In this document: piece by piece, positions 1-64,000 of the stretch
Layout: the number at the start of each line of letters is the position of its first letter
Position numbering within the stretch: position 1 is the first letter of the stretch
Assembly: GCA_024742285.1 (NCBI GenBank)
Contig: JANSYR010000001.1
Span: 1 to 64,000, forward strand
Reading direction: 5' to 3'
Source of the DNA: a bacterium
GTDB taxonomy: Bacteria > Myxococcota_A > UBA9160 > UBA4427
Length of the DNA stretch: 64,000 nt
The notes under the pieces: model-generated
Told to the model about the DNA's origin: nothing
Databases searched by the model: none
The model's input: the letters and a program-made list of their open reading frames with translations, nothing else
Made by a program: the position numbers and the translations under genes

Positions 1-2
1 GA

Positions 3-989
3 GAGGCCCGGCCGCGCCGGATCCAGCGGTACCGCTGTACCCGTTGCGGCCGCTACTTCAGTTCACAGACCTTCTCTCCGTCCTACTGGCTGAGGCGCGG
101 CGATCTCCTCGAGGACGTGTTCCACCTCCTCGTGAGCTGTGCGGGCTTCCGCCAGATCGCCCGGGCCAAGCGCGTCTCGCACTCGACCGTTCGCCGGCTC
201 AGCGATCGGCTCGGCCGACACTGCCTTCTGTTCCACGAGTCCATGAGGCCGAAGACGTGTCCGAACGAGCCTCTCGTTCTGGACGGCTTCCGGACCTTCG
301 AGCACAGCCAGTACTGGCCGATGGACGTGAACCTGGTCGTTGGAAAGAGCCTGTTCGTCTACGGCTTCAACGATGCCGAGCTCAGGCGAAGCGGCACGAT
401 GAGGCCGTCTCAGGCCGTGAAACGGCAGATCCTGGAGAAGAAGTATGGGTGTCCGGACCCGCAGGCGACGCGGAAGCGGGTGGAGGAGCTGCTCCGCCGC
501 GTCGTCCCGCCGAGGGGCGTCGTGGAGCTCCATTCAGACGAGCACCAAGCCTATCCGAGGGCGATGGCGCGTCTCACGGATCGGACGTTCGTTCATGGGC
601 AGACGAGTTCCAAAGAAGCACGGACACCGGAGAACCCGCTCTTCCCGGTGAATCTCTCGGACCTCTTGATCCGTCACTGCAGTGCGAACCACAAGCGGGA
701 GACGATCGCGTTCTCGAAGCGGCGGCAGTCGGCGCTTTACCGGATGGCGATCTGGGCGGTGTGGCGGAACTACCTGAAGGATCGGTCGGAGAACCGGCGG
801 AAGGGGACGCCGGCGCAGGCGTTGGGGATCACGAGGCGGGCGCTGGAGGTGAAGGACGTCCTGAGTGAGCGGCTATTCGCGGGGCGGATCCCTTCGATCC
901 GGGGCTGGCTGGCGGAATGCTACTTCGGTCGGATCCGGACGCGGGCGATCGAGCACTGCCGAGAGCATCGGGCGAGGTTCGCGATCTAG
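3..989 (+). CDS. DDE transposase-like protein, 5' end cut by window edge
   Basis: The frame is open from the window edge to TAG at 987-989, so the true start lies outside. The visible N-terminus carries a zinc-ribbon-like CTRC pair (about positions 36-47), then a helix-turn-helix-like stretch (FRQIARAKRVSHSTVRRLSD). Next come candidate catalytic acids of an RNase-H-type transposase: Asp in LVLDGF, Asp in ELHSDEHQAYPRA and Glu in HKRETIAF. The zinc-ribbon, HTH and DDE order is typical of insertion-sequence transposases. I cannot assign the IS family and see no terminal inverted repeats because the left end is missing. A GTG at 117 is the first start codon recognised by simple ORF calling, but it would remove the zinc ribbon. 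Confidence 0.72.
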   Translation, partial: EARPRRIQRYRCTRCGRYFSSQTFSPSYWLRRGDLLEDVFHLLVSCAGFRQIARAKRVSHSTVRRLSDRLGRHCLLFHESMRPKTCPNEPLVLDGFRTFEHSQYWPMDVNLVVGKSLFVYGFNDAELRRSGTMRPSQAVKRQILEKKYGCPDPQATRKRVEELLRRVVPPRGVVELHSDEHQAYPRAMARLTDRTFVHGQTSSKEARTPENPLFPVNLSDLLIRHCSANHKRETIAFSKRRQSALYRMAIWAVWRNYLKDRSENRRKGTPAQALGITRRALEVKDVLSERLFAGRIPSIRGWLAECYFGRIRTRAIEHCREHRARFAI

Positions 990-1121
990 CGAAATCGGCT
1001 GGCAAACGCTGTCGTACGGAGGATCGAATCCGATAAAGGCGCAGTCCTCAGTCCACGTGTCTTCCCCTGAGCAGGGGGCCGACACGCCCGCCGTCCCGGA
1101 TCCTTCACGACCGCCCGCCCC

Positions 1122-1292
1122 TCAGCCGTAGAGCATCGCCTGGACTTCCGCGTGATCGTCGGCCTTCTTCCAGCGGGCCTGCAGCTCCCGCGCGACGCGC
1201 AGCGCCTTCGCCTCGTCCCCGTCTTCGAGTGCGGCGCGGATGCGGTCGAGCACCCGCCCCCGAACCTCCTGCGAAACGCGCTTCGTCTCCAT
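1122..1292 (-). CDS. Small hypothetical protein, 56 aa
   Basis: A short, charged, probably helical protein, rich in Arg, Glu and Ala, with no cysteines or membrane segment. A GGGGAGA ribosome-binding site precedes the ATG at 1290-1292. The next gene upstream on the same strand is the PQQ dehydrogenase ending at 1388. An 18-bp palindrome at 1343-1360 lies between them and could control this gene. I do not recognise a family. It might be a tail gene of the dehydrogenase unit or an independent small regulator. Confidence 0.55.
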   Translation of the reverse strand: METKRVSQEVRGRVLDRIRAALEDGDEAKALRVARELQARWKKADDHAEVQAMLYG

Positions 1293-1342
1293 GGCTCCGT
1301 CTCCCCTCTCACGAAGAGGATCGGACAGAGAGCGGAATCCAA

Positions 1343-1360
1343 GCGTGAACGCGTTCACGC
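1343..1360. promoter_or_regulatory. 18-bp perfect palindrome, candidate operator
   Basis: GCGTGAACGCGTTCACGC is a perfect inverted repeat without spacer. It lies in the gap between the dehydrogenase stop (1388) and the start of the 56-aa gene (1292), 50 bases upstream of that ATG. Its AAC-N2-GTT core is the kind of site bound by TetR-family repressors. On the plus strand it is followed by a run of T at 1369-1374, so a terminator role for plus-strand transcripts is the alternative. Confidence 0.45.
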
Positions 1361-1387
1361 AAGGCCACTTTTTTCGTGCGAATCCGC

Positions 1388-3520
1388 CTACGGACGGCTC
1401 TCCGGCAGCGAATAGGCCACGTACGTCGAGCCCGAGGGCCGGCCGAGCTTTCCGCCACCCGCCGCGACCACCAGGAACTGCCGACCGCCCACCGAGTAGG
1501 TCGCCGGCGTCGCGAATCCCGAAGCGGGCAGCGGCGTCTCCCAGACGACCTCTCCCGTCGCCTTGTCGAAGGCGCGAAGGGTCTCGTCTGCACTCGCGGC
1601 GATGAAGAGGAGGCCGCCGGCGGTCACGACCGGGCCGCCGTAGTTCTCGGTCCCGGCGCCGGTGATCCCGCGCTCGGCGAGATGCGGATAGTCGCCCAGC
1701 GGCACCTGCCAGCGGATCTCCCCGGCCGCCACGTCGATGGCGGTCAGCGTGCCGAAGGGAGGCGAGTTGATCGGGACGCCTTCTTCGTCGCGCAGATAGG
1801 TGTAGCCTCGTGCCACGTACGGCGCGCTGCTCCCCGGGCGGGCGTCGAGGGTCGCCAGCGCTTTCTTCTCGTCGTCGGGATCGGAGACGTAGGCGGTAAG
1901 ACGCTCGAGGATCGGCAGAGGAATGTGCACGAAACCGGGCATGCGTCCGCCCCCCAGCGCCAGTCGCGTCAGGATCTCGAGGTTCGTCCGCTGCTCGCCG
2001 ACGTCCCGGATCGCCGGGCCGACGCCGGTTCCCTCGAGATCCGCCCCGTGGCAGACGGCGCAGTTCTCGAGATAGACGCTCCGGGGATTCACGTCCTTCG
2101 GCGCCTCCATCATCGTCATCACGCCGCCGACCTCGTTCGCGTTCACGTAGAGGAGCCCCGTCTCGGCGTCCCACGCCGCCCCGCCCCACTCTGCGCCGCC
2201 ATCGAAGCCCGGGTACATGACCGATCCCTCGAGGCTCGGCGGGATGTAGTTCTCGCCCATTCGCATGCCGGCGAGGCGCGCGATCTGGCCGGCCCGGAAC
2301 CCCTCGGCCCGGCGATCGTCGTCGATCCGCTCCAGATCCATGGCCTGCCGCGTGAAGGGCGGCGGCGCGGTCGGGAAGGGCTGGGTCTTCGCGACCCACT
2401 CGTCCGGGAGGATCGGGGCGTGGACGGGACGCTCTTCGATCGGGAAGACCGGCTCTCCGGTCACGCGGTCGAAGACGAAGAGATGTCCGCTCTTGGTCGT
2501 CTGGGTGATCGCGTCGATCCGCTCTCCGTCCCGCTCGATCGTGACGAGATTCGGAGGCGCCGGCAGATCGCGATCCCAGAGGTCGTGATGCACGATCTGG
2601 AAATGCCAGCGACGCTCGCCGGTCCGGGCGTCGAGGGCGAGCAGGGAGTTCGCGTAGAGGTTGTCGCCCGGTCGATCTCCGCCCCAGAAATCCGGCGTGG
2701 CCGATCCCGTCGGCAGGTAGACGATCCCGCGCTCCCGATCGAGGGTCACGCCGGACCAGGAGTTGGCCCCGCCGCGCTCGCGCCAGGCGCCTTCGGGCCA
2801 GCTGTCCGCTCCGAACTCTCCGTCGTGCGGAATCGTATGGAAGCTCCAGCGCAGCGCACCCGTATGGAGATCGAAGGCGCGCACGTCTCCGGGCGCGGCC
2901 CCGTCGACCTCGCCGACCTTCGTTCCGAGGATGAGCAGGTCTTCGAACACGACGCCCGGCGTAGGCGATCCGACGTCCGAGGCTTCGAGACCGTGGGACA
3001 GGCCCGTTCGCAGATCGACGCGTCCGCCGTCCCCGAACCCCGGAGTGGGCTGCCCCGTGCCGGCGTCGAGCATCCACAGGTCCTGCCCCGACGCGGCCAG
3101 GATCCGCCCGCCCTCGGGCCCGGCCCAATAGACGACGCCGCGATTGTGTCCCTGCGCCGCGCTGCCGTGGGCCGTCGGATCGAAGCGCCAGAGCTCCTCT
3201 CCGGTCGCGGCATCGAGGGCGAAGGGATGGGAACGTGGTGTGGTTCCGTAGAGGACGCCGTCGACCACGATCGGGTTGCACTGGATCTGGCTGAGGCTGC
3301 CTTCGATGGGCCCCGTGTCGTAGGTCCAGACCCGCTCGAGGAGATGGACGGTGTCGAGGGAGATCTGGTCGAGGGGCGCGTAGTGGGATCGACGTTCGTC
3401 GCCGAGATAGACGCGCCACTCCCAGTCGGTCACGGGCGCCGGCGCCTCCGTCGGCTCCCCGCGCACACAGCTCGTCAAGCCGAGAACCGCGACTCCCAGC
3501 GCCACCCCGAAAACCCGCAT
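1388..3520 (-). CDS. PQQ-dependent dehydrogenase with c-type haem motif, lipoprotein
   Basis: A 710-aa quinoprotein of the glucose/alcohol dehydrogenase eight-bladed propeller type. Tryptophan-docking-like repeats (ALDAATGEELWRFDP, TAIDVAAGEIRWQ, RAFDKATGEVVWE) recur along the chain. A signal peptide with lipobox LTSC puts Cys18 at the lipid-attachment site, so the protein should sit on the periplasmic face of a membrane. A haem c motif CAVCH lies at residues 487-491 inside the propeller sequence, so electrons can leave through a built-in cytochrome. A GGAGGG ribosome-binding site precedes the ATG. The substrate is unknown. A second, haem-free relative lies at 28074-30074. Confidence 0.88.
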   Translation of the reverse strand: MRVFGVALGVAVLGLTSCVRGEPTEAPAPVTDWEWRVYLGDERRSHYAPLDQISLDTVHLLERVWTYDTGPIEGSLSQIQCNPIVVDGVLYGTTPRSHPFALDAATGEELWRFDPTAHGSAAQGHNRGVVYWAGPEGGRILAASGQDLWMLDAGTGQPTPGFGDGGRVDLRTGLSHGLEASDVGSPTPGVVFEDLLILGTKVGEVDGAAPGDVRAFDLHTGALRWSFHTIPHDGEFGADSWPEGAWRERGGANSWSGVTLDRERGIVYLPTGSATPDFWGGDRPGDNLYANSLLALDARTGERRWHFQIVHHDLWDRDLPAPPNLVTIERDGERIDAITQTTKSGHLFVFDRVTGEPVFPIEERPVHAPILPDEWVAKTQPFPTAPPPFTRQAMDLERIDDDRRAEGFRAGQIARLAGMRMGENYIPPSLEGSVMYPGFDGGAEWGGAAWDAETGLLYVNANEVGGVMTMMEAPKDVNPRSVYLENCAVCHGADLEGTGVGPAIRDVGEQRTNLEILTRLALGGGRMPGFVHIPLPILERLTAYVSDPDDEKKALATLDARPGSSAPYVARGYTYLRDEEGVPINSPPFGTLTAIDVAAGEIRWQVPLGDYPHLAERGITGAGTENYGGPVVTAGGLLFIAASADETLRAFDKATGEVVWETPLPASGFATPATYSVGGRQFLVVAAGGGKLGRPSGSTYVAYSLPESRP

Positions 3521-3589
3521 GCCACCCTCCTACCCGCTTCGCGCGAGAGGAACAGCATAGGACGACGGCGGCGACGAGCGAGGTCGGTT

Positions 3590-3985
3590 CTAGCGGGCGG
3601 GTCGCAGCGGAGGGTCGACGCGACGGAGCCGGATCGGGCCCCGCGCGGTCGACGCGTCGACGACGGATCCTCGCTGGAGCATCTCGAGCTCCCCGCGGAC
3701 GATCAGCCGGCGCGCAGCTTCGCGGACGGGCTCCATCCAGTCGCGCCAGTCCTCGCCGCCCACCGCGCGTGCGACCTCGGACGGACAGAACGTCGCGCCG
3801 GCGGCCGCCCGAGCGGCGCGCGTCGTGAGTGCGCGCTCGATCTCCCGATCACGTCGCCCGAGCTTGTTCCGTCGGCACTTCTCGCCGCAGTAGGCGATCT
3901 GATCCCACTCCGAGGCCCACTTCCGGCGCCACTCGATCCGCCGGCCGCAACGACGGCAGAAGCGATCTTCCTGGACCGTCGCCAT
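3590..3985 (-). CDS. DUF2256-DUF3253 fusion protein
   Basis: 131 aa. Residues 9-40 form a DUF2256-type zinc-ribbon domain with CRRCGR and YCGEKCRRNK. The rest matches DUF3253: WRDWMEPVREAARRL, then RGSVVDASTARGPIRLR, a winged-helix-like small domain. DUF2256 proteins are commonly found beside cryptochrome/photolyase genes, and here the photolyase lies one gene upstream. The upstream shikimate-kinase-like gene ends at 3989, three bases before this start, so co-transcription is likely. The function is unknown; a nucleic-acid or repair accessory role is only inferred from context. Confidence 0.8.
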   Translation of the reverse strand: MATVQEDRFCRRCGRRIEWRRKWASEWDQIAYCGEKCRRNKLGRRDREIERALTTRAARAAAGATFCPSEVARAVGGEDWRDWMEPVREAARRLIVRGELEMLQRGSVVDASTARGPIRLRRVDPPLRPAR

Positions 3986-3988
3986 CGA

Positions 3989-4576
3989 TCACAATGCCTG
4001 TGCGCCGAACACGGCTTCGATCGACTCGAGCAGCCCGTCTACGAGCTCGTGTGGATGCCGGTCGCCCGCGTCGTAGCGAACCGTCGCCGCCGAGAGGATC
4101 TCGGACCGGACGCCGTGGAGCGGCGCGAGATCGTCGGGGTTGCGGAAGGCGAAGGGCTGGTTGCCGAGCAGCCAGCGGCCGCCCCGGTGGATCTCCTTCT
4201 CGATCCGATCCAGTAGATACGTCGCTGGACGTTCGACGTAGACGAACTCCATGCGTCGACCAAAGAGCGAGCGCGCGTCCCGACTCGGCCAGGCCGCATC
4301 GAGGACGACGACGGACGACGGACGCTGGAGCGCACACGCCTCGAGCACATTGCGCGCACGCCTCGACACCGCGTCGACGCTCGTCCTCGCCACGAGGTCG
4401 GCGATGCTCGTACCCACCTCGTGTTCGATTCGCCGGTCCACCTCCACGAAGGGCAGGCCCGTGCGCGCGGCGAGCATCCGGCCCACCATCCGCGCACCGG
4501 ATCCCAGCTGACCACCGATCAGGATCGGACGGGAGAGCACGATTCTCGGGTGCGGCGAGTAGTAGTCGTCGTTCAT
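3989..4576 (-). CDS. Shikimate-kinase-like P-loop protein with degenerate Walker A
   Basis: 195 aa. The N-terminal half follows the shikimate kinase fold: GGQLGSGARMVGRMLA at residues 21-36 is in the P-loop position, and FVEVDRRIEHEVGTSIADLV follows as the shikimate-binding Asp region (Asp47). Compared with the usual GxGK[T/S], the lysine is Ala28 and the next residue is Arg29, so normal ATP-phosphate binding is doubtful. The start ATG overlaps the photolyase stop as ATGA (4573-4576), which argues for translational coupling. It is unlikely to be the housekeeping AroK. It could be a nucleotide or small-molecule binding partner of the repair cluster. Confidence 0.68.
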   Translation of the reverse strand: MNDDYYSPHPRIVLSRPILIGGQLGSGARMVGRMLAARTGLPFVEVDRRIEHEVGTSIADLVARTSVDAVSRRARNVLEACALQRPSSVVVLDAAWPSRDARSLFGRRMEFVYVERPATYLLDRIEKEIHRGGRWLLGNQPFAFRNPDDLAPLHGVRSEILSAATVRYDAGDRHPHELVDGLLESIEAVFGAQAL

Positions 4577-6180
4577 GCGAACGTCTCCGGTTCGAGCCGC
4601 CCTCCCGCGCGGAGCGTCGCGAGGGCGTGCTCGCGCACACGCCGATCCGCAGCGCGTCGATCGTCACCGCGCTTCGCGAGACTTCGGAGCGGCATCGCCA
4701 TCCGCACGTTCCCTTCGAGCGTCCCCTCGTTTCGCTCCAGGAAGGACCAGTAGAGCGGCGTGAGCGGACAATCCTTCTTGGGCGAGAAAGCGCACGTCTT
4801 GCAGTAGTCGGACATGCGGTCGATGTAGGCGGCGCCGGACACGTAGGGCTTCGTCACGAAGAGATCGCCCAGGCCGTAGGTCCCCATGCCGATCACGTTC
4901 GGCTCCACCACCCAGTCGTAGGCATCGACGTAGGCGACCCAGAACCAGTCGCTCAGCGCGCGCGGATCGAGGCCGAGGAGCGTCGCGATGTTCGAGAGCA
5001 CCATCAGGCGGGTGATGTGGTGGCCGTAGCCGGTCTGCCAGACCTCCTCGACGACGTGGTCGAGACAAGCGAGTCCAGACGGCGTGCCCCACCAGGCGTC
5101 CGGCAGCGGCTCGCTCGCATCGAGGGCGTTCGTCGTGGCGGAGGCATCCAGCTTCCGGAAGCCGTCCGTCTCGAAATGGACGTGCCGCATGAACTCGCGC
5201 CAGCCGAGAATCTGCCGAACGAAGCCCTCCTGACTGGCGAGCGGGAGATCGAGCGCGAGCGCATCGTCCACGACGTCTCGAGGCAGCAGGCGGCCGTTGT
5301 TCATCAGCGCCGAGATCCGGGTGTGGAAGAGGCCCGCCGACTTCGTCGACATCGCGTCTTCGTAGGGTCCGAAAGATCGGAGACAGGACGCCTTCGCCCA
5401 GGCCCATGCCCGGTCCGCATCCGCGCGACTCGCCGGAAGCGCCTCGACGTCCAGCTCGCCCGGATGGTCCGCGAACCGATCGGCGACGAGCGCGACGACT
5501 TCCTGCTTGACCTCGTCGACTTCGAAGACCGGCGGATCCGGCGCCGGCGGCTCGCCCTTCCAGGCCTTCCGATTGTCGGCATCGAAGCTGTATTTCCCGC
5601 CGACGGGCTTCTTGGCCTCCATCAGGATGCCCGAGTCCTGGCGGACGCGGCGATAGAAGCGGTCCATGCGCCATTGCTTGCCGCCCGCGAACGCCGCGCC
5701 GAACTGATCGCGCGTCGTGAGCCAGGTCTCGTTCGGGACGACGTCGATCCGGCCCGCCTCGACGAGCCCCGCGAGTCGCGACCGGAGCTCGTACTCTGCC
5801 GCCTCCATCATCCGCAGCGGGCCGAGCTCGAGGATCACCGGCGCCAGCAGCTCGTCGTAGGGGGCCTCCCCGAAGACGTACCGGACGGCGACGCCGCGCT
5901 CCGCCTGCTCGAGGGCGAAATGGCGCTGGCTCGCGAGGACCATCGCGAGCTTCTGCTTGTGATAGGGACGCTGGCGTGGCTTCCACGTGGTCTCGACCAG
6001 GACGATGCCGATCTCGGATGCCGGCTCGATGGCCAGGGGACCCACGCGATCGGTGAGCTGGTCGTAGGGAACGAAGATCCAGCGACGGACCCGCGACGGG
6101 TCGGCCACGTTGGCGGCACGAAGGCGCTCGAGAAAGGCGCTCATGTCGAAGCGGCCGTGGAGCGCGACCCGCGCGCCCAC
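4573..6180 (-). CDS. Fe-S cluster cryptochrome/photolyase (FeS-BCP, (6-4) photolyase type)
   Basis: 535 aa from a GTG at 6180; ATG at 6144 (MSAFLERL) is the likelier start and removes 12 residues. It matches the prokaryotic (6-4) photolyase group: an N-terminal Rossmann-like domain (WIFVPYDQLTDRVGPL), a C-terminal FAD-binding helical domain, and four cysteines that would bind a 4Fe-4S cluster at Cys372 (GLACLDHVV), Cys460 and Cys463 (YCKTC) and Cys471 (CPLTP). The loop between Cys463 and Cys471 is eight residues. The family repairs UV photoproducts with blue light. It sits in a minus-strand unit with a truncated membrane-protein gene upstream and kinase-like and DUF2256-DUF3253 genes downstream. 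Confidence 0.9.
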   Translation of the reverse strand: MGARVALHGRFDMSAFLERLRAANVADPSRVRRWIFVPYDQLTDRVGPLAIEPASEIGIVLVETTWKPRQRPYHKQKLAMVLASQRHFALEQAERGVAVRYVFGEAPYDELLAPVILELGPLRMMEAAEYELRSRLAGLVEAGRIDVVPNETWLTTRDQFGAAFAGGKQWRMDRFYRRVRQDSGILMEAKKPVGGKYSFDADNRKAWKGEPPAPDPPVFEVDEVKQEVVALVADRFADHPGELDVEALPASRADADRAWAWAKASCLRSFGPYEDAMSTKSAGLFHTRISALMNNGRLLPRDVVDDALALDLPLASQEGFVRQILGWREFMRHVHFETDGFRKLDASATTNALDASEPLPDAWWGTPSGLACLDHVVEEVWQTGYGHHITRLMVLSNIATLLGLDPRALSDWFWVAYVDAYDWVVEPNVIGMGTYGLGDLFVTKPYVSGAAYIDRMSDYCKTCAFSPKKDCPLTPLYWSFLERNEGTLEGNVRMAMPLRSLAKRGDDRRAADRRVREHALATLRAGGRLEPETFA

Positions 6181-6344
6181 GCCACGGTCGGGCCGATCCC
6201 GGCGACGTGGGCCACCTCGTGGGCCGTGAACCCTTCCCGTCCGACCTCCTCCATCAGCGGATATTGCACGCCCTGAACCCGCCAGCAGAGCCCCACCCGG
6301 TGCCAGGTGGCTGCGAGATGGACGAGCAGGAGGAACTGGGGCAC
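6141..6344 (-). pseudogene. Truncated VHYPLF-type small membrane protein relic
   Basis: A 67-aa frame from GTG at 6342-6344, preceded by GGAGG. The text LLLVHLAATWHRVGLCWRVQ followed by GVQYPLMEEVGREGF resembles the start of a conserved four-helix membrane protein whose signature is roughly VHxxATxxMVGLxWxVQxVHYPLF. Here only the first helix and motif survive, and polar residues interrupt the hydrophobic run. The frame then runs into the photolyase start region and stops at 6141, inside the photolyase coding frame. I read it as a decayed or truncated member, perhaps kept because its translation delivers ribosomes to the photolyase. The family match is from memory of the motif only. Confidence 0.45.
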
Positions 6345-6493
6345 GGCGGTCTAGCCTCCGGGAAGCGTTCGCTGGACCCTAACTCCTGACTGCCCGGCGA
6401 GAAGGGTCGCGCTGGACGAGACAGCCGGCGAACCCGAGCGTAGGGTCCGGCGAAACCGCGCACTCGCCTCACGGGGGAGAGCGGGAGGGACCC

Positions 6494-7054
6494 ATGGCCT
6501 ATTTCCACACGACGATCGCGACGAGTGCCGACCCGCACACCGCCTTCCGATACCTCGCCGACTTCTCGAACGCGGCCGAGTGGGACCCGAGCGTCCCCCG
6601 CGCGCTACGGCTCGACGAGGGTCCGATCGGCGAGGGCGCGCGATTCCGCGTCGAGCTGGCGCTCGACCGACGAATCGTGCCGATCCTCTACACGCTGGAA
6701 CGTTGCGAGGCGGATCGCCTCCTCGTGTTCCGCGCCGACGAGCCCTGGTTCCGCTCCCTCGACACGATCGAGCTCGCAGCTCGGCCCGGCGGGACCGAGA
6801 TCCGCTACGACGCCGACCTGCGACTGGAGGGGGTGGCCTTCCTGCTCGACCCGCTCGTCCACGTGGGCTTCCAGTTCTCGGGCCAACGCTCCGCGGACGG
6901 CCTGCGCCGCGCGCTGAACACCCTGCCTCGGACGCAGGAGACCGAGCCATCCGGCCCCCGCCTCGTCCCGGCGGAGGAGGAGCGCGCCGCGGAATCGGTC
7001 GCGAGCGAGGGGCCGCCGGAGGCGGAGCCGGACGCCGCCTACCTCGGTCGCTGA
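6494..7054 (+). CDS. SRPBCC-fold (polyketide cyclase/START-like) protein
   Basis: 186 aa. The N-terminal 145 residues follow the SRPBCC ligand-binding fold: TTIATSADPHTAFRYLADFSN, then a WDPSV turn, ERCEADRLLVFRAD and a C-terminal helix VHVGFQFSGQRSADGLRRAL. The last 40 residues are Glu/Pro-rich and probably disordered. These proteins bind hydrophobic ligands; no catalytic residue can be named. A GGGAGGGA ribosome-binding site precedes the ATG. It stands alone, divergent from the photolyase cluster and convergent with nei. Confidence 0.82.
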   Translation: MAYFHTTIATSADPHTAFRYLADFSNAAEWDPSVPRALRLDEGPIGEGARFRVELALDRRIVPILYTLERCEADRLLVFRADEPWFRSLDTIELAARPGGTEIRYDADLRLEGVAFLLDPLVHVGFQFSGQRSADGLRRALNTLPRTQETEPSGPRLVPAEEERAAESVASEGPPEAEPDAAYLGR

Positions 7055-7863
7055 CACGTGGGGCAGACATAGATCCGACGACCCGCGAGGTCGAAGCGGA
7101 CGATCGTGTCGTCACACCGTCGACACGCCTTTTTCGCACGAGCGAATACCCAGTGTCGAGAGCGCGCCCACGACTGTCCCGCGCGACGGAGCGCTGCCGC
7201 GCGCGAGGCCGGGAGCGTCACGCCGCCCGTCTCGTACGCCCGCCGCGCCATCTTGATCGTGGCGCGACCGAGTCGCTTCCGATCCGCGGGCGTCAGGTCC
7301 ACCGGACGCTGGTCCGGATGGATGCGCGCATCGAAGGCGATCTCCGAGCGGAGATAGTTCCCGAGGCCCGCGACGAACGACTGGTCGAGGAGCAGCCCGC
7401 CGAGGCCCCGCCGCCGGAAGCGCGGATCTTCCAGGCGTTGGGCGACGGTGGCCGCGTCGAGCTCGGGGTCAAGGGCATCCGGCCCGAGCTTCGCCAGGTA
7501 GGGATGCATCGAGAGTCCGACCTCGTCGAGAACGTCGATCTCGGAGGCGCTGTAGAGCAGGGCCCAGCGGTCGTGCGTCTCGATCGCCAGGCGCAGCTGC
7601 CGACGCGTCGCGGGAAGCGAACCCGCCGGCCGAACGTACCAGCGACCGTAGAGCTGGTTGTGGCTGTAGAGCGTCAGGCCATTGTCGAAGCCGATCAACA
7701 TCGCCTTGCCGCGCGGTCGGACCGACACCACACGGGCGTCCTCGAAGGCGGCCCCTCGACGGAAAAGGTGCGGCAGGCCGAAGTGGACGCGCTCGACGCG
7801 CTTGTCCAACACTGCCTCGCGGATCCGATCCGCTTCCCGTGCGATCTCCGGTCCCTCCGGCAC
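7039..7863 (-). CDS. nei: Endonuclease VIII (Fpg/Nei-family DNA glycosylase)
   Basis: 274 aa from a GTG that gives the family N-terminus VPEGPEI, in which Pro2 is the Schiff-base nucleophile and Glu3 is catalytic. LTLYSHNQLYGRWYV and GLLLDQSFVAGLGNYLRSEI are diagnostic for Nei rather than Fpg. The C-terminal zinc finger has Cys247, Cys250, Cys267 and Cys270 (CRRC and CPTC). It excises oxidised pyrimidines and cuts the abasic site. The frame runs on upstream as far as 8319 without a stop, but that extension is Arg/Ser-rich shadow sequence. Its 3' end overlaps the end of the convergent SRPBCC gene by 16 bases. Confidence 0.92.
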   Translation of the reverse strand: MPEGPEIAREADRIREAVLDKRVERVHFGLPHLFRRGAAFEDARVVSVRPRGKAMLIGFDNGLTLYSHNQLYGRWYVRPAGSLPATRRQLRLAIETHDRWALLYSASEIDVLDEVGLSMHPYLAKLGPDALDPELDAATVAQRLEDPRFRRRGLGGLLLDQSFVAGLGNYLRSEIAFDARIHPDQRPVDLTPADRKRLGRATIKMARRAYETGGVTLPASRAAALRRAGQSWARSRHWVFARAKKACRRCDDTIVRFDLAGRRIYVCPTCQRPR

Positions 7864-7903
7864 CCTCGTCTCCCCTCGTTCCCGTCGCGATCCGACCGTG
7901 GAT

Positions 7904-8953
7904 TCAGCTCGCGCCCGGAAGCGCCTCGCACGCCGCGAGGACGCCGCTCCAGGCACGAGCGTGCCCGACGATCGCCGCGCGAAGCGAGCCCGCGACGCCT
8001 GGATCGCTCTCCGACCCGGCGACCGCAACGCGATACGCCTGCATCGAGGCACTCGCCTCGATCGGATCCAGCGCTTCGAAGGCCGCCCGTACGCCTTCGG
8101 CCAGTCCCTGGGCGTCCCGATCGAGGTCGGCGAGCGGCCCCCGCACCGGTACGAAACGCTCCGAGAAGATCCGCACGAGCTGCCGCGCCGCGGCCGAGCA
8201 ACGGTCGGCCGGCACCGTCGCGACCAGTGCCGCGATCCGTTCGAGCTCGCTCGTCGCCGCCGCTGCGTCGCGCAACCGCGGCCCCGCGGCGGGATCGTCC
8301 CGGAGCTGTTCGAACGCATCCTGGAGCGCGTCGACGTCTCGGATGCGCATCGCCGAGGCGGCGGCCAGGAGCTGGCGCGCCCCGTCCTTCGGATCGCGCC
8401 CGCCGATCAACGCCGCGGGTCCCGACGAAAGAAACCGCTCGAGGTCCTCGTCGAGCCAGATCGCGTTCCATGCGTGACGCGAGAGCGCTCCCTGCTTGGC
8501 CACCAGGATCCCGGCCAGGCGATCGGCGCGTTCCTCGCCGAGCGTGGGAAGGCAGGCCTCGACCGCTCCGATCACGTCCAGCTCGTGCGCGAGTCGGCGC
8601 GTCGGCTGGAGCACGCGACCGAGTGCCGCGTTTCGGCTTGCGACCACTTCGGAGAGTCGGCAACCGATCGTGGCCAGGAAATCGAAGGGGCCGATCGTGT
8701 GATCGTCGACGGCCATGATCCGTTCGCGGCGAGGCGGGAGCGCGACGACGCGCGTCTCGACCGGCGAAGCCTCCCGGTTGAGCAGATCCTCGACGCCGGC
8801 GCGGACGTAGCGGAGTCGAACCGCCGTCGAGGGTTCCCCACAGCTCACGAGCCCGAGTGCCGACATCAGGAGCGCCCATCCACGCAGGGCGAGGCGGCTC
8901 ACCAGATCGCGACGGCGCGAGGCTCTGCGGTGCGCAAGGGGTCGACCCGGCAT
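7904..8953 (-). CDS. DUF3080-family lipoprotein
   Basis: 349 aa. An N-terminal hydrophobic stretch ends in lipobox LVSC (Cys38), so the mature protein is probably a membrane-anchored periplasmic lipoprotein. The segment IGPFDFLATIGCRLSEVVAS, then RNAALGRVLQPTRRLAHELD, matches the conserved core of DUF3080 (xxDFLxxxxCxLxxxIxxRNSxLGkVxxPSQrLxYE). Family function is unknown. It lies 40 bases upstream of nei on the same strand. The start is uncertain; the chosen ATG leaves a basic N-region of about 25 residues, and an internal ATG exists just before the lipobox but would be too short for a signal peptide. Confidence 0.72.
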   Translation of the reverse strand: MPGRPLAHRRASRRRDLVSRLALRGWALLMSALGLVSCGEPSTAVRLRYVRAGVEDLLNREASPVETRVVALPPRRERIMAVDDHTIGPFDFLATIGCRLSEVVASRNAALGRVLQPTRRLAHELDVIGAVEACLPTLGEERADRLAGILVAKQGALSRHAWNAIWLDEDLERFLSSGPAALIGGRDPKDGARQLLAAASAMRIRDVDALQDAFEQLRDDPAAGPRLRDAAAATSELERIAALVATVPADRCSAAARQLVRIFSERFVPVRGPLADLDRDAQGLAEGVRAAFEALDPIEASASMQAYRVAVAGSESDPGVAGSLRAAIVGHARAWSGVLAACEALPGAS

Positions 8954-8998
8954 GCGCAGACTCTAGCTTCTGCGCGGGGCGGGGACGCGGTTCTCGCG

Positions 8999-9841
8999 CT
9001 AGGTCAGGCCGAAGAGCCGGCGTGCGTTGCCCGCGAGGATCTTCCGTTTGTCCTCGTCCGGGAGCGCGCTGTCCAGGATCTGCGGCAGGAGATGGCTGAT
9101 CCGGCGTCCGACGGGCGTGGAATAGAGGTCGGTCCCGAAGACCACTCGGTCCGCGCCGAACGCGCGGGCGAAGTCTTCGATGAAGTCGAAGTTGTAGCTG
9201 AGGCTCGTGTCGAAGAGGATGTTGGGCGCGACCTCCGCGATGAAGAAGCACTCGCGCGTCGCTTCATACGAAGAGAACGGATCGAGGGCGAGCACCGGCG
9301 TGTCCGGGATCGAGCGCGCGAGGACCGCGAGCTTCCAGAGCGCTTCCTCCGGCGTCTCGTTCATCGCGTGGACGACGGGAACGAGACCCAGCTCGGCCAT
9401 CCGCTCGACGTAGGCGAGGATCCAACGGCTATCGAGGGAGACGCCCTGGAAACGCGTATGGAAGCTGATGCCCGCCAGGCCCAGCTCGTTCCGCGCGCGT
9501 TCGAGCTCCGCCAGACTCGCTTCCCCGTCTCTCGGTTCGACGATCCCGATCGCGGCGGGAAAGCGGTCGGGACGAGCATCGCGGTAGCGCGCGATCGCAT
9601 CGTTCTCCGCGCGGGTATCGGCGATCCCGTTCGCTCGTTCGTAGCCGTGGCCCGGAATCACGATCGCTCGTTCGACGTCCGCCGCGTCCATGATGCGCAG
9701 CCGGTCCTCGAGCTCGCGCACGCGATAGACCTCGGTCTCGGCATCGGGGGCCGACGAGAGGTCTCCGCCCAGGGCGCGAAAGGCGTTGCCGACGTGGTGG
9801 TGCACGTCGAGGACTTCGAACCCGTCTGAGGCGGCAACCAT
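8999..9841 (-). CDS. TIM-barrel amidohydrolase (ACMSD-like family)
   Basis: 280 aa. The N-terminal VLDVHHHVG gives the HxH metal motif. GISFHTRFQG, VHAMNETPEEALWKL and VVFGTDLYSTPVG supply the later barrel positions, with Asp in FGTD as the usual metal-ligand or base position. This is the amidohydrolase-related group that includes decarboxylases and lactone or amide hydrolases. AAGGAGA precedes ATG 9839-9841. It lies 85 bases downstream of the D-aminoacylase-type gene on the same strand and may act on its product. The substrate is unknown. Confidence 0.8.
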   Translation of the reverse strand: MVAASDGFEVLDVHHHVGNAFRALGGDLSSAPDAETEVYRVRELEDRLRIMDAADVERAIVIPGHGYERANGIADTRAENDAIARYRDARPDRFPAAIGIVEPRDGEASLAELERARNELGLAGISFHTRFQGVSLDSRWILAYVERMAELGLVPVVHAMNETPEEALWKLAVLARSIPDTPVLALDPFSSYEATRECFFIAEVAPNILFDTSLSYNFDFIEDFARAFGADRVVFGTDLYSTPVGRRISHLLPQILDSALPDEDKRKILAGNARRLFGLT

Positions 9842-9926
9842 CGCTTCTCCTTGCCGGAACCGGAGGCGAACTCGCTCCTGTACGAACGAACGCGACCGAC
9901 CCTTCGAGCTGCCGAGCTGGATCGAG

Positions 9927-11657
9927 CTATCGCGCCCCTGAAATCGAGACCGTGTCCGTGTCCGCGCCCGATCGCAGGATCCGACCCGGAAGCGCCTCGG
10001 TCGCGCGACCATCGACGACGATCGCTTCGCCGTTCACGAAGACACGGCGAATCCCCGTCGACTCGGCGAAGAGGCGTGCGGAGTCGCCTGGGAGGTCGTT
10101 GCGCTCGTGAATCATGCCGCTCCCGATCTCCTCGGGATCGAAGAGCACGAGATCCGCGTGATAGCCCTCCACGATCCGACCGCGGCCCCGCAGGCCGAAG
10201 AGCCGGGCGGGCCGATCCGTGAGGGCCTGGACCGCCTTCTCGATCGGCCAGAGCTTCCGCCCTCGGAGACAGTCCGCCAGGAAATCCGTCGTATACGGTG
10301 CGCCGCACATGCGATCGAGGTGGGCCCCCGCGTCCGAACCACCGAGGAGCGTGTGCCCGTTCTCCCAGGCCTGGCGTCGGAGCGCCCAGCTCTCGGCGTC
10401 GTCGTCCGGGGGATCGGGCCAGAGAACCGTCCGCAGGTCGTCTTCGAGGACGATGTCGATCAGCGTGTCGAAGTCGTCGGCGCCGCGCTCCGCCGCGATC
10501 TCCTTGACCAGCCGCCCGGTGAGCCCTTCGTTCGCGGAAGCAAACGTCTCGCCGATCCGGAAGTTCGGGAAGTCCGCGACGCGGGCGAAGACGCCGGCCT
10601 CCGGCGAACGCGAGCCTTCGAGGAGGCTCGCGCGGACGTCGGGCTTGCGGAGCTCCGCCATCCGCTCCTCGAGCGGAAGCGAGAGGATCGACCGCCAGCC
10701 CGGCAGCTGGTGGATCGGTGAATAGGTCAGGAAGCTCATCGTCAAGCCGACGAGCGTCGGCATCGTGAGCGCGACGACCTCGGCGCCCTGCTCCGCCGCC
10801 CTCTCCTGGGCGCCGAGCTGATTCGCGAAACGATCCGGCTCCTTCGAGTCGATCGTGAACACGTTCCAGTTGAGCGGCCGTCCCGCGCGCAGGGACATCC
10901 GCGTCATCAGGTCGACCTCGGCGTCGGCGAAGCCGTGGAGACAGCCGTCGGTGATGAACTCGAGGGTCGTGCCCTCGTGCTCCCCGGTCACGTCGCAGAG
11001 GGTGAGCAGCTCCTCCTCGCTCGCGGCCCGGGAAGGAACGGGCGCGCCGTCGCCATCGCTGTGGGTGAACGATCGCGAGGACGAGAGACCGAGGGCGCCG
11101 CTCCCGATCGAATCCCGTAGCAGGGCGGACATCGCTTCGACCTCGTCGTCGGTCGCCTCGTTGCCGACCGCGCGGTCGCCCATCACCGTCCGCCGGAGGG
11201 CGCAGTGTCCGACCAGGAAGCCCGCATTGACCGCCGTCTTCCCGTCGAGCCGCGCGAGCCATTCCCCGAAGCTCCGCCAGTCCCACTCGATCCCCTGTTC
11301 GAGGGCCTCGAGGGGCATCCCTTCCACGACCGACATCATGCGCCGGATGTAGTCCGCGTCGTCGGGCCCGAGCGGCGCGATCGAGAAGCCGCAGTTGCCT
11401 CCGATGATCGTGGTGACCCCGTGGAGATTCGAAGGCGAGGCGCTCGGATCCCAGGCGAGCTGGGCATCGTAGTGGGTGTGCGGATCGACGAAGCCGGGTG
11501 TGAGCATGAGCCCGCTCCCGTCGATCGTCTCGAGACCGGCTTCGTCACCGGAACCGACGAACGAGATCGTTCCTCCGCGCACACCCACGTCGCCGACGAA
11601 CCCCGGCGCTCCGGTCCCGTCGAGAATCGTGGCGCCCTTGATGACGATATCGGCCAT
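9927..11657 (-). CDS. N-acyl-D-amino-acid deacylase-type amidohydrolase
   Basis: 576 aa. It starts with the composite-domain signature DIVIKGATILDGTGAPGF, followed by the metal-binding FVDPHTHYDAQLAWDP and the GVTTIIGGNCGFSIAPL segment typical of D-aminoacylases. A late GGSDAGAH carries the catalytic Asp. The C-terminus returns to the beta-sandwich (GRGRIVEGYHADLVLFDPEE). GGGAG precedes the ATG. The family deacylates N-acyl-D-amino acids, but many environmental members have no known substrate. It starts 21 bases after the thiolase-like gene on the same strand. A paralogue lies at 60337-62034. Confidence 0.85.
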   Translation of the reverse strand: MADIVIKGATILDGTGAPGFVGDVGVRGGTISFVGSGDEAGLETIDGSGLMLTPGFVDPHTHYDAQLAWDPSASPSNLHGVTTIIGGNCGFSIAPLGPDDADYIRRMMSVVEGMPLEALEQGIEWDWRSFGEWLARLDGKTAVNAGFLVGHCALRRTVMGDRAVGNEATDDEVEAMSALLRDSIGSGALGLSSSRSFTHSDGDGAPVPSRAASEEELLTLCDVTGEHEGTTLEFITDGCLHGFADAEVDLMTRMSLRAGRPLNWNVFTIDSKEPDRFANQLGAQERAAEQGAEVVALTMPTLVGLTMSFLTYSPIHQLPGWRSILSLPLEERMAELRKPDVRASLLEGSRSPEAGVFARVADFPNFRIGETFASANEGLTGRLVKEIAAERGADDFDTLIDIVLEDDLRTVLWPDPPDDDAESWALRRQAWENGHTLLGGSDAGAHLDRMCGAPYTTDFLADCLRGRKLWPIEKAVQALTDRPARLFGLRGRGRIVEGYHADLVLFDPEEIGSGMIHERNDLPGDSARLFAESTGIRRVFVNGEAIVVDGRATEALPGRILRSGADTDTVSISGAR

Positions 11658-11678
11658 TCCAATCGCTCCCGCGCCGCA

Positions 11679-12869
11679 CTAGAGGCGCTTCAGGATCGCT
11701 CCCTGCGAGTTGAAGAAGAATCCACCGCACCCGATCAGCGCCGTCTTCGCGTCGTGGACCTGCCGCTCGCCGGCGTCGCCCCGCAGCTGCGTCACCGCTT
11801 CCCGCAGATGCCCCGTTCCCCGGGACGCCCCCTCGGACAGGGAGCCGCCGTGGGGATTCATCGGCACGCGGCCGTCGATCATCACGCAACCGAGCTCATC
11901 GTCCCAGTTGTCCTGCATCCACTGCCCCGCCTGCCCGGGCTTCGCGAAGCCCATGTTCTCGATCCAGCCGAGGGTGATGATGCTGAAGCCGTCGTAGGGG
12001 AAGAACACGTCGACGTCGTCGATCCAGACGTCGCTCCGCTCCTTGAGCGCCTCGACGACGACGTGCTGACCGTGTCGCGCGAGGGACGGCAGCTGGTCCT
12101 CGTCGTTCTCGCCGACCATGCCCGCCGTCGCCGCATGCACGACGACGGGGTTCTTCGTGAGCTTCTTCGCCTTCTCCGTCGTCGTCAGGATGAACGCGTC
12201 GGCGCCGTCGACCGGGATGTCCATGTCGAGCATGCAGAGCGGATCCCGGATCATGCGCGCCTCGAGGTACGCTTCCATCGTGAGCGGCGTCTTCATCGCC
12301 GCCTTCGGGTTCCTCGCCGCGTTCGCGCGCATGTTGAGCGCCACCCGGCCGAAGGTCTCTCGCGGCACGTCGTAGTCGTGGACGTACCGCGCGGCCCAGG
12401 CGGTGTACGCCGCCGACGGGTCGATCGACTCGGGCATCGGCGGCGCCTTGAGTCCTCCGCCCATCATCCCGCCCAGGTAGCTCCGGAAGGGATCCTTCGC
12501 TGCCGAGCGCGAGTTCCACGGCGCGCGCGTGAAGGCGTAGTAGAGGAGAACCGTGTCGCACTGGCCCGAAAAGATCGCCGTCATCGCGTCGACGAGGGCG
12601 AAGACCGCGACCGGCATCGGGCTCGAGTGGTGCGTGATGTCGCTCAGCCCCAGGATCGACGACATCTGGTTCGCCCGGGGCGCGCCCGGCTCGAGGGCCC
12701 CGACCACACCGTCGATCTCGCTCTTGTCGATCCCCGCATCACGGATCGCCGCGATACACGCCTCGGCCCCCAGCTTCGCCGGAGAAACGCCGCCCGCGTC
12801 TCGACTGAACTCGGTCGAGCCCACGCCGACGATCGCGATCTCGTCCCGCATCGGATTTCGTCGCGCCAT
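11679..12869 (-). CDS. Thiolase-fold protein, possible Ltp2-type aldolase
   Basis: 396 aa of the SCP-x/thiolase-like family. It begins IAIVGVGSTEFSRDAG and ends with a GMIDGRVPMNPHGG-like region and TALIGCGGFFFN. At the position where degradative thiolases carry the nucleophilic Cys (usually CASG), this protein reads HHSSPMPVAVFALVDA, so no cysteine is present. That fits thiolase-like aldolases of the Ltp2 type, which work with a DUF35 partner in sterol side-chain cleavage. The gene begins three bases after a DUF35 gene. The ribosome-binding site GGGAGGG lies inside the DUF35 end. The exact reaction is inference; a lipid-transfer role is the alternative. Confidence 0.75.
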   Translation of the reverse strand: MARRNPMRDEIAIVGVGSTEFSRDAGGVSPAKLGAEACIAAIRDAGIDKSEIDGVVGALEPGAPRANQMSSILGLSDITHHSSPMPVAVFALVDAMTAIFSGQCDTVLLYYAFTRAPWNSRSAAKDPFRSYLGGMMGGGLKAPPMPESIDPSAAYTAWAARYVHDYDVPRETFGRVALNMRANAARNPKAAMKTPLTMEAYLEARMIRDPLCMLDMDIPVDGADAFILTTTEKAKKLTKNPVVVHAATAGMVGENDEDQLPSLARHGQHVVVEALKERSDVWIDDVDVFFPYDGFSIITLGWIENMGFAKPGQAGQWMQDNWDDELGCVMIDGRVPMNPHGGSLSEGASRGTGHLREAVTQLRGDAGERQVHDAKTALIGCGGFFFNSQGAILKRL

Positions 12870-12872
12870 CGA

Positions 12873-13319
12873 TCAGCCCTCCCGCTTCTTGAACACGGGG
12901 AAGGGATGGCCGTAGCGTTCGGTCCAGGCGAGCTCGACGGGGAGACCGATCGCGACTTCCTCGACCGGCAGATCGATGACCGTGCTGCTGAAGCGCACGC
13001 CGTCCGTGCCGTCGAGGTCGACCGCGACGACGGGATGGGGCCCCTTCGCGTAGTCGACGCCCGGCGCGGGCGCGCCCTGGCGGAGATGCATCGCGAGATG
13101 GACCGTTCCCGTCCCCGCGACCTCCGTCGGGACGAGGTTCTCCGACCAGCAACCGGGACACACCGGCTTCGGCGGGTGATGGAATCGGCTGCAGTCCGCG
13201 CAGCGGTTGATCAGGAGCTTCTCGTCGAGCCAGCCACGGAAGTGGTGCTTCGAATCGTGGGAGATCTGGACCCACGGGAAGCGCTCGACCAGCTCGGCAT
13301 CGGAAACGGATTCGCTCAT
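12873..13319 (-). CDS. DUF35 zinc-ribbon/OB-fold protein, thiolase partner
   Basis: 148 aa. A rubredoxin-like zinc ribbon has Cys pairs CADC and CPGC separated by 12 residues, followed by an OB-fold (VPTEVAGTGTVHLAMHL, DGVRFSSTVID). DUF35 proteins bind CoA esters and form complexes with adjacent thiolase-fold enzymes. In Ltp2-ChsH2-type systems the DUF35 part is required for aldolase activity. Adjacency and near-overlap with the cysteine-less thiolase-like gene support such a complex here. AGAGG precedes the ATG. Confidence 0.85.
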   Translation of the reverse strand: MSESVSDAELVERFPWVQISHDSKHHFRGWLDEKLLINRCADCSRFHHPPKPVCPGCWSENLVPTEVAGTGTVHLAMHLRQGAPAPGVDYAKGPHPVVAVDLDGTDGVRFSSTVIDLPVEEVAIGLPVELAWTERYGHPFPVFKKREG

Positions 13320-13347
13320 CTTGCCTCTGGAATGGGGTGGTGCTGAC

Positions 13348-13383
13348 GAGACCGGCCCGTGGTCATCACCACGGGCCGGTCTC
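13348..13383 (-). terminator. 16-bp perfect hairpin, probable transcription terminator
   Basis: GAGACCGGCCCGTGGT and its exact complement are separated by the loop CATC. The hairpin lies 24 bases beyond the stop of the minus-strand amidohydrolase (13407) and 29 bases before the DUF35 start (13319). No U-tract follows on the minus strand, so it may be a weak or factor-assisted terminator, or an attenuating hairpin that separates two transcription units. Confidence 0.55.
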
Positions 13384-13406
13384 GGAAGGAGCCGAATGGA
13401 CCGCGG

Positions 13407-14573
13407 TCAGGCCTCGGGCGTCGGCGTGATGTCCGCTTCGAGATCGAGGTCGAAGTACTTCGCCGGGTTCTCGAGGAGCATCTGGTTGCGGAAGGACTCG
13501 TCGACGCCGTCGAAGGCGTCGTCGAGGAACTTCCGCGAGTTCGGGTAGGACCCGACCGAGTGCGGGAAGTCGGAGCCGAACATCAGCCGATCGAAGGGCA
13601 GGTGATCGCGCATCGCCACGCACTTCGGGTCGCGGATGATGCCGAACCAGAAGTGATCGAGGATGTACTCCGAAGGCTTCCGCTCGAGCTTCCGGTCGAA
13701 GGAGCCCCGGAAGATCTCGTAGTTGTCGTCGATCACGAACATGCCCCAGGGCAGCCAGCTCGCGTTGACCTCGGCGAAGTAGAACTGCAGATCCGGGAAG
13801 CGGTCGAGCGCCCCGGAGCAGATCAGCTGGCTCATGTTGTACATGGGCGGCTGGCCGCTCACGCGTTGGACGATGGTTCCTGCGAAGGGATCCGGACCGA
13901 CGCCGACGCCGACGCTGCTCATGTCGGGGGACATCTGACCGAAGCCGAAATGCGGCGAAAGCCTCATGCCGATCTCGAGACTGCGCTTCCAGAAGGCGTC
14001 GTCCTCGGGCTTCGAGAAGCCGGAGCCGTTCGGGAACATGTGGAGCGAGACGGAGCTGATCCCGTTGTCCTTCAGGAACTCGATCTCCGCGATCGCGTCG
14101 TCGACGCCGGTCGTCGGGACGACGCCGTTGCCGATCAGCCGATCCGGAGCGACCGCGCAGTAGTCCTTGGCGAGGAAGGTGTTGTACGCGCGGATCAGCG
14201 CGCGGTACACGTCCTTGTCCCCGATGTTCTCGATCGCTCTCGACGCGAAGATCGGCGGAAAGAGCACCTCGGCGTCGATCCCGTCGATGTCCTGCTCGCG
14301 GAGACGCTGCTCGGCGGAGCCCGCCCCTTCCGCCGCGGAGCCGTCCTCGTTGAAATAGCTGCCGCCCTCGGTCACGACCGGTCCGCGCCCGGTGATGTTC
14401 TGACCGTTCGGGATCAGCGGTTGCCCCTCGATCAGCCAGGCCTCACCGCCGGTGGCCAGCTTGACCAGTCGCGGCGCCCGGTCCTGATGGATCTCCGGCA
14501 TGTACTTGACCCAGGATTCCGGCGGCGTCTCGACGTGTCCGTCTCCCGAGATGATCTGGTACTTACGGCCCAT
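13407..14573 (-). CDS. Amidohydrolase family 2 protein
   Basis: 388 aa. The N-terminus IISGDGHVETPPESWV carries the DxH version of the first metal motif found in the amidohydrolase-2 group. FFAEVNASWLPWGMFVIDDN and a late LMFGSDFPHSVGSYPNS give the conserved downstream motif with catalytic Asp. GGAGGA precedes the ATG. It is flanked by the double CoA-transferase upstream (85 bases) and by a strong hairpin then the DUF35/thiolase pair downstream. Relatives include decarboxylases and hydrolases of ring-cleavage or terpenoid pathways. The substrate is not determinable. Confidence 0.82.
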   Translation of the reverse strand: MGRKYQIISGDGHVETPPESWVKYMPEIHQDRAPRLVKLATGGEAWLIEGQPLIPNGQNITGRGPVVTEGGSYFNEDGSAAEGAGSAEQRLREQDIDGIDAEVLFPPIFASRAIENIGDKDVYRALIRAYNTFLAKDYCAVAPDRLIGNGVVPTTGVDDAIAEIEFLKDNGISSVSLHMFPNGSGFSKPEDDAFWKRSLEIGMRLSPHFGFGQMSPDMSSVGVGVGPDPFAGTIVQRVSGQPPMYNMSQLICSGALDRFPDLQFYFAEVNASWLPWGMFVIDDNYEIFRGSFDRKLERKPSEYILDHFWFGIIRDPKCVAMRDHLPFDRLMFGSDFPHSVGSYPNSRKFLDDAFDGVDESFRNQMLLENPAKYFDLDLEADITPTPEA

Positions 14574-14658
14574 GGGGTGTCCTCCGTCGGTGGTGTCCCT
14601 CCTACGTTACACACTGGGCCGTTCGCCGCTGCCCCCCGATTTCCGCCGAGCGGAGGCC

Positions 14659-17079
14659 TCAGAGGAAGCTCGGACGGGTCCCGATCACCTGCTTCTCCTC
14701 GAGGGCGCGGATCTCTTCCTCCGACTGGCCGAGGCGCTCCCGGAGGATCTCCGCGTTGTGCTCCCCGAGGAGCGGCGGGAGGGTGCGGATCGCCGGCACG
14801 CCGTCGAAACGCACGGAAGAGCGCGGGTAGCCGATGCGACCCGCGAAGGGATGGTCGAGGAACTCGAGGAAGCCGCGGGCATCGAGGTGGGCGTGTCCCG
14901 GAACGTTCTCGCGCTGGTTGAGGAGCCAGCCGACCGGGACGCCCGCCGCCGAAAGGATGTCACTGATCTCGCTCGCATGTCGCCCGCGACACCACTCGGC
15001 GATCCCCCGATCGATCACGTCGGCCCCGGCGCGTCGACCGGCCTCGGTCGCGAAGGCGGGCTCCCCCGCCCACGCCGGATCGCCGAGCGCCCCGACGAGG
15101 GCGGCCCACTGCGCGTCGCTCGCGCACGCGATCGCCACCCAGCCGACCTCGTCCGGGTTCCGTTCGTCGCGACAGACGTAGACGCCCTGCGGCGAAGAGA
15201 CGGGCCCGACGTTGCCTTCGCGTTCGAGGAGCACGCCGTAGGCGGACTGTTCGACGGCCTGCTCGCCGGCCAGCAGCAGGCCGACCTCGAGAAGCGAGAC
15301 CTCGATCATCTGACCGCCGGCGCCCTGCGCCTTCCGCTCGAGGGCACCGAGGAGCGCGAGCACCGCGGTCATGCCCCCCACCGGATCGCAGATCCCCCGC
15401 GGCACCGTCGGCTCGCGATCGGGAAAGCCCGTGACCCAGGCGAGCCCCGAGGCCTGCTCGATCGTCATCGCGAAGCCCACACGATCCCGCCAGGGTCCGT
15501 CGAGCCCGAAGGCCGGCATCCGGATCAGGATCGCGTCCGGATTGAGCGCCTTCACCCCCGGCCCGTCGAACCCGAAGCGCTCCATCACCCGCGGCGAGAA
15601 GTTCTCGATCACCACGTCCGCCTGCCGCACGAGATCGCGTGCGAGGGCGAGCCCCTCCGCGTCGTCCAGATTCAGGGTGAGCGCCTTCTTGCCCGAATTC
15701 GCGCCGTGGAAGACCGGTGCCCACTCCCAGACGATGCCGTCCTCCGGAATGAAGCCCGAGGCGAAGCGCATGCCATCGGGGCGTTGGATCGACTCGACCT
15801 TGATGACCTCGGCGCCGAGCTCGGCGAGGGTGGACGCCGCGAAGGGACCGGCCCAGAAGGCCGTGAAGTCGACGACCTTGAGCCCCGCCAGCGGCGCGTC
15901 GCCCGCACCCACCGGAGGCCGCGCCGCGGGTCGCGGACCCAGCCCGCCCAGGATCTCGGCGTCGTGCTCGCCGAGCCCCGGCGCCTTCGTGAGCGGCGCG
16001 GCGTCGCCGTCCTCGAAGCGGAAGGGCACGCCGGGCACCCGGAAGCCCCCCGGATGCTCGCGGTAGAAGCCACGCGCGCGCATGTGATCCGTCTCGAGCA
16101 CCGTCTTCCCGTTTCCGATCGGCGCGACGGGGATCCGTAGCTGGATGCAGAGCTCGACGATCTCGTCGATCGAGTGCGCGCGCGTCCATGCCTGGATCTT
16201 CGCGAGGAGCTCTTCGCGGCGTTCGTACCGGACCTGTCCCAGACAGAGCGAATCGTCCGTCACCCACTCGGGCTGCTCGACCATCACGCAGAGGTCGTGC
16301 CACTGCTGCGAGGTCTGCGTCGAGAAGCCGATCATGCCGTCGCGGGTCGGCTCGATGGAAGGGATCTCCACCATGACCGGGAAGGGCTCCCCCGGTCGCA
16401 TCTGCCCCTGGATGAACTGGTAGGGCTGGAAACAGAGGATCATCGTCTCGAGCATCGACACGTCCGCGTGTCGACCGCGGCCGGTCTGGCGCGCCACGCG
16501 CCAGGCGATCGCCGCCGCGACCGAGGCGAAGTTCCCGGCGCAGTACTCACCGAGACGTCCGCCGGCCACGACGGGACCAAGATCCTCGTAGCCGCGCCCG
16601 GAGAAGGAGCCGGTCTCCGCCTGGAGCGTGAACTCCGTCGCCGCGCGGTTCGCCCAGGGTCCGTCCTGCCCGAAGGGCGTGATCGAGACGAGGCTCGCCG
16701 CGGGGTTCGCCGCCCGGATCGCCTCGAAGCCGATCCCACGCGCGTCGAGCCATCCCGGCTCGAAGCTCTCGACCACGACGTCGACGTCCGCAACCAGCCG
16801 GAGGAAGGTCGCGCGGTCCGCTTCGTCTTCGGCCAGGTCGAGCACGATGCTCTTCTTCGTCGCGTTCAGCCACTGGAAGAGCGCACCGTCTTCGCCCTCC
16901 GCCAGGGGGGCCGAACGCCCGAGCACCGCCGACGTCTTCATCCGGCGGAGCGGATCGCCGGAGGGCGGCTCGACCTTGACGATCTCCGCGCCCATGTCCG
17001 CGAGCAGGCGGGTTGCGAAGGGACCGGCGATCTCCGTGGAGAGGTCGAGAACGCGAAGGCCATCGAAGGGGGTCGGCAT
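14659..17079 (-). CDS. Tandem double-domain CaiB/BaiF CoA-transferase
   Basis: 806 aa, twice the usual length, made of two class III CoA-transferase units. Domain 1 starts GLRVLDLSTEIAGPFATRLL and domain 2 starts GLKVVDFTAFWAGPFAASTL near residue 395. In the catalytic position of formyl-CoA transferase (Asp169 in GDS), domain 1 has Glu (GRLGEYCAG) while domain 2 has Asp (GICDPVGGM). Single-domain members normally dimerise as interlocked rings, so the fusion may form a pseudo-dimer with two unequal sites. CAGGAGT precedes the ATG. CoA donor and acceptor are unknown. Confidence 0.87.
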   Translation of the reverse strand: MPTPFDGLRVLDLSTEIAGPFATRLLADMGAEIVKVEPPSGDPLRRMKTSAVLGRSAPLAEGEDGALFQWLNATKKSIVLDLAEDEADRATFLRLVADVDVVVESFEPGWLDARGIGFEAIRAANPAASLVSITPFGQDGPWANRAATEFTLQAETGSFSGRGYEDLGPVVAGGRLGEYCAGNFASVAAAIAWRVARQTGRGRHADVSMLETMILCFQPYQFIQGQMRPGEPFPVMVEIPSIEPTRDGMIGFSTQTSQQWHDLCVMVEQPEWVTDDSLCLGQVRYERREELLAKIQAWTRAHSIDEIVELCIQLRIPVAPIGNGKTVLETDHMRARGFYREHPGGFRVPGVPFRFEDGDAAPLTKAPGLGEHDAEILGGLGPRPAARPPVGAGDAPLAGLKVVDFTAFWAGPFAASTLAELGAEVIKVESIQRPDGMRFASGFIPEDGIVWEWAPVFHGANSGKKALTLNLDDAEGLALARDLVRQADVVIENFSPRVMERFGFDGPGVKALNPDAILIRMPAFGLDGPWRDRVGFAMTIEQASGLAWVTGFPDREPTVPRGICDPVGGMTAVLALLGALERKAQGAGGQMIEVSLLEVGLLLAGEQAVEQSAYGVLLEREGNVGPVSSPQGVYVCRDERNPDEVGWVAIACASDAQWAALVGALGDPAWAGEPAFATEAGRRAGADVIDRGIAEWCRGRHASEISDILSAAGVPVGWLLNQRENVPGHAHLDARGFLEFLDHPFAGRIGYPRSSVRFDGVPAIRTLPPLLGEHNAEILRERLGQSEEEIRALEEKQVIGTRPSFL

Positions 17080-17148
17080 GCGAGCACTCCTGACGGGACG
17101 CGGCGGCGTCCGGGTTCGAGAAGATAGATCCGTCGATCGCCCCTGCCC

Positions 17149-18516
17149 CTAGCGGGAGTCCTCCGCCTCGCGCTCCGCGAGACGGGCCTTCACCCGCTGG
17201 TGCTCCGCCTCGTTGAGCGTGAAGCGGGCGAAGGCGAGCGCGCCGATCGCGAACGCGACCGCGGGGACGGCGCCCATCACGACGCGGATCGCCTGCTGGA
17301 CGCTCTCGCTCTGGTCCTCGGCCTGCGCGTCGTAGCCGGCGACCTGGAGCACGAGGAGCCCCAGGCTCATCGCGACCGCGTTCCCGAGCTTTCGCAGGAA
17401 GTTCCAGACCGCGACGTACGCGCCTTCCTTCCGATCCCCGGTCATGAGCTCGTCGTAGTCGACGACGTCGGCCTGCACCGACGGACCGATCACGAGGGAG
17501 ATGCTCGTCCCGACCCCGATCGCCAGGACCTGGAGTCGGACGATCATGATGTCGCCCTCGCCCACGAAGAGCAGCCCGAGGAAGCCGGCGATGCTGACGG
17601 CCATGCCGGCGAGCCAGATCGGCTTCTTGCCGACCCGCCGCGAGAGCCAGACCCATCCCGGCACGCAGAGGAATTGCGGCACCATCCAGTAGGCCATCAT
17701 CTGCACGAGCAGCTCCGGGGCACGCACGACGTCGTCGGCCATGTAGGCACCGAGGGAAGCCACCATCCCCATGCCGAAGGAATCGATCCCGAGGACGAAG
17801 AGCAGGAGACGCGCGTGGGGATTGCGGACCACGTCGCGAAACGCCGACCCGAGCTGGATGCTGCCGCGCCCCTGGTGGCCGGCGGGCTCCGGGACGCGCC
17901 ACGCCGTGATGCAGAGCATCACGGCCAAGATCGCCCCCGTCAGGATCGCGACCGGGACCTCGGCGTCCGGGTAGTCCGCGTCGTTCTGCATCACGTAGAT
18001 CGACAGCAGGGCCGCGGCGAAGCCAATCACCACGAGGGCCTGCCGCCAGCCGAAGAGTCGGGTCCGTTCGTGGTAGTCGGTCGTGAGCTCGAGGCCGAAC
18101 GCGATGTAGGGCACGTAGAAGGCCGTCGAAGCGGTCTCCCAGAGGATCATCGCAAAGGCGATCCAGGCGATCACCCAGATGGGATCGAGGCTCGTCGGCG
18201 GACTCCAGAGCATCACGTAGGTGACGGCGACCGGAACCGCGGCCCCCACGAGCCAGACCCGCCGTCGCCCGAATCGGGAGCGGGTCCGGTCGGAGAGATA
18301 GCCCGCCAGGGGGTCGGAGACCGCGTCCCAGAAGCGGGCCGCGAAGAGGATCACGCCGATCGTGGCCGGGGCGATCAGGAGCTCGTCGGTCGCGAACTTC
18401 GGATACCACATGCTCATCGGCATCGACATCGCGAGGTAGCCCACGAAGGGCAGCGAGTAGAAGAAGATGCGCGAGAGCGGCAGGCGATCGCTGGAATCGG
18501 ACACGGCGCGCATCAT
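17149..18516 (-). CDS. MFS transporter, GPH (glycoside-pentoside-hexuronide) type
   Basis: 455 aa with about twelve hydrophobic segments. The GPH signature follows the first helices: FWDAVSDPLAGYLSDRTRSR, then FGRRRVWLVGA. A late cytoplasmic loop (QADVVDYDELMTGDRKEGAY) is also typical. GPH carriers import sugars or organic acids with Na+ or H+. Two ATGs (18516, 18513) are possible and no good ribosome-binding site is visible. It lies 69 bases downstream of the CoA-transferase start region on the same strand, so it may precede that gene in one transcript. A same-length paralogue is at 52372-53739. Confidence 0.87.
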   Translation of the reverse strand: MMRAVSDSSDRLPLSRIFFYSLPFVGYLAMSMPMSMWYPKFATDELLIAPATIGVILFAARFWDAVSDPLAGYLSDRTRSRFGRRRVWLVGAAVPVAVTYVMLWSPPTSLDPIWVIAWIAFAMILWETASTAFYVPYIAFGLELTTDYHERTRLFGWRQALVVIGFAAALLSIYVMQNDADYPDAEVPVAILTGAILAVMLCITAWRVPEPAGHQGRGSIQLGSAFRDVVRNPHARLLLFVLGIDSFGMGMVASLGAYMADDVVRAPELLVQMMAYWMVPQFLCVPGWVWLSRRVGKKPIWLAGMAVSIAGFLGLLFVGEGDIMIVRLQVLAIGVGTSISLVIGPSVQADVVDYDELMTGDRKEGAYVAVWNFLRKLGNAVAMSLGLLVLQVAGYDAQAEDQSESVQQAIRVVMGAVPAVAFAIGALAFARFTLNEAEHQRVKARLAEREAEDSR

Positions 18517-18592
18517 CGCACAGCGACCCCGCCACCGAATCCGCTCGGCCGGGAACATGGGCCGGAAGGGCCGGATCCGCTCGGCCCCGTGC

Positions 18593-19873
18593 CTACCGCC
18601 GAGAGAGCCCGTAGCGACGTGCGACCGCGTCCTGTCGCTCGGCGATCTGCGCGCGGCGCATCGCCGGAGAGAACGCCGGCTCGTCGTCCGGGAAGTGATC
18701 CGCCAGCGCGTCGAGCCGGACGAGCTCGACCGTGGGCTCGTGCTCCGGCCCGAGCTCGCCGACGACGCCCTGCCACCGCAGCAGGATCTGCCCCTGCGGC
18801 GCGGACGAGGCATCGAGCCAGTTCGCCACCCCCGGATCCCGCGTCGCGATCACGAAGCGATAGCGACCGTCGGACGAGAGCCGTGCCTGCGCCGTGTTCA
18901 GGCTCGTCGTCTGGTTCACGAAATCGAGCGCCTCGAACCACTCGGTCCCGATCTGGAAGCCCTGGTAGCGCGAGCGCGAGGGGCGCGTGGTGACGAGGAG
19001 CGCGGACTCGTCGTCGACCGCGTAGCGACCGGTCCCGTTGTACTGGTTCGAGAGCCCGCCCGTCTCGCCCGTCAAGCGCCGCATCGGCCGGAGCGTGTTC
19101 GGCTCGATCCCCGTGTAGACCTGGTCCACGAGCGCCGCGTAGCCCCGGAGCGCATCCTCGAGATAGTCGGCGGCCGCCGCGATCCGCCTTGCGGCCTCGG
19201 CGTCGGTGACCGTCCCGCTCCGCGTGCCGCGCTCGCCGACCCGCTCGATCGTGAGCTCGCCCGCCTCCTCCGCGGCCCAGTCGCCGTAGGTGAAGCGGAC
19301 CAGGATCCGACGCGACCCGGGCAGCAGCTCGATCCAGTTCTCGTCCCTGGGCGCGCCCCCCACGTGGATCTCGAAGCGACCTTCCGCGTCGGTCACGAGC
19401 GAATCGAGCCCGGTCGACCCGAACGCGCGCATCGGCCGGTGGATCCCGGGATAGCCCTGGTACACCTGGACGTTGAAGTCGGCGGTCGTACCCCGGCGGC
19501 CCCGGATCACGTATTCGGCGTCATCGTCGATCCGGGTGACGAGGTAGAGGTTGTCGGGATTGCCGAGGGCGAGCTTCGCGAAGCGTTCGTCCTGCGCCTG
19601 GAAGAAGGGATGCGCCGTATCCGCCCAGGCGATCTCCTCGTCGATCGCCCGTCGCAGGAGACGAAGGACGTGGAGCGCGCCTTCCGCGCCCCCGTTCGGG
19701 ACCGAGGAAGCCTCGTCGACCCGCGCGATCTCGGCGCTCTCCGCGATCTGTGCAGCGAGCCGCTGGAGCGAGTCGAAGGGATCCGCCGGGTCCCGCGCCG
19801 GCGACGATTGGCAGGCGACCAGGGTGGCCGTCAGCAGTCCGATCCAGCTACAGCGGAGTCCCGGCGACCTCAC
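18593..19873 (-). CDS. DUF1214-like lipoprotein
   Basis: 426 aa from GTG 19871-19873. A signal peptide ends in lipobox LVAC (Cys21). The body contains NPDNLYLVTRIDDDAEYVIR, GRRGTTADFNVQVYQGYPGI and a C-terminal beta-rich part (RWQGVVGELGPEHEPTVELV) that recall DUF1214-containing proteins of oxidative lipid-degrading bacteria. The start overlaps the stop of the upstream SDR gene as GTGA, so translation should be coupled. The function is unknown; the pairing with a DHRS1-like reductase suggests a role in the same catabolic unit. Confidence 0.68.
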   Translation of the reverse strand: MRSPGLRCSWIGLLTATLVACQSSPARDPADPFDSLQRLAAQIAESAEIARVDEASSVPNGGAEGALHVLRLLRRAIDEEIAWADTAHPFFQAQDERFAKLALGNPDNLYLVTRIDDDAEYVIRGRRGTTADFNVQVYQGYPGIHRPMRAFGSTGLDSLVTDAEGRFEIHVGGAPRDENWIELLPGSRRILVRFTYGDWAAEEAGELTIERVGERGTRSGTVTDAEAARRIAAAADYLEDALRGYAALVDQVYTGIEPNTLRPMRRLTGETGGLSNQYNGTGRYAVDDESALLVTTRPSRSRYQGFQIGTEWFEALDFVNQTTSLNTAQARLSSDGRYRFVIATRDPGVANWLDASSAPQGQILLRWQGVVGELGPEHEPTVELVRLDALADHFPDDEPAFSPAMRRAQIAERQDAVARRYGLSRR

Positions 19874-20733
19874 GCGTCCCCGACTCCCTTCGGCCGCTTG
19901 TGCATCGGACCGTCGGGCAGACGCCCGTCGACGTCGACGAACCCGAACTCGTCCGCGAGCTCGCGCGACACGAGGGCACGACCCGTCCGCTCGATCACTT
20001 TTTCGTCCGCGGCGAGGGCGGCGACCGCGCGGCCCGTGAAGAAGAGCGACTCCGCCTTGCTGAAGTCGAGCCCCTTCACGTTCTTCGCGTTCGCCTCGTT
20101 GCGCTCAGTCAGGACGAGGCCGGGCCAGAGCGAGACGACGGCGACACCGAATCGCTTCAGCTCGTGGGCGGTGTCCGCGGTCAGTCGATCGAGGGCGGCC
20201 TTGCCGACGCCGTAGGCCACGTGCCAGGCGTACTCCGCCGCGCCACTCGACGAGATGTTCGCGATCAGCCCGTGGCCGGCTTCGATCATGAGGGGGGCGG
20301 CGAAGCGACTCGCGACGTAGGCCGAGCGGGTGCCGACGTCGATCATGTCGTCCCAGTTGGAGATCGGGACCTCCCAGAAGGGCTTCCCGCTCGTGAGCTC
20401 GTTCGGAATGATGAAGGCGTTGTTGACCAGGACGTCGAGTCGGCCCTGCTCCGCTCGCACCCGGTCGAAGACGGCCTCGACCGCCGCGTCGTCGCGGTGG
20501 TCGCAGGCCAGGGCGATGCCCTCGCCTCCGACCGCGTCGATCTCGGCCGCGACGGCTTCGACCGTCCCGTCTTCCGGCGGGTCGGACGCGGACGTGCGGC
20601 GTGCCGTGACGTAGACCGTCGCGCCGCGCGCCCCCAGGCCGACGGCGCAGCCCCGGCCGATTCCCCGGCTCGCCCCGGTGACGATCGCGACCCGGCCGTC
20701 GAGGGCCCGGTCCACCGCGACAGGACCACTCAC
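19870..20733 (-). CDS. SDR-family oxidoreductase, DHRS1-like
   Basis: 287 aa from a GTG preceded by GAGGTCGG. The Rossmann motif GASRGIG and catalytic YGVGK are present. VLVNNAFIIPNE, FWEVPISNWDDMIDVG and SLWPGLVLTE match the DHRS1-type branch of short-chain dehydrogenases, which reduces carbonyl groups of steroid and xenobiotic substrates in animals. It is coupled to the downstream lipoprotein gene (four-base overlap) and lies 34 bases after the uncharacterised 193-aa gene, so the three probably form one operon starting at 21349. Confidence 0.85.
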   Translation of the reverse strand: MSGPVAVDRALDGRVAIVTGASRGIGRGCAVGLGARGATVYVTARRTSASDPPEDGTVEAVAAEIDAVGGEGIALACDHRDDAAVEAVFDRVRAEQGRLDVLVNNAFIIPNELTSGKPFWEVPISNWDDMIDVGTRSAYVASRFAAPLMIEAGHGLIANISSSGAAEYAWHVAYGVGKAALDRLTADTAHELKRFGVAVVSLWPGLVLTERNEANAKNVKGLDFSKAESLFFTGRAVAALAADEKVIERTGRALVSRELADEFGFVDVDGRLPDGPMHKRPKGVGDA

Positions 20734-20767
20734 GAAACCGACCTCGCCCCGCTCGCCGGCACGTCGA

Positions 20768-21349
20768 TCATGACGCGGCGCTCGCCGCCTTGGCGACCGG
20801 CTCCGCCCCCGACATCGCGCCGGCGTGGATCGCCGCATCGTCGTGGCTGAAGCGCGCCCGGTAGGCGGCCTCGGCGACCTTGGGGAGGACGCGCTCGACC
20901 GCTGCGGGATCCAGGCGCGAAGTCAGCTCGCCGGCACCGGCCCGCGCCAACATCTGCGGCAGCCGCGTCCGGATCTTGTCCATCGCCCACTCGAGCGGAT
21001 CCCCCATCGCGGCCGGCTCGATGTGCACCATCTCGTTCGTGCTCTTCGCGTAGGACACGTAGTGGTAGTGGGGGTCCTCGTCGAAGCAGTCGAAGCGGAG
21101 ATACTCGATCCGTTCGGCTCCTGGCTGCGGCTCGCCGAAGACGTGAAGGGAGACGCCGCAGTCGCTGATCTGGTCGATCTTGCCGTCGAACCCCTCGTCT
21201 GCCTGGTGCGCCGCGGCGATCGCGTCGTCGAGCAGCCGGTACTCGACCCAGATCGTGACCGGTCCGGCCTCGAACTTCTCGCTGTGCGCCTCGACGGGCG
21301 GGATCGGCATGATGTCGTACTTGGTGACGCCGCGATCGAACTCGTGCAT
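20768..21349 (-). CDS. Uncharacterised 193-aa protein
   Basis: No family recognised with certainty. The N-terminal part is soluble and acidic (KFEAGPVTIWVEYRLLDDAI, RIEYLRFDCFDEDPHYHYVS), with His/Tyr-rich DPHYHYV and an SLHVFGEPQP turn. The C-terminal third is helical and Ala-rich. There is no signal peptide or membrane segment. GGGAGG precedes the ATG. It is first gene of a likely three-gene unit with the DHRS1-like SDR and the DUF1214-like lipoprotein. A ligand-binding or accessory role in that unit is only a guess. Confidence 0.6.
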   Translation of the reverse strand: MHEFDRGVTKYDIMPIPPVEAHSEKFEAGPVTIWVEYRLLDDAIAAAHQADEGFDGKIDQISDCGVSLHVFGEPQPGAERIEYLRFDCFDEDPHYHYVSYAKSTNEMVHIEPAAMGDPLEWAMDKIRTRLPQMLARAGAGELTSRLDPAAVERVLPKVAEAAYRARFSHDDAAIHAGAMSGAEPVAKAASAAS

Positions 21350-21478
21350 GACGGAACCTCCCGATGGGGTCGGTGGCGCGACGGCGCCCCGAGCCTTCGA
21401 TTCTATCTCGCCTTCGGCGGGCCGCGACGGGGTATGCTCGGACGTCCCGATGGCCCCGAATCCGAGGAGAATCCGAGA

Positions 21479-22249
21479 ATGAACCGACTAGAGGGACGAC
21501 GTGCGCTCGTGACCGGCGCCGCGAGTGGAATCGGCCGGGGGACCGCCCTCCGCCTCGCCGAGGAAGGCGCCGCAGTCTTCTGCGCGGACATCGCGGCGGA
21601 AGGCGCCCAGGAGACGGCGAAGCAGATCACGACCGCCGGCGGCACCGCGGCGGCGGGCGCCGTCGACGTCGCCGACGCCGCTTCCTGCGAGGCGGGGGTC
21701 GCGGCCGCCGTCGAAGCGCTCGGCGGACTCGACACCCTTGCCAACGTCGCGGGCATCCTCCGCCCCGGCCACACCCTCGAGCAGGATCCGGCGGTGTGGC
21801 ACGCCACGATCGGCGTCAACCTGACCGGGACCTTCCAGATGTGTCGCGCGGCCCTCGCCCACCTCGTCGATCGCGAGGACGGTCCGGAGGGCGGCTGCGC
21901 GATCGTGAACATCGCCTCGGCCGCCGCGCTCCAGGGCGTCCCCTACAACGCCGCCTACTGTGCCTCGAAGGCCGGGGTCGTCGGGCTGACGCGATCCCTC
22001 GCTTCCGAGTATGCGCGACGCAAGGTGCGCGTGAATGCGATCTGCCCGGGCGGGATCAGCACGCCGATGACCGCCGCCGGCTTCCCGGTCGACGGGATCG
22101 ACCCGGCGCTCTTCGCGCGGGTCGCGCCGCAGATGCCGATGGTCGGCCAACCCGAGGACATCGCGGCGCTGGTCGCCTACCTGGCGTCGGACGAGGCCCG
22201 CTACATGACCGGCTCGGCGATCACGATCGACGGAGGGCAGCTGGCGTGA
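21479..22249 (+). CDS. SDR-family NAD(P)-dependent oxidoreductase
   Basis: 256 aa classical SDR: TGAASGIG cofactor motif, ANVAGIL in place of NNAG, catalytic YCASK, and the C-terminal YMTGSAITIDGGQLA typical of the FabG-like branch. GAGGAGA lies upstream of the ATG and a TATGCT -10-like box is at 21434-21439. Its stop overlaps the GTG of the following Old Yellow Enzyme gene (22246-22249), so the two are translated together. This suggests paired oxidation and reduction of an alicyclic or unsaturated substrate. Confidence 0.88.
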   Translation: MNRLEGRRALVTGAASGIGRGTALRLAEEGAAVFCADIAAEGAQETAKQITTAGGTAAAGAVDVADAASCEAGVAAAVEALGGLDTLANVAGILRPGHTLEQDPAVWHATIGVNLTGTFQMCRAALAHLVDREDGPEGGCAIVNIASAAALQGVPYNAAYCASKAGVVGLTRSLASEYARRKVRVNAICPGGISTPMTAAGFPVDGIDPALFARVAPQMPMVGQPEDIAALVAYLASDEARYMTGSAITIDGGQLA

Positions 22250-23460
22250 GCGCGACGGCGGGCGAACCGATCGACCCCTTCGCGCCCGCTCCGCTCGGGC
22301 CGATCACCCTCCGCAACCGGATCATCAAGAGCGCGACCTTCGAGGGCGTCATGCCCGACGCGCTCGTGACCCCGGAGCTGATCGAGTACCACCGCCGCGT
22401 CGCCGCCGGCGGCGCCGGCATGAACACCGTCGCCTACGTCGCGGTCTCGCCGGACGGGCGCACGAACCGCGCCTGCCTCTACATGCGCGACGAGGCGATC
22501 CCCGGGCTGCGCAAGCTGACCGACACGATCCACGCCGAAGGCGCGAAGGCCTCCGCGCAGATCGGACACGCTGGACCCGTCGCCGACTCGAAGTCGAACG
22601 GCGTGGTCGGCTTCTCCGCCTCCCGCCGCTTCAACCCCCTGTCGATGCGCTTCACCCCGGCGGCAACCGAGGAAGACCTCGAGCGGGTGATCGACGACTT
22701 CCGGCGCACGGCCCTCGGCTGCGAGGCCGCGGGCTTCGATGCCCTCGAGGTCCATCTCGGACACAACTACCTGCTGAGCGCGTTCCTCTCCCCCGGGCTC
22801 AACGATGGGACCGATCGCTGGGGCGGCGCCCTCGAGAACCGGGCGCGCCTCTCCCGGGAAGTCCTGAAGGCGGTCCGCGAGGCCGTCGGAGGGCGGCTCG
22901 CGATCGTCGCGAAGCTCAACATGATCGACGCGGTCCCGAATGGACTGGGGATCGAGGAGAGTCTCGAGGTCGCGAAGATGATCGAGGCGGACGGGACCCT
23001 CGACGGCCTCGTGCTGACCGGCGGCAGCTCCTTCGGCAATCCGATGTTCCTCTTTCGCGGGGACGCCCCGCGCAAGGAGTTCGGCGCGGCGCTCTCGCCG
23101 CTCCTGCGCGTCGGCTTCAAGCTGGTCGGCCGGAAGTTCATGCCGGACACGCCCTTCGAGGAGGCCTACTTCGAGGCGCACGCCCGCCGCTTCAAGGACG
23201 CCCTCGATCTTCCGGTGATCCTCCTGGGCGGCATCAACAAGCGCGAGACGATCGAGAAGGCCCTCGCCGACGGCTTCGCCTTCGTGCAGATGGGCCGTGC
23301 CCTGCTCCGCGAGCCCGACCTGCTCCTCAAGATGCAGAGCGGGGAGCAGAACGAAGGCGTCTGCATCCACTGCAACCGGTGCATGCCGTCGATCTACTCG
23401 GGCACGCGATGCCTCCTGATCGACCCGGATCCGATCGAGGCGGGCCCGCCGGTCGCGTGA
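22246..23460 (+). CDS. NADH:flavin oxidoreductase, Old Yellow Enzyme family
   Basis: 404 aa from a GTG overlapping the SDR stop. The FMN-binding barrel starts PLGPITLRNRIIKSATFEGV. ASAQIGHAGPVA and DALEVHLGHNYLLSAFLSPG, then LNDGTDRWGGALENRARL, are conserved family segments. The C-terminus carries CIHCNRCMP, a cysteine cluster as seen in the 2,4-dienoyl-CoA reductase-like branch, although the chain ends here without the long C-terminal flavodoxin and NADPH domains. The likely reaction is reduction of an activated C=C bond; the substrate is unknown. Confidence 0.88.
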   Translation: MSATAGEPIDPFAPAPLGPITLRNRIIKSATFEGVMPDALVTPELIEYHRRVAAGGAGMNTVAYVAVSPDGRTNRACLYMRDEAIPGLRKLTDTIHAEGAKASAQIGHAGPVADSKSNGVVGFSASRRFNPLSMRFTPAATEEDLERVIDDFRRTALGCEAAGFDALEVHLGHNYLLSAFLSPGLNDGTDRWGGALENRARLSREVLKAVREAVGGRLAIVAKLNMIDAVPNGLGIEESLEVAKMIEADGTLDGLVLTGGSSFGNPMFLFRGDAPRKEFGAALSPLLRVGFKLVGRKFMPDTPFEEAYFEAHARRFKDALDLPVILLGGINKRETIEKALADGFAFVQMGRALLREPDLLLKMQSGEQNEGVCIHCNRCMPSIYSGTRCLLIDPDPIEAGPPVA

Positions 23461-23484
23461 AGGCCGACCCCTTCGAGCGAAGCC

Positions 23485-24255
23485 TCACTCCTCCGGATCG
23501 GTGGTCCGCTCGAAGTCCAGGTGACGGACGATCATGCGCGTCGCCTCGTCGAGGTCGTCACCGGTGTAGACCTCCGCGGAGGGGCGATCTTCGAAGGACC
23601 GCGCCGCGTAGATGCGGGACCAGGCAATCGGATAGCTGACTCCATAGAGCACGACACCTCGCACGTCGTAGATGCTCATTCCGAGCCATTGGCCCACGAC
23701 GAGCTGCGGCCACACGGGCAGACCCTCGGCGAAGGGCATCCCCTGATCCTTCCAGGTCAGGTCGTCGCCGAGGGCGGTGAGCGACGAATTCAGGACTCTG
23801 CGGTATCGGGGCTGCGCGACCCTCGAGAAGAAGTTCAGATGGACGTACGCGTCGACGTCGTGCTCGGACGCGAGCTCCCGCAACGTGTACTCCCGTACGA
23901 GCTCGAACTTCTTCTCGTCCGCGACCCCTGTCGTCGTGTCGTACACGCCGCCCACCTCTTCCGCGAATCGACGCCAGAGCGCGTCGAACGAGGCGTCTTC
24001 CACGACCTCGTAGCCCATCTGCTCCAGTCGACTTCCCACCGCGTGCATGACCCGTTTCACGATCCGCTCTCCGCCGTCCAGGTCGGCCGGCACACGAATC
24101 GGTCTGACGACGATCCTTTTGACGTCCTGGCGAAATCGCTCCTTCGAGACCTTGAAGGGATCGTATTCGGCGCCCGCCGGCGCAACGATCCAGCACGAAA
24201 CGACCAGGAGCACGACGACGCGTCGCCCGATCCACCACCTACGACGCATGATCAT
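23485..24255 (-). CDS. Exported protein, distant paralogue of the 25569-26456 product
   Basis: 256 aa with an N-terminal signal peptide (basic MIMRRRWWIGRR, hydrophobic core, APAGA-E cleavage). The mature part has a helix ending LEQMGYEVVEDASFDALW, then GGVYDTTTGVAD, a helix ELASEHDVDAYVHL, and a C-terminal beta element GMSIYDVRGVVLYGVSYPIA. The same order occurs in the divergent gene at 25569. Its ATG overlaps the stop of the M48 peptidase as ATGA, so synthesis is coupled to the peptidase. The function is unknown; a substrate, chaperone or partner of the peptidase is plausible. Confidence 0.7.
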   Translation of the reverse strand: MIMRRRWWIGRRVVVLLVVSCWIVAPAGAEYDPFKVSKERFRQDVKRIVVRPIRVPADLDGGERIVKRVMHAVGSRLEQMGYEVVEDASFDALWRRFAEEVGGVYDTTTGVADEKKFELVREYTLRELASEHDVDAYVHLNFFSRVAQPRYRRVLNSSLTALGDDLTWKDQGMPFAEGLPVWPQLVVGQWLGMSIYDVRGVVLYGVSYPIAWSRIYAARSFEDRPSAEVYTGDDLDEATRMIVRHLDFERTTDPEE

Positions 24256-25529
24256 CGCTCCCCGTGCAGTCGCTTCTCGATCAACGCCCGATCCGGCGCG
24301 TCGGGTGAGAGCTCGAGAAACCGACGGAAAGCAGAATCAGACTCCGCAGAGCGTCCGTCACTCGAGTAGAGGAATCCCAGCTCGCGGAAGGCCGAGGCGC
24401 GTTCGTCGTCGATCGCGACCGCCCGTTCGAGGGCCTCGATCGCCTTCCCCAGACTCGCCCCACGGCCGCCGCGGCCACCTCGAATCTCGCCCAGCAGCGC
24501 CCAGGCCTCGGCATCGTCTTCGTTGTATTCGAGGAGACGCTCGAGCGTGCGAATGGCCCGGTCCCGGCGACCGAGCTTCCGGTCGAGCTCCGCGTTCCGG
24601 GTACCGACCCGCGCGATTCTCGCACGATACGCTTCGACCCCCACGCGCTCGGCCGCGACACCGCACGCCCAACGCGGGTCGGGCGCAGGCTCGAGGCACG
24701 TTCGATCCCGCTCCGCGGCGATCGCCCGCATGCTGTCCCGGCGCTCCTCCAGCGCCGGATGGCTGGCGTAGTAATACGGATCCTCGACTTCCGTGCGGTT
24801 CAGCTCGCTCGACGTCAGCGCCACGTCCGCCATCAACATCTCGAAGAATCCCGCCGCATGGGACGGGTCGTACCCGAGCGCGGCCATCCGCAGCAGCCCG
24901 CCGCGATCGGATTCGCGCTCCTGGTCCTGGGAGAATCCGGCGAGCTGGGGCGCCAGGATGCCGTCTATTCCCTTCACCGAGATGTCGTTGAACGCCAGAG
25001 GCGACAGGCCGAGGGGGAGGAGGACGAGAGAGGCCATCAACCGCGTCGACTTCAGCTGCGTCTCGGCGCGTTCACGGTAGATGCGATCGGCGACCGCGTG
25101 CCGGTTCAGGAAATGGGTCAGCTCGTGGCCGAGGAGAGCCACCAGTTGCGCCTCGTTCTCGATCTGGCTGGCCATGCCGATGTGAAAATGGAGTGTCCCG
25201 TTTGGGAAGATCGAGGCGTTTCCGAACGGATTGTCGAGGAGCACCACGCGCACCTCGCCCGCGGAGCGCCGCTCCTGGACCAGCATCTCGTCGACCAGGT
25301 CCTGCAGATAGGTGCGAAACTCCGGATCTTCGAAGAGCAGGCCGGCTTCCTCGACCGCCTCGCAGTACTCGTCCGCGTTCGCGACGAGCTCCTCCTCGAT
25401 GTCGGCGAAGTCCTCGGCGGGGATGCGCCCCATGTCGGGGCGCGTTGCCTGGCACGCGCCTAGCACGCCCACGACGCCCGCGAGAATTGCGAGCGAACGT
25501 AGAAAGGATGGCCAGGCGATCGAGCGCAA
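24252..25529 (-). CDS. M48-family metallopeptidase, TPR-containing lipoprotein
   Basis: 425 aa from a TTG with GGGAGG five bases upstream; the ORF is open further 5' but without a better start. Signal peptide with lipobox LGAC (Cys26). The zinc site is HELTH (His135, Glu136, His139) with the third ligand in ERESD (about Glu204 to Asp208). Hydrophobic LMASLVLLPLGLSPLAF may touch the membrane. The last 130 residues form TPR-like helices (RTLERLLEYNEDDAEAWALL, KAIEALERAVAIDDERASAF). It resembles BepA/YfgC-type outer-membrane quality-control peptidases. It is bracketed by two related exported proteins. Confidence 0.88.
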   Translation of the reverse strand: MRSIAWPSFLRSLAILAGVVGVLGACQATRPDMGRIPAEDFADIEEELVANADEYCEAVEEAGLLFEDPEFRTYLQDLVDEMLVQERRSAGEVRVVLLDNPFGNASIFPNGTLHFHIGMASQIENEAQLVALLGHELTHFLNRHAVADRIYRERAETQLKSTRLMASLVLLPLGLSPLAFNDISVKGIDGILAPQLAGFSQDQERESDRGGLLRMAALGYDPSHAAGFFEMLMADVALTSSELNRTEVEDPYYYASHPALEERRDSMRAIAAERDRTCLEPAPDPRWACGVAAERVGVEAYRARIARVGTRNAELDRKLGRRDRAIRTLERLLEYNEDDAEAWALLGEIRGGRGGRGASLGKAIEALERAVAIDDERASAFRELGFLYSSDGRSAESDSAFRRFLELSPDAPDRALIEKRLHGER

Positions 25530-25568
25530 ACTTGCCTCCCGCGAGATTCGACGACACGATACCCGAAC

Positions 25569-26456
25569 ATGATCCAAGACATCGAGCCCAGGGAGACGCC
25601 TCCGCCGCTGCCGCCCACGCGGCGCCCCTCGAGCGTGCGTCACGGCGCACCGAGCGCCGTTCGGGTCGCCTGCGCGATGCTGGCGGTCGCCTGGCAGTCG
25701 GGCTGCGTGCTCACTCCGACCCTCGAAGACGAGTCGGCTCTACGCGTATCGCCCAATCCCTTCATCGTCGGGATCGCCGACACCGACGCCGCCCTCGCCG
25801 AAGCCCCCACGACCGACGACGCCGATGCGCGGGCGGACGCCTCGTTCTGTCTCGACGACCTGTCGAATGGGTCTCCCATCGAAGACGACGATCCCCGCAT
25901 CTCCGATTTCGCCACCCTCCTCGAGGAAGAGTTGCGCGCAATGGGATTCGGAACCGTCTCTCCGACGGAGACGAACGACACCTGGGACCGTGTCATGGCT
26001 GCCTCGGGCACGCTCTACGATCCGATCACCGGCCAACCGGACCTGGAGGCACACGACCGCGCGAGGCGCGCGGCCATGATCGCGCTCGACGAGGAACACG
26101 GCTGCGGGTTCCTGCTGATCCCGAGCATCGTCACGGTCAGCACCTCCTGGAGGAACGGGATCGCCAGGTGGGACGGAATCACCGAACGATTCGGAACCGG
26201 AGGGGCCGGCGCATTCGGCTCGACCGGTGCCCTCAGTCTGCACGTCTCGATCTGGGATCGTGAATGGGAGCGGGTCTACTTCGGAACCGGAGGAATCGAG
26301 TTGCTCGCGCGCGTCGTCGACTCCTTCTGGGAGTCCGACTTCGAGGACCTTCCGCGCGAATCGCTCCTCACGAATTCCGAGTGGAACCTGGATTCGATCC
26401 GCGAAGCGCTGCGCGACCTGCGAACGCCTGCGGACCCGCCGAACGACGACTCATGA
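25569..26456 (+). CDS. Lipoprotein, distant paralogue of the 23485-24255 product
   Basis: 295 aa. A hydrophobic stretch ends in lipobox QSGC. A GTG 21 codons into the frame would give a shorter, more typical signal peptide. The mature part repeats the layout of the 256-aa protein beyond the M48 gene: helix LLEEELRAMGFGTVSPTETN, then TLYDPITGQPDLE, a helix ALDEEHGCGFLLIPSIV, a Gly-rich turn, and SLHVSIWDREWERVYFGTGG. It is divergent from the peptidase, with only 39 bases between starts, so a shared promoter region is likely. The function is unknown. Confidence 0.68.
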   Translation: MIQDIEPRETPPPLPPTRRPSSVRHGAPSAVRVACAMLAVAWQSGCVLTPTLEDESALRVSPNPFIVGIADTDAALAEAPTTDDADARADASFCLDDLSNGSPIEDDDPRISDFATLLEEELRAMGFGTVSPTETNDTWDRVMAASGTLYDPITGQPDLEAHDRARRAAMIALDEEHGCGFLLIPSIVTVSTSWRNGIARWDGITERFGTGGAGAFGSTGALSLHVSIWDREWERVYFGTGGIELLARVVDSFWESDFEDLPRESLLTNSEWNLDSIREALRDLRTPADPPNDDS

Positions 26457-26513
26457 CGGCACGAGCGCGGATGCCGTGATCGGACTCCCCGGTCCGGATC
26501 GCGGGTGGATTCG

Positions 26514-27095
26514 CTAGCGCGGATCGAATCGGAAGACCCGATCGCCGGGCTCGGCGCGTCCCGCGCGACCGGTCAGCGTCTCGCCGACGTCGACGACCGT
26601 CGCGTGGGCCGCGGTCTCGGCGGCGGCACGGGCGCCTCCTTCGCCGGAATACTTCCGATCGCGGTCCGCCTTGACGGCTTCGTACTCCGCCGTCTCGTGG
26701 GGCACGTAGCCGAGTCGCCCCTCGATCCGCCGATCGTCGATCCGCATCACGACGCGATCGTCCTCGCGGACCTCCGAGGGCCAGCGCGTCAACCGACCGT
26801 CCTCGCAGTCGAGATCGCAGGCGACGTAGGCGACGCCGTCGGTCACGCTGAACCAGAGCGTGAGCGAGGTCTCGGCCCCGACGAGCTCCATCTCGAGCTC
26901 CGTCTTCGTGTCGAGCGCCGTCCAGTCGACCGCGTCGTAGGCGACGAGCTCGCCGGAGCGGAAGGGGCCCCCCTGGAAGATGAAGAAGGGGCCATCGGCG
27001 CGTCCGATCAGGAACAGGCCGAGGCCGACCACGAGCACCACCGCGCCCAGTCCCGCCAGGACGGGCCGTCCCCACCCCGAACTCTCCTCAGCCAT
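26514..27095 (-). CDS. Membrane-anchored GPFF-motif protein
   Basis: 193 aa. One N-terminal membrane anchor (VLAGLGAVVLVVGLGLFLIG) is followed by GPFFIFQGGPFRSGELVAYD, a beta-rich domain with LTLWFSVTDGVAYVACDLDC, RVVMRIDDRRIEGRLGYV, and a helix EYEAVKADRDRKYSG. The order and motifs match the 149-aa lipoprotein at 51788-52237, so the two are diverged paralogues. The beta-barrel pattern recalls FMN-binding split-barrel (pyridoxamine-oxidase-like) folds, but no cofactor motif is certain. It stands between the lipoprotein gene and a divergent LLM oxidoreductase gene. Confidence 0.62.
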   Translation of the reverse strand: MAEESSGWGRPVLAGLGAVVLVVGLGLFLIGRADGPFFIFQGGPFRSGELVAYDAVDWTALDTKTELEMELVGAETSLTLWFSVTDGVAYVACDLDCEDGRLTRWPSEVREDDRVVMRIDDRRIEGRLGYVPHETAEYEAVKADRDRKYSGEGGARAAAETAAHATVVDVGETLTGRAGRAEPGDRVFRFDPR

Positions 27096-27229
27096 GTCGC
27101 CCTCCTCGCGTCGTGCGTCGACCCGAGACCCTAGCCGAGAGAACCGTGCGTCGAGGGCGTTCGCGGACCGGCCGGTCGGATCTATGCGATCGTCCCCTCG
27201 TCTGGCCCGCAGACACGAGGAGAGCCCCG

Positions 27230-28066
27230 ATGCACCACGCCGTCACCTTCTTCGGAACCGAATACTGCATGTCGCCGATCCTGCTCGGGCCGGCGGTCGA
27301 GGAGCGCGGCTTCGAGTCGCTCTGGGTCGCCGAGCACTCGCACATCCCCGCGAGCCGGCTCTCGCCCTGGCCCGGCGGCGCCGAGCTCCCGCAGTTCTAC
27401 TACGACGCGATGGACCCCTTCGGCTGGCTGTCGGCGGCGGCAGCGGTCACGACCACGCTCAAGGTCGCCACCGGCATCTGTCTCGTCGTCCAGCGCGACC
27501 CGATCCAGACCGCCAAGCAGGTCGCCTCCCTCGACCAGATCTCGGGCGGACGCTTCCTCTTCGGGATCGGCGCGGGTTGGAACATCGAGGAGATGAACAA
27601 CCACGGAACCAACGGAGAAGGCCGCTTCAAGCTCATGCGCGAGCGGATCGAGGCGATGAAGGAGATCTGGACGAAGGACGAGGCGTCCTACGCCGGCGAG
27701 CACGTCTCCTTCGATCGCATCATCGCGAACCCGAAGCCGGTCCAGAAGCCGCACCCGCCGATCCACGTCGGCGGGGCCTTCCCGGGCGGGTCCCGCCGCG
27801 CCGTCCGCTACGCCGACGGCTGGATCCCGATCGGCGGACGCGAGGACATGGACTTCCCCGAGATGGTCCGGGACTTCCGTGCGATGGCCGAGGAGGCCGG
27901 TCGCGACCCCGACGAGCTGGAGATCTCGATCTTCGCGGTGCCGCCGGACGGCGACTTCGTGAAGCGATGTGAGGACGCGGGGGTCTCGCGCGTGGTCTAC
28001 GGCGCGCCGCCCGCCGGCGCGGACGTCGTGCTGCCCTTCCTCGACACGCTGGCGGGTCTCCGTTGA
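27230..28066 (+). CDS. LLM-class F420-dependent-type oxidoreductase
   Basis: 278 aa. Luciferase-like TIM barrel: ERGFESLWVAEHSHIPA, VATGICLVVQRDPIQTAKQV, GGRFLFGIGAGWNIEEMNNH, and PIHVGGAFPGGSRRAVRYAD near the C-terminal half. The short length and motif style fit the probable-F420-dependent group (TIGR03619-like), though FMN use cannot be excluded from sequence. GAGGAGAG precedes the ATG. Two further LLM enzymes occur at 33103 and 45375. The substrate is unknown. Confidence 0.86.
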   Translation: MHHAVTFFGTEYCMSPILLGPAVEERGFESLWVAEHSHIPASRLSPWPGGAELPQFYYDAMDPFGWLSAAAAVTTTLKVATGICLVVQRDPIQTAKQVASLDQISGGRFLFGIGAGWNIEEMNNHGTNGEGRFKLMRERIEAMKEIWTKDEASYAGEHVSFDRIIANPKPVQKPHPPIHVGGAFPGGSRRAVRYADGWIPIGGREDMDFPEMVRDFRAMAEEAGRDPDELEISIFAVPPDGDFVKRCEDAGVSRVVYGAPPAGADVVLPFLDTLAGLR

Positions 28067-28073
28067 GGCTCTC

Positions 28074-30074
28074 CTAGTCGGCCGGGAGGGGCTCCGGAAG
28101 GGCCTCCGGAAGGGCGAAGGCGATGATCGCGTCGTCCGAGGGCGAGCCGAGCGGGAAGTGGCCGCCCGCGGCGATGACCACGTACTGCCGACCTTCGGGT
28201 CCGACCCGGTAGGTCATCGGCGTCGCGTTCGCCGAAGTCGGGAGCAGCGCGTCCCAGAGCATCTCCCCGGTCTCCACGTCGAAGGCGCGGAAGGTCCGGT
28301 CGAGGGTCGCGCCGATGAAGACGAGGCCGCCGGCGGTCTGGATCGGGCCACCCTGGTTGGGCGTGCCCCACTCGAAGAAGCGCCCGAAGGCCGGCGCGAG
28401 CTCGCGGAGGTTGCCCAGCGGGCGCTGCCACTCGACCTCACCCGTCGCCAGATCGATGCTCGTGAGGAGTCCCCACGGCGGCGGCGTGCACGGCATGCCC
28501 CAGTCCGACAGGAGCGGCGCGCGAAGGGTCACGTAGGGCGTACCTTCCTGGGGCTGCGCGCCGACGAGGTCCGTGCCCTCCAGACTCGTCGCCTCTTCGC
28601 GCGGGACCACCTGGACGATGAAGGGGTTGTGCATCGAGTTCACGACGAGCCGCCCGCGCGCCTCGTCGACGGAGAGCGAGCCCCAGTTCACCCCACCCCC
28701 GAGCCCCGGGAAGACGACCGAACCCTCGGCGCTCGGCGGCGTGAAGATCCCATCGTTGCGAAGCGAGCCGACCAGCTCGCGACACTGGGCGCGATCGATC
28801 GGCGTGAGCCCCCAGACGTCCTCGTCCGGAAGCGAGTGCGGGTGGAGCGGCGCAGGCTTCGTCGGCACGGGCTGTCGCTCCGCGATCACCTCGCCGGTCA
28901 CGCCCCCCTGCGGCGCCGCGACCCTCTCGATCGGAAAGATCGGCTCGCCCGTCCGGCGATCCAGCAGGAAGACGTGGCCCATCTTGGTCGCCTGGGCGAG
29001 GGCCGGGAAGCCCTCGCCGTCCGGCCCGCCCGGATGGGTATAGAGGACGGGCTGGGAGGCCACGTCGTAGTCCCAGACGTCGTGGTAGACGGTCTTGAAG
29101 TCCCACTCGAGTCGGCCGGTCCGTGCGTCGAGGGCGACCACGGCGCTCGCATAGCGTCCGAGACCGTGTCGCTCGCCGCCGTAGTGATCCGGCGCGGCGT
29201 TGCCCATCGGCACGTAGACCCGTCCGAGCGCTTCGTCCCCCGACATCATCGACCAGGCGTTCGCGGTCCCGCGCGTATAGGTCGCCCCCGCCGCGACGTC
29301 CTCCGCAGTGACCGGTTCCATCCCTTCCGGAACGGGATCCCAGGCCCAGACCAGCTCTCCGGTCTTCGCATCCCAGCCGCGGATCACGCCGCCGGGCGCA
29401 TCGACGCGCTGGCCATCGGTGACCCAGGCACCGGTCACGACCCGACCCGCGACGACCGTCGGCGGCGAAGTCATGTAGTACTCGGCGGCGCGCGTCTCGC
29501 CGATGCCGTGCAGAAGATCGACGACGCCCGCCTCCCCGAAGTCGCCACACGTCTCGCCGGTCTCCGCATCGAGCGCGATCAGGCGCGCATCGAGGGTCCC
29601 GAGATAGATCCGCGACGCGCACGCCTCGCCCGCGGCGACCTCGACGCGACCGTGAGCCACGCCGCGACAGAGCGGGTTGTAGATCCCGTCGAGCGCAGGC
29701 TCCGCATCGAAACGCCAGCGCTCGGCCCCCTGCTCGGCATCGATCGAGATCACCTGGTTCCGCGGCGTGCAGAACACGAGCGCATCGTCGACCAGGATCG
29801 GCGTCACCTGGAGCGAGGTCGTCGGCGTGACGTCCCCGCTCTCGAATCGCCAGGCCTCCTCGAGACGACCGACGTTGCCCCGATCGATCTGCGCGTTCCC
29901 CGAGAAGCGCGCTCCGCCGAGCGGCCCGCCGACGTGCGGCCAGCCATCGACGGGTCCCGCGTAGTCGATCGGGTCGTCGCTCCCACAACCCAGGAGCCCG
30001 ACCAGAATGGCGCCCGACAGGCCCAGCCCGCCTCGCCGAATCCCCACCCGCCACGCCTCGGATCCACCCGTCAT
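28074..30074 (-). CDS. PQQ-dependent dehydrogenase, membrane glucose-dehydrogenase-like, lipoprotein
   Basis: 666 aa. Lipobox LLGC (Cys30) follows a signal peptide. Propeller motifs resemble the catalytic part of membrane glucose dehydrogenase: VDGWPHVGGPLGGARFS, NPLCRGVAHG, VDLLHGIGETRAAEYYMTSP, and RTFRAFDVETGEMLWDALLP. No CxxCH motif is present, unlike the paralogue at 1388-3520, so electrons must pass to a separate acceptor. The chosen ATG (30072-30074) has GAGGA upstream and gives a clean signal peptide; an in-frame start at 30101 has no such site. Substrate unknown. Confidence 0.86.
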   Translation of the reverse strand: MTGGSEAWRVGIRRGGLGLSGAILVGLLGCGSDDPIDYAGPVDGWPHVGGPLGGARFSGNAQIDRGNVGRLEEAWRFESGDVTPTTSLQVTPILVDDALVFCTPRNQVISIDAEQGAERWRFDAEPALDGIYNPLCRGVAHGRVEVAAGEACASRIYLGTLDARLIALDAETGETCGDFGEAGVVDLLHGIGETRAAEYYMTSPPTVVAGRVVTGAWVTDGQRVDAPGGVIRGWDAKTGELVWAWDPVPEGMEPVTAEDVAAGATYTRGTANAWSMMSGDEALGRVYVPMGNAAPDHYGGERHGLGRYASAVVALDARTGRLEWDFKTVYHDVWDYDVASQPVLYTHPGGPDGEGFPALAQATKMGHVFLLDRRTGEPIFPIERVAAPQGGVTGEVIAERQPVPTKPAPLHPHSLPDEDVWGLTPIDRAQCRELVGSLRNDGIFTPPSAEGSVVFPGLGGGVNWGSLSVDEARGRLVVNSMHNPFIVQVVPREEATSLEGTDLVGAQPQEGTPYVTLRAPLLSDWGMPCTPPPWGLLTSIDLATGEVEWQRPLGNLRELAPAFGRFFEWGTPNQGGPIQTAGGLVFIGATLDRTFRAFDVETGEMLWDALLPTSANATPMTYRVGPEGRQYVVIAAGGHFPLGSPSDDAIIAFALPEALPEPLPAD

Positions 30075-30236
30075 CTCGTTCCTCGTTCGAAAAGGTCCCA
30101 CTTCGCTGAGCCGAAACCCGCCTGGACGGGTCTCCCGAGCCTAACCGAATCGCCCGCGGGTCGGTGGAGGCCCGGATCGCCGCAATCCGGCCGCCCGGAC
30201 GTCAAGCCGCCCCGCCGTCCGGCCGATTTCCGGGGC

Positions 30237-30830
30237 ATGCAGCACACTCGTCCCGACCGAAGCCTGACCGTCTTCGCCCTCGCCCTGGGCCTCGTCGCCG
30301 CCCTGACGGGCTGCGCGACCAAGAACGCCGCCTGGGTCCACGAGAACCTCGAGCACACCGAGAACTTCCACGCCGGAACCTCGGTCCTCGAGACGCCGCC
30401 CTTCGACACGGCGAAGCCCCACCGCGCGACGCTCCGCGCCACGGCCCGGGCCCGCGGCCGCCGCGTCGGCGCCGACATCGAGCTGGCCGTCCGCGCCCAG
30501 CTCGACGACTACTCCTTCCTCGATCGCGTCTCCTTCTCGACGTCGAGCCAGCGCGCTTTCCCGATTCAGGTCGTGAAGCGCGAGCCCGTCGACTGTGGAA
30601 CCACGGACCGGTCGCTCTGCGACGTCTACGAGTACGTGACGATCAAGCTCTCCCGCGACTTCCTGAAGTCGAAGAAGAACACGGGCTTCCATGCGAAATT
30701 CTGGGGGCGTCGCGACAGCGTCGTGATCCACGTCCCGCCGGACTACATCGAAGGCCTGCTCGCGCGCATGGAGAACCGCCCGCCGGTCAGCCCGACGAGT
30801 CAGCCGGTCCCGGCCGCCCCGGCGCCCTGA
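30237..30830 (+). CDS. Hypothetical lipoprotein, 197 aa
   Basis: Signal peptide with lipobox LTGC (Cys26). The mature protein opens with an Asn/His/Glu-rich stretch, has a conserved-looking beta segment (FPIQVVKREPVDCGTTDRSL) with two cysteines that could form a disulfide, and ends in a Pro/Ala/Ser-rich tail. No family recognised. The reading frame is open for 2.2 kb upstream, but that is antisense shadow of the PQQ gene; the start chosen is the only one giving a lipoprotein. It is convergent with the DUF2889 gene. Confidence 0.6.
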   Translation: MQHTRPDRSLTVFALALGLVAALTGCATKNAAWVHENLEHTENFHAGTSVLETPPFDTAKPHRATLRATARARGRRVGADIELAVRAQLDDYSFLDRVSFSTSSQRAFPIQVVKREPVDCGTTDRSLCDVYEYVTIKLSRDFLKSKKNTGFHAKFWGRRDSVVIHVPPDYIEGLLARMENRPPVSPTSQPVPAAPAP

Positions 30831-30861
30831 TCGCGCGCGCCTCCGGGAAGGACCCGCGGTC

Positions 30862-31503
30862 CTAGCTCCAGTGCGGGTCGTCCTCGCGACCCAGCTCCTT
30901 CAAGCGCTCGATGACCGGGATCAGGATCTCGCCGTCGAGGCTTCCCTCGATGTACCGCTCGTAGCGCTCGCCGTCCTCGGCCCAGAGGTGGCAGGTGTTC
31001 CGGTTGGCCTGGGCGCGGGACTCGCGCTCCTCGCGCGAGAGCTCCGAGCGTCGGACGCCCGCCTTCATCTGGTCCTCGATCCGGATCGACCAGGTCGACT
31101 GCACGATCGCCGGCGCCATCGCCTGGATCAGCGCATTCGTGTGCGTGCAGCCATTCGGTCCGCCGAAGAGATCCTTCGTCTTGCGCAGGAAGCCACGGGC
31201 GACCGAGAGACCGACGAGCTTCCGGTAGGAAGCCGCGATCATCGGGCAGTTCGCGTGGGGATGGGATTCGAAGACGACGCTCGCGTCCGTGATCTCGAGG
31301 GACGGATACGCGACGCGAAGCTCGACCACCATCTGATGCACCTCGAGCTCGTCGGGGTCGTCGGCGACATAGAGCCCCGGCGGCTTGCGATCGGAGACCG
31401 CACCGCGAACCAGGAGCTCGTTCTGGGACACGCGATAGACCTTCGTCTCGTAGTCGCGGGTGTGGATCTGTTCGAGGTCGGGTTCTTCGGGGAGCAGTGA
31501 CAT
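30862..31503 (-). CDS. DUF2889 domain protein
   Basis: 213 aa. Conserved features of DUF2889 are visible: DYETKVYRVSQNELLVRGAV, DDPDELEVHQMVVELRVAYP, FESHPHANCPMI, and LFGGPNGCTHTNALIQAMAP with the paired Cys and His residues. Family function is unknown; members often lie near CoA-ester and acyl-metabolism genes in proteobacteria and actinobacteria. It is divergent from the MFS gene, whose start is 66 bases away. Confidence 0.8.
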   Translation of the reverse strand: MSLLPEEPDLEQIHTRDYETKVYRVSQNELLVRGAVSDRKPPGLYVADDPDELEVHQMVVELRVAYPSLEITDASVVFESHPHANCPMIAASYRKLVGLSVARGFLRKTKDLFGGPNGCTHTNALIQAMAPAIVQSTWSIRIEDQMKAGVRRSELSREERESRAQANRNTCHLWAEDGERYERYIEGSLDGEILIPVIERLKELGREDDPHWS

Positions 31504-31554
31504 GGGCGAGTGTTTAGCACTCCGCCCACCCGCTTCCGGAACGACGTCGCGCGC

Positions 31555-31560
31555 TATGGT
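31555..31560 (+). promoter_or_regulatory. TATGGT -10-like box close to start codon
   Basis: TATGGT lies nine bases before the ATG at 31570, and no ribosome-binding site is present in between. If this is the -10 element, transcription would begin at or next to the start codon and give a leaderless mRNA. The same arrangement occurs before the MFS gene at 52372. Evidence is spacing and base match only. Confidence 0.3.
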
Positions 31561-31569
31561 GCGTCGCCC

Positions 31570-33096
31570 ATGTCCGCCGCCGCCTCCCCCGAACCGCATG
31601 CCAGCGAGCTGCTGACCGCCACGCAGCGACGCGTCGTGATCGCGGGCATGATGGGCGGCGTCTCTCTCGCCGCGATCGACCAGATGGTGCTGTCGACCGC
31701 CGTCGCCGCGATCGCCGGCGAGCTCGGCGACATCGGCCAGGCGCCCTGGATCTTCAGCGCGAACCTCCTGACGAGCGCGTCGAGCATGCCCATCTGGGGC
31801 AAGCTCGGCGACCTCTACGGTCGCCGGCGCGTGTTCCAGATCGCCATCTCGCTCTTCATCGTCGCCTCGCTGGTCGCGGCGACCTCGGACTCGATGCTCC
31901 AGCTGATCGTCTGTCGCGCGCTCCAGGGGCTCGGGGGCGGAGCGCTCCTCACGATGCCCTACGCGATCCTCGGCGACATCGTCCCGCCCCGGGATCGAGC
32001 CGCGTACGTGGGCTTCATCTCCGTCGTCTGGACGGCGGCCGGCTTCGTCGGGCCGCCGCTCGGCGGCTTCTTCGTCGACGGACCGGGCTGGCGGTGGATG
32101 TTCACGATGAACGTGCCCGCCGCGCTCTTCGCGTTGATCGCGCTCCAGACCTGCTACCGGATCCCCGTCCAACGGATCGAGCACCGCGTCGACTTCGAGG
32201 GCGCGCTGCTCCTCTTCGGCTCCGTCGGAACGCTGATCCTCTACACGTCCTGGGCCGGCGAGGCCCTGGGCTGGTTCTCTCCCGGCGCGCTCGCGTTCCT
32301 GGGAGCGAGCGCGCTCCTCGGCGTGGCCTTCGCGTTCCAGGAGCGCCGTGCCGCCGAGCCGATCCTCGAGCTCTCGCTCCTGCGACGTCGAACGATCTGG
32401 CCGCCGCTCCTCGCCACCTGCATCTTCGGTTTCGCCAACTTCGCGATCGCCTTCTTCCTCCCTCTCTTCGGGATCGTGGTTCGCGGCGCGAACACCGTCC
32501 AGGCCGGCTTCACCCTCGCGCCCCTCACCCTCGGACTGCTCGCCGCCGGGATCGTGACCGGCCGCCGCGCGGCGACCACCCAGCGCTATCGACGCTATGC
32601 GTCCATCGGACTCGCGATCTACATCGCGGGCCTCGCCGGCCTCATCACCTCGGATGCGACGACGCCGCTGGTCGTCTTCCTCGGATGGAGCCTCCTGCTC
32701 GGCCTCGGCAGCGGCTCCCTCAGCCCGGTCGTCGTCTCCGCGATCCAGAACGCCGTCGAAGAGCGCTATCTCGGGGTGGCGAGTTCGCTTCCCGGTTTCT
32801 CGCGCGCGGTCGCGCAGACGATCGGGACCTCGGTGCTCGGGTCGTTCCTCGCGATCCGCATCACGCGACGTCTCCAGGCGGACGTGGCGGGCGTCGCCCC
32901 GGCCGGGACCGATCTCGACTACTTCGTGGACAGCCCGGACGCGGTCCGCGATCTCGAGGGCCCGCTCCTCGAAGCGGTCGTCGAGGCCTACCGCGCGGCC
33001 TTCTCCGACACCTTCTCCGTGATGCTCGTCGTCATGGCGCTCGCACTCGTGGTGTCGCGCTTCATGCGAGACCCGAAGCTGCGCACGCAGACGTGA
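31570..33096 (+). CDS. MFS efflux transporter, DHA2 (EmrB/QacA) type
   Basis: 508 aa with about fourteen hydrophobic segments. Early LAAIDQMVLSTAVAAIAGEL matches the DHA2 motif D1, GKLGDLYGRRRVFQIAI is motif A, and ICRALQGLGGGALLTMPYAI-type text (RALQGLGGGA) is motif B. A large insertion before the last helix (about residues 440-475) faces the periplasm. DHA2 carriers export drugs, bile salts or hydrophobic compounds by proton antiport. The start is internal to the open frame; the longer frame from 31510 is not supported by a ribosome-binding site. Confidence 0.88.
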   Translation: MSAAASPEPHASELLTATQRRVVIAGMMGGVSLAAIDQMVLSTAVAAIAGELGDIGQAPWIFSANLLTSASSMPIWGKLGDLYGRRRVFQIAISLFIVASLVAATSDSMLQLIVCRALQGLGGGALLTMPYAILGDIVPPRDRAAYVGFISVVWTAAGFVGPPLGGFFVDGPGWRWMFTMNVPAALFALIALQTCYRIPVQRIEHRVDFEGALLLFGSVGTLILYTSWAGEALGWFSPGALAFLGASALLGVAFAFQERRAAEPILELSLLRRRTIWPPLLATCIFGFANFAIAFFLPLFGIVVRGANTVQAGFTLAPLTLGLLAAGIVTGRRAATTQRYRRYASIGLAIYIAGLAGLITSDATTPLVVFLGWSLLLGLGSGSLSPVVVSAIQNAVEERYLGVASSLPGFSRAVAQTIGTSVLGSFLAIRITRRLQADVAGVAPAGTDLDYFVDSPDAVRDLEGPLLEAVVEAYRAAFSDTFSVMLVVMALALVVSRFMRDPKLRTQT

Positions 33097-33102
33097 GTCG
33101 CA

Positions 33103-33990
33103 CTAGCGCGAGCCCGCGCGGGCGCCGTCCTTCGCGATGACCTCGTCGCCGTAGCGGCGCAGATAGTCGAGCTTCTCCTTAAGGGTCGCCTCCGGGCCGA
33201 CGGTATAGGGGAAGGGGTAGGAGACCGTCCCCGTCATGCCGAGCTCGACGAGATGCGCGCGTTGGTCCGCACTCACGTCCTCCACGAACGGCACGATCGC
33301 CTCGAAGGGCTCGGCTTCGCGGCCGGCTTCCTTTCGATGCGCCGCGATCGTCTCGAGGATCTCCACCGCTTCGGCGTAGGTCTCTCCCCTGCCCGACCAA
33401 CCGTCGCCGTAGCGACCGGCCCGGCGGAGCGCGGCCGCATTCACGCCCCCCATCCAGATGGGCACGGGCTTCGAAGGCGCGGGCCGCATCTGCATGGCCG
33501 GGAACGAGTAGTGCTCGCCTTCGTGCTCGACGATCTCGCCGGTCAGCAGCTTGCGGATCACCTCGACCTGCTCGTCGATCCTCGCCCCCCGCTTCTCGAA
33601 GGTCCGACCCAGGACGTCGAACTCGTCCTTCATCCAGCCGGCACCGACGCCGAGCACGGCGCGGTCGTTCGAGAACACCGCCGCGGTCCCGAGCGCCTTC
33701 GCGACTTCGACGGGATGACGCAACGGCAGGATGTAGACGTTCGTCGCGAAGCGCAGCCGGGACGTACGTTGGGCCAGGACGGCCATCAGGACGAAGGACT
33801 CGGGAAAGGGCGCGGCGACCGGGAAGTCCGGCTCGCCATCGGCGCTGTAGGGGTACTTCGACTTCCGCTCCTCCGGCACGAACACGTGGTCGGAGAGGAG
33901 CAGCCCTTCGAAGCCGACCTCTTCGGCGACGGGGGCGATCTCGAGCATCTCTTCCGGCTTCGCGTAGCCGAGGGCCTGCCAGTGCTTCAC
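33103..33990 (-). CDS. LLM-class F420-dependent-type oxidoreductase
   Basis: 295 aa from GTG 33988-33990 with AGGAGGA upstream. Luciferase-like barrel motifs: EVGFEGLLLSDHVFVPEE, LRFATNVYILPLRHPVEVAK, DRAVLGVGAGWMKDEFDVLG, PVPIWMGGVNAAALRRAGRY. This fits the TIGR03619 group of F420-dependent enzymes, with flavin use as alternative. It is convergent with the DHA2 carrier (six bases between stops) and divergent from the FAD dehydrogenase. The substrate is unknown. Confidence 0.86.
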   Translation of the reverse strand: MKHWQALGYAKPEEMLEIAPVAEEVGFEGLLLSDHVFVPEERKSKYPYSADGEPDFPVAAPFPESFVLMAVLAQRTSRLRFATNVYILPLRHPVEVAKALGTAAVFSNDRAVLGVGAGWMKDEFDVLGRTFEKRGARIDEQVEVIRKLLTGEIVEHEGEHYSFPAMQMRPAPSKPVPIWMGGVNAAALRRAGRYGDGWSGRGETYAEAVEILETIAAHRKEAGREAEPFEAIVPFVEDVSADQRAHLVELGMTGTVSYPFPYTVGPEATLKEKLDYLRRYGDEVIAKDGARAGSR

Positions 33991-34172
33991 GGTCTTCCTC
34001 CTGGGACTTCCCGCCCCACGCCCGAGCTTGGCACGCGGCCCGCGGTCTGACCATCGGCGCGACGAGCGCGACCGGGTTCGAAAACCGATGTCTCTCCGAC
34101 CTCGTTGCGGGCGCCGTGCGATGCGCGAGACTGGTCGCGGGCGTCGCGGGCGTGACGTTCCGAGGGAGTGGC

Positions 34173-35909
34173 ATGACGAACGCGACCGACGAAACGTTCG
34201 ATCTCGTGATCGTGGGCAGCGGGGCCGCCGCCGCCGCCGCCGCCCTCGCCGCGCAGTCCCTCGGCAAGCGCGTCGTCGTGCTCGAGAAGCAGGCGCGCTT
34301 CGGCGGCTCGACGGCGATCTCGGGGGGCGTGCTCTGGGTCCCGGACAATCCGCTGATGGCGGAGGAAGGGATCCCCGACTCGCGCGAGCGCGCCCGGACC
34401 TATCTCGACGCCGCCGTGGCGACGGACACGCCCTTCTCGTCATCCGCCCATCGGGACACCTTCCTCCGTGTCGGGCCCGCTCTCGTGACCTTCCTTCGCG
34501 AGCGGGGCATGAGGTTCTTCCGGCCCGACGGGTGGTCCGACTACTACGACGAGCTGCCCGGCGGCGAGCCGCGGAGTCGCTGCCTGATGGCGCCGCTCTA
34601 CGATGCCCGGCGACTCGGCGAGTGGGGCCCGCGCCTCGCGCGCTCGCCCGTCGGCGGGGGCCTCCCGGTCCACAGCCACGAGCTCACGGATCTCTTCCTC
34701 GTCTGGCGAACCTGGCGCGGCAAGCGGATGGCCCTCGAGATGGTCCGCCGGAAGGTCTCGGCCTGGCTTCGTGGCGCCGACTTCGTCACCAACGGCGCCG
34801 CGCTCCAGGGCCGCCTGCTCGAGATCCTGCTCGCGCACGAGATTCCGATCCGACTCGCGAGTCCGGTCGAGGCACTCGTCGAGGAAGACGGCCGAGTCGT
34901 CGGCGTCGAGGTCGGGGGCGACCGGCCGGGGATCATTCGCGGGCGCGACGGCGTGCTGCTCAACGCGGGCGGCTTCTCGCGAAACGATCGGCTCCGTCGC
35001 GAAGCGGGTCGCGCCCCGGCGACGAGTGAGTGGACGGCGACCAACCCGGGCGACACCGGCGAGATCCTCGAGCAGGCCCGCGCGCTCGGCGCCGCGACGG
35101 ACAATCTCGATGCCTTCTGGTGGGTCCTGACTTCGAAGAACCTGGACGGGAGCTGGCCCGAAGGGACGACGATGCCCGACGGGTCGGTCGCCCCCTGGAT
35201 GCACCACCTCGATCTGTCGCTCCCTCATTCGATCCTCGTCGACGGGCGGGGTGAACGCTTCTGCAACGAGAGCGCCTCGTACATGGAGCTGGGCGAAGCG
35301 ATGTTCACGCGCCACGCGGAGACGGGCAGCGCAATCCCGGCCTGGACGATCATGGACGCCGTCCACCGGTCCCGGTATCCGTGGGGCACCGCGCTGCCGG
35401 GCACCACGCCCGAGGCCTGGCTCGAGAGTGGCTACATGAAGCGCGCCGACTCCCTCGAAGATCTCGCCAAGGACTGCGGGATCGACGCAGCGGGTCTCGT
35501 CGCGACGGTCGAACGCTGGAACGCCGCCTGCGCCGAGGGCGTCGACCCGGACCATCACCGCGGCGAGCGCGTCTTCGATCGCATCCACGGCGACCCCACG
35601 GTCCGGCCGAACCCCGGCATGGGCACGATCGCGAAGCCGCCCTTCCATGCCGTACCGATGTTCCCGAGCGACGTCGGCTGCGCGGGGGGGCTCGTGACCG
35701 ATCCCTACGCGCGGGTACTCCGAACGGACGGAAGCGCGATCGAGGGTCTCTACGCGGCGGGCAACACCACCGCCTCCCTCTTCGTGAAGACCTATCCCGG
35801 CGCCGGCTCGAGCATCTCCGCGAGCCTCGTCCACGGCTTCGTGGCGGCCCACCACGCGGCCGGGGCCGCCGCACGGATCGACGCGATCGGCCAGGAGCAG
35901 ACCGCATGA
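34173..35909 (+). CDS. FAD-dependent dehydrogenase (3-ketosteroid delta-1-dehydrogenase-like)
   Basis: 578 aa. The N-terminal dinucleotide-binding motif is DLVIVGSGAAAAAAALAAQS, followed by FGGSTAISGGVLWVPDN, the family signature of FAD_binding_2 enzymes such as 3-ketosteroid dehydrogenases and fumarate reductase. The C-terminal GLYAAGNTTASLFVKTYPGA and GSSISASLVHGFVAAHHAA close the FAD site. GAGGGAG precedes the ATG. Its stop overlaps the start of the Rieske oxygenase as ATGA (35906-35909). A desaturase acting with a ring hydroxylase on a steroid- or terpenoid-like substrate is an attractive but unproven reading. Confidence 0.85.
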   Translation: MTNATDETFDLVIVGSGAAAAAAALAAQSLGKRVVVLEKQARFGGSTAISGGVLWVPDNPLMAEEGIPDSRERARTYLDAAVATDTPFSSSAHRDTFLRVGPALVTFLRERGMRFFRPDGWSDYYDELPGGEPRSRCLMAPLYDARRLGEWGPRLARSPVGGGLPVHSHELTDLFLVWRTWRGKRMALEMVRRKVSAWLRGADFVTNGAALQGRLLEILLAHEIPIRLASPVEALVEEDGRVVGVEVGGDRPGIIRGRDGVLLNAGGFSRNDRLRREAGRAPATSEWTATNPGDTGEILEQARALGAATDNLDAFWWVLTSKNLDGSWPEGTTMPDGSVAPWMHHLDLSLPHSILVDGRGERFCNESASYMELGEAMFTRHAETGSAIPAWTIMDAVHRSRYPWGTALPGTTPEAWLESGYMKRADSLEDLAKDCGIDAAGLVATVERWNAACAEGVDPDHHRGERVFDRIHGDPTVRPNPGMGTIAKPPFHAVPMFPSDVGCAGGLVTDPYARVLRTDGSAIEGLYAAGNTTASLFVKTYPGAGSSISASLVHGFVAAHHAAGAAARIDAIGQEQTA

Positions 35910-37285
35910 AGGACGCCACCCCGCTCGTCGCCGGCGCCGACTTCCCGTCGGCGCTCGAACGCGCCGATCTCGTCCCCGCCGCCCGCTACTACGACCCGGA
36001 CTTCTTCGCGCTCGAGCGCGACCGGTTCTGGACGCGCACGTGGCAGATGGCCTGTCGGCTCGACGAGATTCCGCGGGTCGGGGACTGGGTCGAGTACGAG
36101 TGTCTCGGTCGATCGGTGATCGTCACGCGGGTCCAATCGGACGAGATCCGCGCCTACCACAACGCGTGTCGCCACCGCGGGACCCAGCTCGCCGCCGGTC
36201 GCGGGCACTCGCCGAACGGCTTCACCTGTCCCTTCCACGGCTGGTGCTGGAACCTCGACGGGAGCAATCGCGCGGTCTTCGCCGCCGACGTCTTCGACCC
36301 GGCGCTCCTCGAACCGGAGGCGCTCCGCCTGGCCGAGGCGCGGGCCGACACCTGGGGCGGCTGCGTCTGGATCAACTTCGACGACGAAGCCCCTCCCCTT
36401 CGCGCCAGCCTCGAACCCTTCGCCACCTACCACGACGCGCTCGGCGTCGAGCGCATGCACGCGGAGAGCTGGTTCGAGACGATCGTGCCGGCGAACTGGA
36501 AGCTCGTCGCCGAGGCCTTCATGGAGGGCTACCACGCCGATCAGACCCACCCGCAGCTCCTCGCCCGCTCGGCGAAGCAGGGCTACTCGGCCGGGACCGA
36601 CCCTCTCGGCTTCGTCGATCCCGACGACATCGTCGGCAGCTCGCTCTACTTCATGCGTAGCCTGTCGGAAGGCATGGGCGGGGGCATGATTCACGCCCGC
36701 GACATCGAGGTCGCCGAGACCCTCCTCGGGATGGAGCTGCCCGACGATCCGCTCGAGGCACTCACGGCCTGGACGACGCGACTGAACGACGAGATCCGCG
36801 CGCGCGCGAAGGCCGCCGGCGGCGACATGCCGGACCTGAACGCGCTCCTCGCCTCGGGGCACGTCCACAGCGTGAACTTCTGCTTCCCGCATTTCTGGTA
36901 TCTGCCGGTCTACGGCAACGCCGCGTCCTACCGGATCCGCCCGATCTCGCCGCAGGAGACCCGCTTCGAGGTCTGGACGACGACGCTCTGGCCGATCGAG
37001 GACGCGGGCGCGATTCCGCGCGAGCCGACCTCGCGCGCTCTCGATGATCCCGGCTGGGGCGAAGTCCTGCGCCAGGACTTCGACAACCTGCCGCGGCTCC
37101 AGGCGGGCGTCCGCAGCCCGGGCTTCGAGGCGATGCGTCTCGCGCGGGACGTCGAGGGGACGATCGCGAACTTCCATCAGGCCCTCGACGGCTTCCTCGC
37201 CCGGCGCGACCACGAGGACCTGCTGCCGGCCATCCAGGGCGTGTCCGGTCCGATCGACGCCCCGATCCGCGACCTCGGCCTCTAG
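35906..37285 (+). CDS. Rieske non-haem iron oxygenase, large subunit
   Basis: 459 aa. The Rieske 2Fe-2S site is CRH at 88-90 and CPFH at 108-111. The mononuclear iron site follows in NWKLVAEAFMEGYHADQTHP, with His210 and His215 as ligands and an acidic third ligand further on. It is an alpha-subunit ring-hydroxylating-oxygenase type; no beta subunit, ferredoxin or reductase gene is adjacent, so electrons come from elsewhere. The ATG overlaps the FAD dehydrogenase stop, so both proteins are made together. Substrate unknown. Confidence 0.88.
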   Translation: MKDATPLVAGADFPSALERADLVPAARYYDPDFFALERDRFWTRTWQMACRLDEIPRVGDWVEYECLGRSVIVTRVQSDEIRAYHNACRHRGTQLAAGRGHSPNGFTCPFHGWCWNLDGSNRAVFAADVFDPALLEPEALRLAEARADTWGGCVWINFDDEAPPLRASLEPFATYHDALGVERMHAESWFETIVPANWKLVAEAFMEGYHADQTHPQLLARSAKQGYSAGTDPLGFVDPDDIVGSSLYFMRSLSEGMGGGMIHARDIEVAETLLGMELPDDPLEALTAWTTRLNDEIRARAKAAGGDMPDLNALLASGHVHSVNFCFPHFWYLPVYGNAASYRIRPISPQETRFEVWTTTLWPIEDAGAIPREPTSRALDDPGWGEVLRQDFDNLPRLQAGVRSPGFEAMRLARDVEGTIANFHQALDGFLARRDHEDLLPAIQGVSGPIDAPIRDLGL

Positions 37286-37343
37286 CGCTCGCTCGTTCGC
37301 GACCCGCGGTCCCGATCTCTAGGGCGCACGCGATCGGGAATCG

Positions 37344-38195
37344 CTAGCGGCCGATCTTCCCCCAGACCATGTCGCTCTGGGCGTCGGGGTCGACCAGGGT
37401 CTCGGGGCTCCTCTGATCCACGTGGCCGATCAGACCACGATACGTGCCGTAGCCGACCAGCTTGCGCAGCCGCGGCGGGAAGGCCGCGACGCGATCACGC
37501 GGCAGGGCGAGGAGCTGACTCTCTTCCTGGCGGAGATAGCCGGCGCAGTAGTTGTTGACGATCCCCATTCGTCGTTCGTCGGATCGGTTCTCGCCGCCAC
37601 CGTGCCACAGGCTGCCGTCGTAGAAGAGGACGCTTCCGGCGGACATCTCGACCTGCTCGGTCTCGGGGTGCTCCCCCCGGCGCGGCGTGTGGTCGGCACG
37701 ATGCGAGCCCGGAACGACGTGCGTCCCGCCATTCTCCCGGGAGAAATCGGTGAGCGCCCACATCGCGACCACGATGCTCGTCGGCGCGGGACGCGGGAAG
37801 CCGTAGGAGCCGTCGTCGCTGTGGAGCGGCTGGCTCGCCTGGCCGGGGTTCATCTCGATCGCCGTGAGCGACGACAGAAGGCACTCGTCGTCCAGCAGCG
37901 CGTCCACCACCGGGAGCGTCGCTGGACAGATCGGCGTGCCTGCGAAGAGCGGGTCCCGGGCGAGCAGATTGAAGATCCGGCGCGTGTGGGTCCCGAGGAA
38001 TCGATTCCCTCCGAACGGGATGGCGAGTTCGTCCATCAGCGCGTCGATGCGCTCGATCAACGCCTCGCGGAGCGAATCCGGGATCAGCCCCTCGCGAACG
38101 GCGAAGCCCCGCTCGTCGATCTCGGCCGCGATCCGCGAGACCTCCTGGTCGGGTAGAGGCTCGACGGAGAACGCGTTCGCACCGGCGGAGAGCAT
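37344..38195 (-). CDS. Phytanoyl-CoA dioxygenase (PhyH) family protein
   Basis: 283 aa (a GTG one codon upstream at 38198 is also possible; GAGGTG precedes both). Fe(II)/2-oxoglutarate site: HSD at 125-127 (QPLHSDDGSYG) and distal His198 (YDGSLWHGGG), with Arg nearby for 2OG. The RGFAVREGLIPDSLREALIE opening is typical of the family. It would hydroxylate an aliphatic substrate using O2 and 2-oxoglutarate. It is divergent from a TauD-like dioxygenase, 142 bases between starts, so the two may share control. Confidence 0.86.
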   Translation of the reverse strand: MLSAGANAFSVEPLPDQEVSRIAAEIDERGFAVREGLIPDSLREALIERIDALMDELAIPFGGNRFLGTHTRRIFNLLARDPLFAGTPICPATLPVVDALLDDECLLSSLTAIEMNPGQASQPLHSDDGSYGFPRPAPTSIVVAMWALTDFSRENGGTHVVPGSHRADHTPRRGEHPETEQVEMSAGSVLFYDGSLWHGGGENRSDERRMGIVNNYCAGYLRQEESQLLALPRDRVAAFPPRLRKLVGYGTYRGLIGHVDQRSPETLVDPDAQSDMVWGKIGR

Positions 38196-38337
38196 CACGA
38201 CACCTCGACGGCCGATGAATCGGCCCACGCGGGACGGGCCCCTCGCCCGAACGCCCTGCGGCCGACACGGGTAGCGCGTCCAGCCGACGGTCGGCACCAT
38301 CGAGGGGGACCGCTTCGGCCTGCGAGGGAGAGACGTC

Positions 38338-39168
38338 ATGGAGATCGAGGTCACGCCCAGAACCAGCGCCATCGGCGCAGACGTCGCTGGGCTCGACCTC
38401 GGCAAGCCGGTCGACGACGAGACGCTCGCCACGATCCAGACGGCCCTCGACGACCACATGGTGCTCTTTCTCGGGGAGCAGGACGTCACCCCCGCCGAGC
38501 AGCTCGCCTTCACCGAACGCTTCGGCCCGATCGAACGTCACCCCTTCGGTCGGCATCTCGACGATCCCGCGGACGTGGGTCTGCTCGACCAGACCGAGCC
38601 CAGGCGCGACGGCGCGAACCGGTGGCACATGGATTCGACGTTCATGCCGAAGCCGCCCGCCCTGCTGGCGCTCCGCGCCGTGAAGCTCCCGAGCCTCGGC
38701 GGCGACACCACCTGGGCCTCGATGGCCGCGGCGTACGAGGCGCTCTCCGGACCGATCCAGCGCGCACTCGAGGAGATGACCGCGATCCACGACGTGACCG
38801 GCCCCCTCGTCCGCGCGATCGAGACCGGTCACAGCGTGGGCGGCCTCGACGAAATCCAGGCCGCCTGGCCGCCCTGCTCGCATCCGGTGGTCTGCCGGCA
38901 TCCGCGCACGGGCCGCAAGCTCCTCTTCGTGAACTCGAACTTCACGACGCGAATCGAAGGCGTGAGCGAACGCGAGAGCGAGATGCTCCTCCGCTTCCTC
39001 TTCGAATGGGTGCGCTCGCCGGAGTTCCACGTCCGCTTCACGTGGCGCCCCGGCTCCGTCGTCCTCTGGGACAACCTCGCCACCCAGCATTTCGCGGTCG
39101 CCGACTATCACGAGCGCCGGATCATGCATCGGGTCCAGACCGCCGGCACCTGGCAGCCGAGCGCCTGA
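38338..39168 (+). CDS. TauD/TfdA-family Fe(II)/2-oxoglutarate dioxygenase
   Basis: 276 aa. Iron ligands are His97 and Asp99 (RWHMDSTF) and His251 (LATQHFAVADY); the Arg for 2-oxoglutarate is in RRIMHRVQTAGTW. The N-terminal IGADVAGLDLGKPVDDETLA and MVLFLGEQD match the family. Members hydroxylate sulfonates, aryloxyacetates or other small acids; sequence alone does not choose. GGGAGAG precedes the ATG. Divergent from the PhyH-type gene. Confidence 0.88.
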   Translation: MEIEVTPRTSAIGADVAGLDLGKPVDDETLATIQTALDDHMVLFLGEQDVTPAEQLAFTERFGPIERHPFGRHLDDPADVGLLDQTEPRRDGANRWHMDSTFMPKPPALLALRAVKLPSLGGDTTWASMAAAYEALSGPIQRALEEMTAIHDVTGPLVRAIETGHSVGGLDEIQAAWPPCSHPVVCRHPRTGRKLLFVNSNFTTRIEGVSERESEMLLRFLFEWVRSPEFHVRFTWRPGSVVLWDNLATQHFAVADYHERRIMHRVQTAGTWQPSA

Positions 39169-39206
39169 AGCACGGCGCCGACGGCGGGGCCTCGCGCTCG
39201 AAGCGG

Positions 39207-40202
39207 CTACGACCGCTCCGGCGTCCGTTCGATCCCGGTCGAGAGGATCTCGTTGCGCAGCGCCTCGCCCCGCGCGAAACGCCCGAGGTTCTCGAGAAAG
39301 AGCTCTCCGAGCCGCTCCGAGCCGAGGGGCGAGTAGCCCGCATCGTGCGGAGTGAGGACGCAGTTCTCGAGGCTCCAGAGCGGCGAATCCTCCGGCAGCG
39401 GCTCCTCGGACACGACGTCGAGGGTCGCGCCCCGGATCGATCCGGCGCGCAGCACGTCGATCAATGCGGGCTCGTCGACGACGCCGCCGCGCGCGACGTT
39501 GATCAGGACCGCCTCCGGACGCATCGCGGCGAGCTCCGCCGCCCCGATCATCCCGCGCGTCTCGTCGTTGTAGGGCATGCAGAGCACGACGTAGTCGCTC
39601 TCGGCCAGCAGGTCCGGGAGTCCGTCCAGGTTCACGAAGCGATCGAGGTGCTCGTCCTCGCAGGGCGAGCGACGGCAGCCGATCGTGCGCATGCCGAAGG
39701 CCTTGGCGATCCGGGCCGTCGAGCGACCGATTCCGCCGTAACCGACGATCCCGATCGTCTTCGCGGAGAGATCCCCGCTGTAGATCGTCTCCCAGCGACG
39801 CTCCGCCTGCTGTCTCTGGTGCTGGGCGACGTTGCGCTCCCAGTGAAGCACGTAGGCGAAGATGTACTGGGCGATCGGGTCGCCGTGGATGCCCGACGCG
39901 TTCGTGAGACGCACGCCGCGCGCGAGCAGCGTCTCCCAGATCGGATTGTCGATCCCGGCCCCCGGTCCCTGCATCCAACGGAGCGCCGGCTCGCCGAAGA
40001 GCGGCATCAGCGAGCGCATGGCTCCCTTGTGACGCGCCGCGCTCACGCAGAAGAGCACGACCTCGCAGCCCGCGGGATCGCCCTCGAAGCGACCGTCTTC
40101 ATGCAGGACCACGACGTCGGGCGCGACCCCGGTCCCTTCGAGGGTCCGGGCCACGCCCGCGCGCAGGATCTCGGCGCGGTCGCCGGTGACGACGATCTTC
40201 AA
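39207..40202 (-). CDS. D-2-hydroxyacid dehydrogenase
   Basis: 331 aa from a TTG with GAGGA about eight bases upstream. NAD-binding IGIVGYGGIGRSTARIAKAF; catalytic Arg in INVARGGVVDE, Glu in SEEPLPEDSPLW and His in LTPHDAGYS. It interconverts 2-oxo acids and D-2-hydroxy acids. It belongs to the same family as the enzyme at 49708-50760. Downstream of the DUF3604 gene by 23 bases on the same strand, so the two may be co-transcribed. The longer frame to 40856 is shadow sequence. Confidence 0.86.
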   Translation of the reverse strand: MKIVVTGDRAEILRAGVARTLEGTGVAPDVVVLHEDGRFEGDPAGCEVVLFCVSAARHKGAMRSLMPLFGEPALRWMQGPGAGIDNPIWETLLARGVRLTNASGIHGDPIAQYIFAYVLHWERNVAQHQRQQAERRWETIYSGDLSAKTIGIVGYGGIGRSTARIAKAFGMRTIGCRRSPCEDEHLDRFVNLDGLPDLLAESDYVVLCMPYNDETRGMIGAAELAAMRPEAVLINVARGGVVDEPALIDVLRAGSIRGATLDVVSEEPLPEDSPLWSLENCVLTPHDAGYSPLGSERLGELFLENLGRFARGEALRNEILSTGIERTPERS

Positions 40203-40225
40203 TGGAGAGTCCTCGCTCCCGCGTG

Positions 40226-42268
40226 TCAGGTCGCGGGCTTCACCTGGATCGGCGACGACCAGGCCCGTTCTTGAATCGTCTTCGGGTAGTCGGGGCGCGG
40301 CTCCACCCCGGCGCGGACCGCGTCCCAGGTCGACCAGCGACAGGTCGGGTTCTCGAGCACGCGGACATAGTAGAAGGCACGCTGGCTCGGATCGAAGTCC
40401 GGGTCGGTCCAGACCGCGGAAAGCTCGCCGTCGCCCACGTCCGTCGTGATCGAGCAGTCCGAGAGATCGACCTTCGCGCCGTTGTCCGGACAACGCCGGG
40501 TCGCCGGGTCCGGCTCGAGGCCGTCCGAGCAGGCGACGTCGTTCACGACCTCGAAGGTCTCGCCGTCCTGCTCCCACCCCTTGATGATCTGGAGCCGCTG
40601 GAGCGGGGCAGAGAGCGGGTCGCGCGCCGCCCAGAACAGAAAGCGCGGGGCGCTCGTCGGCCCGACTTCCAGATCCGCCCCCATCGGCACGCCGCCGGCG
40701 TAGCCGCGCGCCGCCAGGTCCTTCGCACCGGCCATCGCCGGCTCGATCCCGTCGCCTGCGAAGAAGCGGACCGGGATCCGCGGTCCCGACGTCGCGAAGG
40801 TCTCCTTGCGCCGGAAGGCGTCGTAGATCGATTCGCGGGTGTTCTCCTCGGCCCACACGGCGGCCAGGCCGGACGCGCCGTACGTGATGGAAGCGCTGTG
40901 CTGATACGAGCGCCCCTCGACCCCGGTCACGAGATCACTCGCGACCATCTTCGCGACCGTCGCCTCGAAGAACGAGAGCGGGACCGATCCCCGCAGCTGC
41001 GCGTTCGAATCGAGCAGCCCGATCTTCGCGAAATAGTCGGACTCGTCGTCGGAGATCGCGGCCGTGTGCGTATCGCTCGCCCCGACGATCCCGAACTCGT
41101 AGGGATTGACCGCACCGCCCGCTTCGAGCTGGAGACCTCGTCGAAGCGCGTCGCGTACGTAGCTCCCGGGAGGCGCCGAGGGAAGCATCGTCGCTACTCG
41201 ATAGGGCGTGATCTCGAAGCCGGCCCACTCGTCCGTATCGGAGAGGGTCGGGTGGGTCTCGGACGTCCCCTTCACCTGGGTGATCTCGACCAGGGGCTCG
41301 TTGCGCAGGCGCTGCTCTCCGTAGGCCTCGTCCATCGGATTCCCCGCCCAGTCGACGAGCTTGAACATCTGCCCGTTCGAGCCGTTCGAGTTGTGTGGAA
41401 TCGCCAGGCTCTCGATTCCGCGATCGCGAAGTCCGTCCATCCAGTCCCAGAGCCCTTCCGGATTCTGGGAATGGAACCGCGAGAAGGGCACGGCCGGGAG
41501 CGTGTCCGTATCGCGAAAGATGACGTTGCGGTGGAGGTTGCCGCGGTCGTCCGTCGACGAGGTGTACTCGTACGCGGCGAAGGTCGTGAATCGGCCCGGC
41601 GAGTAGAACCGGTCGGCGGCCTCGATCGTATCCGCCCAGGCCGAGCGGGTGATCTCCAGGACGAGCTCGCGATCGAGGCTCCCATCCGCGACGGCGGCCG
41701 CCATCTTCGGAAGGAGGCCCGAAAAGGCGCGGATCCGCTGGGGAATGCTCGGGAGGTCGACGTTGTCCGGTGCGTTCAGGTCGTGGAGCACCTCCGCGAA
41801 GTCGTACTTCGAGAGCGCCGTCGACGTATCCGCTCCCGCCCGGGCGGCCCCCATGAACATCGCGTGGTCCGTCACCGCGTAGAAGTCGAGGGGCTGACGG
41901 AGCTGGACGTCGAAGCCGCCGGGGTGTCGAATCCGCTCCCCCCTCGCATAGCGGTAGGCATCCGCGGGCGTCGCGACCGTGCCGAAGGCGAACGCGTCGA
42001 AGGAATAGGTGGTGTGGACGTGCAGATCGCCGAAGTAGACGTTCCGGTTCGGGTCGGGCGGCGCCACCCCGCGCTCGAGGGTCGTGTAGTCCGGCTCGAA
42101 TACGTTCTGGACGTCGAAGCGGAGCGCCTGTGCGTCGGGATTGTCGGAATCCTCGGCCCACATCTCCCCGCCTTCCGAACACCCGAAGGCAAGAGGGAGG
42201 AGGAGACTCAGGAGGCCCGTCCTCAGCGTGGCGGCCGGTCGGGTTCGAAGACACGGGGTGGTTTGCAC
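40226..42268 (-). CDS. DUF3604 lipoprotein, PHP-like metal-binding domain
   Basis: 680 aa from GTG 42266-42268 (AAAGG upstream). Signal peptide with lipobox AFGC (Cys30). The PHP-type opening NVYFGDLHVHTTYSFDAFAF carries the HxH motif; AVTDHAMFMG and IPHNSNGSNG follow, and GIVGASDTHTAAISD supplies late metal ligands. DUF3604 proteins are large, predicted metal-dependent hydrolases of unknown substrate, common in marine bacteria. A 19-base hairpin (42290-42308) sits just before the start. Confidence 0.84.
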   Translation of the reverse strand: MQTTPCLRTRPAATLRTGLLSLLLPLAFGCSEGGEMWAEDSDNPDAQALRFDVQNVFEPDYTTLERGVAPPDPNRNVYFGDLHVHTTYSFDAFAFGTVATPADAYRYARGERIRHPGGFDVQLRQPLDFYAVTDHAMFMGAARAGADTSTALSKYDFAEVLHDLNAPDNVDLPSIPQRIRAFSGLLPKMAAAVADGSLDRELVLEITRSAWADTIEAADRFYSPGRFTTFAAYEYTSSTDDRGNLHRNVIFRDTDTLPAVPFSRFHSQNPEGLWDWMDGLRDRGIESLAIPHNSNGSNGQMFKLVDWAGNPMDEAYGEQRLRNEPLVEITQVKGTSETHPTLSDTDEWAGFEITPYRVATMLPSAPPGSYVRDALRRGLQLEAGGAVNPYEFGIVGASDTHTAAISDDESDYFAKIGLLDSNAQLRGSVPLSFFEATVAKMVASDLVTGVEGRSYQHSASITYGASGLAAVWAEENTRESIYDAFRRKETFATSGPRIPVRFFAGDGIEPAMAGAKDLAARGYAGGVPMGADLEVGPTSAPRFLFWAARDPLSAPLQRLQIIKGWEQDGETFEVVNDVACSDGLEPDPATRRCPDNGAKVDLSDCSITTDVGDGELSAVWTDPDFDPSQRAFYYVRVLENPTCRWSTWDAVRAGVEPRPDYPKTIQERAWSSPIQVKPAT

Positions 42269-42289
42269 GGGTCGACCCTTTCGCGGATC

Positions 42290-42308
42290 GCGCGCCGGCT
42301 CGGCGCGC
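42290..42308 (-). other. 8-bp GC hairpin before DUF3604 start
   Basis: GCGCGCCG and CGGCGCGC flank a GCT loop. It lies 120 bases downstream of the minus-strand P450 stop (42429) and 21 bases upstream of the DUF3604 start. No U-tract follows. It could end the P450 transcript or fold in the DUF3604 leader. Confidence 0.35.
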
Positions 42309-42428
42309 GATCGACACGATAGGACGGGCACGAACGCCGGGCAGCGCCCCGCATAGCCCGAAACGCGAGGTCACCCACTCGAGCGCATCGACGCGGGTCG
42401 GACGCCCCGGGGACGGCGGCGCGCCCGA

Positions 42429-43631
42429 CTAATGCGGGGCGAAGCGGATCTCGAGCGACTCGAGACGACGAAGGTTCGAGAAGGGCACCCAGCGCGGCGG
42501 CGTCTCCACGAGCTCGATCTCCTGGAGGCGCTCGAAGAACACCGGCAGGACCTCCTGGATTTCGGCCAGCGCGAAGGCGGCGCCCAGACAGCGATGCGCC
42601 CCCCAGCCGAAGCTGAAGGAGTGGGCGCCCCGTCGACCGACGTCGAGGCGGTCCGGCTCGGAGAAGACGGCCGGATCCCGGTTCGCGGAGAGGATCGAGA
42701 GGAGGAAGGGCTGCTCCGCCTCGATCTCGACGCCCTCGATCGAGAAGGGTTCCGTCGCCTCCCGCGCGAGCACCGGGACGATCGGCTCGAAGCGAAGGAG
42801 CTCGTCCCCCGCCGAAGCGGCGAGCCTGGGGTCCGCGCGAAGCCGGGCGAGCTCGGCGTCGTGGCGGACGAGGAGCGCGACCGCGACCGCGAGCATGCTC
42901 CGCGAGCTGTCGTGGCCTCCGAAGATCAGGTTGATCACGAGCACCACGAGGTCGTCGTCCCCGAATCCTTCGTCCAGCTCGCCCGCGGCACGAATCAGGT
43001 CCGAGAGCAGGTCGTCGGTCGGCCTTCGCCGCCGCAGACGAATCAGGTCGAGCACCGCCTGGGACAGCTCCGTCGCCGCAGCCTCTCCCCGCGCGCGGAG
43101 ATCGGGGGTGAGCACGCTCGAGAGCGCGCTGCCCAGGTCCGTCGACCAGACCGAGAACGCGGCCTGGTGTTCGTCGGGGACGCCGAGGGTCTCGCAGATC
43201 AGCCGGATCGGCAGATCGTGGGAGAAGTCGCCGATCACGTCGAGGCGCCCGGATTCCCGGTGCGGCGCGAGCAGCTCGTCGGTCAACCTGCGGATCCGTG
43301 CACGCTTCGCGTCGGCGGATCGCGGCGTGAAGGCCCGATTCACGAGGCTGCGCAGACGACGATGGGGCGGCCCGTTCAGGTTCGTGAGCATCCGCCGCCA
43401 CCACTCGACGAGCGGGCCGTCCTCGACCTGGGACTCGACGAACGCGAGGGCGTTGCTCAGGTTGCGGTGATCGCTGGCGTGGCGCTCCACGTCCGCGTAG
43501 CGAAGCACGATGGGCTCTCCGGTCGAGGCGATCGCCACCGGATGCCGCTCGCGCGCTTCGCGCAGGAAGCGGTGGCCGTCCTGCCAGTACGCCGGATCGT
43601 CGATGGGAATCGTCGCCGGTTCGGAGCCCAT
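42429..43631 (-). CDS. Cytochrome P450
   Basis: 400 aa. Haem-binding FGWGAHRCLG with Cys348 as thiolate ligand; I-helix oxygen-activating IFGGHDSS (GGxDSS in place of AGxDTT); K-helix ExxR in DELLRFEP. GGAGGA precedes the ATG at 43631; an ATG 5 codons upstream overlaps that ribosome-binding site and is less likely. Soluble class I type that needs separate ferredoxin and reductase, none of which is nearby. Divergent from another P450 gene with 148 bases between starts. Substrate unknown. Confidence 0.9.
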   Translation of the reverse strand: MGSEPATIPIDDPAYWQDGHRFLREARERHPVAIASTGEPIVLRYADVERHASDHRNLSNALAFVESQVEDGPLVEWWRRMLTNLNGPPHRRLRSLVNRAFTPRSADAKRARIRRLTDELLAPHRESGRLDVIGDFSHDLPIRLICETLGVPDEHQAAFSVWSTDLGSALSSVLTPDLRARGEAAATELSQAVLDLIRLRRRRPTDDLLSDLIRAAGELDEGFGDDDLVVLVINLIFGGHDSSRSMLAVAVALLVRHDAELARLRADPRLAASAGDELLRFEPIVPVLAREATEPFSIEGVEIEAEQPFLLSILSANRDPAVFSEPDRLDVGRRGAHSFSFGWGAHRCLGAAFALAEIQEVLPVFFERLQEIELVETPPRWVPFSNLRRLESLEIRFAPH

Positions 43632-43733
43632 GCCTTCTCCTCCCATGCGGGTCGATCCCCCGAGCTTCGGAATCTTCGAAGGCCGGGTCAAGCGCCCTCG
43701 CACCGCTCCGAAAGGGCCATTCCCGTCCGCCGT

Positions 43734-43753
43734 CGTTCGGATATGATCGAACG
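43734..43753. promoter_or_regulatory. Inverted repeat with -10-like spacer upstream of P450
   Basis: CGTTCG and CGAACG are separated by eight bases (GATATGAT) that themselves look like a -10 box. The element lies 26 bases before the ATG at 43780 in the divergent P450 interval. A dimeric repressor binding here would cover the putative promoter. The half-sites are short, so chance is possible. Confidence 0.3.
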
Positions 43754-43779
43754 GTCCCGAAAGCGCCAAGAGGAACCTC

Positions 43780-45003
43780 ATGCCGAATCACGAAAACCGC
43801 GACGACATCGGTCTGCTCGACCGCTTCTTCTATCTCGACCCCTGGAACGGCTTCGAGTGGATGCGGGACAACGCGCCGGTCTACTGGGACCCGACGGCGG
43901 ACGGCGGACTCTGGGGCATCAGTCGCTACGAAGACATCATGGCGATCGCGAAGGACCCCGACACCTTCTGTTCGGGCAAGAGCTCGCGGCCGGAACGCGA
44001 CAGCTGGATCCCGTCGATGATCAATCTCGACGAGCCGCTCCACAAGCGCCGCCGCTCGATCGTGAACCGCGGCTTCACGCCGCGCCGGGTGCAGGACCAG
44101 GAGGCGAAGCTCCGCGCGCTGACGATCTCGCTGATCGACGACGTGATCGAGCAGGGCGAGTGCGACTTCGTCCGGGACATCGCGCGCTGGATCCCGATGG
44201 TCGCGATCGGAGACATGCTCGGCGTCGAGCCCGAGGACCGCGAGCAGCTCCTCGAGTGGAGCGACTGGATGCTCGGCGGCGGCGAGATCGCCGACGTGAT
44301 GGACGACGAGGAGCGACGGGAGAAGCAGCGGAGCTACACGCAGGGCTACTTCGAGTACCAGGCGAAGGTGATCGCCGACCGCAAGGTCAACCCGCGCGAC
44401 GACCTCGTCAGCCTCCTCGTCTCGGGGAGGGTCGACGGCGAAGGGCTCAACGACGAGGAGATCCTGCAGGAGAGCCTGCTGATCCTGATCGGCGGCGACG
44501 AGACGACGAGGCACGTCATGACCGGCGGCCTCGAGCAGCTGATGCGAAACCCCGACCAGAAGCAGAAGCTCATGGACGACCCCTCGAAGATCGAGGTGGG
44601 CGTCGAAGAGATGCTCCGCTGGGTCTCACCAATCGCGAACATGAACCGGACCCTCACCCGGGACACCGAGCTCCACGGCGAGAAGCTCTCGGAAGGCGAC
44701 CGGGTGCTCCTCCTCTATCCGTCGGGCAACCGCGACGATCGGGCGTTCGAGAACCCGGACACCTTCGACGTCGAGCGATGGCCGAACCGCCACGTCGCGT
44801 TCGGGGGCTACGGCGTCCACCACTGCCTGGGTGCGAGCCTCGCGCGTCTCGAGCTGAAGATCCTCTTCGAGGAAGTGCTCACCCGGATGCCCGACATCCA
44901 CTTTGCGAGCGAAGAGCCGCTCAAGCGTCGACCGAACAACTTCATCACCGGGATCGAAGAGTTCCCGGTGAAGTTCACACCCGGAAAGCGGAGCGACGCC
45001 TGA
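43780..45003 (+). CDS. Cytochrome P450
   Basis: 407 aa. Haem motif FGGYGVHHCLG with Cys349; I-helix LIGGDETTRHV; K-helix EEMLRW. GFEWMRDNAPVYWDPTADGG near the N-terminus is the usual substrate-recognition start of actinobacterial/proteobacterial P450s acting on steroids or terpenoids. GAGGA precedes the ATG. It is followed after one base by a small lipoprotein gene, so the two probably share a transcript. Redox partners are not encoded nearby. Confidence 0.92.
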   Translation: MPNHENRDDIGLLDRFFYLDPWNGFEWMRDNAPVYWDPTADGGLWGISRYEDIMAIAKDPDTFCSGKSSRPERDSWIPSMINLDEPLHKRRRSIVNRGFTPRRVQDQEAKLRALTISLIDDVIEQGECDFVRDIARWIPMVAIGDMLGVEPEDREQLLEWSDWMLGGGEIADVMDDEERREKQRSYTQGYFEYQAKVIADRKVNPRDDLVSLLVSGRVDGEGLNDEEILQESLLILIGGDETTRHVMTGGLEQLMRNPDQKQKLMDDPSKIEVGVEEMLRWVSPIANMNRTLTRDTELHGEKLSEGDRVLLLYPSGNRDDRAFENPDTFDVERWPNRHVAFGGYGVHHCLGASLARLELKILFEEVLTRMPDIHFASEEPLKRRPNNFITGIEEFPVKFTPGKRSDA

Positions 45004-45004
45004 G

Positions 45005-45367
45005 ATGAGGGTGTACGGTCTCTTTCTGCTCTTGCTGCTGCCGAGTCTGGTCTCGTGCATCGGCCTGGCCGCGATGGGCGCGGTGACCGGGATCGCCGAA
45101 GCCTACGACGCCGGCGACTGCGCACGGGTCATCCGCGAGACCGACGAGTACCAGCCCTTCTTCGAGGACCGCCCGGCGCTCCTCGCCGAGGCCTCCTATC
45201 TCAAGGCGGACTGCCTGATTCGGATGAATCGCGAGACCGAAGGCTACGGTCTGATGCGGTACATCGCGGAACAGCATTCCGACACGCCCTACGCCTACCA
45301 GGCGCAGGCGCGGCTCGACGCGCGCGGCGCCGGCGAGCCCGCCGACAGGGTCACGGCGCCGGACTGA
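45005..45367 (+). CDS. Small lipoprotein, TPR-like
   Basis: 120 aa. Signal peptide with lipobox LVSC (Cys18). The mature part looks helical with a TPR/Sel1-like pattern (GDCARVIRETDEYQPFFEDR, LLAEASYLKADCLIRM, TEGYGLMRYIAEQHSDTPYA). It starts one base after the P450 stop. Function unknown; its tight linkage to a cytosolic P450 is unexplained and may only reflect shared transcription. Confidence 0.65.
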   Translation: MRVYGLFLLLLLPSLVSCIGLAAMGAVTGIAEAYDAGDCARVIRETDEYQPFFEDRPALLAEASYLKADCLIRMNRETEGYGLMRYIAEQHSDTPYAYQAQARLDARGAGEPADRVTAPD

Positions 45368-45374
45368 GCGCGGA

Positions 45375-46265
45375 CTAGCCGCGCTTCGCGATGATCTCCT
45401 CGATCCCGTCGATCTCGGACATCTCCGCGGTCGCCGTATTGAGCCAGCACTCTTCGATGCCCAGCGCTTCGTAGGCGTCGAGGCTGGCCATGATCGCGTC
45501 GGGGGTCGACCGATCGCACATGCCTGCGAGGGTCTTTGCCGGCTGCTCGCCCAGGACCTTGAGATACTTGAAGACGTAGTTCTTGAGCTTCTCGTCGGCA
45601 TTCGGGGCGCTCGAACACCAGAACCCGGCCACGCGCTCCGGCGCCTCTTCGCGACCGGCCTTCTCCCACTCCTCGAGGACGCGCTCCTGCTGGGTCTTCA
45701 TCTCTTCGGGGACGCCGTTCCCGGACCATGAGTAGACGCCGTCGGCCCACTTCGCGGCGCGCGCGGTCGACTTCGGCCCCATCACGCCGGCGAGGATCGG
45801 CGGACCCCCGGGCTTCACCAGGGCCGGGCCGATCGGCTCGCCGCCTTCGACCGGAATCTCCCCGGCCCAGACGCGACGGATCTGCTCGACCTGCTCGTCC
45901 ATCCGGGCGTATCGGCCGACCGGCTCCTTCTCCATGCACTGATAGTCCCAGACGCGACCGCCCACGCCGACGGTGATCGACACGCGTCCACCCGCGATCA
46001 TGTCCAGGGTCGCCGCATGCTTCGCGACCTTCACCGCCGGGTGCATGGGGAGGACGTAGAGCGTCGGCACGATCCGCACGCGAGAGGTCATCGCCGCGGC
46101 GGCGCCCATCAGCGCCATCATGTCGACGCTCGTCCCGATCATCCGTTCGCCGCAGGAGAGCGTGGAGAACGGGCCCTCGTCGACGCGCTTGAACCACGCG
46201 AGCGTCGTCTCGCGATCGAGCGATTCCTGTGTGTAGGGGAAGCAGAGGCCGATCTTCATGGCCAT
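45375..46265 (-). CDS. LLM-class flavin/F420 oxidoreductase
   Basis: 296 aa. Luciferase-like barrel: MKIGLCFPYTQESLDRETTL, TSRVRIVPTLYVLPMHPAVK, GGRVSITVGVGGRVWDYQCM, PPILAGVMGPKSTARAAKWA. GGAGGA lies seven bases before the first ATG. More distant from the two other LLM enzymes in the window. Convergent with the small lipoprotein gene, seven bases apart. Cofactor (FMN or F420) and substrate cannot be decided. Confidence 0.82.
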   Translation of the reverse strand: MAMKIGLCFPYTQESLDRETTLAWFKRVDEGPFSTLSCGERMIGTSVDMMALMGAAAAMTSRVRIVPTLYVLPMHPAVKVAKHAATLDMIAGGRVSITVGVGGRVWDYQCMEKEPVGRYARMDEQVEQIRRVWAGEIPVEGGEPIGPALVKPGGPPILAGVMGPKSTARAAKWADGVYSWSGNGVPEEMKTQQERVLEEWEKAGREEAPERVAGFWCSSAPNADEKLKNYVFKYLKVLGEQPAKTLAGMCDRSTPDAIMASLDAYEALGIEECWLNTATAEMSEIDGIEEIIAKRG

Positions 46266-46329
46266 GGGGAAGTCCTCCGGAGCCTGGAGGCGGGCGCGAT
46301 CACCCGCTCTCTCGCGCGTCGGACTCTAA

Positions 46330-46351
46330 CACGACGATCTCCGCCGTCGTG
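46330..46351 (-). terminator. Weak hairpin after SDR stop
   Basis: CACGACG and CGTCGTG enclose an eight-base loop directly after the minus-strand SDR stop (46355). On that strand it is followed by TTAGAG rather than a run of U. It may act as a weak terminator before the LLM gene. Confidence 0.35.
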
Positions 46352-46354
46352 CCT

Positions 46355-47188
46355 CTACTCGACCAGATCGAATCCGGCGATCGTTTCCCGATAGCGGGCC
46401 TCGACGTCGTCCTTCTGGAAGGCGTGGGTCGGGATCACGAAGGCTCCGGCACGCAGACCGCGGAGCGCCGTCGCGGCGGCTGCGTCCGACGAGATGTAGG
46501 CCGCCATCAGCTCCTGGACCGCGTCCGGATCCACCTTCGAGAAGTCGATCGCCGCAGGATCGCCGAGCGACTCCGGCCGCGCGGCGGTCGAGTTCTCCGC
46601 CAGACCGCTCTGCACCGGCCCCGGGCACAGCACGGAAACGCCGTGCCCTTCCGGACCGAGCTCCGCGCGAAGCGCTTCCCCGATCGCGAGAACCGAGTGC
46701 TTCGTCATCGTGTAGACGTGCATCGGGACCGGGCGCAGGTACGACGGCATCGAGAGGCTGTGCTCCGAACCGGTCAGCAGGAACGTCCCGGTTCGCCCGC
46801 TCTCGCGAAGCTTGCGCACCTGCGGGCGAACGGCGTTGAGCACGCCGTGGACGTTCACGCCGAAGCAGAAGTCGAACTCGCTCCGCGGTAGGTCGAGAAT
46901 CGATCCCGGCACGATCACCCCGGCGTTCGCGCAGAGCAGATCGACGGAGCCCAGCGCCTCCCACGCCTGCTCGACGACGGCTTCGACCGCCGCCTCGTCG
47001 GTCACGTCGCAGACCGCGCTCGGACAACCGAGGCGCTCTGCCGTCGCGGCGAGCTTCTCCGCGTTGATGTCCGCGAGGAAGACGCTCGCGCCGGCGGCCT
47101 CGAGCGCCGCCGCCAGCGCCGCACCGATCCCGTCCGCCGCGCCCGTGATCAGCACGTTCCTGCCTTCGAAGGCGTCCATTCCTGCCAT
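46355..47188 (-). CDS. SDR-family oxidoreductase
   Basis: 277 aa. Rossmann TGAADGIG, LCANAGV, catalytic Ser in TGSEHS and YTMTK. The C-terminal part (LMAAYISSDAAAATALRGLR) is longer than in FabG-type enzymes. ATG at 47188 has GAGGAG upstream; the frame begins further 5' at 47224 without one. Divergent from a P450 gene (127 bases between starts), so oxidation of a P450-formed alcohol is a plausible role. Confidence 0.86.
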   Translation of the reverse strand: MAGMDAFEGRNVLITGAADGIGAALAAALEAAGASVFLADINAEKLAATAERLGCPSAVCDVTDEAAVEAVVEQAWEALGSVDLLCANAGVIVPGSILDLPRSEFDFCFGVNVHGVLNAVRPQVRKLRESGRTGTFLLTGSEHSLSMPSYLRPVPMHVYTMTKHSVLAIGEALRAELGPEGHGVSVLCPGPVQSGLAENSTAARPESLGDPAAIDFSKVDPDAVQELMAAYISSDAAAATALRGLRAGAFVIPTHAFQKDDVEARYRETIAGFDLVE

Positions 47189-47315
47189 TCCGGGGTTCTC
47201 CTCGTCGGCGGGCGATCCTATCACGTCCCCGGCACGCGCCTCGGGACGGCGCGTAGCTTCGCGCCGGCCCGGCAGGTAGATTGGAGATGCCCCGAGGCCG
47301 CGACGGGAAGGAGGG

Positions 47316-48488
47316 ATGATGGAGCTCGACCCGATTCCGCACGCCGTGAGCGACGATCCGCATCCGGTCTACCGCCTGCTGCGCGAGGAGCATCCGGTGC
47401 ACCACGTGCAGGACCGGGACCTCTGGATCCTCTCCCGTCACGAAGACATCCTCGGCGCGATCAAGGCGCCGGAGGCCTTCTCGTCCGGTGCAGGCGTCGT
47501 CCCGTCGGGATTCAAGCCCGAGCAACCGACGCTGATCGCCCTCGACCCGCCGGAGCATACGAACATGCGCAAGGCCGTGATGCGCGCGTTCACGCCGCGG
47601 CGCATGGACGCGATGGCCGACCGCGTGCGCGGATTCGCGACGGAACTCTTCGATCGCCTCGAGGCAGAGGCGGCGCCGGGTGGCGCGGTCGACGCCTTCG
47701 ACGGGTACACGGACCCGCTGCCGATCTACGTGATGGCGGAGCTCCTCGGCGTGGACGCGACGGAGCGGCCGATGTTCAAGCGGTGTGGCGACGCGATCGT
47801 GTACTCGAGCGGCGCCGATCCCGAAACGCTCTTCGCGGCGCAGCGGGAGCTGACCGACTACCTCCGGACCGTCTTCGAGGACCGCAAGCGCGAGCCCCGG
47901 GACGACCTGATCAGCCTCCTCCTGACCGCTTCCGAGGAGGGTCGAGCGCTCGCCGACGACGAGCTCCTCGGCCTCTGCTTCCTCCTGCTCGTCGCGGGCA
48001 CCGAGACGACGACCTCCGCGCTCGGCAACGCGATGCTCCTCTTCGAGCGCCACCGCGACGCGCGGAAACGCCTGGTCGAAGATCCCTCGCTCATCCCCGC
48101 CGCCGTGGAAGAGGTCCTTCGCTACGACTCGCCGGTCCAGGGCCTCTCGCGGGTCACGACCCGGGACGTCGAGATCCGGGACCGGGTCATTCCGAAGGGT
48201 GCGCGCGTCCACCTTCTCTATGCGTCGGCGAACCGTGATCCTCGCGTCTTCGCGGACCCGGATCGCTTCGACATCACGCGAACCCCGAACAACCACCTCG
48301 CCTTCGGATTCGGCATCCATTTCTGCCTGGGCGCGAGCCTCGCGCGACTCGAGCTCCGGATCGGGATCGAGACCCTGCTCGAGCGGGCTCCGGACTACCG
48401 CCTCGACCTCGCAGGTCTGGACCGCCTGCCTTCGGACACCAACCGCGGCTTCTCCCGGCTACCGACGGTTCTTCGACCGGGCGGCTAG
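47316..48488 (+). CDS. Cytochrome P450
   Basis: 390 aa. Haem motif FGFGIHFCLG with Cys337; I-helix LLVAGTETTTSAL; K-helix EEVLRYDSPVQ. IALDPPEHTNMRKAVMRAFT is the conserved C-helix region. AAGGAGGG immediately precedes two consecutive ATGs. Its 3' end overlaps the convergent MFS gene by four bases. Third P450 within 6 kb; substrate unknown. Confidence 0.92.
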   Translation: MMELDPIPHAVSDDPHPVYRLLREEHPVHHVQDRDLWILSRHEDILGAIKAPEAFSSGAGVVPSGFKPEQPTLIALDPPEHTNMRKAVMRAFTPRRMDAMADRVRGFATELFDRLEAEAAPGGAVDAFDGYTDPLPIYVMAELLGVDATERPMFKRCGDAIVYSSGADPETLFAAQRELTDYLRTVFEDRKREPRDDLISLLLTASEEGRALADDELLGLCFLLLVAGTETTTSALGNAMLLFERHRDARKRLVEDPSLIPAAVEEVLRYDSPVQGLSRVTTRDVEIRDRVIPKGARVHLLYASANRDPRVFADPDRFDITRTPNNHLAFGFGIHFCLGASLARLELRIGIETLLERAPDYRLDLAGLDRLPSDTNRGFSRLPTVLRPGG

Positions 48489-49711
48489 CCTCGCCGCGGC
48501 GCGTGGCGCGCGAGCCAGCCGAGCGCGAGTGAGGCGAGGACGACGAGCGCGATGCAGCCCGCGAAGCCCGGTCGATAGTCCCCGAAGAGACGGTGCGCCT
48601 CCGCGAGGACGACGGGACCGAGGGCGCCGCCCGGCACGAACGCGAGCATCATCAGCCCGTAGACCCGGGCGAAGCTCCGGGTGCCGAAGGCGTCCGCGAC
48701 CGCCAGCGGCAGGAACACGTCCCGCGATGAGGTCGAGAGGCCGAAGCAGATGCTGAAGGCCGTGAGGACGAGCGGGCTGACCGCGAAGGGAACGAGGATC
48801 AGACTCATCGCGAGCAGCCCGGTATTCACGAGGAAGGCGACGCGAGCCGGGACGAGCTGACCGACCGCGCCGGCGCCGAGCTTCGCGGCGATCCCCGCTC
48901 CGACGGCGAGACCGAGGGCGCCATACGCCTCCTGCTTCTCGTAGCCGAGATCGGTCAGATAGAGGACGAACTGGTCGTAGAGCCCGAGCTGGACCAGCGA
49001 GTAGCAGAAGAGCGAATAGAAGAGGATCCAGAAGGCGGGCCGTCGGAGGATCTCGCCGTAGCCGAGGCTCGGGAGGGCCTGCCCGGATTCGGAGGTCGCT
49101 TCGTCCTGGGGCGCCTCTCCTTCTCCGGGACGCGGATCCCGCACGAAGGCGACGGCGGCCGGCAGGATCACGGCCACGCCTCCGAGTCCGACCGTGAGCG
49201 CGGTCTCGCGCCAACCCGCATCGTCGATGGTGAGCCCGAGAGCGCCGAGGAAGACGATCGAGCCGACGTTGGATCCGGCCATCGCGAAGCCCAACGCGAG
49301 GCTCCGCCGCTTCGAGAACCACTTCGTGATGACGCTGCCGATCGAGACGTCGCCGATCCCGGCGTTCGCGAGCGCCAGGATCATCATGGCCGCGTAGAAC
49401 TGGATCAGGTTCTGCATCGTCGAGAAGGTCACGACGCTCACCGCGAGGCAGAGGAGCGAGGCGACGACGACCGGGCGGACCCCGAAGCGCGCGCAGGCGG
49501 CGCCGACGAATGCCTGGCTGACCGACGATACGACCAGCATCGGCGACATCCCGCTCGCCCACATCGTCCGCGTCCAGCCGAGATCCTCCACCACGTCGCC
49601 CGACAACGCGCGGCTCGCGTAGAAGAACCCCGCCCCCATCTGACAGAGCATGCACCCGAAGACGACGAGCGCGGCACGCATCGTCACGAGGCGCGCGGCA
49701 CGCGTCGTCAC
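48485..49711 (-). CDS. MFS transporter, oxalate/monocarboxylate-like
   Basis: 408 aa from a GTG that overlaps the upstream stop as GTGA; ATG at 49681 (398 aa) is the alternative. About twelve hydrophobic segments. FFYASRALSGDVVEDLGWTR, TKWFSKRRSLALGFAMAGSN, and GWRETALTVGLGG are typical of OFA/monocarboxylate-porter-like MFS carriers. It is the last gene of a unit with an L-2-hydroxyacid oxidase-type enzyme and a D-2-hydroxyacid dehydrogenase, so uptake of a hydroxy or oxo acid is a reasonable inference. Confidence 0.84.
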   Translation of the reverse strand: MTTRAARLVTMRAALVVFGCMLCQMGAGFFYASRALSGDVVEDLGWTRTMWASGMSPMLVVSSVSQAFVGAACARFGVRPVVVASLLCLAVSVVTFSTMQNLIQFYAAMMILALANAGIGDVSIGSVITKWFSKRRSLALGFAMAGSNVGSIVFLGALGLTIDDAGWRETALTVGLGGVAVILPAAVAFVRDPRPGEGEAPQDEATSESGQALPSLGYGEILRRPAFWILFYSLFCYSLVQLGLYDQFVLYLTDLGYEKQEAYGALGLAVGAGIAAKLGAGAVGQLVPARVAFLVNTGLLAMSLILVPFAVSPLVLTAFSICFGLSTSSRDVFLPLAVADAFGTRSFARVYGLMMLAFVPGGALGPVVLAEAHRLFGDYRPGFAGCIALVVLASLALGWLARHAPRRG

Positions 49712-50760
49712 GAAGCGGATGATCCGAGGTCGACCTCGTTCTCGAGCGCTTCCCCGGCCGCGTACGCGCGCAGATTCCGGGCGAAGAGCGCGAGCAGGCG
49801 CGGGTCGTAGGCGTCGGGCGGGATCGACGAGTGGGGGGAGAGGTAGAGGTTCGGCGCGTCCCAGAGCGGGTCGTCCTTCGGGAGCGGCTCCGTGCGCGTG
49901 ACGTCGAGGATCGCCGCGCCGAGTCGCCCGGATTCGAGACCCGCGGCGAGGGCTCCTTCGTCGACGAGCGCTCCTCGCGCGACGTTGCAGAGGACGGCGC
50001 CCTCCTTCATCGCGGCGAAGGCCGCCGCGTCGAGGAGATCCGTGGTCTCCGCCGTCGCCGGCGCGCAGAGCACGACCACGTCCGAGGCGGCGAGCAGATC
50101 CATGAGGCCGTCGGGCCCGTGGAGCGCATCGACGAGGTCCGACGTATCGCCCGGCCGGGCGGACCGCCGCGTCGCGATCGTCTTCATGTCGAAGGCCCGC
50201 GCGAGCGTAGCGATCGCCGCGCCGATGGCGCCGAGGCCCACGATCCCGAGCGTCTTGCCGGCGAGGGTACGGCCGCCGGGGCGGTGGAACGCGCGCTCGC
50301 GCTGCATCGCCTCGATCTCCCGCAGGTTCCGGAAGACCTCGACGAGGCGACCGAACACGAACTCGGCGATCGCCGGCGCGCCGGCGCCGGCGGCGTTCGC
50401 GAGTCGGATTCCGCGCGCCGCGAGGGCCGCGAGCGGGAACTGCTCGAGACCGGCACTGTAGGCCTGGACGAGTCGCAGCCTCGGCATCGCCTCGATCCAC
50501 GACGTAGGCAGGTCGAGGGAGCAGACCACCTCCGCCTCGGACCACGCTTCGAGCACCTCGGCCGAGGGCGTTGGCGCCGTCGCGAGGAGCGCCTCGGCGA
50601 CCGGCGGCGAGGAGCGCGCCATGCGAAGCTTCACGCTCTCGCGAAGGGGCAGCGCGCGCACGTCGAGGGGGCGCGCCGTCGCGCCGGCGACCTCGCGTAC
50701 GAGATCGAGATCCGGGTCCACCGGATGATGGATGCAGGCGACGAGGGCGTCTCCGCTCAT
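49708..50760 (-). CDS. D-2-hydroxyacid dehydrogenase
   Basis: 350 aa. NAD-binding LGIVGLGAIGAAIATLARAF; catalytic Arg in CNVARGALVDE, Glu in RTEPLPKDDPLW, His in LSPHSSIPP. Same family as 39207-40202. Its ATG overlaps the upstream oxidase stop (ATGA, 50757-50760) and its stop overlaps the GTG of the MFS gene (GTGA). The longer frame up to 51507 is shadow sequence. It probably interconverts the 2-oxo acid made by the oxidase with the D-hydroxy acid. Confidence 0.87.
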   Translation of the reverse strand: MSGDALVACIHHPVDPDLDLVREVAGATARPLDVRALPLRESVKLRMARSSPPVAEALLATAPTPSAEVLEAWSEAEVVCSLDLPTSWIEAMPRLRLVQAYSAGLEQFPLAALAARGIRLANAAGAGAPAIAEFVFGRLVEVFRNLREIEAMQRERAFHRPGGRTLAGKTLGIVGLGAIGAAIATLARAFDMKTIATRRSARPGDTSDLVDALHGPDGLMDLLAASDVVVLCAPATAETTDLLDAAAFAAMKEGAVLCNVARGALVDEGALAAGLESGRLGAAILDVTRTEPLPKDDPLWDAPNLYLSPHSSIPPDAYDPRLLALFARNLRAYAAGEALENEVDLGSSAS

Positions 50761-51782
50761 GCGCCGCCGACGCCTGGACGCGCGAGGAGACTCCCGTCGA
50801 TCTCGTCCACCGACCGGACGCCGCAGAGCGCCATCGCGCGTTCGACCTCGTCCTGGAAGCCGCGCATCACGCCTTCGACGCCGGGCTGTCCGGCGACGAT
50901 CAGTCCCCACATGACCGGACGCCCGACGAAGACCGCCCGGGCGCCGAGCGCGAGCGCCTTCACCGCGTGCTGTCCGCGCCGGATCCCGCCGTCGACGTAG
51001 ACCTCTCCACGCCCGTCGACCCCTTCGACGACGTCGGCCAAGGCGTCCGCCGTCGCGAGCGCGCCGTCGAGCTGGCGACCTCCGTGATTCGACACGACGA
51101 TCCCCGTCGCCCCCGCGTCGACGCAGGCCCGCGCATCGTCCCCGCGCATCACGCCCTTCACGACGAGCGGAATCGGCGACCGTTCGACGAACCAGGCGAT
51201 GTCGTCGAAGGTGAGCGCGTGATCGAAGAGCTCGTTCGGGTCCTCGACCTGCCCGTCCGCCTGGTGGAAGGTCCAGCGGTTTCGGGCGTCGCGACGTCGG
51301 TTGCCCTGGCGCGCCACGTCCACGGTGATCACCACCGCCTGGTAGCCCTGCTCGGCGCTCCGGGCGATCGCGTCGACGCTCCGCTCCCGATCCGCCATCA
51401 CGTAGACTTGCAGCCACTTCGGCGCGTCGCCGGGAACCGCCGCGACCTCCTTCGCGGAGCCCGCCCCGAAGAGCCCCATGCAGAAGAGCGTATCCGTCGC
51501 CGCACAACCCCGCGCAGTCGCGACCGGTCCGGCTTCGTTCGCCTTGTGCTGCATGGCCATCGGCGCGACGCCGACCGGACTCGCGACCTTCGCCCCGAGA
51601 ACCGTCGTCGACGTGTCGATCGTCCGGACGTCGCGCAGCACCTTCGGTCGCAGCCGGATCCGGGCCCAGGCCGCTTCGTTGTCGTCGAGGGTGAGCTCGT
51701 CCTCGGCGCCGCCGGCGATGTAGTCGTAGAAGGTCGACTCGATCGCCGCCTTCGCCTCGGCTTCCAGATCCGCGAGGTCCAT
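50757..51782 (-). CDS. FMN-dependent alpha-hydroxyacid oxidase/dehydrogenase
   Basis: 341 aa of the glycolate oxidase/lactate dehydrogenase (LldD) family. FYDYIAGGAEDELTLDDNEA starts the FMN barrel, SPVGVAPMAMQ follows, and GIVVSNHGGRQLDGALATAD holds the catalytic His and the Arg. VYVDGGIRRGQHAVKALALG binds the FMN phosphate. It oxidises L-2-hydroxy acids to 2-oxo acids. It lies five bases after the GPFF lipoprotein gene and is coupled to the D-2-hydroxyacid dehydrogenase gene. Confidence 0.9.
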   Translation of the reverse strand: MDLADLEAEAKAAIESTFYDYIAGGAEDELTLDDNEAAWARIRLRPKVLRDVRTIDTSTTVLGAKVASPVGVAPMAMQHKANEAGPVATARGCAATDTLFCMGLFGAGSAKEVAAVPGDAPKWLQVYVMADRERSVDAIARSAEQGYQAVVITVDVARQGNRRRDARNRWTFHQADGQVEDPNELFDHALTFDDIAWFVERSPIPLVVKGVMRGDDARACVDAGATGIVVSNHGGRQLDGALATADALADVVEGVDGRGEVYVDGGIRRGQHAVKALALGARAVFVGRPVMWGLIVAGQPGVEGVMRGFQDEVERAMALCGVRSVDEIDGSLLARPGVGGA

Positions 51783-51787
51783 CCGGG

Positions 51788-52237
51788 CTATCGAGCCTCG
51801 AGTCGGAGGAGGTAGATTTCGTCGATGTTCTCGTTCCGGGGACGATTCCCGTACTTCGTCTCGTACTTCTCCGCGAAACGCATGAACTCCCCCTCGTCGG
51901 TCACCCGCGCCGATGTCAGCTCGTAGAGCGAATCTTCGACCCTGATCCGGAGGCGGGGATCCGCCTCGAGATGCTCGACCCAGGTCGCGCGATTCGCACC
52001 CGCGTGCAGATAGAGCGCGTCGTCCAGCGCGAGCACCCAGATGTTGACCGAGTAGGGATCCGACGGGTTCGTCTCGATCTGGATCGTCGAAATTTCGTCC
52101 GTGAAGGACCAGTCCGCCGGAACCGGGGCGACCTCGCCCTCGAGTTCGCCACCCGAGAACAGGAAGAAGGGGCCGCTGCAGGCGCTCGCGAGGAACGCGA
52201 CGGCGGCCAGCGCGAGAAAGGATCGGGTTCGGGCCAT
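51788..52237 (-). CDS. GPFF-motif lipoprotein
   Basis: 149 aa. Lipobox ASAC (Cys20) is followed at once by GPFFLFSGGELEGEV. The beta-rich body (VNIWVLALDDALYLHAGANR, RIRVEDSLYELTSARV) and the helix FAEKYETKYGN parallel the membrane-anchored protein at 26514-27095. Here a lipid anchor replaces the membrane helix. It is the first gene of the hydroxyacid unit, five bases before the oxidase gene. Function unknown. Confidence 0.68.
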   Translation of the reverse strand: MARTRSFLALAAVAFLASACSGPFFLFSGGELEGEVAPVPADWSFTDEISTIQIETNPSDPYSVNIWVLALDDALYLHAGANRATWVEHLEADPRLRIRVEDSLYELTSARVTDEGEFMRFAEKYETKYGNRPRNENIDEIYLLRLEAR

Positions 52238-52296
52238 GGACTCTCCGTCTTGGTTGGCGCCGGGTGCGCGCGAATACGATAGCGGGACCGGCCGGG

Positions 52297-52342
52297 CGCG
52301 CGGAACACAACGGCGGCGACGCGCGGAACACGCGGGCGGCGA
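52297..52342 (+). repeat. Two tandem 23-bp direct repeats upstream of MFS gene
   Basis: CGCGCGGAACAC at 52297-52308 recurs at 52320-52331, and each is followed by a closely similar GGCGGCGA tail. The two 23-base units differ at three positions. They lie in the divergent interval between the GPFF lipoprotein start and the MFS start and could be binding sites for one regulator, or a simple tandem duplication. Confidence 0.4.
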
Positions 52343-52358
52343 GGCGCGACGGCTCGCC

Positions 52359-52364
52359 TATGCT
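52359..52364 (+). promoter_or_regulatory. TATGCT -10-like box close to start codon
   Basis: TATGCT ends seven bases before the ATG at 52372, with no ribosome-binding site between. This spacing would give a leaderless transcript, as at 31555-31560. Confidence 0.3.
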
Positions 52365-52371
52365 GCACCCC

Positions 52372-53739
52372 ATGAGCGAGCACGCCCCGACGAACCACGC
52401 GCGCGTCCCGATCGCCCTCCTGCTGGCCTACGCCGCACCGATGATCCCGATCAACTTCGCCCTCGTGCTCTTCATGTCGTACATCAGCAACTACGCGATC
52501 GACGTATTGCTGGTTCCCCCCGCCGCGATGGGCATGATCTTCATGGCCGGGCGCCTCTGGGACGGGGTGACCGACCCCGTCGCGGGCATCTGGAGCGACC
52601 GCACACGGCACCGGTTGGGACGAAGACGACCGTGGATCCTCGCGTCGGCGCTCCCGATCGCGGTCTTCGGATGGATGTCCTGGTCCGCGCCCGCCGAGCT
52701 CTCGCAGACGGCGTTGATCGTCTGGATGATCGTCGCGGTCTTCGGGTTCAACGCCGCGATGACCTTCTTTCTCACGCCCCACCAGGCGCTCGGCGCGGAG
52801 CTCACCCTCGACCATCACCAGGTCTCGCAGATCTTCGCGTTCCGGCAGGCGGCCGGCTACGTCGGGATGATCGGCTGCCTCGTCTACGCGATCGAGTACC
52901 TGATGACCTCCCCGGAGCCGAGGGCGGACGCGTCGGAGCTCGCGCTCTGGGCGGGCGCCGCAATCGTCGTCCTGGTCGGGGCCTCCACGTTCCTGCTGCG
53001 CGAGCCGGCGGGCAACCGCCGGCGGGAGACGAAGCCGATCACGAGCGTCGCGTCGGACGTCTGGCGCAACCACCACGCACGCCTGCTGCTCGTCATGATC
53101 TTCATCGAGCACACCGGCTCCGGCGCCTCGATGGTTCTCTCGCCCTTCACCTACAAGTACGTACTCCAGGCGCCCCACGCGATCGGCGAGATCTTCATGT
53201 TCTACGTCGGGTCTTCGCTGGTCTCCCTCGTCGTCTGGGTTCCGCTCTCGCGCCGGATCGGCAAGAAGACGACCTGGTTGATCGGGCTCGCGGCGGGCAT
53301 GACGGGCTATCTGATGATCTTCGACCTGAGTGCCGGCGCGATCACGTACATGAAGGCGGCGGTCGTGCTGACCGGGGCCTGCAGCGCGAACGCGACGGTC
53401 CTCGGTTCGTCCATCCTGGCCGACGTGATCGACGCGGACGAGCTCGAGACGGGTGAGCGCAAAGAAGGCGCCTACTACTCCGCCTACACGTTCCTGTACA
53501 AGACCTCGAGCGGAATCATGGCCGGCATCACGGGCCTGGCCCTCGGCTACGTCGGGTTCGCTCCCGGCGCCGACCAGCCCGAGTCGGTGCAGCTCCTGAT
53601 CCGCTCGCTCCACGGCCTCGTGCCCGCCGGCACGATGCTGGTCGGAGCGATCATCCTGACCCGGTTCACGCTCGACGAGGCGATGCACGCGGAGATCCGC
53701 GCGAAGCTCGATGCGCGGCGAGCGAGCGGGGCCGACTAG
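52372..53739 (+). CDS. MFS transporter, GPH type
   Basis: 455 aa with about twelve hydrophobic segments. GRLWDGVTDPVAGIWSDRTR and HRLGRRRPWILASALPIAVF give the GPH signature; LADVIDADELETGERKEGAY is the matching late loop. Same length and domain layout as 17149-18516, so the two are paralogues. No ribosome-binding site precedes the ATG; a second ATG lies four codons upstream. Substrate unknown, probably an organic acid or glycoside imported with a cation. Confidence 0.87.
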   Translation: MSEHAPTNHARVPIALLLAYAAPMIPINFALVLFMSYISNYAIDVLLVPPAAMGMIFMAGRLWDGVTDPVAGIWSDRTRHRLGRRRPWILASALPIAVFGWMSWSAPAELSQTALIVWMIVAVFGFNAAMTFFLTPHQALGAELTLDHHQVSQIFAFRQAAGYVGMIGCLVYAIEYLMTSPEPRADASELALWAGAAIVVLVGASTFLLREPAGNRRRETKPITSVASDVWRNHHARLLLVMIFIEHTGSGASMVLSPFTYKYVLQAPHAIGEIFMFYVGSSLVSLVVWVPLSRRIGKKTTWLIGLAAGMTGYLMIFDLSAGAITYMKAAVVLTGACSANATVLGSSILADVIDADELETGERKEGAYYSAYTFLYKTSSGIMAGITGLALGYVGFAPGADQPESVQLLIRSLHGLVPAGTMLVGAIILTRFTLDEAMHAEIRAKLDARRASGAD

Positions 53740-53806
53740 CCGGAAACGGGCAGGACCCCGCAGCGGATGATCGCCGAACGGAAGACGCCGGAATCCACCG
53801 ACCGCC

Positions 53807-55882
53807 CTACCCTTCCTGCTCGATCAAGAGACTCCCGACCGGATCGACGCGGACCGTCCACCCCGGCGGCACCACCGTCGTCTCGACCGTGCCCGACACG
53901 ATCACCGGCCCTTCGAGCGTGATCCCCGGCCGGAAGACCGCGCGCTCGACCACGTCGACGGGGATCGCGCCCTCGGGCCCGAACCAGGCCTCGCGCCGCA
54001 CGACCGGCGGCGGCGCAGCTTCGGCGCCCGCATCGTCCACCAGCGGTGGTCGATCCACCGGTAGCTTCAAGCGCACGCGCAGCGCGGCGAACTCGACCCG
54101 CCCCGTTGGCGCGACACCGTAGAGCTCCGCATAACGGGCACGGAAGCGCTGGGGCACGTCCGAGATCGCATCGAACGACTCGAGCGGAATCGACACTTCG
54201 TGGGCCTGCCCGACGAAGCGCGTATCGAGGAAGCGGTCGACCCGAAGACCCGCCGCGCCCTCTTCCACGCCCATCTTCCGCCGCGCCGAGGCTTCCACCT
54301 CCGCGAATCGGGACGCCGCCTCCGCCACTGACAGCGCATCGCTCGCGACGAGATGCGTGACGCCGTGCTCGGCCGTGAGGTCCGTCGACTGCATGCCGAT
54401 CGCCGAAGCGACCCCCGCCTCCGGCGGCGCGATCACCTGCGTGATGCCGAACTCGCGCGCGATGCCGACGACGTGCATCGGCCCCGCGCCGCCGAACGCG
54501 ACGAGGGTGTGGTCCCGGGGATCGAGCCCGCGCTGGACCGTGACGACGTGGATCGCCGAGGCCATGTTCGCGTTCGCCGCCTCGTGGATCGCCCAGGCGG
54601 CCCGTTCGACGGAGACACCCAGGGGCTCGGAGATCCGCTCCGCGATCGCGCGACGAGCTGCCTCCGGATCGAGGTCGAAGCGGCCCCCTGCGAAGTTCGC
54701 GGGCGAGAGATAACCGAGCGCCAGATTCGCGTCGGTCACCGTCGGCTCGACCCCTCCCTGCGCATAACAGGCGGGTCCGGGCGATGCACCCGCTGAGCGC
54801 GGCCCGACCCGGAGGACGCCTTCGGGGTCGAGCCAGGCGATCGACCCGCCCCCGGCACCGACCTCGGCGAGGTCGATGGTCGGCGTCTTGATCGGCATGC
54901 CCGTCCCGGCGCGACGGCCGCCGAAGCTTCCGCGTCCACCGACGTGGAGCTCGCGCACGACCGCGGGCCGGCCGTCGTGGACGACGCCGGCCTTCGCGGT
55001 CGTCCCGCCCATGTCGAAGGAGATCACCTGGGCCTTGTCGTAGAAGCCGGCGAACCGAGCCGCCGCCATGACACCGGCCGCACCGCCCGATTCGAGGGTC
55101 GCGACGGCGCGTTCGGCAGCGACGCTCGCCGCCATCACGCCGCCGGAGGACTCCATGATCTGGAGGGGAGCGTGGATGCCGAGTCCCTCGAGCCCGGATT
55201 CGAGTCGGGCGAGATAGCTCGCCATCAAGGGGGCGACCTCGGCCGTGAAGAGGGTCGTACTCGCGCGATCGAACTCGCGCATCTCGGGATGCACCCGAGA
55301 CGAGGGGACCACGACGAGCTCCGGCATCGCCTCGAGGAGCGCCGCCTCGAGCCTGCGCTCGTGGTCCGGGTGGGCATAGGCGTGGAGCAGGCAGATCGCG
55401 ACCGCTTCCGGGGCGTAGGCGCGGATGCCTTCGACGACGGCCGCCAGGCTCGCCGGATCGATCGGCGTCCGGACCTCGCCGTTCGCCGCCACGCGTTCGG
55501 TCAGCTCGAAGATCGCCGCTCGGGAGAGGGGCGAGGGCGTGGGCTCGAAGTGGAGGTCGTAGCGATCGTCCTCGACCCGCGCCTCGCGGCCGATCCTCAG
55601 AAGGTCGCCGAAGCCCTCGGTCGTGACGAAGGCGACCCGGGCGCCCTTGCGCTCGATCACTGCATTCGTGGCGAGGGTCGTCCCGTGGACGACGCGCGTG
55701 ATCGAGGAAGGTGCGACGCCGGAGTCGGCGAGCACGCGTTCGACCGCTTCGAGGACGCTGCGCTCGGGCGCCTCGGGCGACGTCAGCTGTTTCGCGACGT
55801 GGAGACGTCCGTCCCCGCGCGTGAGGACGACGTCGGTGAAGGTCCCGCCGATGTCGGCGCCGAGAACGCAGGCTTCGCTCAC
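53807..55882 (-). CDS. Hydantoinase/5-oxoprolinase subunit A
   Basis: 691 aa from GTG overlapping the HyuB stop (GTGA, 55879-55882). Actin-like ATPase N-terminus GADIGGTFTDVVL, VVHGTTLATNAVIERKGARV, SSGGVMAA, ISFDMGGTTAKAGVV and VGAGGGSIAWLDPEG are family hallmarks. With subunit B it would hydrolyse a lactam or hydantoin ring at the expense of ATP (N-methylhydantoinase or 5-oxoprolinase type), or carboxylate a ketone in the acetone-carboxylase branch; the two-subunit layout favours the former. Confidence 0.9.
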   Translation of the reverse strand: MSEACVLGADIGGTFTDVVLTRGDGRLHVAKQLTSPEAPERSVLEAVERVLADSGVAPSSITRVVHGTTLATNAVIERKGARVAFVTTEGFGDLLRIGREARVEDDRYDLHFEPTPSPLSRAAIFELTERVAANGEVRTPIDPASLAAVVEGIRAYAPEAVAICLLHAYAHPDHERRLEAALLEAMPELVVVPSSRVHPEMREFDRASTTLFTAEVAPLMASYLARLESGLEGLGIHAPLQIMESSGGVMAASVAAERAVATLESGGAAGVMAAARFAGFYDKAQVISFDMGGTTAKAGVVHDGRPAVVRELHVGGRGSFGGRRAGTGMPIKTPTIDLAEVGAGGGSIAWLDPEGVLRVGPRSAGASPGPACYAQGGVEPTVTDANLALGYLSPANFAGGRFDLDPEAARRAIAERISEPLGVSVERAAWAIHEAANANMASAIHVVTVQRGLDPRDHTLVAFGGAGPMHVVGIAREFGITQVIAPPEAGVASAIGMQSTDLTAEHGVTHLVASDALSVAEAASRFAEVEASARRKMGVEEGAAGLRVDRFLDTRFVGQAHEVSIPLESFDAISDVPQRFRARYAELYGVAPTGRVEFAALRVRLKLPVDRPPLVDDAGAEAAPPPVVRREAWFGPEGAIPVDVVERAVFRPGITLEGPVIVSGTVETTVVPPGWTVRVDPVGSLLIEQEG

Positions 55883-57573
55883 GAGGACGCCTCCGCACCC
55901 GCGCCGTACCGCACGCCCGCCCCGGCCTCGGAGACGAATCCCTCGGCGAAATCTTCGGCGACCGCTTCCGGCGCGCGATCCGCCGGCGACCCGAGGCCGC
56001 CCCCGCCCGACGTCGTGAGCACGAGGGTCTCGTTCGCGGCCAGACGGAGGTTGGCCCCCTTCGGCGGAAGCGGCCGCTGGCCCCCGCCTTCCTCGCGGAC
56101 GTATTGCGTCCCGGGCACCCCGTCTTCTCCGCCCTCGCGCCCCTTCGGCGGAAGGACGACGCGGTCGCTCCGAAGCGCGAACTCGGTGTCCTGGAGGACG
56201 TGGATCCGGGTCTCGACCCCGAGTCCCCCACGCCACTGACCGGCGCCGCCGGAGTCCGGCAGGAGTCGCTGGCACTCGAAGACGATCGGCAGCGTCGCCT
56301 CCAGGGGCTCGACCTGGGGAACCGTGTTGCGGCCGCCCAGGAAGAAGGAGCCCGTCGCACTCGGTCCGTCGGACCCACGACGCGCCCCGAGGCCTCCGTA
56401 CTCGTAGGAGAGCAGGAGCCAGGGCTCGAGACGGCTCGGCGCCGCGAGGGTGTAGGGATGGATGACCGAGCTGGCGGCGGTGGCGAGCTCGGGACGGGCG
56501 CGGCTCAACGCGTGGACGACGGCCTCGCAGACCGCGGTGACCGCGACGACCCGCCCGCCGCAGGCCGCCGGCGCGTGCGGATCGAGGAGCGAGCCCTTGC
56601 GGAAGACGACGTCCACCGGCGTGAAACAGCCCTCGTTCATGGGGATCGAGGGATCGACGAAGCAGCGCACCGCGTAGAGCGCACCGGTCAGGGCCTGGGA
56701 GAATCCGGCGTTGATCGCCCCGAGCGCCTGGTCGTCGGTCGCCGAGAAGTCGAGTCGGATCCCGTCTCGACCGCCCTCCACGTGGACGGAGACACGCACG
56801 ACGGGCTGACGACCGGCCTCGATTCCGTCTCCGTCCGTCTGGTACTCACCCTCGTACGTGCCCGGGGCGAGCCGAGCGAGCTCGCCCCGCATGCGCGACT
56901 CGGTCCCGGCAATGTAGTCGTCGATCCCGGCCTTGAGCTCGTCGGTTCCGTAGCGCTCGGCGAGGCCTTCCATCCGCTCGGCGGCGACGTTCACGCCGGC
57001 GACGAGGGCGCCCACGTCCCCCATCACGCGATCCGGGGTCCGGCTGTTGAGCGCGAGGAGGCGATGGAGGTCTTCCACCGGATCGCCCGCGGCGTAGAGA
57101 CGGACGGGCGGAAGCTGGAGGCCCTCCGCGAAGACGTCGGTCGCAGTCGGGACGATGCCGCCCGAGGAGCTTCCGCCGAGATCGGAGACATGGATCAGGG
57201 TGCCGGTGAACCACTCGACGCGCCCCTCGCGGAAGACCGGGCGGAACACGAGCAGATCGTTCGCGTGGATGCCGCCGCGGAAGCAGTCGTTCATCACGAA
57301 GACGTCGCCGTGTCGCATCGCGTCGATGTCGTGATCTTCGAGCACCGCGGGCAGCGAGCAACGCAGACTCGCCGCGTGCATGAGGTTCGTCGCGGTCGAG
57401 AGGGTCACCAGGCGCCCGTCCCGATCGAGAATGCCGGCGCAGGCATCGGCGCCCTCGGCGATCATCGCGGAATGCGCGGAATGGACCACGACGATGCTGG
57501 CTTCTTCCGCGGCGATGCGGAGCGCGTGTCGGAGGATCTCGGCTTCGAGTCGATCGGCGTTCGGGGCGGGCAT
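55879..57573 (-). CDS. Hydantoinase/5-oxoprolinase subunit B
   Basis: 564 aa. The start region RLEAEILRHALRIAAEEASI, the catalytic-domain pieces MRHGDVFVMNDCFRGGIHAN, HVSDLGGSSSG and the later NEGCFTPVDVVFRKGSLLDP are typical of HyuB. SGGAGQWRGGLGVETRI is conserved near the C-terminus. No strong ribosome-binding site precedes the ATG. It is first gene of a two-gene operon with subunit A. The upstream 565 bases hold no gene (see leader entry). Confidence 0.9.
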   Translation of the reverse strand: MPAPNADRLEAEILRHALRIAAEEASIVVVHSAHSAMIAEGADACAGILDRDGRLVTLSTATNLMHAASLRCSLPAVLEDHDIDAMRHGDVFVMNDCFRGGIHANDLLVFRPVFREGRVEWFTGTLIHVSDLGGSSSGGIVPTATDVFAEGLQLPPVRLYAAGDPVEDLHRLLALNSRTPDRVMGDVGALVAGVNVAAERMEGLAERYGTDELKAGIDDYIAGTESRMRGELARLAPGTYEGEYQTDGDGIEAGRQPVVRVSVHVEGGRDGIRLDFSATDDQALGAINAGFSQALTGALYAVRCFVDPSIPMNEGCFTPVDVVFRKGSLLDPHAPAACGGRVVAVTAVCEAVVHALSRARPELATAASSVIHPYTLAAPSRLEPWLLLSYEYGGLGARRGSDGPSATGSFFLGGRNTVPQVEPLEATLPIVFECQRLLPDSGGAGQWRGGLGVETRIHVLQDTEFALRSDRVVLPPKGREGGEDGVPGTQYVREEGGGQRPLPPKGANLRLAANETLVLTTSGGGGLGSPADRAPEAVAEDFAEGFVSEAGAGVRYGAGAEASS

Positions 57574-58138
57574 GCGGCGTCTACTCTACGGCGTTCTCGC
57601 CCGAGAGGGGCCCCCCATGATGTTCCCCTTGGGAATCTGTGCCCTTCGGGGCACAAAATAGATCGGGGGTCAGCATATTTCCCCCCACTTTTCCGGACCC
57701 TGGATATATGATGACCGTGACCTGGGAAGGTAGGGAGAGAGACCCACCCCCAGCCGTGAATGGCCCTATGGGGCATCTCGGGTGGAAACGGCCTCTCTCT
57801 TTTTGAGGATATCGGTGCGTACGGCCCGCCTTCGCGTCCTGCGATGGCAGCCACCCACCAGACGACAGCATGAAGCTCGAACCGCGAGGGGTTGGGAAGC
57901 CCCGGTGGTCGTGACTTTCGAGAAGACGGGCTCCGTCGCTCGGCTTGCGTCTCGTGGACAACGTTTCCCTCTACCAGGTCTGCTCAGAAGAGCACGCTCT
58001 CGACGCGCGCAAGGTGCGTGGCATCGCGGGACGTGCACCCGTCCGATCTCGTGTGCACGCGAGTTGGACGTGCAGATCGGCGTCGCAGCACACGGTTGGC
58101 CCCGCTTGCTCCGATGGCTGATGTAGAGGTAGAAGCAG
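57574..58138. other. 565-bp intergenic region with hairpins, no gene seen
   Basis: This divergent interval separates hyuB-type and PEP-CTERM genes. It is visibly less GC-rich than its surroundings between 57650 and 57720. TGTGCCC-TTCG-GGGCACA (57638-57655) is a perfect hairpin with a UUCG loop on the plus strand, and TTCCC-CTT-GGGAA sits just before it. GCCGT and ACGGC (about 57755-57800) enclose a smaller GCCC/GGGC hairpin. GGGGGTCAGCATATTTCCCC at about 57664 recalls ends of small REP-like elements. Short ORFs cross it on both strands, but none shows a family or a good start. A structured 5' leader for the PEP-CTERM mRNA or a decayed mobile element are both possible. Confidence 0.45.
57638..57655 (+). 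other. 7-bp hairpin with UUCG tetraloop
   Basis: TGTGCCC and GGGCACA enclose TTCG; the closing C-UUCG-G is the very stable tetraloop on the plus strand, which suggests plus-strand RNA. It is followed by AAATA, not T, so it is not a plus-strand terminator. It lies 480 bases upstream of the PEP-CTERM start. Confidence 0.4.
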
Positions 58139-58849
58139 ATGACTTTGAAGAAGTGGAGCCTGTTGGCATTCGCGGCGGCGCTCATCGCGCCGATGTCCGC
58201 GAGCGCACTCGGCATTTCCATCGTGAACGTGTCGACGTCCAGCCCGAACGCGGACGGATCCCTCGAGAACGGAGACACCATCACGTTCGACCTGTTGCTC
58301 GAGAACAACGACAACCTGGACATCATCGGTCTCGACGTCGGCGCCTTCGGCTACGACGAAGGTGCGGTCGGCAGCCCGTTCGACAACCACCTCCAGTACG
58401 ACAGCGCGCGAACGGGCACGAGCGCCTTCCGCGCGATCAACGGAACCGTCCTGACGGAGCTGTCCGCCGACGTGCCGCAGGCGGAGTTCGGCAGCGCGCT
58501 CCTCTTCCAGGAGCGCTACGTCCGCCTCTTCGGCGGGATCTCGACGACGCCGACGAACGGTGACGGTCAGTTCGACACGGGCATCGACGGCCTCCTGACC
58601 GAGAACGGCGACGTCCACCTCCAGGTGACGTTCTCCGCGCAGTCGCTCGGCGCCACCCCCGGCGCTCCGGCCACCGTCGACCTGGTCTTCGGCATCGGCC
58701 AGCAGGGCTTCGACGTCCAGGGCACCTCGGGCTCGCTCGCGGGCCAGTGGACCAACGCGGCCTACACCGTCACGATCGTCCCGGAGCCCGGTACCGCGCT
58801 CCTCATGGGCCTCGGTCTCGCGGGTCTCGCAGGCGCTCGCCGGCGATAA
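58139..58849 (+). CDS. PEP-CTERM sorting domain protein, secreted
   Basis: 236 aa. Signal peptide MTLKKWSLLAFAAALIAPMS-ASA. The mature part is acidic, Gly/Thr/Asn-rich and beta-structured, with LENGDTITFDLLLENNDNLD suggesting an immunoglobulin- or cohesin-like fold. The C-terminus has the sorting signal VPEPGTALLMGLGLAGLAGA ending in RRR: Pro-Glu-Pro, membrane helix and basic tail. The exosortase that processes such proteins is not in this window. GAGGTAG precedes the ATG. A strong terminator follows at 58896. The protein is expected at the cell surface or in exopolysaccharide. Confidence 0.88.
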   Translation: MTLKKWSLLAFAAALIAPMSASALGISIVNVSTSSPNADGSLENGDTITFDLLLENNDNLDIIGLDVGAFGYDEGAVGSPFDNHLQYDSARTGTSAFRAINGTVLTELSADVPQAEFGSALLFQERYVRLFGGISTTPTNGDGQFDTGIDGLLTENGDVHLQVTFSAQSLGATPGAPATVDLVFGIGQQGFDVQGTSGSLAGQWTNAAYTVTIVPEPGTALLMGLGLAGLAGARRR

Positions 58850-58895
58850 TCCGACCCATCGGCGCGGCCTCGGCCCGCCACGCGAAGTCGATCTG

Positions 58896-58928
58896 AACGG
58901 CCGCTCTCCGTCCCGGGGAGCGGCCGTT
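58896..58928 (+). terminator. Strong hairpin terminator after PEP-CTERM gene
   Basis: AACGGCCGCTCTCC pairs with GGGGAGCGGCCGTT (eleven Watson-Crick pairs, then one G-T and two more) around a GTCCC loop, followed by TCGATTTCG. It lies 46 bases after the stop at 58849. The symmetrical A/T ends mean it could also work for minus-strand transcripts. Confidence 0.75.
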
Positions 58929-59037
58929 TCGATTTCGAGCCGCCGGTCCCGTTCCGGGCGGGCGCGCCGGGGCGGAGGCGGCCCCGGTTCCCGATCTGGG
59001 CCACCCTCGGGTCCCCCGCGCGAAGAGAGGACCGGCC

Positions 59038-60273
59038 ATGACGATCGAACGAGACGAGCTGGGCTTCGACGCCCCCGCGCCCCTCGGCCATCCGGGTCGA
59101 GCGGGGCTCCCGGAAGGCCATCCGACGGGTCCCGAAGTCGGCGAGAAGCTGCCCGGGTTCACGCTGCCCGACGCCTTCGGCAGGCCGGTGAACCTGCACG
59201 AGGATCGCGCCGGACGTCCGGCGGTCGTCGTCTTCTACCGCTCGGCGGTCTGGTGACCGCCCTGCTGGACGCAGCTCGGTGAGCTGCGAGATGCCTGGGC
59301 CCGCTTCGAAGACGCCGGCGTGGCGCTCTATGCGATCTCCTACGACGACCAGGAGGTCCTCCGGGAGTTCAGCGAGAAGCAGTCGATTCCCTATCCGCTC
59401 CTTTCGGACGTCGACTCCGAAGTCATCCGCGCCTACGGGATCCTGAACGACCAGGTGAAGCCGGGGGATCTGATCCTCTACGGAATCCCCTACCCGGGCA
59501 CCTTCATCACGGACGGCGACGGAGTCGTCGTGTCCAAGTCCTTCCACGGCTCCTACAAGATCCGCGACAGCCCCGAGGCACTCCTCGACGCCGCCCTCGG
59601 GCGGGCCCAGCTCGATCACGTCGACGCCGCCCCGGCCCAGGGCGACGAAGCGGTCCGGGTCCAGGTCGCCCTGCGCGGCGGCAGGGGCACCCTGCGCCAG
59701 GGCATCGTCCGCCACGCGATCGCCCGTTTCGAGCTCACGGACGGATTCCACCTCTACGGCGATCCGGTTCCGGAGGGCATGATCGCGACCCGCGTCGAGG
59801 TCTCGGGTCCGCCCGGCCTGGTCGTCCACGATCCGGTCCTGCCGCCGACGGAGCCCCTGCGCCTCGCGTCGATGGGCGTGGAGCTGCAGGTCTGGAGCGG
59901 CTCCTTCGACATCGAGGTCCCGTTCCACGCGGTCGGCGAGCTGGCCAGCGAGTGCCGTCCCCTCGACCGGGACTCGGTCCCCCTCGAAGTCAGCATTCGC
60001 TACCAGGCCTGCGACGACGAGACCTGCCTGCTCCCGAAGACCGAGACCTTCCGCTTCGACGTGCCCCTCGACGTCGTCGACATCCCGAAGCTCGCGATGC
60101 ACACGGGGCACGGTCAGCGCGAGGGCAACTTCGACGCGCAGCCCCATCTCCAGCGACTTCTCAAGCGGAAGTTCAAGGAGAGCCCCCTCGGCTTCCTCCG
60201 CCACGCAGCCCTCGCCGTCCGCCTGAACATCGCCGCAAGGCTCCGCGCCCGCCGCGGCGAATCGAAGCCCTGA
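59038..60273 (+). CDS. Probable selenoprotein: Sec-containing peroxiredoxin-like domain fused to DsbD N-terminal-like domain
   Basis: 411 aa if TGA at 59254-59256 is read as selenocysteine 73. Upstream text (PEVGEKLPGFTLPDAFGRPV, VVVFYRSAVW) and downstream text (WTQLGELRDAWARFEDAGVA, ALYAISYDDQ, PYPGTFITDGDGVVV) form one continuous AhpC/TSA-Redoxin domain, same frame. The motif is then U73-P-P-C76, the CPPC site of thioredoxin-fold proteins with Sec first. Residues about 195-345 resemble the DsbD N-terminal domain, with Cys325 and Cys330 in YQACDDETCLLPKTE. No signal peptide is visible. GAGAGGA precedes the ATG. A SECIS-like hairpin follows the TGA. Alternative: a point nonsense mutation (TGC or TGT to TGA) in a cysteine version. 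Confidence 0.8.
59270..59288 (+). promoter_or_regulatory. Bacterial SECIS-like stem-loop
   Basis: CGCAGCTC pairs perfectly with GAGCTGCG around the loop GGT. The loop begins 21 bases after the TGA at 59254-59256, inside the 16-37-base window known for bacterial SECIS elements, and it starts with G and contains GU as SelB-recognised loops do. The stem is in coding sequence, as always in bacteria. Confidence 0.7.
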
Positions 60274-60336
60274 CCGAGCGCGCCTTACGCCCGCCCGATC
60301 CGCCGAGCGCCCGCAGGCGGCCGATGAGGCAACGGA

Positions 60337-62034
60337 TCAGCCTCCTTGCAGGACGTGCCCCGGGAGAGCGCCGGTGTGCTTGTTCTGCTCGAGCACGACC
60401 TCGCCGTTCACGATCGTGGCGACATAGCCGCGCGCGTCGACGACGAAGCGCTCGCTCTCCGCCGGAAAATCCTTCGCGAGCCAGGTGTCGCCCTTCGCGA
60501 GCTGGTCGAGGTCGATCAGGACGAGATCCGCGAAGTACCCCTCGCGGATCGCGCCGCGATCGCGGATCCCGTGCACGATCGCCGGCATGTAGGCCAGCTT
60601 GAACACCGCCTGCTCGAGCGAGAGGACGTCCGGCACGAAGTCGGTCAGCAGGTTCGTCGTGTAGTCGGCGCCCACGAACGAGGCGAGATGGGCCCCCCCG
60701 TCGGACGAGCCCGCCATGGCGAAGGGCTCCCGCATGACCTGCGCACAGATCTGGTCCATGTAGGCCGCCGCCTCGGGCGCGGTCACCATGTTGAACCAGG
60801 TTTCGAGCCCCTCGGAGAGCGCCAGATCGAGGAAGGCGTCGACGCCGCTCTGGCCCGCCGCCTCGGCGAGCTCCGCGATCGTCTTGCCGACCTTGTCCTG
60901 GTTCGCCGGATCGGCGACCTGCTCGACCGCGAGATTGGCCCAGGTCATGCCGATCGTCGTCGCCGCTTCGGCCTCGAACTCGACCGCCAGCTCGGCACGC
61001 GACGCCGGATCGCGCAGCCGCTCGCTCCGCTCGGGCTCCGCCAGGCAGAGCACCTCGCGCCACTTCTTCATGTCGTCGAAGACGAAGGTATCGGAGAGCT
61101 TCACGTGGATCCCGCCGCGATTGGTCGCGAACTGCGGATGGAAGCGCCCGCCCTTCTCGTTCTGTTCCTTGCACCACTGGAGCGACTTCGACCAGCTCTC
61201 GGGGTCTTCGCCGCTCGGGAAGAGCAGGTTGAGCTCGACGGGTCGGCCGGAGGCCTCGTGCATGCGGATCATCAGCTCGCGATCCGCGTCGTCGTACCCG
61301 CGCCCGAAGCTGCGCGGGATGATCTCGACGGCGCCGCGATCGAATTCCGAGAGCACCCCCGAAAGCGCCACGACCTCGTCCGCGGTCGCGTGGTTGCTCG
61401 GCACCTCCCGACCGTCTTCACCGACGTGGAGGTCGAGCTGCGACGTCGAGAAACCGATCGCCCCCTCGCGCATCGCCGCGCGAACGAGCTCCTTCATCTG
61501 CTCGATCTCTTCGGGCGTCGCCTCGCGCTCCGAGGCGTCGTCTCCCATCACGAAGCGACGCACCGCCGAGTGGCCGACGTAGCTCGCCACGTTGACGCCG
61601 ACCTTGCCCTCGAAGCGCCCCCAGTAGTCCCCGTGGCCGCCGCCCTCGAACTTGAGCCCCTCGGCGAGCGCGGCCCGGCTCATGCCTTCGACCCGCGAGA
61701 GCATGCCCGCCAGCCAGTCGACGTCCTCCGGCTTCGCCGGCGCGAGGGTGAAGCCGCAGTTGCCCGCCAGGACCGTCGTGATGCCGTGCCAGCAGGAGGG
61801 CGTCACGATCGGATCCCAGTCGAGCTGGACGTCGTAGTGGGTGTGGATGTCGATGAAGCCGGGGGTCAGGACGAGCCCCTTCGCCTCGATCGTGTGCGTC
61901 GCGTCGGTGTCGATCCGGCCGATCTTGGCGATCCGATCGCCCTTCACGCCGACGTCGGCCACGTAGGCGGGAATGCCGGTGCCGTCGACGACGCGGGCAC
62001 CCTTGATGACGAGATCGAATTCGGGAGTGGACAT
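60337..62034 (-). CDS. N-acyl-D-amino-acid deacylase-type amidohydrolase
   Basis: 565 aa. [36 protein letters not shown] (metal HxH), [20 protein letters not shown] and the late [14 protein letters not shown] carry the D-aminoacylase signature; the C-terminus ([20 protein letters not shown]) closes the beta domain. ATG at 62034 has AAGGAGA seven bases upstream; another ATG two codons earlier overlaps it. Paralogue of 9927-11657. It follows the CoA-transferase gene on the same strand (56 bases). Substrate unknown. Confidence 0.85.
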
Positions 62035-62090
62035 CTTCATTCTCCTTCTGGATCGCGCCGAGGGCGCGAAGGTCGGTTCCGGGTCTTCGT

Positions 62091-63275
62091 TCAGCCGATC
62101 GCTTCGGCGCTCCGCAGGGTCGCGATCGCGTCCCCGTCGAGACCGAGCTCGGCGGCGAGCACCTCGTTCGTATGCTCCCCGAGCGTGGGCGGGGGAACCA
62201 TTTCGACGTCGTTCGCCGACATGCGCGGCGCCCAGCCGAAGAGGCGGACCTCGCCCTCGTCCGGGTGGGGCAGCGTCTTCACGAAGTCGCGCTCGACGAG
62301 ATGCGGATCGGTGTACAGCTCCTGGGTGTCCATCGTCGCCGCGCAGGGCACCTCCGCCTCGCCGAGGATGCGCATGACGTCGTGCTTGCTCCGCTCGAGC
62401 GTCCACTTCTCGATCTCGTCGTGGAGCTCCGGTGTCCGCTCGAAGCGCTTCATGAAGTCGTCGAACCGCTCGTCGGTGATCAGGTCCGGCCGATCGATCG
62501 CCATGTAGAACCGGTCGATGTGCGTGTCCGTCACGGTCAGCACGAAGGCGTAGTCGTTCGGCCCGCCGCCCTTGCACGCATAGAGCCCCGACGGCGCGGC
62601 GCCGACCTGCGATCCGTTCCGCGGGACCGGATTCCGGCCCCAGTTCCCGGTGTTCGCGAGGTGCGTACGCATGTAGTAGGTGATCGCCTCGTGCATCGAG
62701 ATCTCGATCCGCTGCCCCTCGCCGGTCCGCAGCTTCTGGACGTAGGCCGCCAGGATCGACATGCCGAGCTGCATCCCGGTTCCCGAGTCTCCGACCGTCA
62801 CACCGGGCAGGGTCGGCGGGCCGTCCGGAGCGCCGGTCATCGAGAAGGTCCCCGCCGCGGCCTGGGCGCACATGTCGTAGGACAGATACTTCGCGTACGG
62901 GCCCTCGCTCCCGTATCCCTTGATCGAGGCGAAGATGACCGCGGGATGGACCGCCTTGAACTGGTCGTAACCGAGATCCATCCGTTCCATCACGCCCGGC
63001 GCGTAGTTCTCGATCACGACATCGAATCTGGGCACGAGGTCGAGGAGGACCTGTCGCCCCTCCGGCTTGCGGAGATTGAGCACGACGCTCCGCTTGTTCG
63101 CGTTCCAGTGCCAGAAGTAGGCCGAGGTCCCGGCGAGGTTGCGTCCGGGATCCCCGAAGCCCGGGGCCTCGACCTTCACGACGTCGGCACCCATCCAGGC
63201 GAGGGCCTGGGTACAGGAGGGACCCGCCTCGTACTGGCTCAGGTCCAGGATCCGCATTCCATCGAGTGCCGGCAT
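62091..63275 (-). CDS. CaiB/BaiF CoA-transferase, formyl-CoA-transferase-like
   Basis: 394 aa. [40 protein letters not shown] and [20 protein letters not shown] match formyl-CoA:oxalate CoA-transferase, with Asp in GDS as the catalytic nucleophile; [11 protein letters not shown] follows as in Frc, while Frc Gln17 is Glu here. GGAGGGAG precedes the ATG. The divergent gene is an oxalyl-CoA decarboxylase/2-hydroxyacyl-CoA lyase, the natural partner of Frc. Oxalate or a 2-hydroxyacid would be activated here and cleaved by the neighbour; which acid is open. Confidence 0.87.
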
Positions 63276-63464
63276 GTCGTGCTCCCTCCGTCTTCCTGGC
63301 GTTGCCGGCGCGGACGAGGCTCGAATCAGGGGAATCCGCGTCCCTTGTCCGCGCGTCGGGCCCATTCTAGCCTCGGGATTCCCCCCGCGGAGACCGGTTC
63401 TGCCGGCCCGCCCCGATTCCCGCGCGCCCGGCCCGGCCAGCGCGCGAACGGAAGGAGAGCGCCC

Positions 63465-64000
63465 ATGGCCACCATCGACGGCAATACCCTGATCGCCCGA
63501 AGCCTGAAGCGGCAGGGCGTCGAGCACATGTTCGGCATCGTCGGCTTCCCGGTCTTCGGGATCGCCGCCGCCGCCCAGCGCGAGGGCATCCAGTTCCTCG
63601 GCATGCGGAACGAACAGGCGGCGAGCTACGCCGCCGCCGCCGTCGGCTACTTCACCGGACGTCCGGGTGCCTGCCTGACGGTCTCCGGCCCGGGCGTGAT
63701 CCACGGCCTCGCGGGCATGGCGAACGCGCAGGAGAACTGTTGGCCGATGATCCTGCTCGGCGGGGCCTCGAACTCCTACCAGGAAGGACGCGGCGCGTTC
63801 CAGGAAGCACCGCAGGTCGAGCTGGCCCGCCCCTACGGCAAGTACTCCGCGCGCCCGGACCAGCCCGAACGCATCCCCTTCTACTGCGAGCAGGCGGTCC
63901 GAACCGCGATCAACGGCCGACCCGGCGCCGTCTACCTCGACTTCCCGGACGACATGCTCTCCGCCCAGGTCGAAGAGGACGCGGTCTCGATTCCGGCGGG
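63465..64000 (+). CDS. Oxalyl-CoA decarboxylase / 2-hydroxyacyl-CoA lyase, 3' end outside window
   Basis: At least 178 aa, open to the window edge. [40 protein letters not shown] (Glu in RNEQAA activates ThDP), [20 protein letters not shown] and [20 protein letters not shown] match the N-terminal Pyr domain of the HACL/OXC branch of ThDP enzymes. GGAAGGAGA precedes the ATG. It would cleave oxalyl-CoA or a 2-hydroxyacyl-CoA to formyl-CoA plus CO2 or an aldehyde. The ThDP-binding C-terminal domain is not visible. Confidence 0.88.

Follow-up and report, generated by a model that had tools for sequence, protein, structure and literature searches.

A predicted BepA-like M48 peptidase encoded beside two homologous exported proteins in a bacterium of the Myxococcota_A

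Introduction

Why should the gene for a metallopeptidase lie between two genes whose exported products resemble each other? The question is raised by a locus in a 64,000-nucleotide stretch of DNA (contig JANSYR010000001.1 of GenBank assembly GCA_024742285.1, positions 1 to 64,000; hereafter “the window”) from a bacterium of the GTDB lineage Myxococcota_A, UBA9160, UBA4427. Within positions 23485-26456, the peptidase gene P0002 is followed on the minus strand by P0001, and P0003 runs divergently from them on the plus strand. An earlier note, made from the sequence alone, took the two flanking products to be paralogues and proposed that they are dedicated partners or substrates of a BepA-like peptidase, possibly in an envelope quality-control module. 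It named a profile comparison of the flanks and the recurrence of the neighborhood in related genomes as the points on which this idea would turn.

BepA of E. coli, an M48 peptidase with TPRs, invites comparison. Passages of two papers (PMC8423444, PMC7950410) describe a TPR domain that contacts LptD and the BAM complex, and a peptidase part with a His246 switch. Passages of the former describe BepA as promoting the maturation of LptD, probably its association with LptE, and as degrading LptD that has stalled.

Results

The features of the locus are as follows; A1 and A2 denote the families of P0001 and P0003, and A3 is a related branch described below.

23485-24255, minus strand: P0001, 256-aa exported protein of flank family A1 (open reading frame coordinates)
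23746-23754, minus strand: WKD, P0001 residues 168-170, counterpart of the WDG of P0003 and A3 (alignment, hhalign)
23926-23943, minus strand: YDTTTG motif, P0001 residues 105-110, with a counterpart in P0003 (alignment, hhalign)
24252-24255, minus strand: ATGA overlap of 4 bp, peptidase stop plus P0001 start
24252-25529, minus strand: P0002, M48 peptidase with TPRs, 425 aa; start taken as TTG 25529, the start codon being uncertain
24267-24593, minus strand: TPR region, P0002 residues 313-421 (Pfam)
24759-24761, minus strand: His257 of the P0002 SHP motif, position of the M48 plug histidine, aligned with the THP of 3c37
24918-24920, minus strand: Glu204 of P0002, aligned to the region of the third zinc ligand of BepA (alignment)
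25113-25127, minus strand: HELTH zinc-binding/catalytic motif, P0002 residues 135-139 (alignment)
25530-25568, no strand: divergent gap between P0002 and P0003, 39 bp, its length dependent on the starts (open reading frame coordinates)
25569-26456, plus strand: P0003, 295-aa exported protein of flank family A2, lipoprotein-like in most relatives
26016-26033, plus strand: YDPITG motif, P0003 residues 150-155 (alignment, hhalign)
26169-26177, plus strand: WDG motif, P0003 residues 201-203, common to A3 (alignment, hhalign)

The 4-bp ATGA overlap follows from the coordinates and bears out the coupling of one flank to the peptidase that had been read there before. The 39-bp divergent gap, also claimed then, stands with the TTG and ATG starts, but it widens to about 105 bp if P0003 starts later, at GTG 25635. 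Next to P0003 lies a gene for a 193-aa protein (window 26514-27095, minus strand) that has a single hydrophobic stretch, at its N-terminus, and matches nothing in Pfam; this gene is not kept beside the unit at other loci. PADLOC returned no match and did not indicate a defence system, and we rejected such a role for the unit on that ground. Plasmid-borne spread was rejected as well: tblastn of P0001 and P0003 against 72,556 plasmid records gave no match.

P0002 scores 60 bits against the M48 profile PF01435 (curated Pfam cut-off 20.3), and TPR_11, TPR_9, TPR_8 and TPR_19 exceed their Pfam cut-offs in its C-terminal part. Against the BepA equivalog NF052400 it reaches 69.3 bits, far under the cut-off of 570. 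The description of the enzyme as BepA-like with TPRs thus holds, and by these profiles P0002 is predicted to be a BepA-like M48-TPR protein, not BepA. Its catalytic residues are intact: in a seven-row alignment of P0002 with six relatives, HELTH and Glu204 occupy invariant columns, and the column of His257 reads SHP in the enzymes of the unit, with DHP in one. P0002 shares with BepA the HExxH, the region of the third-ligand glutamate, the SHP histidine and C-terminal TPRs, and BepA chains in the PDB match over residues 24-241 in the comparison with P0002. It differs from BepA in its shorter TPR part, in its lipoprotein signal (lipobox LGAC) and in the paralogous flanks encoded alongside. P0001 has an ordinary signal peptide. 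These signals, like all signal peptides and lipoboxes in this report, were judged by eye.

The two flanks are homologous. A pairwise blastp of P0001 and P0003 gives E 4e-5, and hhalign of the ortholog alignments A1 (six P0001-type proteins) and A2 (seven P0003-type proteins, one of them partial) gives 99.3% and E 1e-20 over 205 columns, almost the full length. P0001 is picked up at E 1.6e-17 by the A2 profile, which was built without any P0001-type protein, and P0003 at E 2.1e-8 by the A1 profile; the best E values in 2 x 2000 shuffled sequences were 2.2 (A2 profile) and 0.034 (A1 profile). The other open reading frames of at least 80 aa in the window gave no match to the two profiles at E up to 1. 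The family tree places the P0001 type (100/99) next to the P0003 type (96/89) as its sister clade (95/84), which agrees with one old duplication. The profile comparison has therefore come out in favor of the paralogy first proposed, and each of the shared elements listed for it is present: the xMGxxxV-type motif (EQMGYEVV in P0001, RAMGFGTV in P0003), the YDxxTG motif (VYDTTTGVAD, LYDPITGQPD), the EHxxxA/F motif (SEHDVDAY, EEHGCGF) and the SIxDxxxxVxxG strand (SIYDVRGVVLYG in P0001, SIWDREWERVYFG in P0003).

Known families offer no place for these proteins. No Pfam or NCBIfam entry matched the A1 and A2 families, and Pfam profiles of the CsgG, LpoB, TolB-N and DUF4136 type matched neither the two flanks nor ten relatives at E up to 1. 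A search of PDB sequences gave nothing up to E 10 with the A1 profile, and only weak, unrelated matches with the A2 and A3 profiles. Two marginal Pfam matches, of P0001 to an RNase III-like profile (E 0.0079, 16.8 bits versus 35) and of P0003 to PT-TG (E 0.055, 13.9 bits versus 23.5), did not repeat in relatives and were set aside as chance. P0003 itself has a cysteine behind its hydrophobic stretch in a non-standard lipobox, QSGC. Better lipoboxes occur in P0003-type proteins of G002 (LLFGC), G003 (LPGC), G008 (LLGC) and G016 (LALGC); that of G007 (LAMAC) is borderline, and G045 has none.

An AlphaFold model of P0001, made with four sequences, has a pLDDT of 67 (about 80-90 for most of the core) and a pTM of 0.65. 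Foldseek returned seven matches at E up to 0.001 (best 7.2e-6), namely HpaA with its homologues and the LPHT ring. VIA-align 2, for which the stated background is Z 7-8, ranked the model against HP0492 (Z 9.3, rmsd 6.8, 146 aa), PelC (8.7, 3.9, 120 aa), TolB (8.2, 3.3, 115 aa), GNA1162 (7.6, 5.2, 112 aa), LpoB (7.3, 3.9, 114 aa), DUF4136 (7.2, 4.8, 120 aa), CsgG (6.4, 9.0, 139 aa) and LptE (5.5, 8.2, 119 aa). Most of the top matches are envelope proteins of one fold group, and the TolB-N/PelC/HpaA/CsgG/GNA1162/LpoB/LptE proteins are the best structural matches of the model, at Z 5.5-9.3. Unlike members of that group, P0001 and P0003 have no Pfam, NCBIfam or PDB sequence match to it. Because the Z values lie near the background of the tool, we grade the TolB-N/PelC/HpaA/CsgG envelope fold of P0001 as likely, not proven. 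The P0003 model is poor (pLDDT 48), with helices and strands in the order seen in P0001; its five best matches, at Z 3.9-4.5, again come from that fold group and include the LPHT ring, PelC, HpaA and LptDE.

The arrangement recurs in related genomes, where it follows one M48 subclade, as the idea of a linked cassette had called for. Linkage was judged by stop-to-stop open reading frames and profile matches. P0001-type genes are present in six of 90 genomes of the class (G000, G002, G003, G007, G016 and G045), the other matches of the A1 profile there being of P0003 or A3 type; P0003-type genes are present in those six and in G008. Among 377 sampled genomes of the phylum, none outside the order yielded a P0003-type gene. 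Both types occur only in genomes with the one M48 subclade, and they adjoin its gene wherever contigs permit; the exception is G007, where the P0003-type gene is on a separate contig and adjacency is not assessable. The seven enzymes of the unit group together (84/88) in a tree of 35 M48 proteins. By comparison, no relative of the flanks (A1, A2 or A3) was found within about 1.5 kb of the 28 other M48 genes, a count in which contig ends can cut the flanks; in the window’s genome, one of six M48 genes has flanks.

The details of the arrangement are also kept. A 4-bp overlap (ATGA or GTGA) joins the peptidase gene to the P0001-type gene at all six loci, including that of G045, where P0001 precedes the peptidase. 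The P0003-type gene is divergent at all five assessable loci that have P0001; in G008, which is missing the P0001-type gene, it lies upstream of the peptidase on the same strand. Identity to the window copies falls as low as 25% for P0001, 26% for P0003 and 28% for P0002. The outer neighbors vary among loci, and no barrel or transport gene was found to recur next to the unit in the loci compared. Three of the loci are also found in other records, all of them metagenome-assembled, including a deltaproteobacterium and a Myxococcota bacterium. One contig of G016 starts with a second P0003-like fragment (L079:1-429, G016:C212) that resembles, and is not identical to, the end of the G016 copy on C149; it may be a paralogue or a strain variant.

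The third branch, A3, links this family to a second kind of enzyme. Long profile-profile matches (hhalign A2-A3, 98.8%, E 8e-17; A1-A3, E 8e-9) place A1, A2 and A3 in one predicted superfamily. Within the class we count 27 A3 genes at 26 loci, having left out three further matches of the A3 search that are of P0003 type. At seven of the 26 (L100, L101, L143, L148, L149, L150 and L151), A3 immediately precedes, on the same strand, a gene for an HExxH-TPR protein of MA/DUF1570-like type; at L149 the A3 gene is broken by a TGA. Like P0002, these proteins combine an HExxH with TPRs beside relatives of the flanks; unlike P0002, they belong to another peptidase family and have no M48 match in Pfam. 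Matches of their peptidase part to Pfam are mostly below cut-off, with DUF1570 passing in two of eight scanned. At L147, the start of a peptidase is visible after A3 and the rest is cut by the contig end. L146 (G006:C122, about 3417-5494) has two tandem A3 genes and, behind them, what is left of a decayed peptidase-TPR gene. No peptidase was seen alongside A3 at the other 17 loci, among which L075 ends at a contig edge and is not assessable. At three peptidase-less loci (L076:3896-4615, L077:4536-5135 and L142:5530-6042), the A3 gene adjoins another small lipoprotein-like gene, which by eye we take to be DUF4136-like.

We had thought that the 23 other MA-TPR loci would have such a partner; their neighbors did not bear this out, no A3-type gene being present (at L181, the side where it would lie is cut). 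That the seven partnered proteins rank at the top of the MA-TPR search is no evidence, because they helped to build its profile, and in the MA-TPR tree they do not form one clade (2 changes). Two family members from outside the class (L154, L155) carry YDxxTG-like and WDG signatures and have no M48 or MA-TPR match in the surrounding stretch. In a further set of MA/DUF1570-like TPR proteins (L169, L172-L177, L184 and L185), an HExxH-type motif was not found; by sequence, these are apparently a second group with lost catalytic sites.

The nearest relatives of the unit’s enzymes in the M48 tree (L006, L046 and L047; a 10-row clade, 100/100) each adjoin a different lipoprotein of about 245 aa, A10; two of them overlap its gene by 4 bp, and the third is separated from it by 29 bp. 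In the class, A10 has five strong matches, all of them adjoining an M48 gene, and a sixth, weak match in G087. The other 25 loci of the M48 tree lack both A1-A3 and A10 alongside. We had expected A10 to be homologous to the flanks, and profile comparison did not support this (hhalign 1.9% over 19 columns and 0.75% over 31). In two of the three sister enzymes RExxH replaces HExxH, so they are probably not active peptidases. Two M48-TPR lipoproteins, L216:4973-6193 (in the window’s genome, G000:C4) and L217:5185-6435, have RExxH variants (REMAH and RELAH, respectively) and are probable pseudo-peptidases by sequence; their operons hold a ~245-aa A10 lipoprotein upstream and a ~200-aa lipoprotein downstream.

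Discussion

The peptidase of this locus is of a known kind. For the partnered arrangement and the family of the flanks, we found no description in Pfam or NCBIfam or in the literature retrieved by searching.

Homologous flanks that recur with one M48 subclade give good support to the earlier proposal of dedicated partners or substrates, as a pair of options. Between the two we lean, tentatively, toward partners: adaptors or scaffolds of the peptidase that bind via its TPR arm or beside it. We hold this view because the presence or absence of the flanks follows that of one enzyme subclade, because the 4-bp overlap survives a swap of gene order, because the two flanks arose by duplication within the unit, and because relatives adjoin a different HExxH-TPR protein in a like manner. 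The envelope-type fold of the P0001 model counts for it too. Further, HExxH, TPRs and an export signal are common to both peptidase types, and this suggests that the partner requires the TPR part. Against this reading we count the 23 MA-TPR loci without a partner neighbor and the G008 locus without P0001, as well as a fold match near background and a poor model of P0003. The flank family evidently does not need a peptidase everywhere, since none was seen beside A3 at 17 of 26 loci, or beside L154 and L155.

Another possibility, to which we give second place, is that the flanks are clients of the peptidase. As such, they would form part of an assembly in the outer membrane or periplasm, being ring, plug or transport subunits similar to PelC, CsgG or LptE, and the enzyme would be their assembly or quality-control factor, as BepA is for LptD/LptE. 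The co-occurrence and coupling data fit this equally, PelC, CsgG and LptE are among the structural matches of the P0001 model, and the promotion of LptD maturation and degradation of stalled LptD by BepA, in the passages cited (PMC8423444), set a precedent. However, a barrel or transport gene does not recur next to the unit, and the occurrence of flank relatives with no peptidase neighbor speaks against an obligate client.

It is unlikely that the flanks, one or both, regulate the peptidase by holding its plug histidine closed or open in response to envelope stress. The enzymes of the unit retain the plug-type SHP histidine, albeit as DHP in one, BepA is switched by His246 in the passages cited (PMC7950410, PMC8423444), and a divergent gene beside a coupled pair would permit separate control of dose; but the partners of A3 are of MA type, another peptidase family, and a shared regulator of the M48 plug fails there. 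That the genes are neighbors through common descent or hitch-hiking, with no common function, is very improbable. Confinement of the unit to one order and few genomes would fit it, but the unit holds while identity drops to 25%, 26% and 28% and outer neighbors change, its overlap is kept in the swapped order of G045, and where the enzyme is missing the flanks are missing too. Our order of preference is thus adaptor or scaffold, client, regulator and, last, chance.

If the flanks are adaptors or scaffolds, the three genes would make up one functional unit. P0002 would be an M48 peptidase with a TPR arm, anchored in the membrane and facing the periplasm, and P0001 (soluble) and P0003 (probably lipidated) would have arisen by duplication of one TolB-N/CsgG-like envelope protein. 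Both would probably bind either the TPR arm or a site next to it at the membrane, and there select, hold or present an envelope client. The peptidase would then help to assemble this client, or cleave it once stalled. We infer the physical contact, the localization and the adaptor role of the flanks from the genomic pattern and the models. With BepA as a guide, an outer-membrane complex could be what the partners serve; among the neighbors of the compared loci, there is no linked client gene. An envelope quality-control role is plausible by analogy with BepA and from the predicted fold.

A broader view, which we regard as doubtful, would extend this to the whole class. TPR metallopeptidase lipoproteins, both M48 and MA/DUF1570-like, would be multi-subunit envelope machines whose constant element is the TolB-N/CsgG-like partner family, which in the window’s unit has split by duplication into one soluble and one lipidated protein. 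The conserved core would then be the partner-plus-TPR scaffold, not proteolysis, and the loss of the zinc site in some sister enzymes would follow.

BepA-type peptidases determine the fate of outer-membrane proteins, which are finished or destroyed. If the preferred reading is true, dedicated, co-encoded partners whose relatives adjoin a second type of peptidase would make the selection of clients testable as a separate module. The locus also gives a first handle on a family of exported proteins absent from the libraries that we searched.

Follow-up and report, generated by a model that had tools for sequence, protein, structure and literature searches.

ResA and CcmG are oxidoreductases of the thioredoxin fold that are membrane-anchored outside the cytosol and use Cys; to our knowledge, they have no fused nDsbD domain. 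In DsbD, nDsbD is the periplasmic domain of a membrane protein, and in E. coli it reduces CcmG, a ResA-like redoxin. Among selenoproteins, UxxC Prx-like forms (Prx-like 1, pfam00578) are known from marine metagenomes through the Sargasso Sea and GOS surveys (PMC2398784, PMC1088965). A preliminary description of the present DNA counted thioredoxin-fold proteins with Sec first in the active site as an established bacterial class. In the marine metagenome survey, 2,740 Cys homologues of Prx-like 1 stood against 225 Sec forms (PMC2398784, PMC1088965). A 'Prx-like thiol:disulfide oxidoreductase' is also included in PMC13188914.

Here, we analysed a gene interrupted by TGA at codon 73 in a 64,000-nucleotide stretch of DNA (the window) from a myxococcotal genome. 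On the computed basis of its frame, the Sec machinery, the conservation of the TGA and of a downstream hairpin, and its domains, we concluded that the gene almost certainly encodes a bacterial selenoprotein with Sec at codon 73, where Sec is presumably inserted in vivo. Like the UxxC Prx-like selenoproteins, it combines an AhpC/TSA redoxin, Sec first in UxxC and a SECIS just downstream, and occurs in marine bacteria. Unlike them, its family has a conserved C-terminal nDsbD-like domain fused to the redoxin, and, in contrast to Prx-like 1 with its Cys homologues, no Cys form was found in the searches described below. Fragments of the family may have been counted within the Prx-like UxxC surveys. 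Unknown_3 likewise joins a UxxC redoxin to a second, Cys-conserving domain; it is described with three conserved Cys including CxxC, as against the two invariant Cys of C-x4-C here, and on that description the two are probably, though not certainly, distinct.

The likeness to ResA/CcmG-type oxidoreductases lies in the thioredoxin fold, and a ResA-like paralogue has Cys at the positions of both Sec73 and Cys76. The C-terminal domain shares with nDsbD (PDB 1l6p, 3pfu, 1z5y) its fold, as judged by Foldseek, and a conserved Cys pair; unlike nDsbD of DsbD, it is fused to a redoxin in a protein with no evident signal or membrane part. Similarity to the SelL-related model NF040769 was weak and at the redoxin level (E 1.6e-8), and the score of 34 against a cut-off of 120 places the protein outside that family. 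The main texts of the literature searched contained no description of a redoxin-DsbD-N fusion, and a 2026 review, which lists the UxxC Prx-like forms, has DsbD only in the rhodanese/DsbD fusion-like TsoB, which is not the architecture found here. The UxxC Prx-like kind is known; what is apparently new is a family that always has Sec, carries an nDsbD-type module in fusion and scores below every NCBIfam cut-off. The features of the gene are collected in Table 1.

Table 1 Features of the candidate selenoprotein gene, in window positions.
Feature	Positions	Strand	Basis
Purine-rich Shine-Dalgarno-like stretch GAAGAGAGGA, just 5' of the ATG	59022–59031	+	Read from sequence
Predicted selenoprotein ORF, 411 residues, Sec at 73, natural stop TGA at 60271–60273	59038–60273	+	Read from sequence and relatives
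AhpC/TSA redoxin (thioredoxin-fold), residues 34–165	59137–59532	+	Pfam PF00578 3e-32; Foldseek Bcp/AhpE/ResA
TGA as predicted Sec73, opening residue of the U-P-P-C site	59254–59256	+	Conserved across relatives
Cys76, second redox residue of U-P-P-C, invariant	59263–59265	+	Sequence and alignment of relatives
SECIS core, 8-bp perfect stem: CGCAGCTC (59270–59277), loop GGT (59278–59280), GAGCTGCG (59281–59288)	59270–59288	+	Folding, covariation
DsbD N-terminal-like domain, residues 226–340	59713–60057	+	Pfam PF11412 5.5e-9; Foldseek 1l6p, 3pfu, 1z5y
Cys325 of the C-x4-C pair, invariant	60010–60012	+	Sequence and alignment of relatives
Cys330 of the C-x4-C pair, invariant	60025–60027	+	Sequence and alignment of relatives

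Translation confirmed the single frame that had been read from the ATG at 59038 to the stop, with the TGA of codon 73 as its only break. When ORFs were called with table 11, the gene fell, as had been foreseen for routine annotation, into two pieces of 72 aa and 317 aa, the second being the ORF at 59320–60273. Redoxin coding on both sides of the TGA was likewise established, as the AhpC-TSA match (E=3e-32, residues 34–165) spans it. The family, although widespread in marine bacteria, lacks a dedicated NCBIfam model, and standard ORF calling would split it at the active site. Scans of 58840–60400 found no promoter or terminator. A 480-aa antisense ORF at 58762–60204 (minus strand) was dismissed as a high-GC shadow of the conserved plus-strand gene.

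The PF00578 match scored 111.6 bits against a cut-off of 26, with the site reading UPPC, and the PF11412 (DsbD_N) match 36.5 bits against 25; the latter domain was present in 18 of 18 relatives. Both this domain and the absence of a Cys form go beyond the earlier reading. The AlphaFold2 model of the full-length protein had a mean pLDDT of 88.5, and its N-terminal half matched Bcp4, AhpE, and ResA in Foldseek. Modelled alone (pLDDT 82.8), the C-terminal half gave the DsbD N-terminal domain as its top Foldseek hits; among these was 1z5y, a disulfide-linked nDsbD complex. AhpC-TSA, Redoxin, and DsbD_N were the only Pfam domains in the 411 residues; since the transmembrane and C-terminal thioredoxin domains of DsbD are absent from them, the protein is not DsbD. 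All ten NCBIfam matches of the protein lay far below the curated cut-offs. Inspected by eye, the N-terminus showed no evident signal peptide, and a cytosolic location is likely on that ground.

The TGA was conserved wherever relatives could be compared. At the order level, 20 of 61 genomes, including the source, contained a match, and each match covering the site had TGA; the same held for every such match when 379 genomes across the phylum were searched with a profile, where no Cys form turned up, and for those in the HTCC2080 clade (Halieaceae). A relative with 86% identity (L029/L050) carries the same TGA. In a collection of 84,980 species, TGA stood at codon 73 in 80 of 80 loci and Cys in none; the scan patterns came solely from the protein part downstream of codon 73, so the scan could not favour TGA over TGC/TGT, and both were learned from TGA-bearing members, so that remote Cys relatives could escape them. 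The homologue alignment across the TGA, proposed as a check, thus contained no other residue at this place, and Cys appeared in the ResA-like CAPC paralogue of the source genome (L007), the nearest Cys counterpart seen. As no Cys-containing true orthologue was found, paralogues have to serve for the classical Sec/Cys pairing test. The absence of a Cys form makes the family a good case for why some redox enzymes need selenium. Sec73, Cys76, Cys325, and Cys330 were among the invariant residues. Recurrence of the same TGA in independent genomes excludes a sequencing read error. Moreover, the gene ends at matching places across relatives irrespective of which stop (TGA, TAG, or TAA) is used, which indicates that one TGA is read through and the other is not.

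The search for selABCD suggested in the preliminary description was positive throughout. The source genome (G000; 6.5 Mb, 95% complete) contains selA, well over the curated cut-off, together with selB, selD, and one tRNA-Sec above the Rfam threshold, which ARAGORN independently called as tRNA-SeC with anticodon TCA. Across carrier genomes, selA was present in 45 of 48, and its lack in the other three assemblies is likely due to incompleteness. Among 140 genomes of HTCC2080's family, 18 have the gene and 49 have selA, with 17 of the 18 carriers in the overlap (hypergeometric p = 2.8e-8, uncorrected for relatedness). The gene is found 4–8 kb from selA-selB in three genomes, that of HTCC2080 and two relatives, and is adjoined there by a second TGA-split redoxin, which resembles the TGA-split redoxin adjoining selB in the source genome. 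Of the three results that had been named as refuting a selenoprotein, namely a genome lacking selABCD, a residue other than Cys or Sec at this codon in homologues, and reads with TGC/TGT, none occurred.

The perfect stem with a GGT loop was recovered where it had been placed; the distance of 21 bases after the TGA holds for the start of the loop and not for the stem, which begins after 13 nt. It is the TGA-to-loop distance that the bacterial SECIS model uses. That model allows a loop of 3–9 nt with G in its first two positions, a stem of 4–16 bp, a UGA-to-loop distance of 16–37 nt, and an MFE of at most −7.5 kcal/mol (PMC13188914). With its 3-nt loop GGU, 8-bp stem, 21-nt distance, and −23 kcal/mol, the hairpin lies within the limits on all four counts (PMC13188914); a weaker lower stem extends over about 59259–59300. 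As a single sequence the hairpin was only mildly unusual (shuffle z −2.3; 8 of 8 pairs in 4.1% of synonymous recodings), and its standing beyond chance derives from conservation across relatives, not from single-sequence statistics. The normalised synonymous-codon entropy of 75 distinct relatives averaged 0.80 over the gene and fell to a minimum of 0.40 at codons 76–84, which are the stem itself; Thr78 was ACG and Glu82 was GAG in 75 of 75. Across 76 distinct regions, an average of 7.5 of the 8 stem pairs formed, compared with 5.6 of 8 in synonymous recodings that followed the codon usage of the family; the GGU-type loop always opened with G. In an initial alignment of 20 sequences, all cells were paired, and one pair had changed on both sides. 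A compensatory exchange, G-C to A-U, affects the pair between the third base of Gln79 and the first base of Leu83 (CAG to CAA with CTG to TTG); it occurred in four branches separated by well-supported forks, and both changes are silent in the protein. RNAalifold also proposed an additional helix 5' of the stem that would pair across the UGA; it was rejected because covariation support was absent.

These observations bear on how else the TGA might be explained. As a true nonsense mutation or an assembly error, it would make the gene a pseudogene, in keeping with the pieces that the standard code yields (72 aa and 317 aa); however, the same TGA recurs in about 100 loci of independent genomes, the protein is conserved on both sides, and the hairpin is under RNA-level selection, and we regard a pseudogene as scarcely credible. 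The mechanical ORF list could also be taken to mean two products, a peptide of 72 residues and a protein of 317 residues that starts at an internal GTG (59320). Such an arrangement would sever the thioredoxin fold at its active site, the residues from the TGA to 59320 (PPCWTQLGELRD) rank with the best conserved, and the TGA is never swapped for another stop in relatives; two separate products are thus very improbable. UGA is reassigned in some bacteria, and a code change or near-cognate readthrough could place another amino acid, such as Trp or Cys, at codon 73. This seems just as improbable, as the gene itself ends with TGA where relatives end with TAG or TAA, the genome has a tRNA-Sec with a UCA anticodon as well as selA, selB, and selD, and the family tracks selA.

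A selenoprotein might nevertheless act as a peroxiredoxin, a peroxidase whose reductant is the fused domain. The best sequence matches are indeed Bcp/PrxQ-type peroxiredoxins, whose peroxidatic Cys corresponds to Cys76 in the alignment. However, the T/S-x-x-C(P) motif of peroxiredoxins is replaced by U-x-x-C, with Sec73 aligned with their Thr/Ser and with a Cys of the ResA-like paralogue, and other redoxins of the source genome read T-P-G-U with Sec at the peroxidatic place, which points to two distinct designs. The placement of Sec73 and Cys76 speaks more for an oxidoreductase of the dithiol type than for a classical peroxidase, and we consider the peroxidase unlikely, though to be taken seriously.

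For a Sec-containing dithiol-type oxidoreductase, we propose the following course. With the hairpin 13 nt downstream as a guide, SelB and Sec-tRNA(Sec) would recode the codon-73 UGA and yield a protein of 411 residues that is probably cytosolic. The thioredoxin-fold domain at its N-terminus would present the Sec-Pro-Pro-Cys site, with Sec at the attacking-Cys place of ResA-type oxidoreductases, and the C-terminal nDsbD-fold domain would reset the Sec73-Cys76 bond via Cys325/Cys330 of its invariant C-x4-C. The nDsbD-like fold and the invariant C-x4-C make a self-reduced selenol/thiol oxidoreductase the likeliest mechanism, and by analogy we give resetting by the protein's own Cys325/Cys330 domain an even chance. 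Both partner kinds, nDsbD and a CcmG/ResA-like redoxin, would by the same analogy be joined in one chain, so that electron transfer from nDsbD to a redoxin could be tested in a single-chain model. The electron path and the substrate are putative; the route is uncertain because nDsbD is periplasmic in E. coli and a signal peptide is not evident in the predicted protein.

The 80 loci come from four phyla (Myxococcota, Halieaceae and other Gammaproteobacteria, Alphaproteobacteria, Planctomycetota, and Acidimicrobiales), and the isolates HTCC2143 and HTCC2080 are among the carriers. In the tree, which has many well-supported forks, gammaproteobacterial and myxococcotal members interleave. This points to horizontal transfer of the gene; some of the pattern could also stem from binning errors in individual MAGs. 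We tentatively suggest, at somewhat less than even chances, an undescribed obligate-Sec family that pairs a redoxin with its own nDsbD-type reductant outside the periplasm and has spread horizontally together with the Sec trait, in some cases next to selA-selB, among Myxococcota, marine Gammaproteobacteria, Alphaproteobacteria, Planctomycetota, and Actinomycetota. The source genome has one copy; G362 and G529 gave three matches each, partly diverged copies of the family.

Altogether, at least seven candidate redoxin selenoproteins were seen in the source genome. L002/L177 (G000:C1:777358-777894, minus) is a TGA-split redoxin with the motif FFRGHW-U-PYC and a membrane-type N-terminus that adjoins selB (C1:774923); similar proteins (L148, L149, L150) stand beside the relative of the window gene near selA-selB in Halieaceae. 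L176, at about 16021–16467 on the minus strand of the window (G000:C4:330020-330466), is a TGA redoxin reading FYRGHW-U-PFC, 11 kb from selA. L003 (G000:C4:105444-105899) is an in-frame-TGA redoxin with the motif DW-U-PFT and no second Cys, and L004, L005, and L008 (G000 C11:31607, C12:28127, C7:53941) are peroxiredoxin-like, with T-P-G-TGA and Sec at the peroxidatic place. In another genome, L049 (G012:C3:153219-153701) is a single-domain SADW-U-PYC protein, 45% identical to the redoxin half and lacking the DsbD-like domain. A scan of GC by codon position for more TGA-split genes in the window, insensitive in that it missed the codon-73 case, returned only two junctions, 12873–12875 and 13407–13409 (minus strand); they have good coding composition on both sides, lie in one gene cluster, and look like adjacent genes, not recoding. 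Upstream of the selenoprotein gene, the gene at 58139–58849 (plus strand) ends, as seen by eye, in a PEP-CTERM-like tail, VPEPGTALLMGLGLAGLAGARRR.
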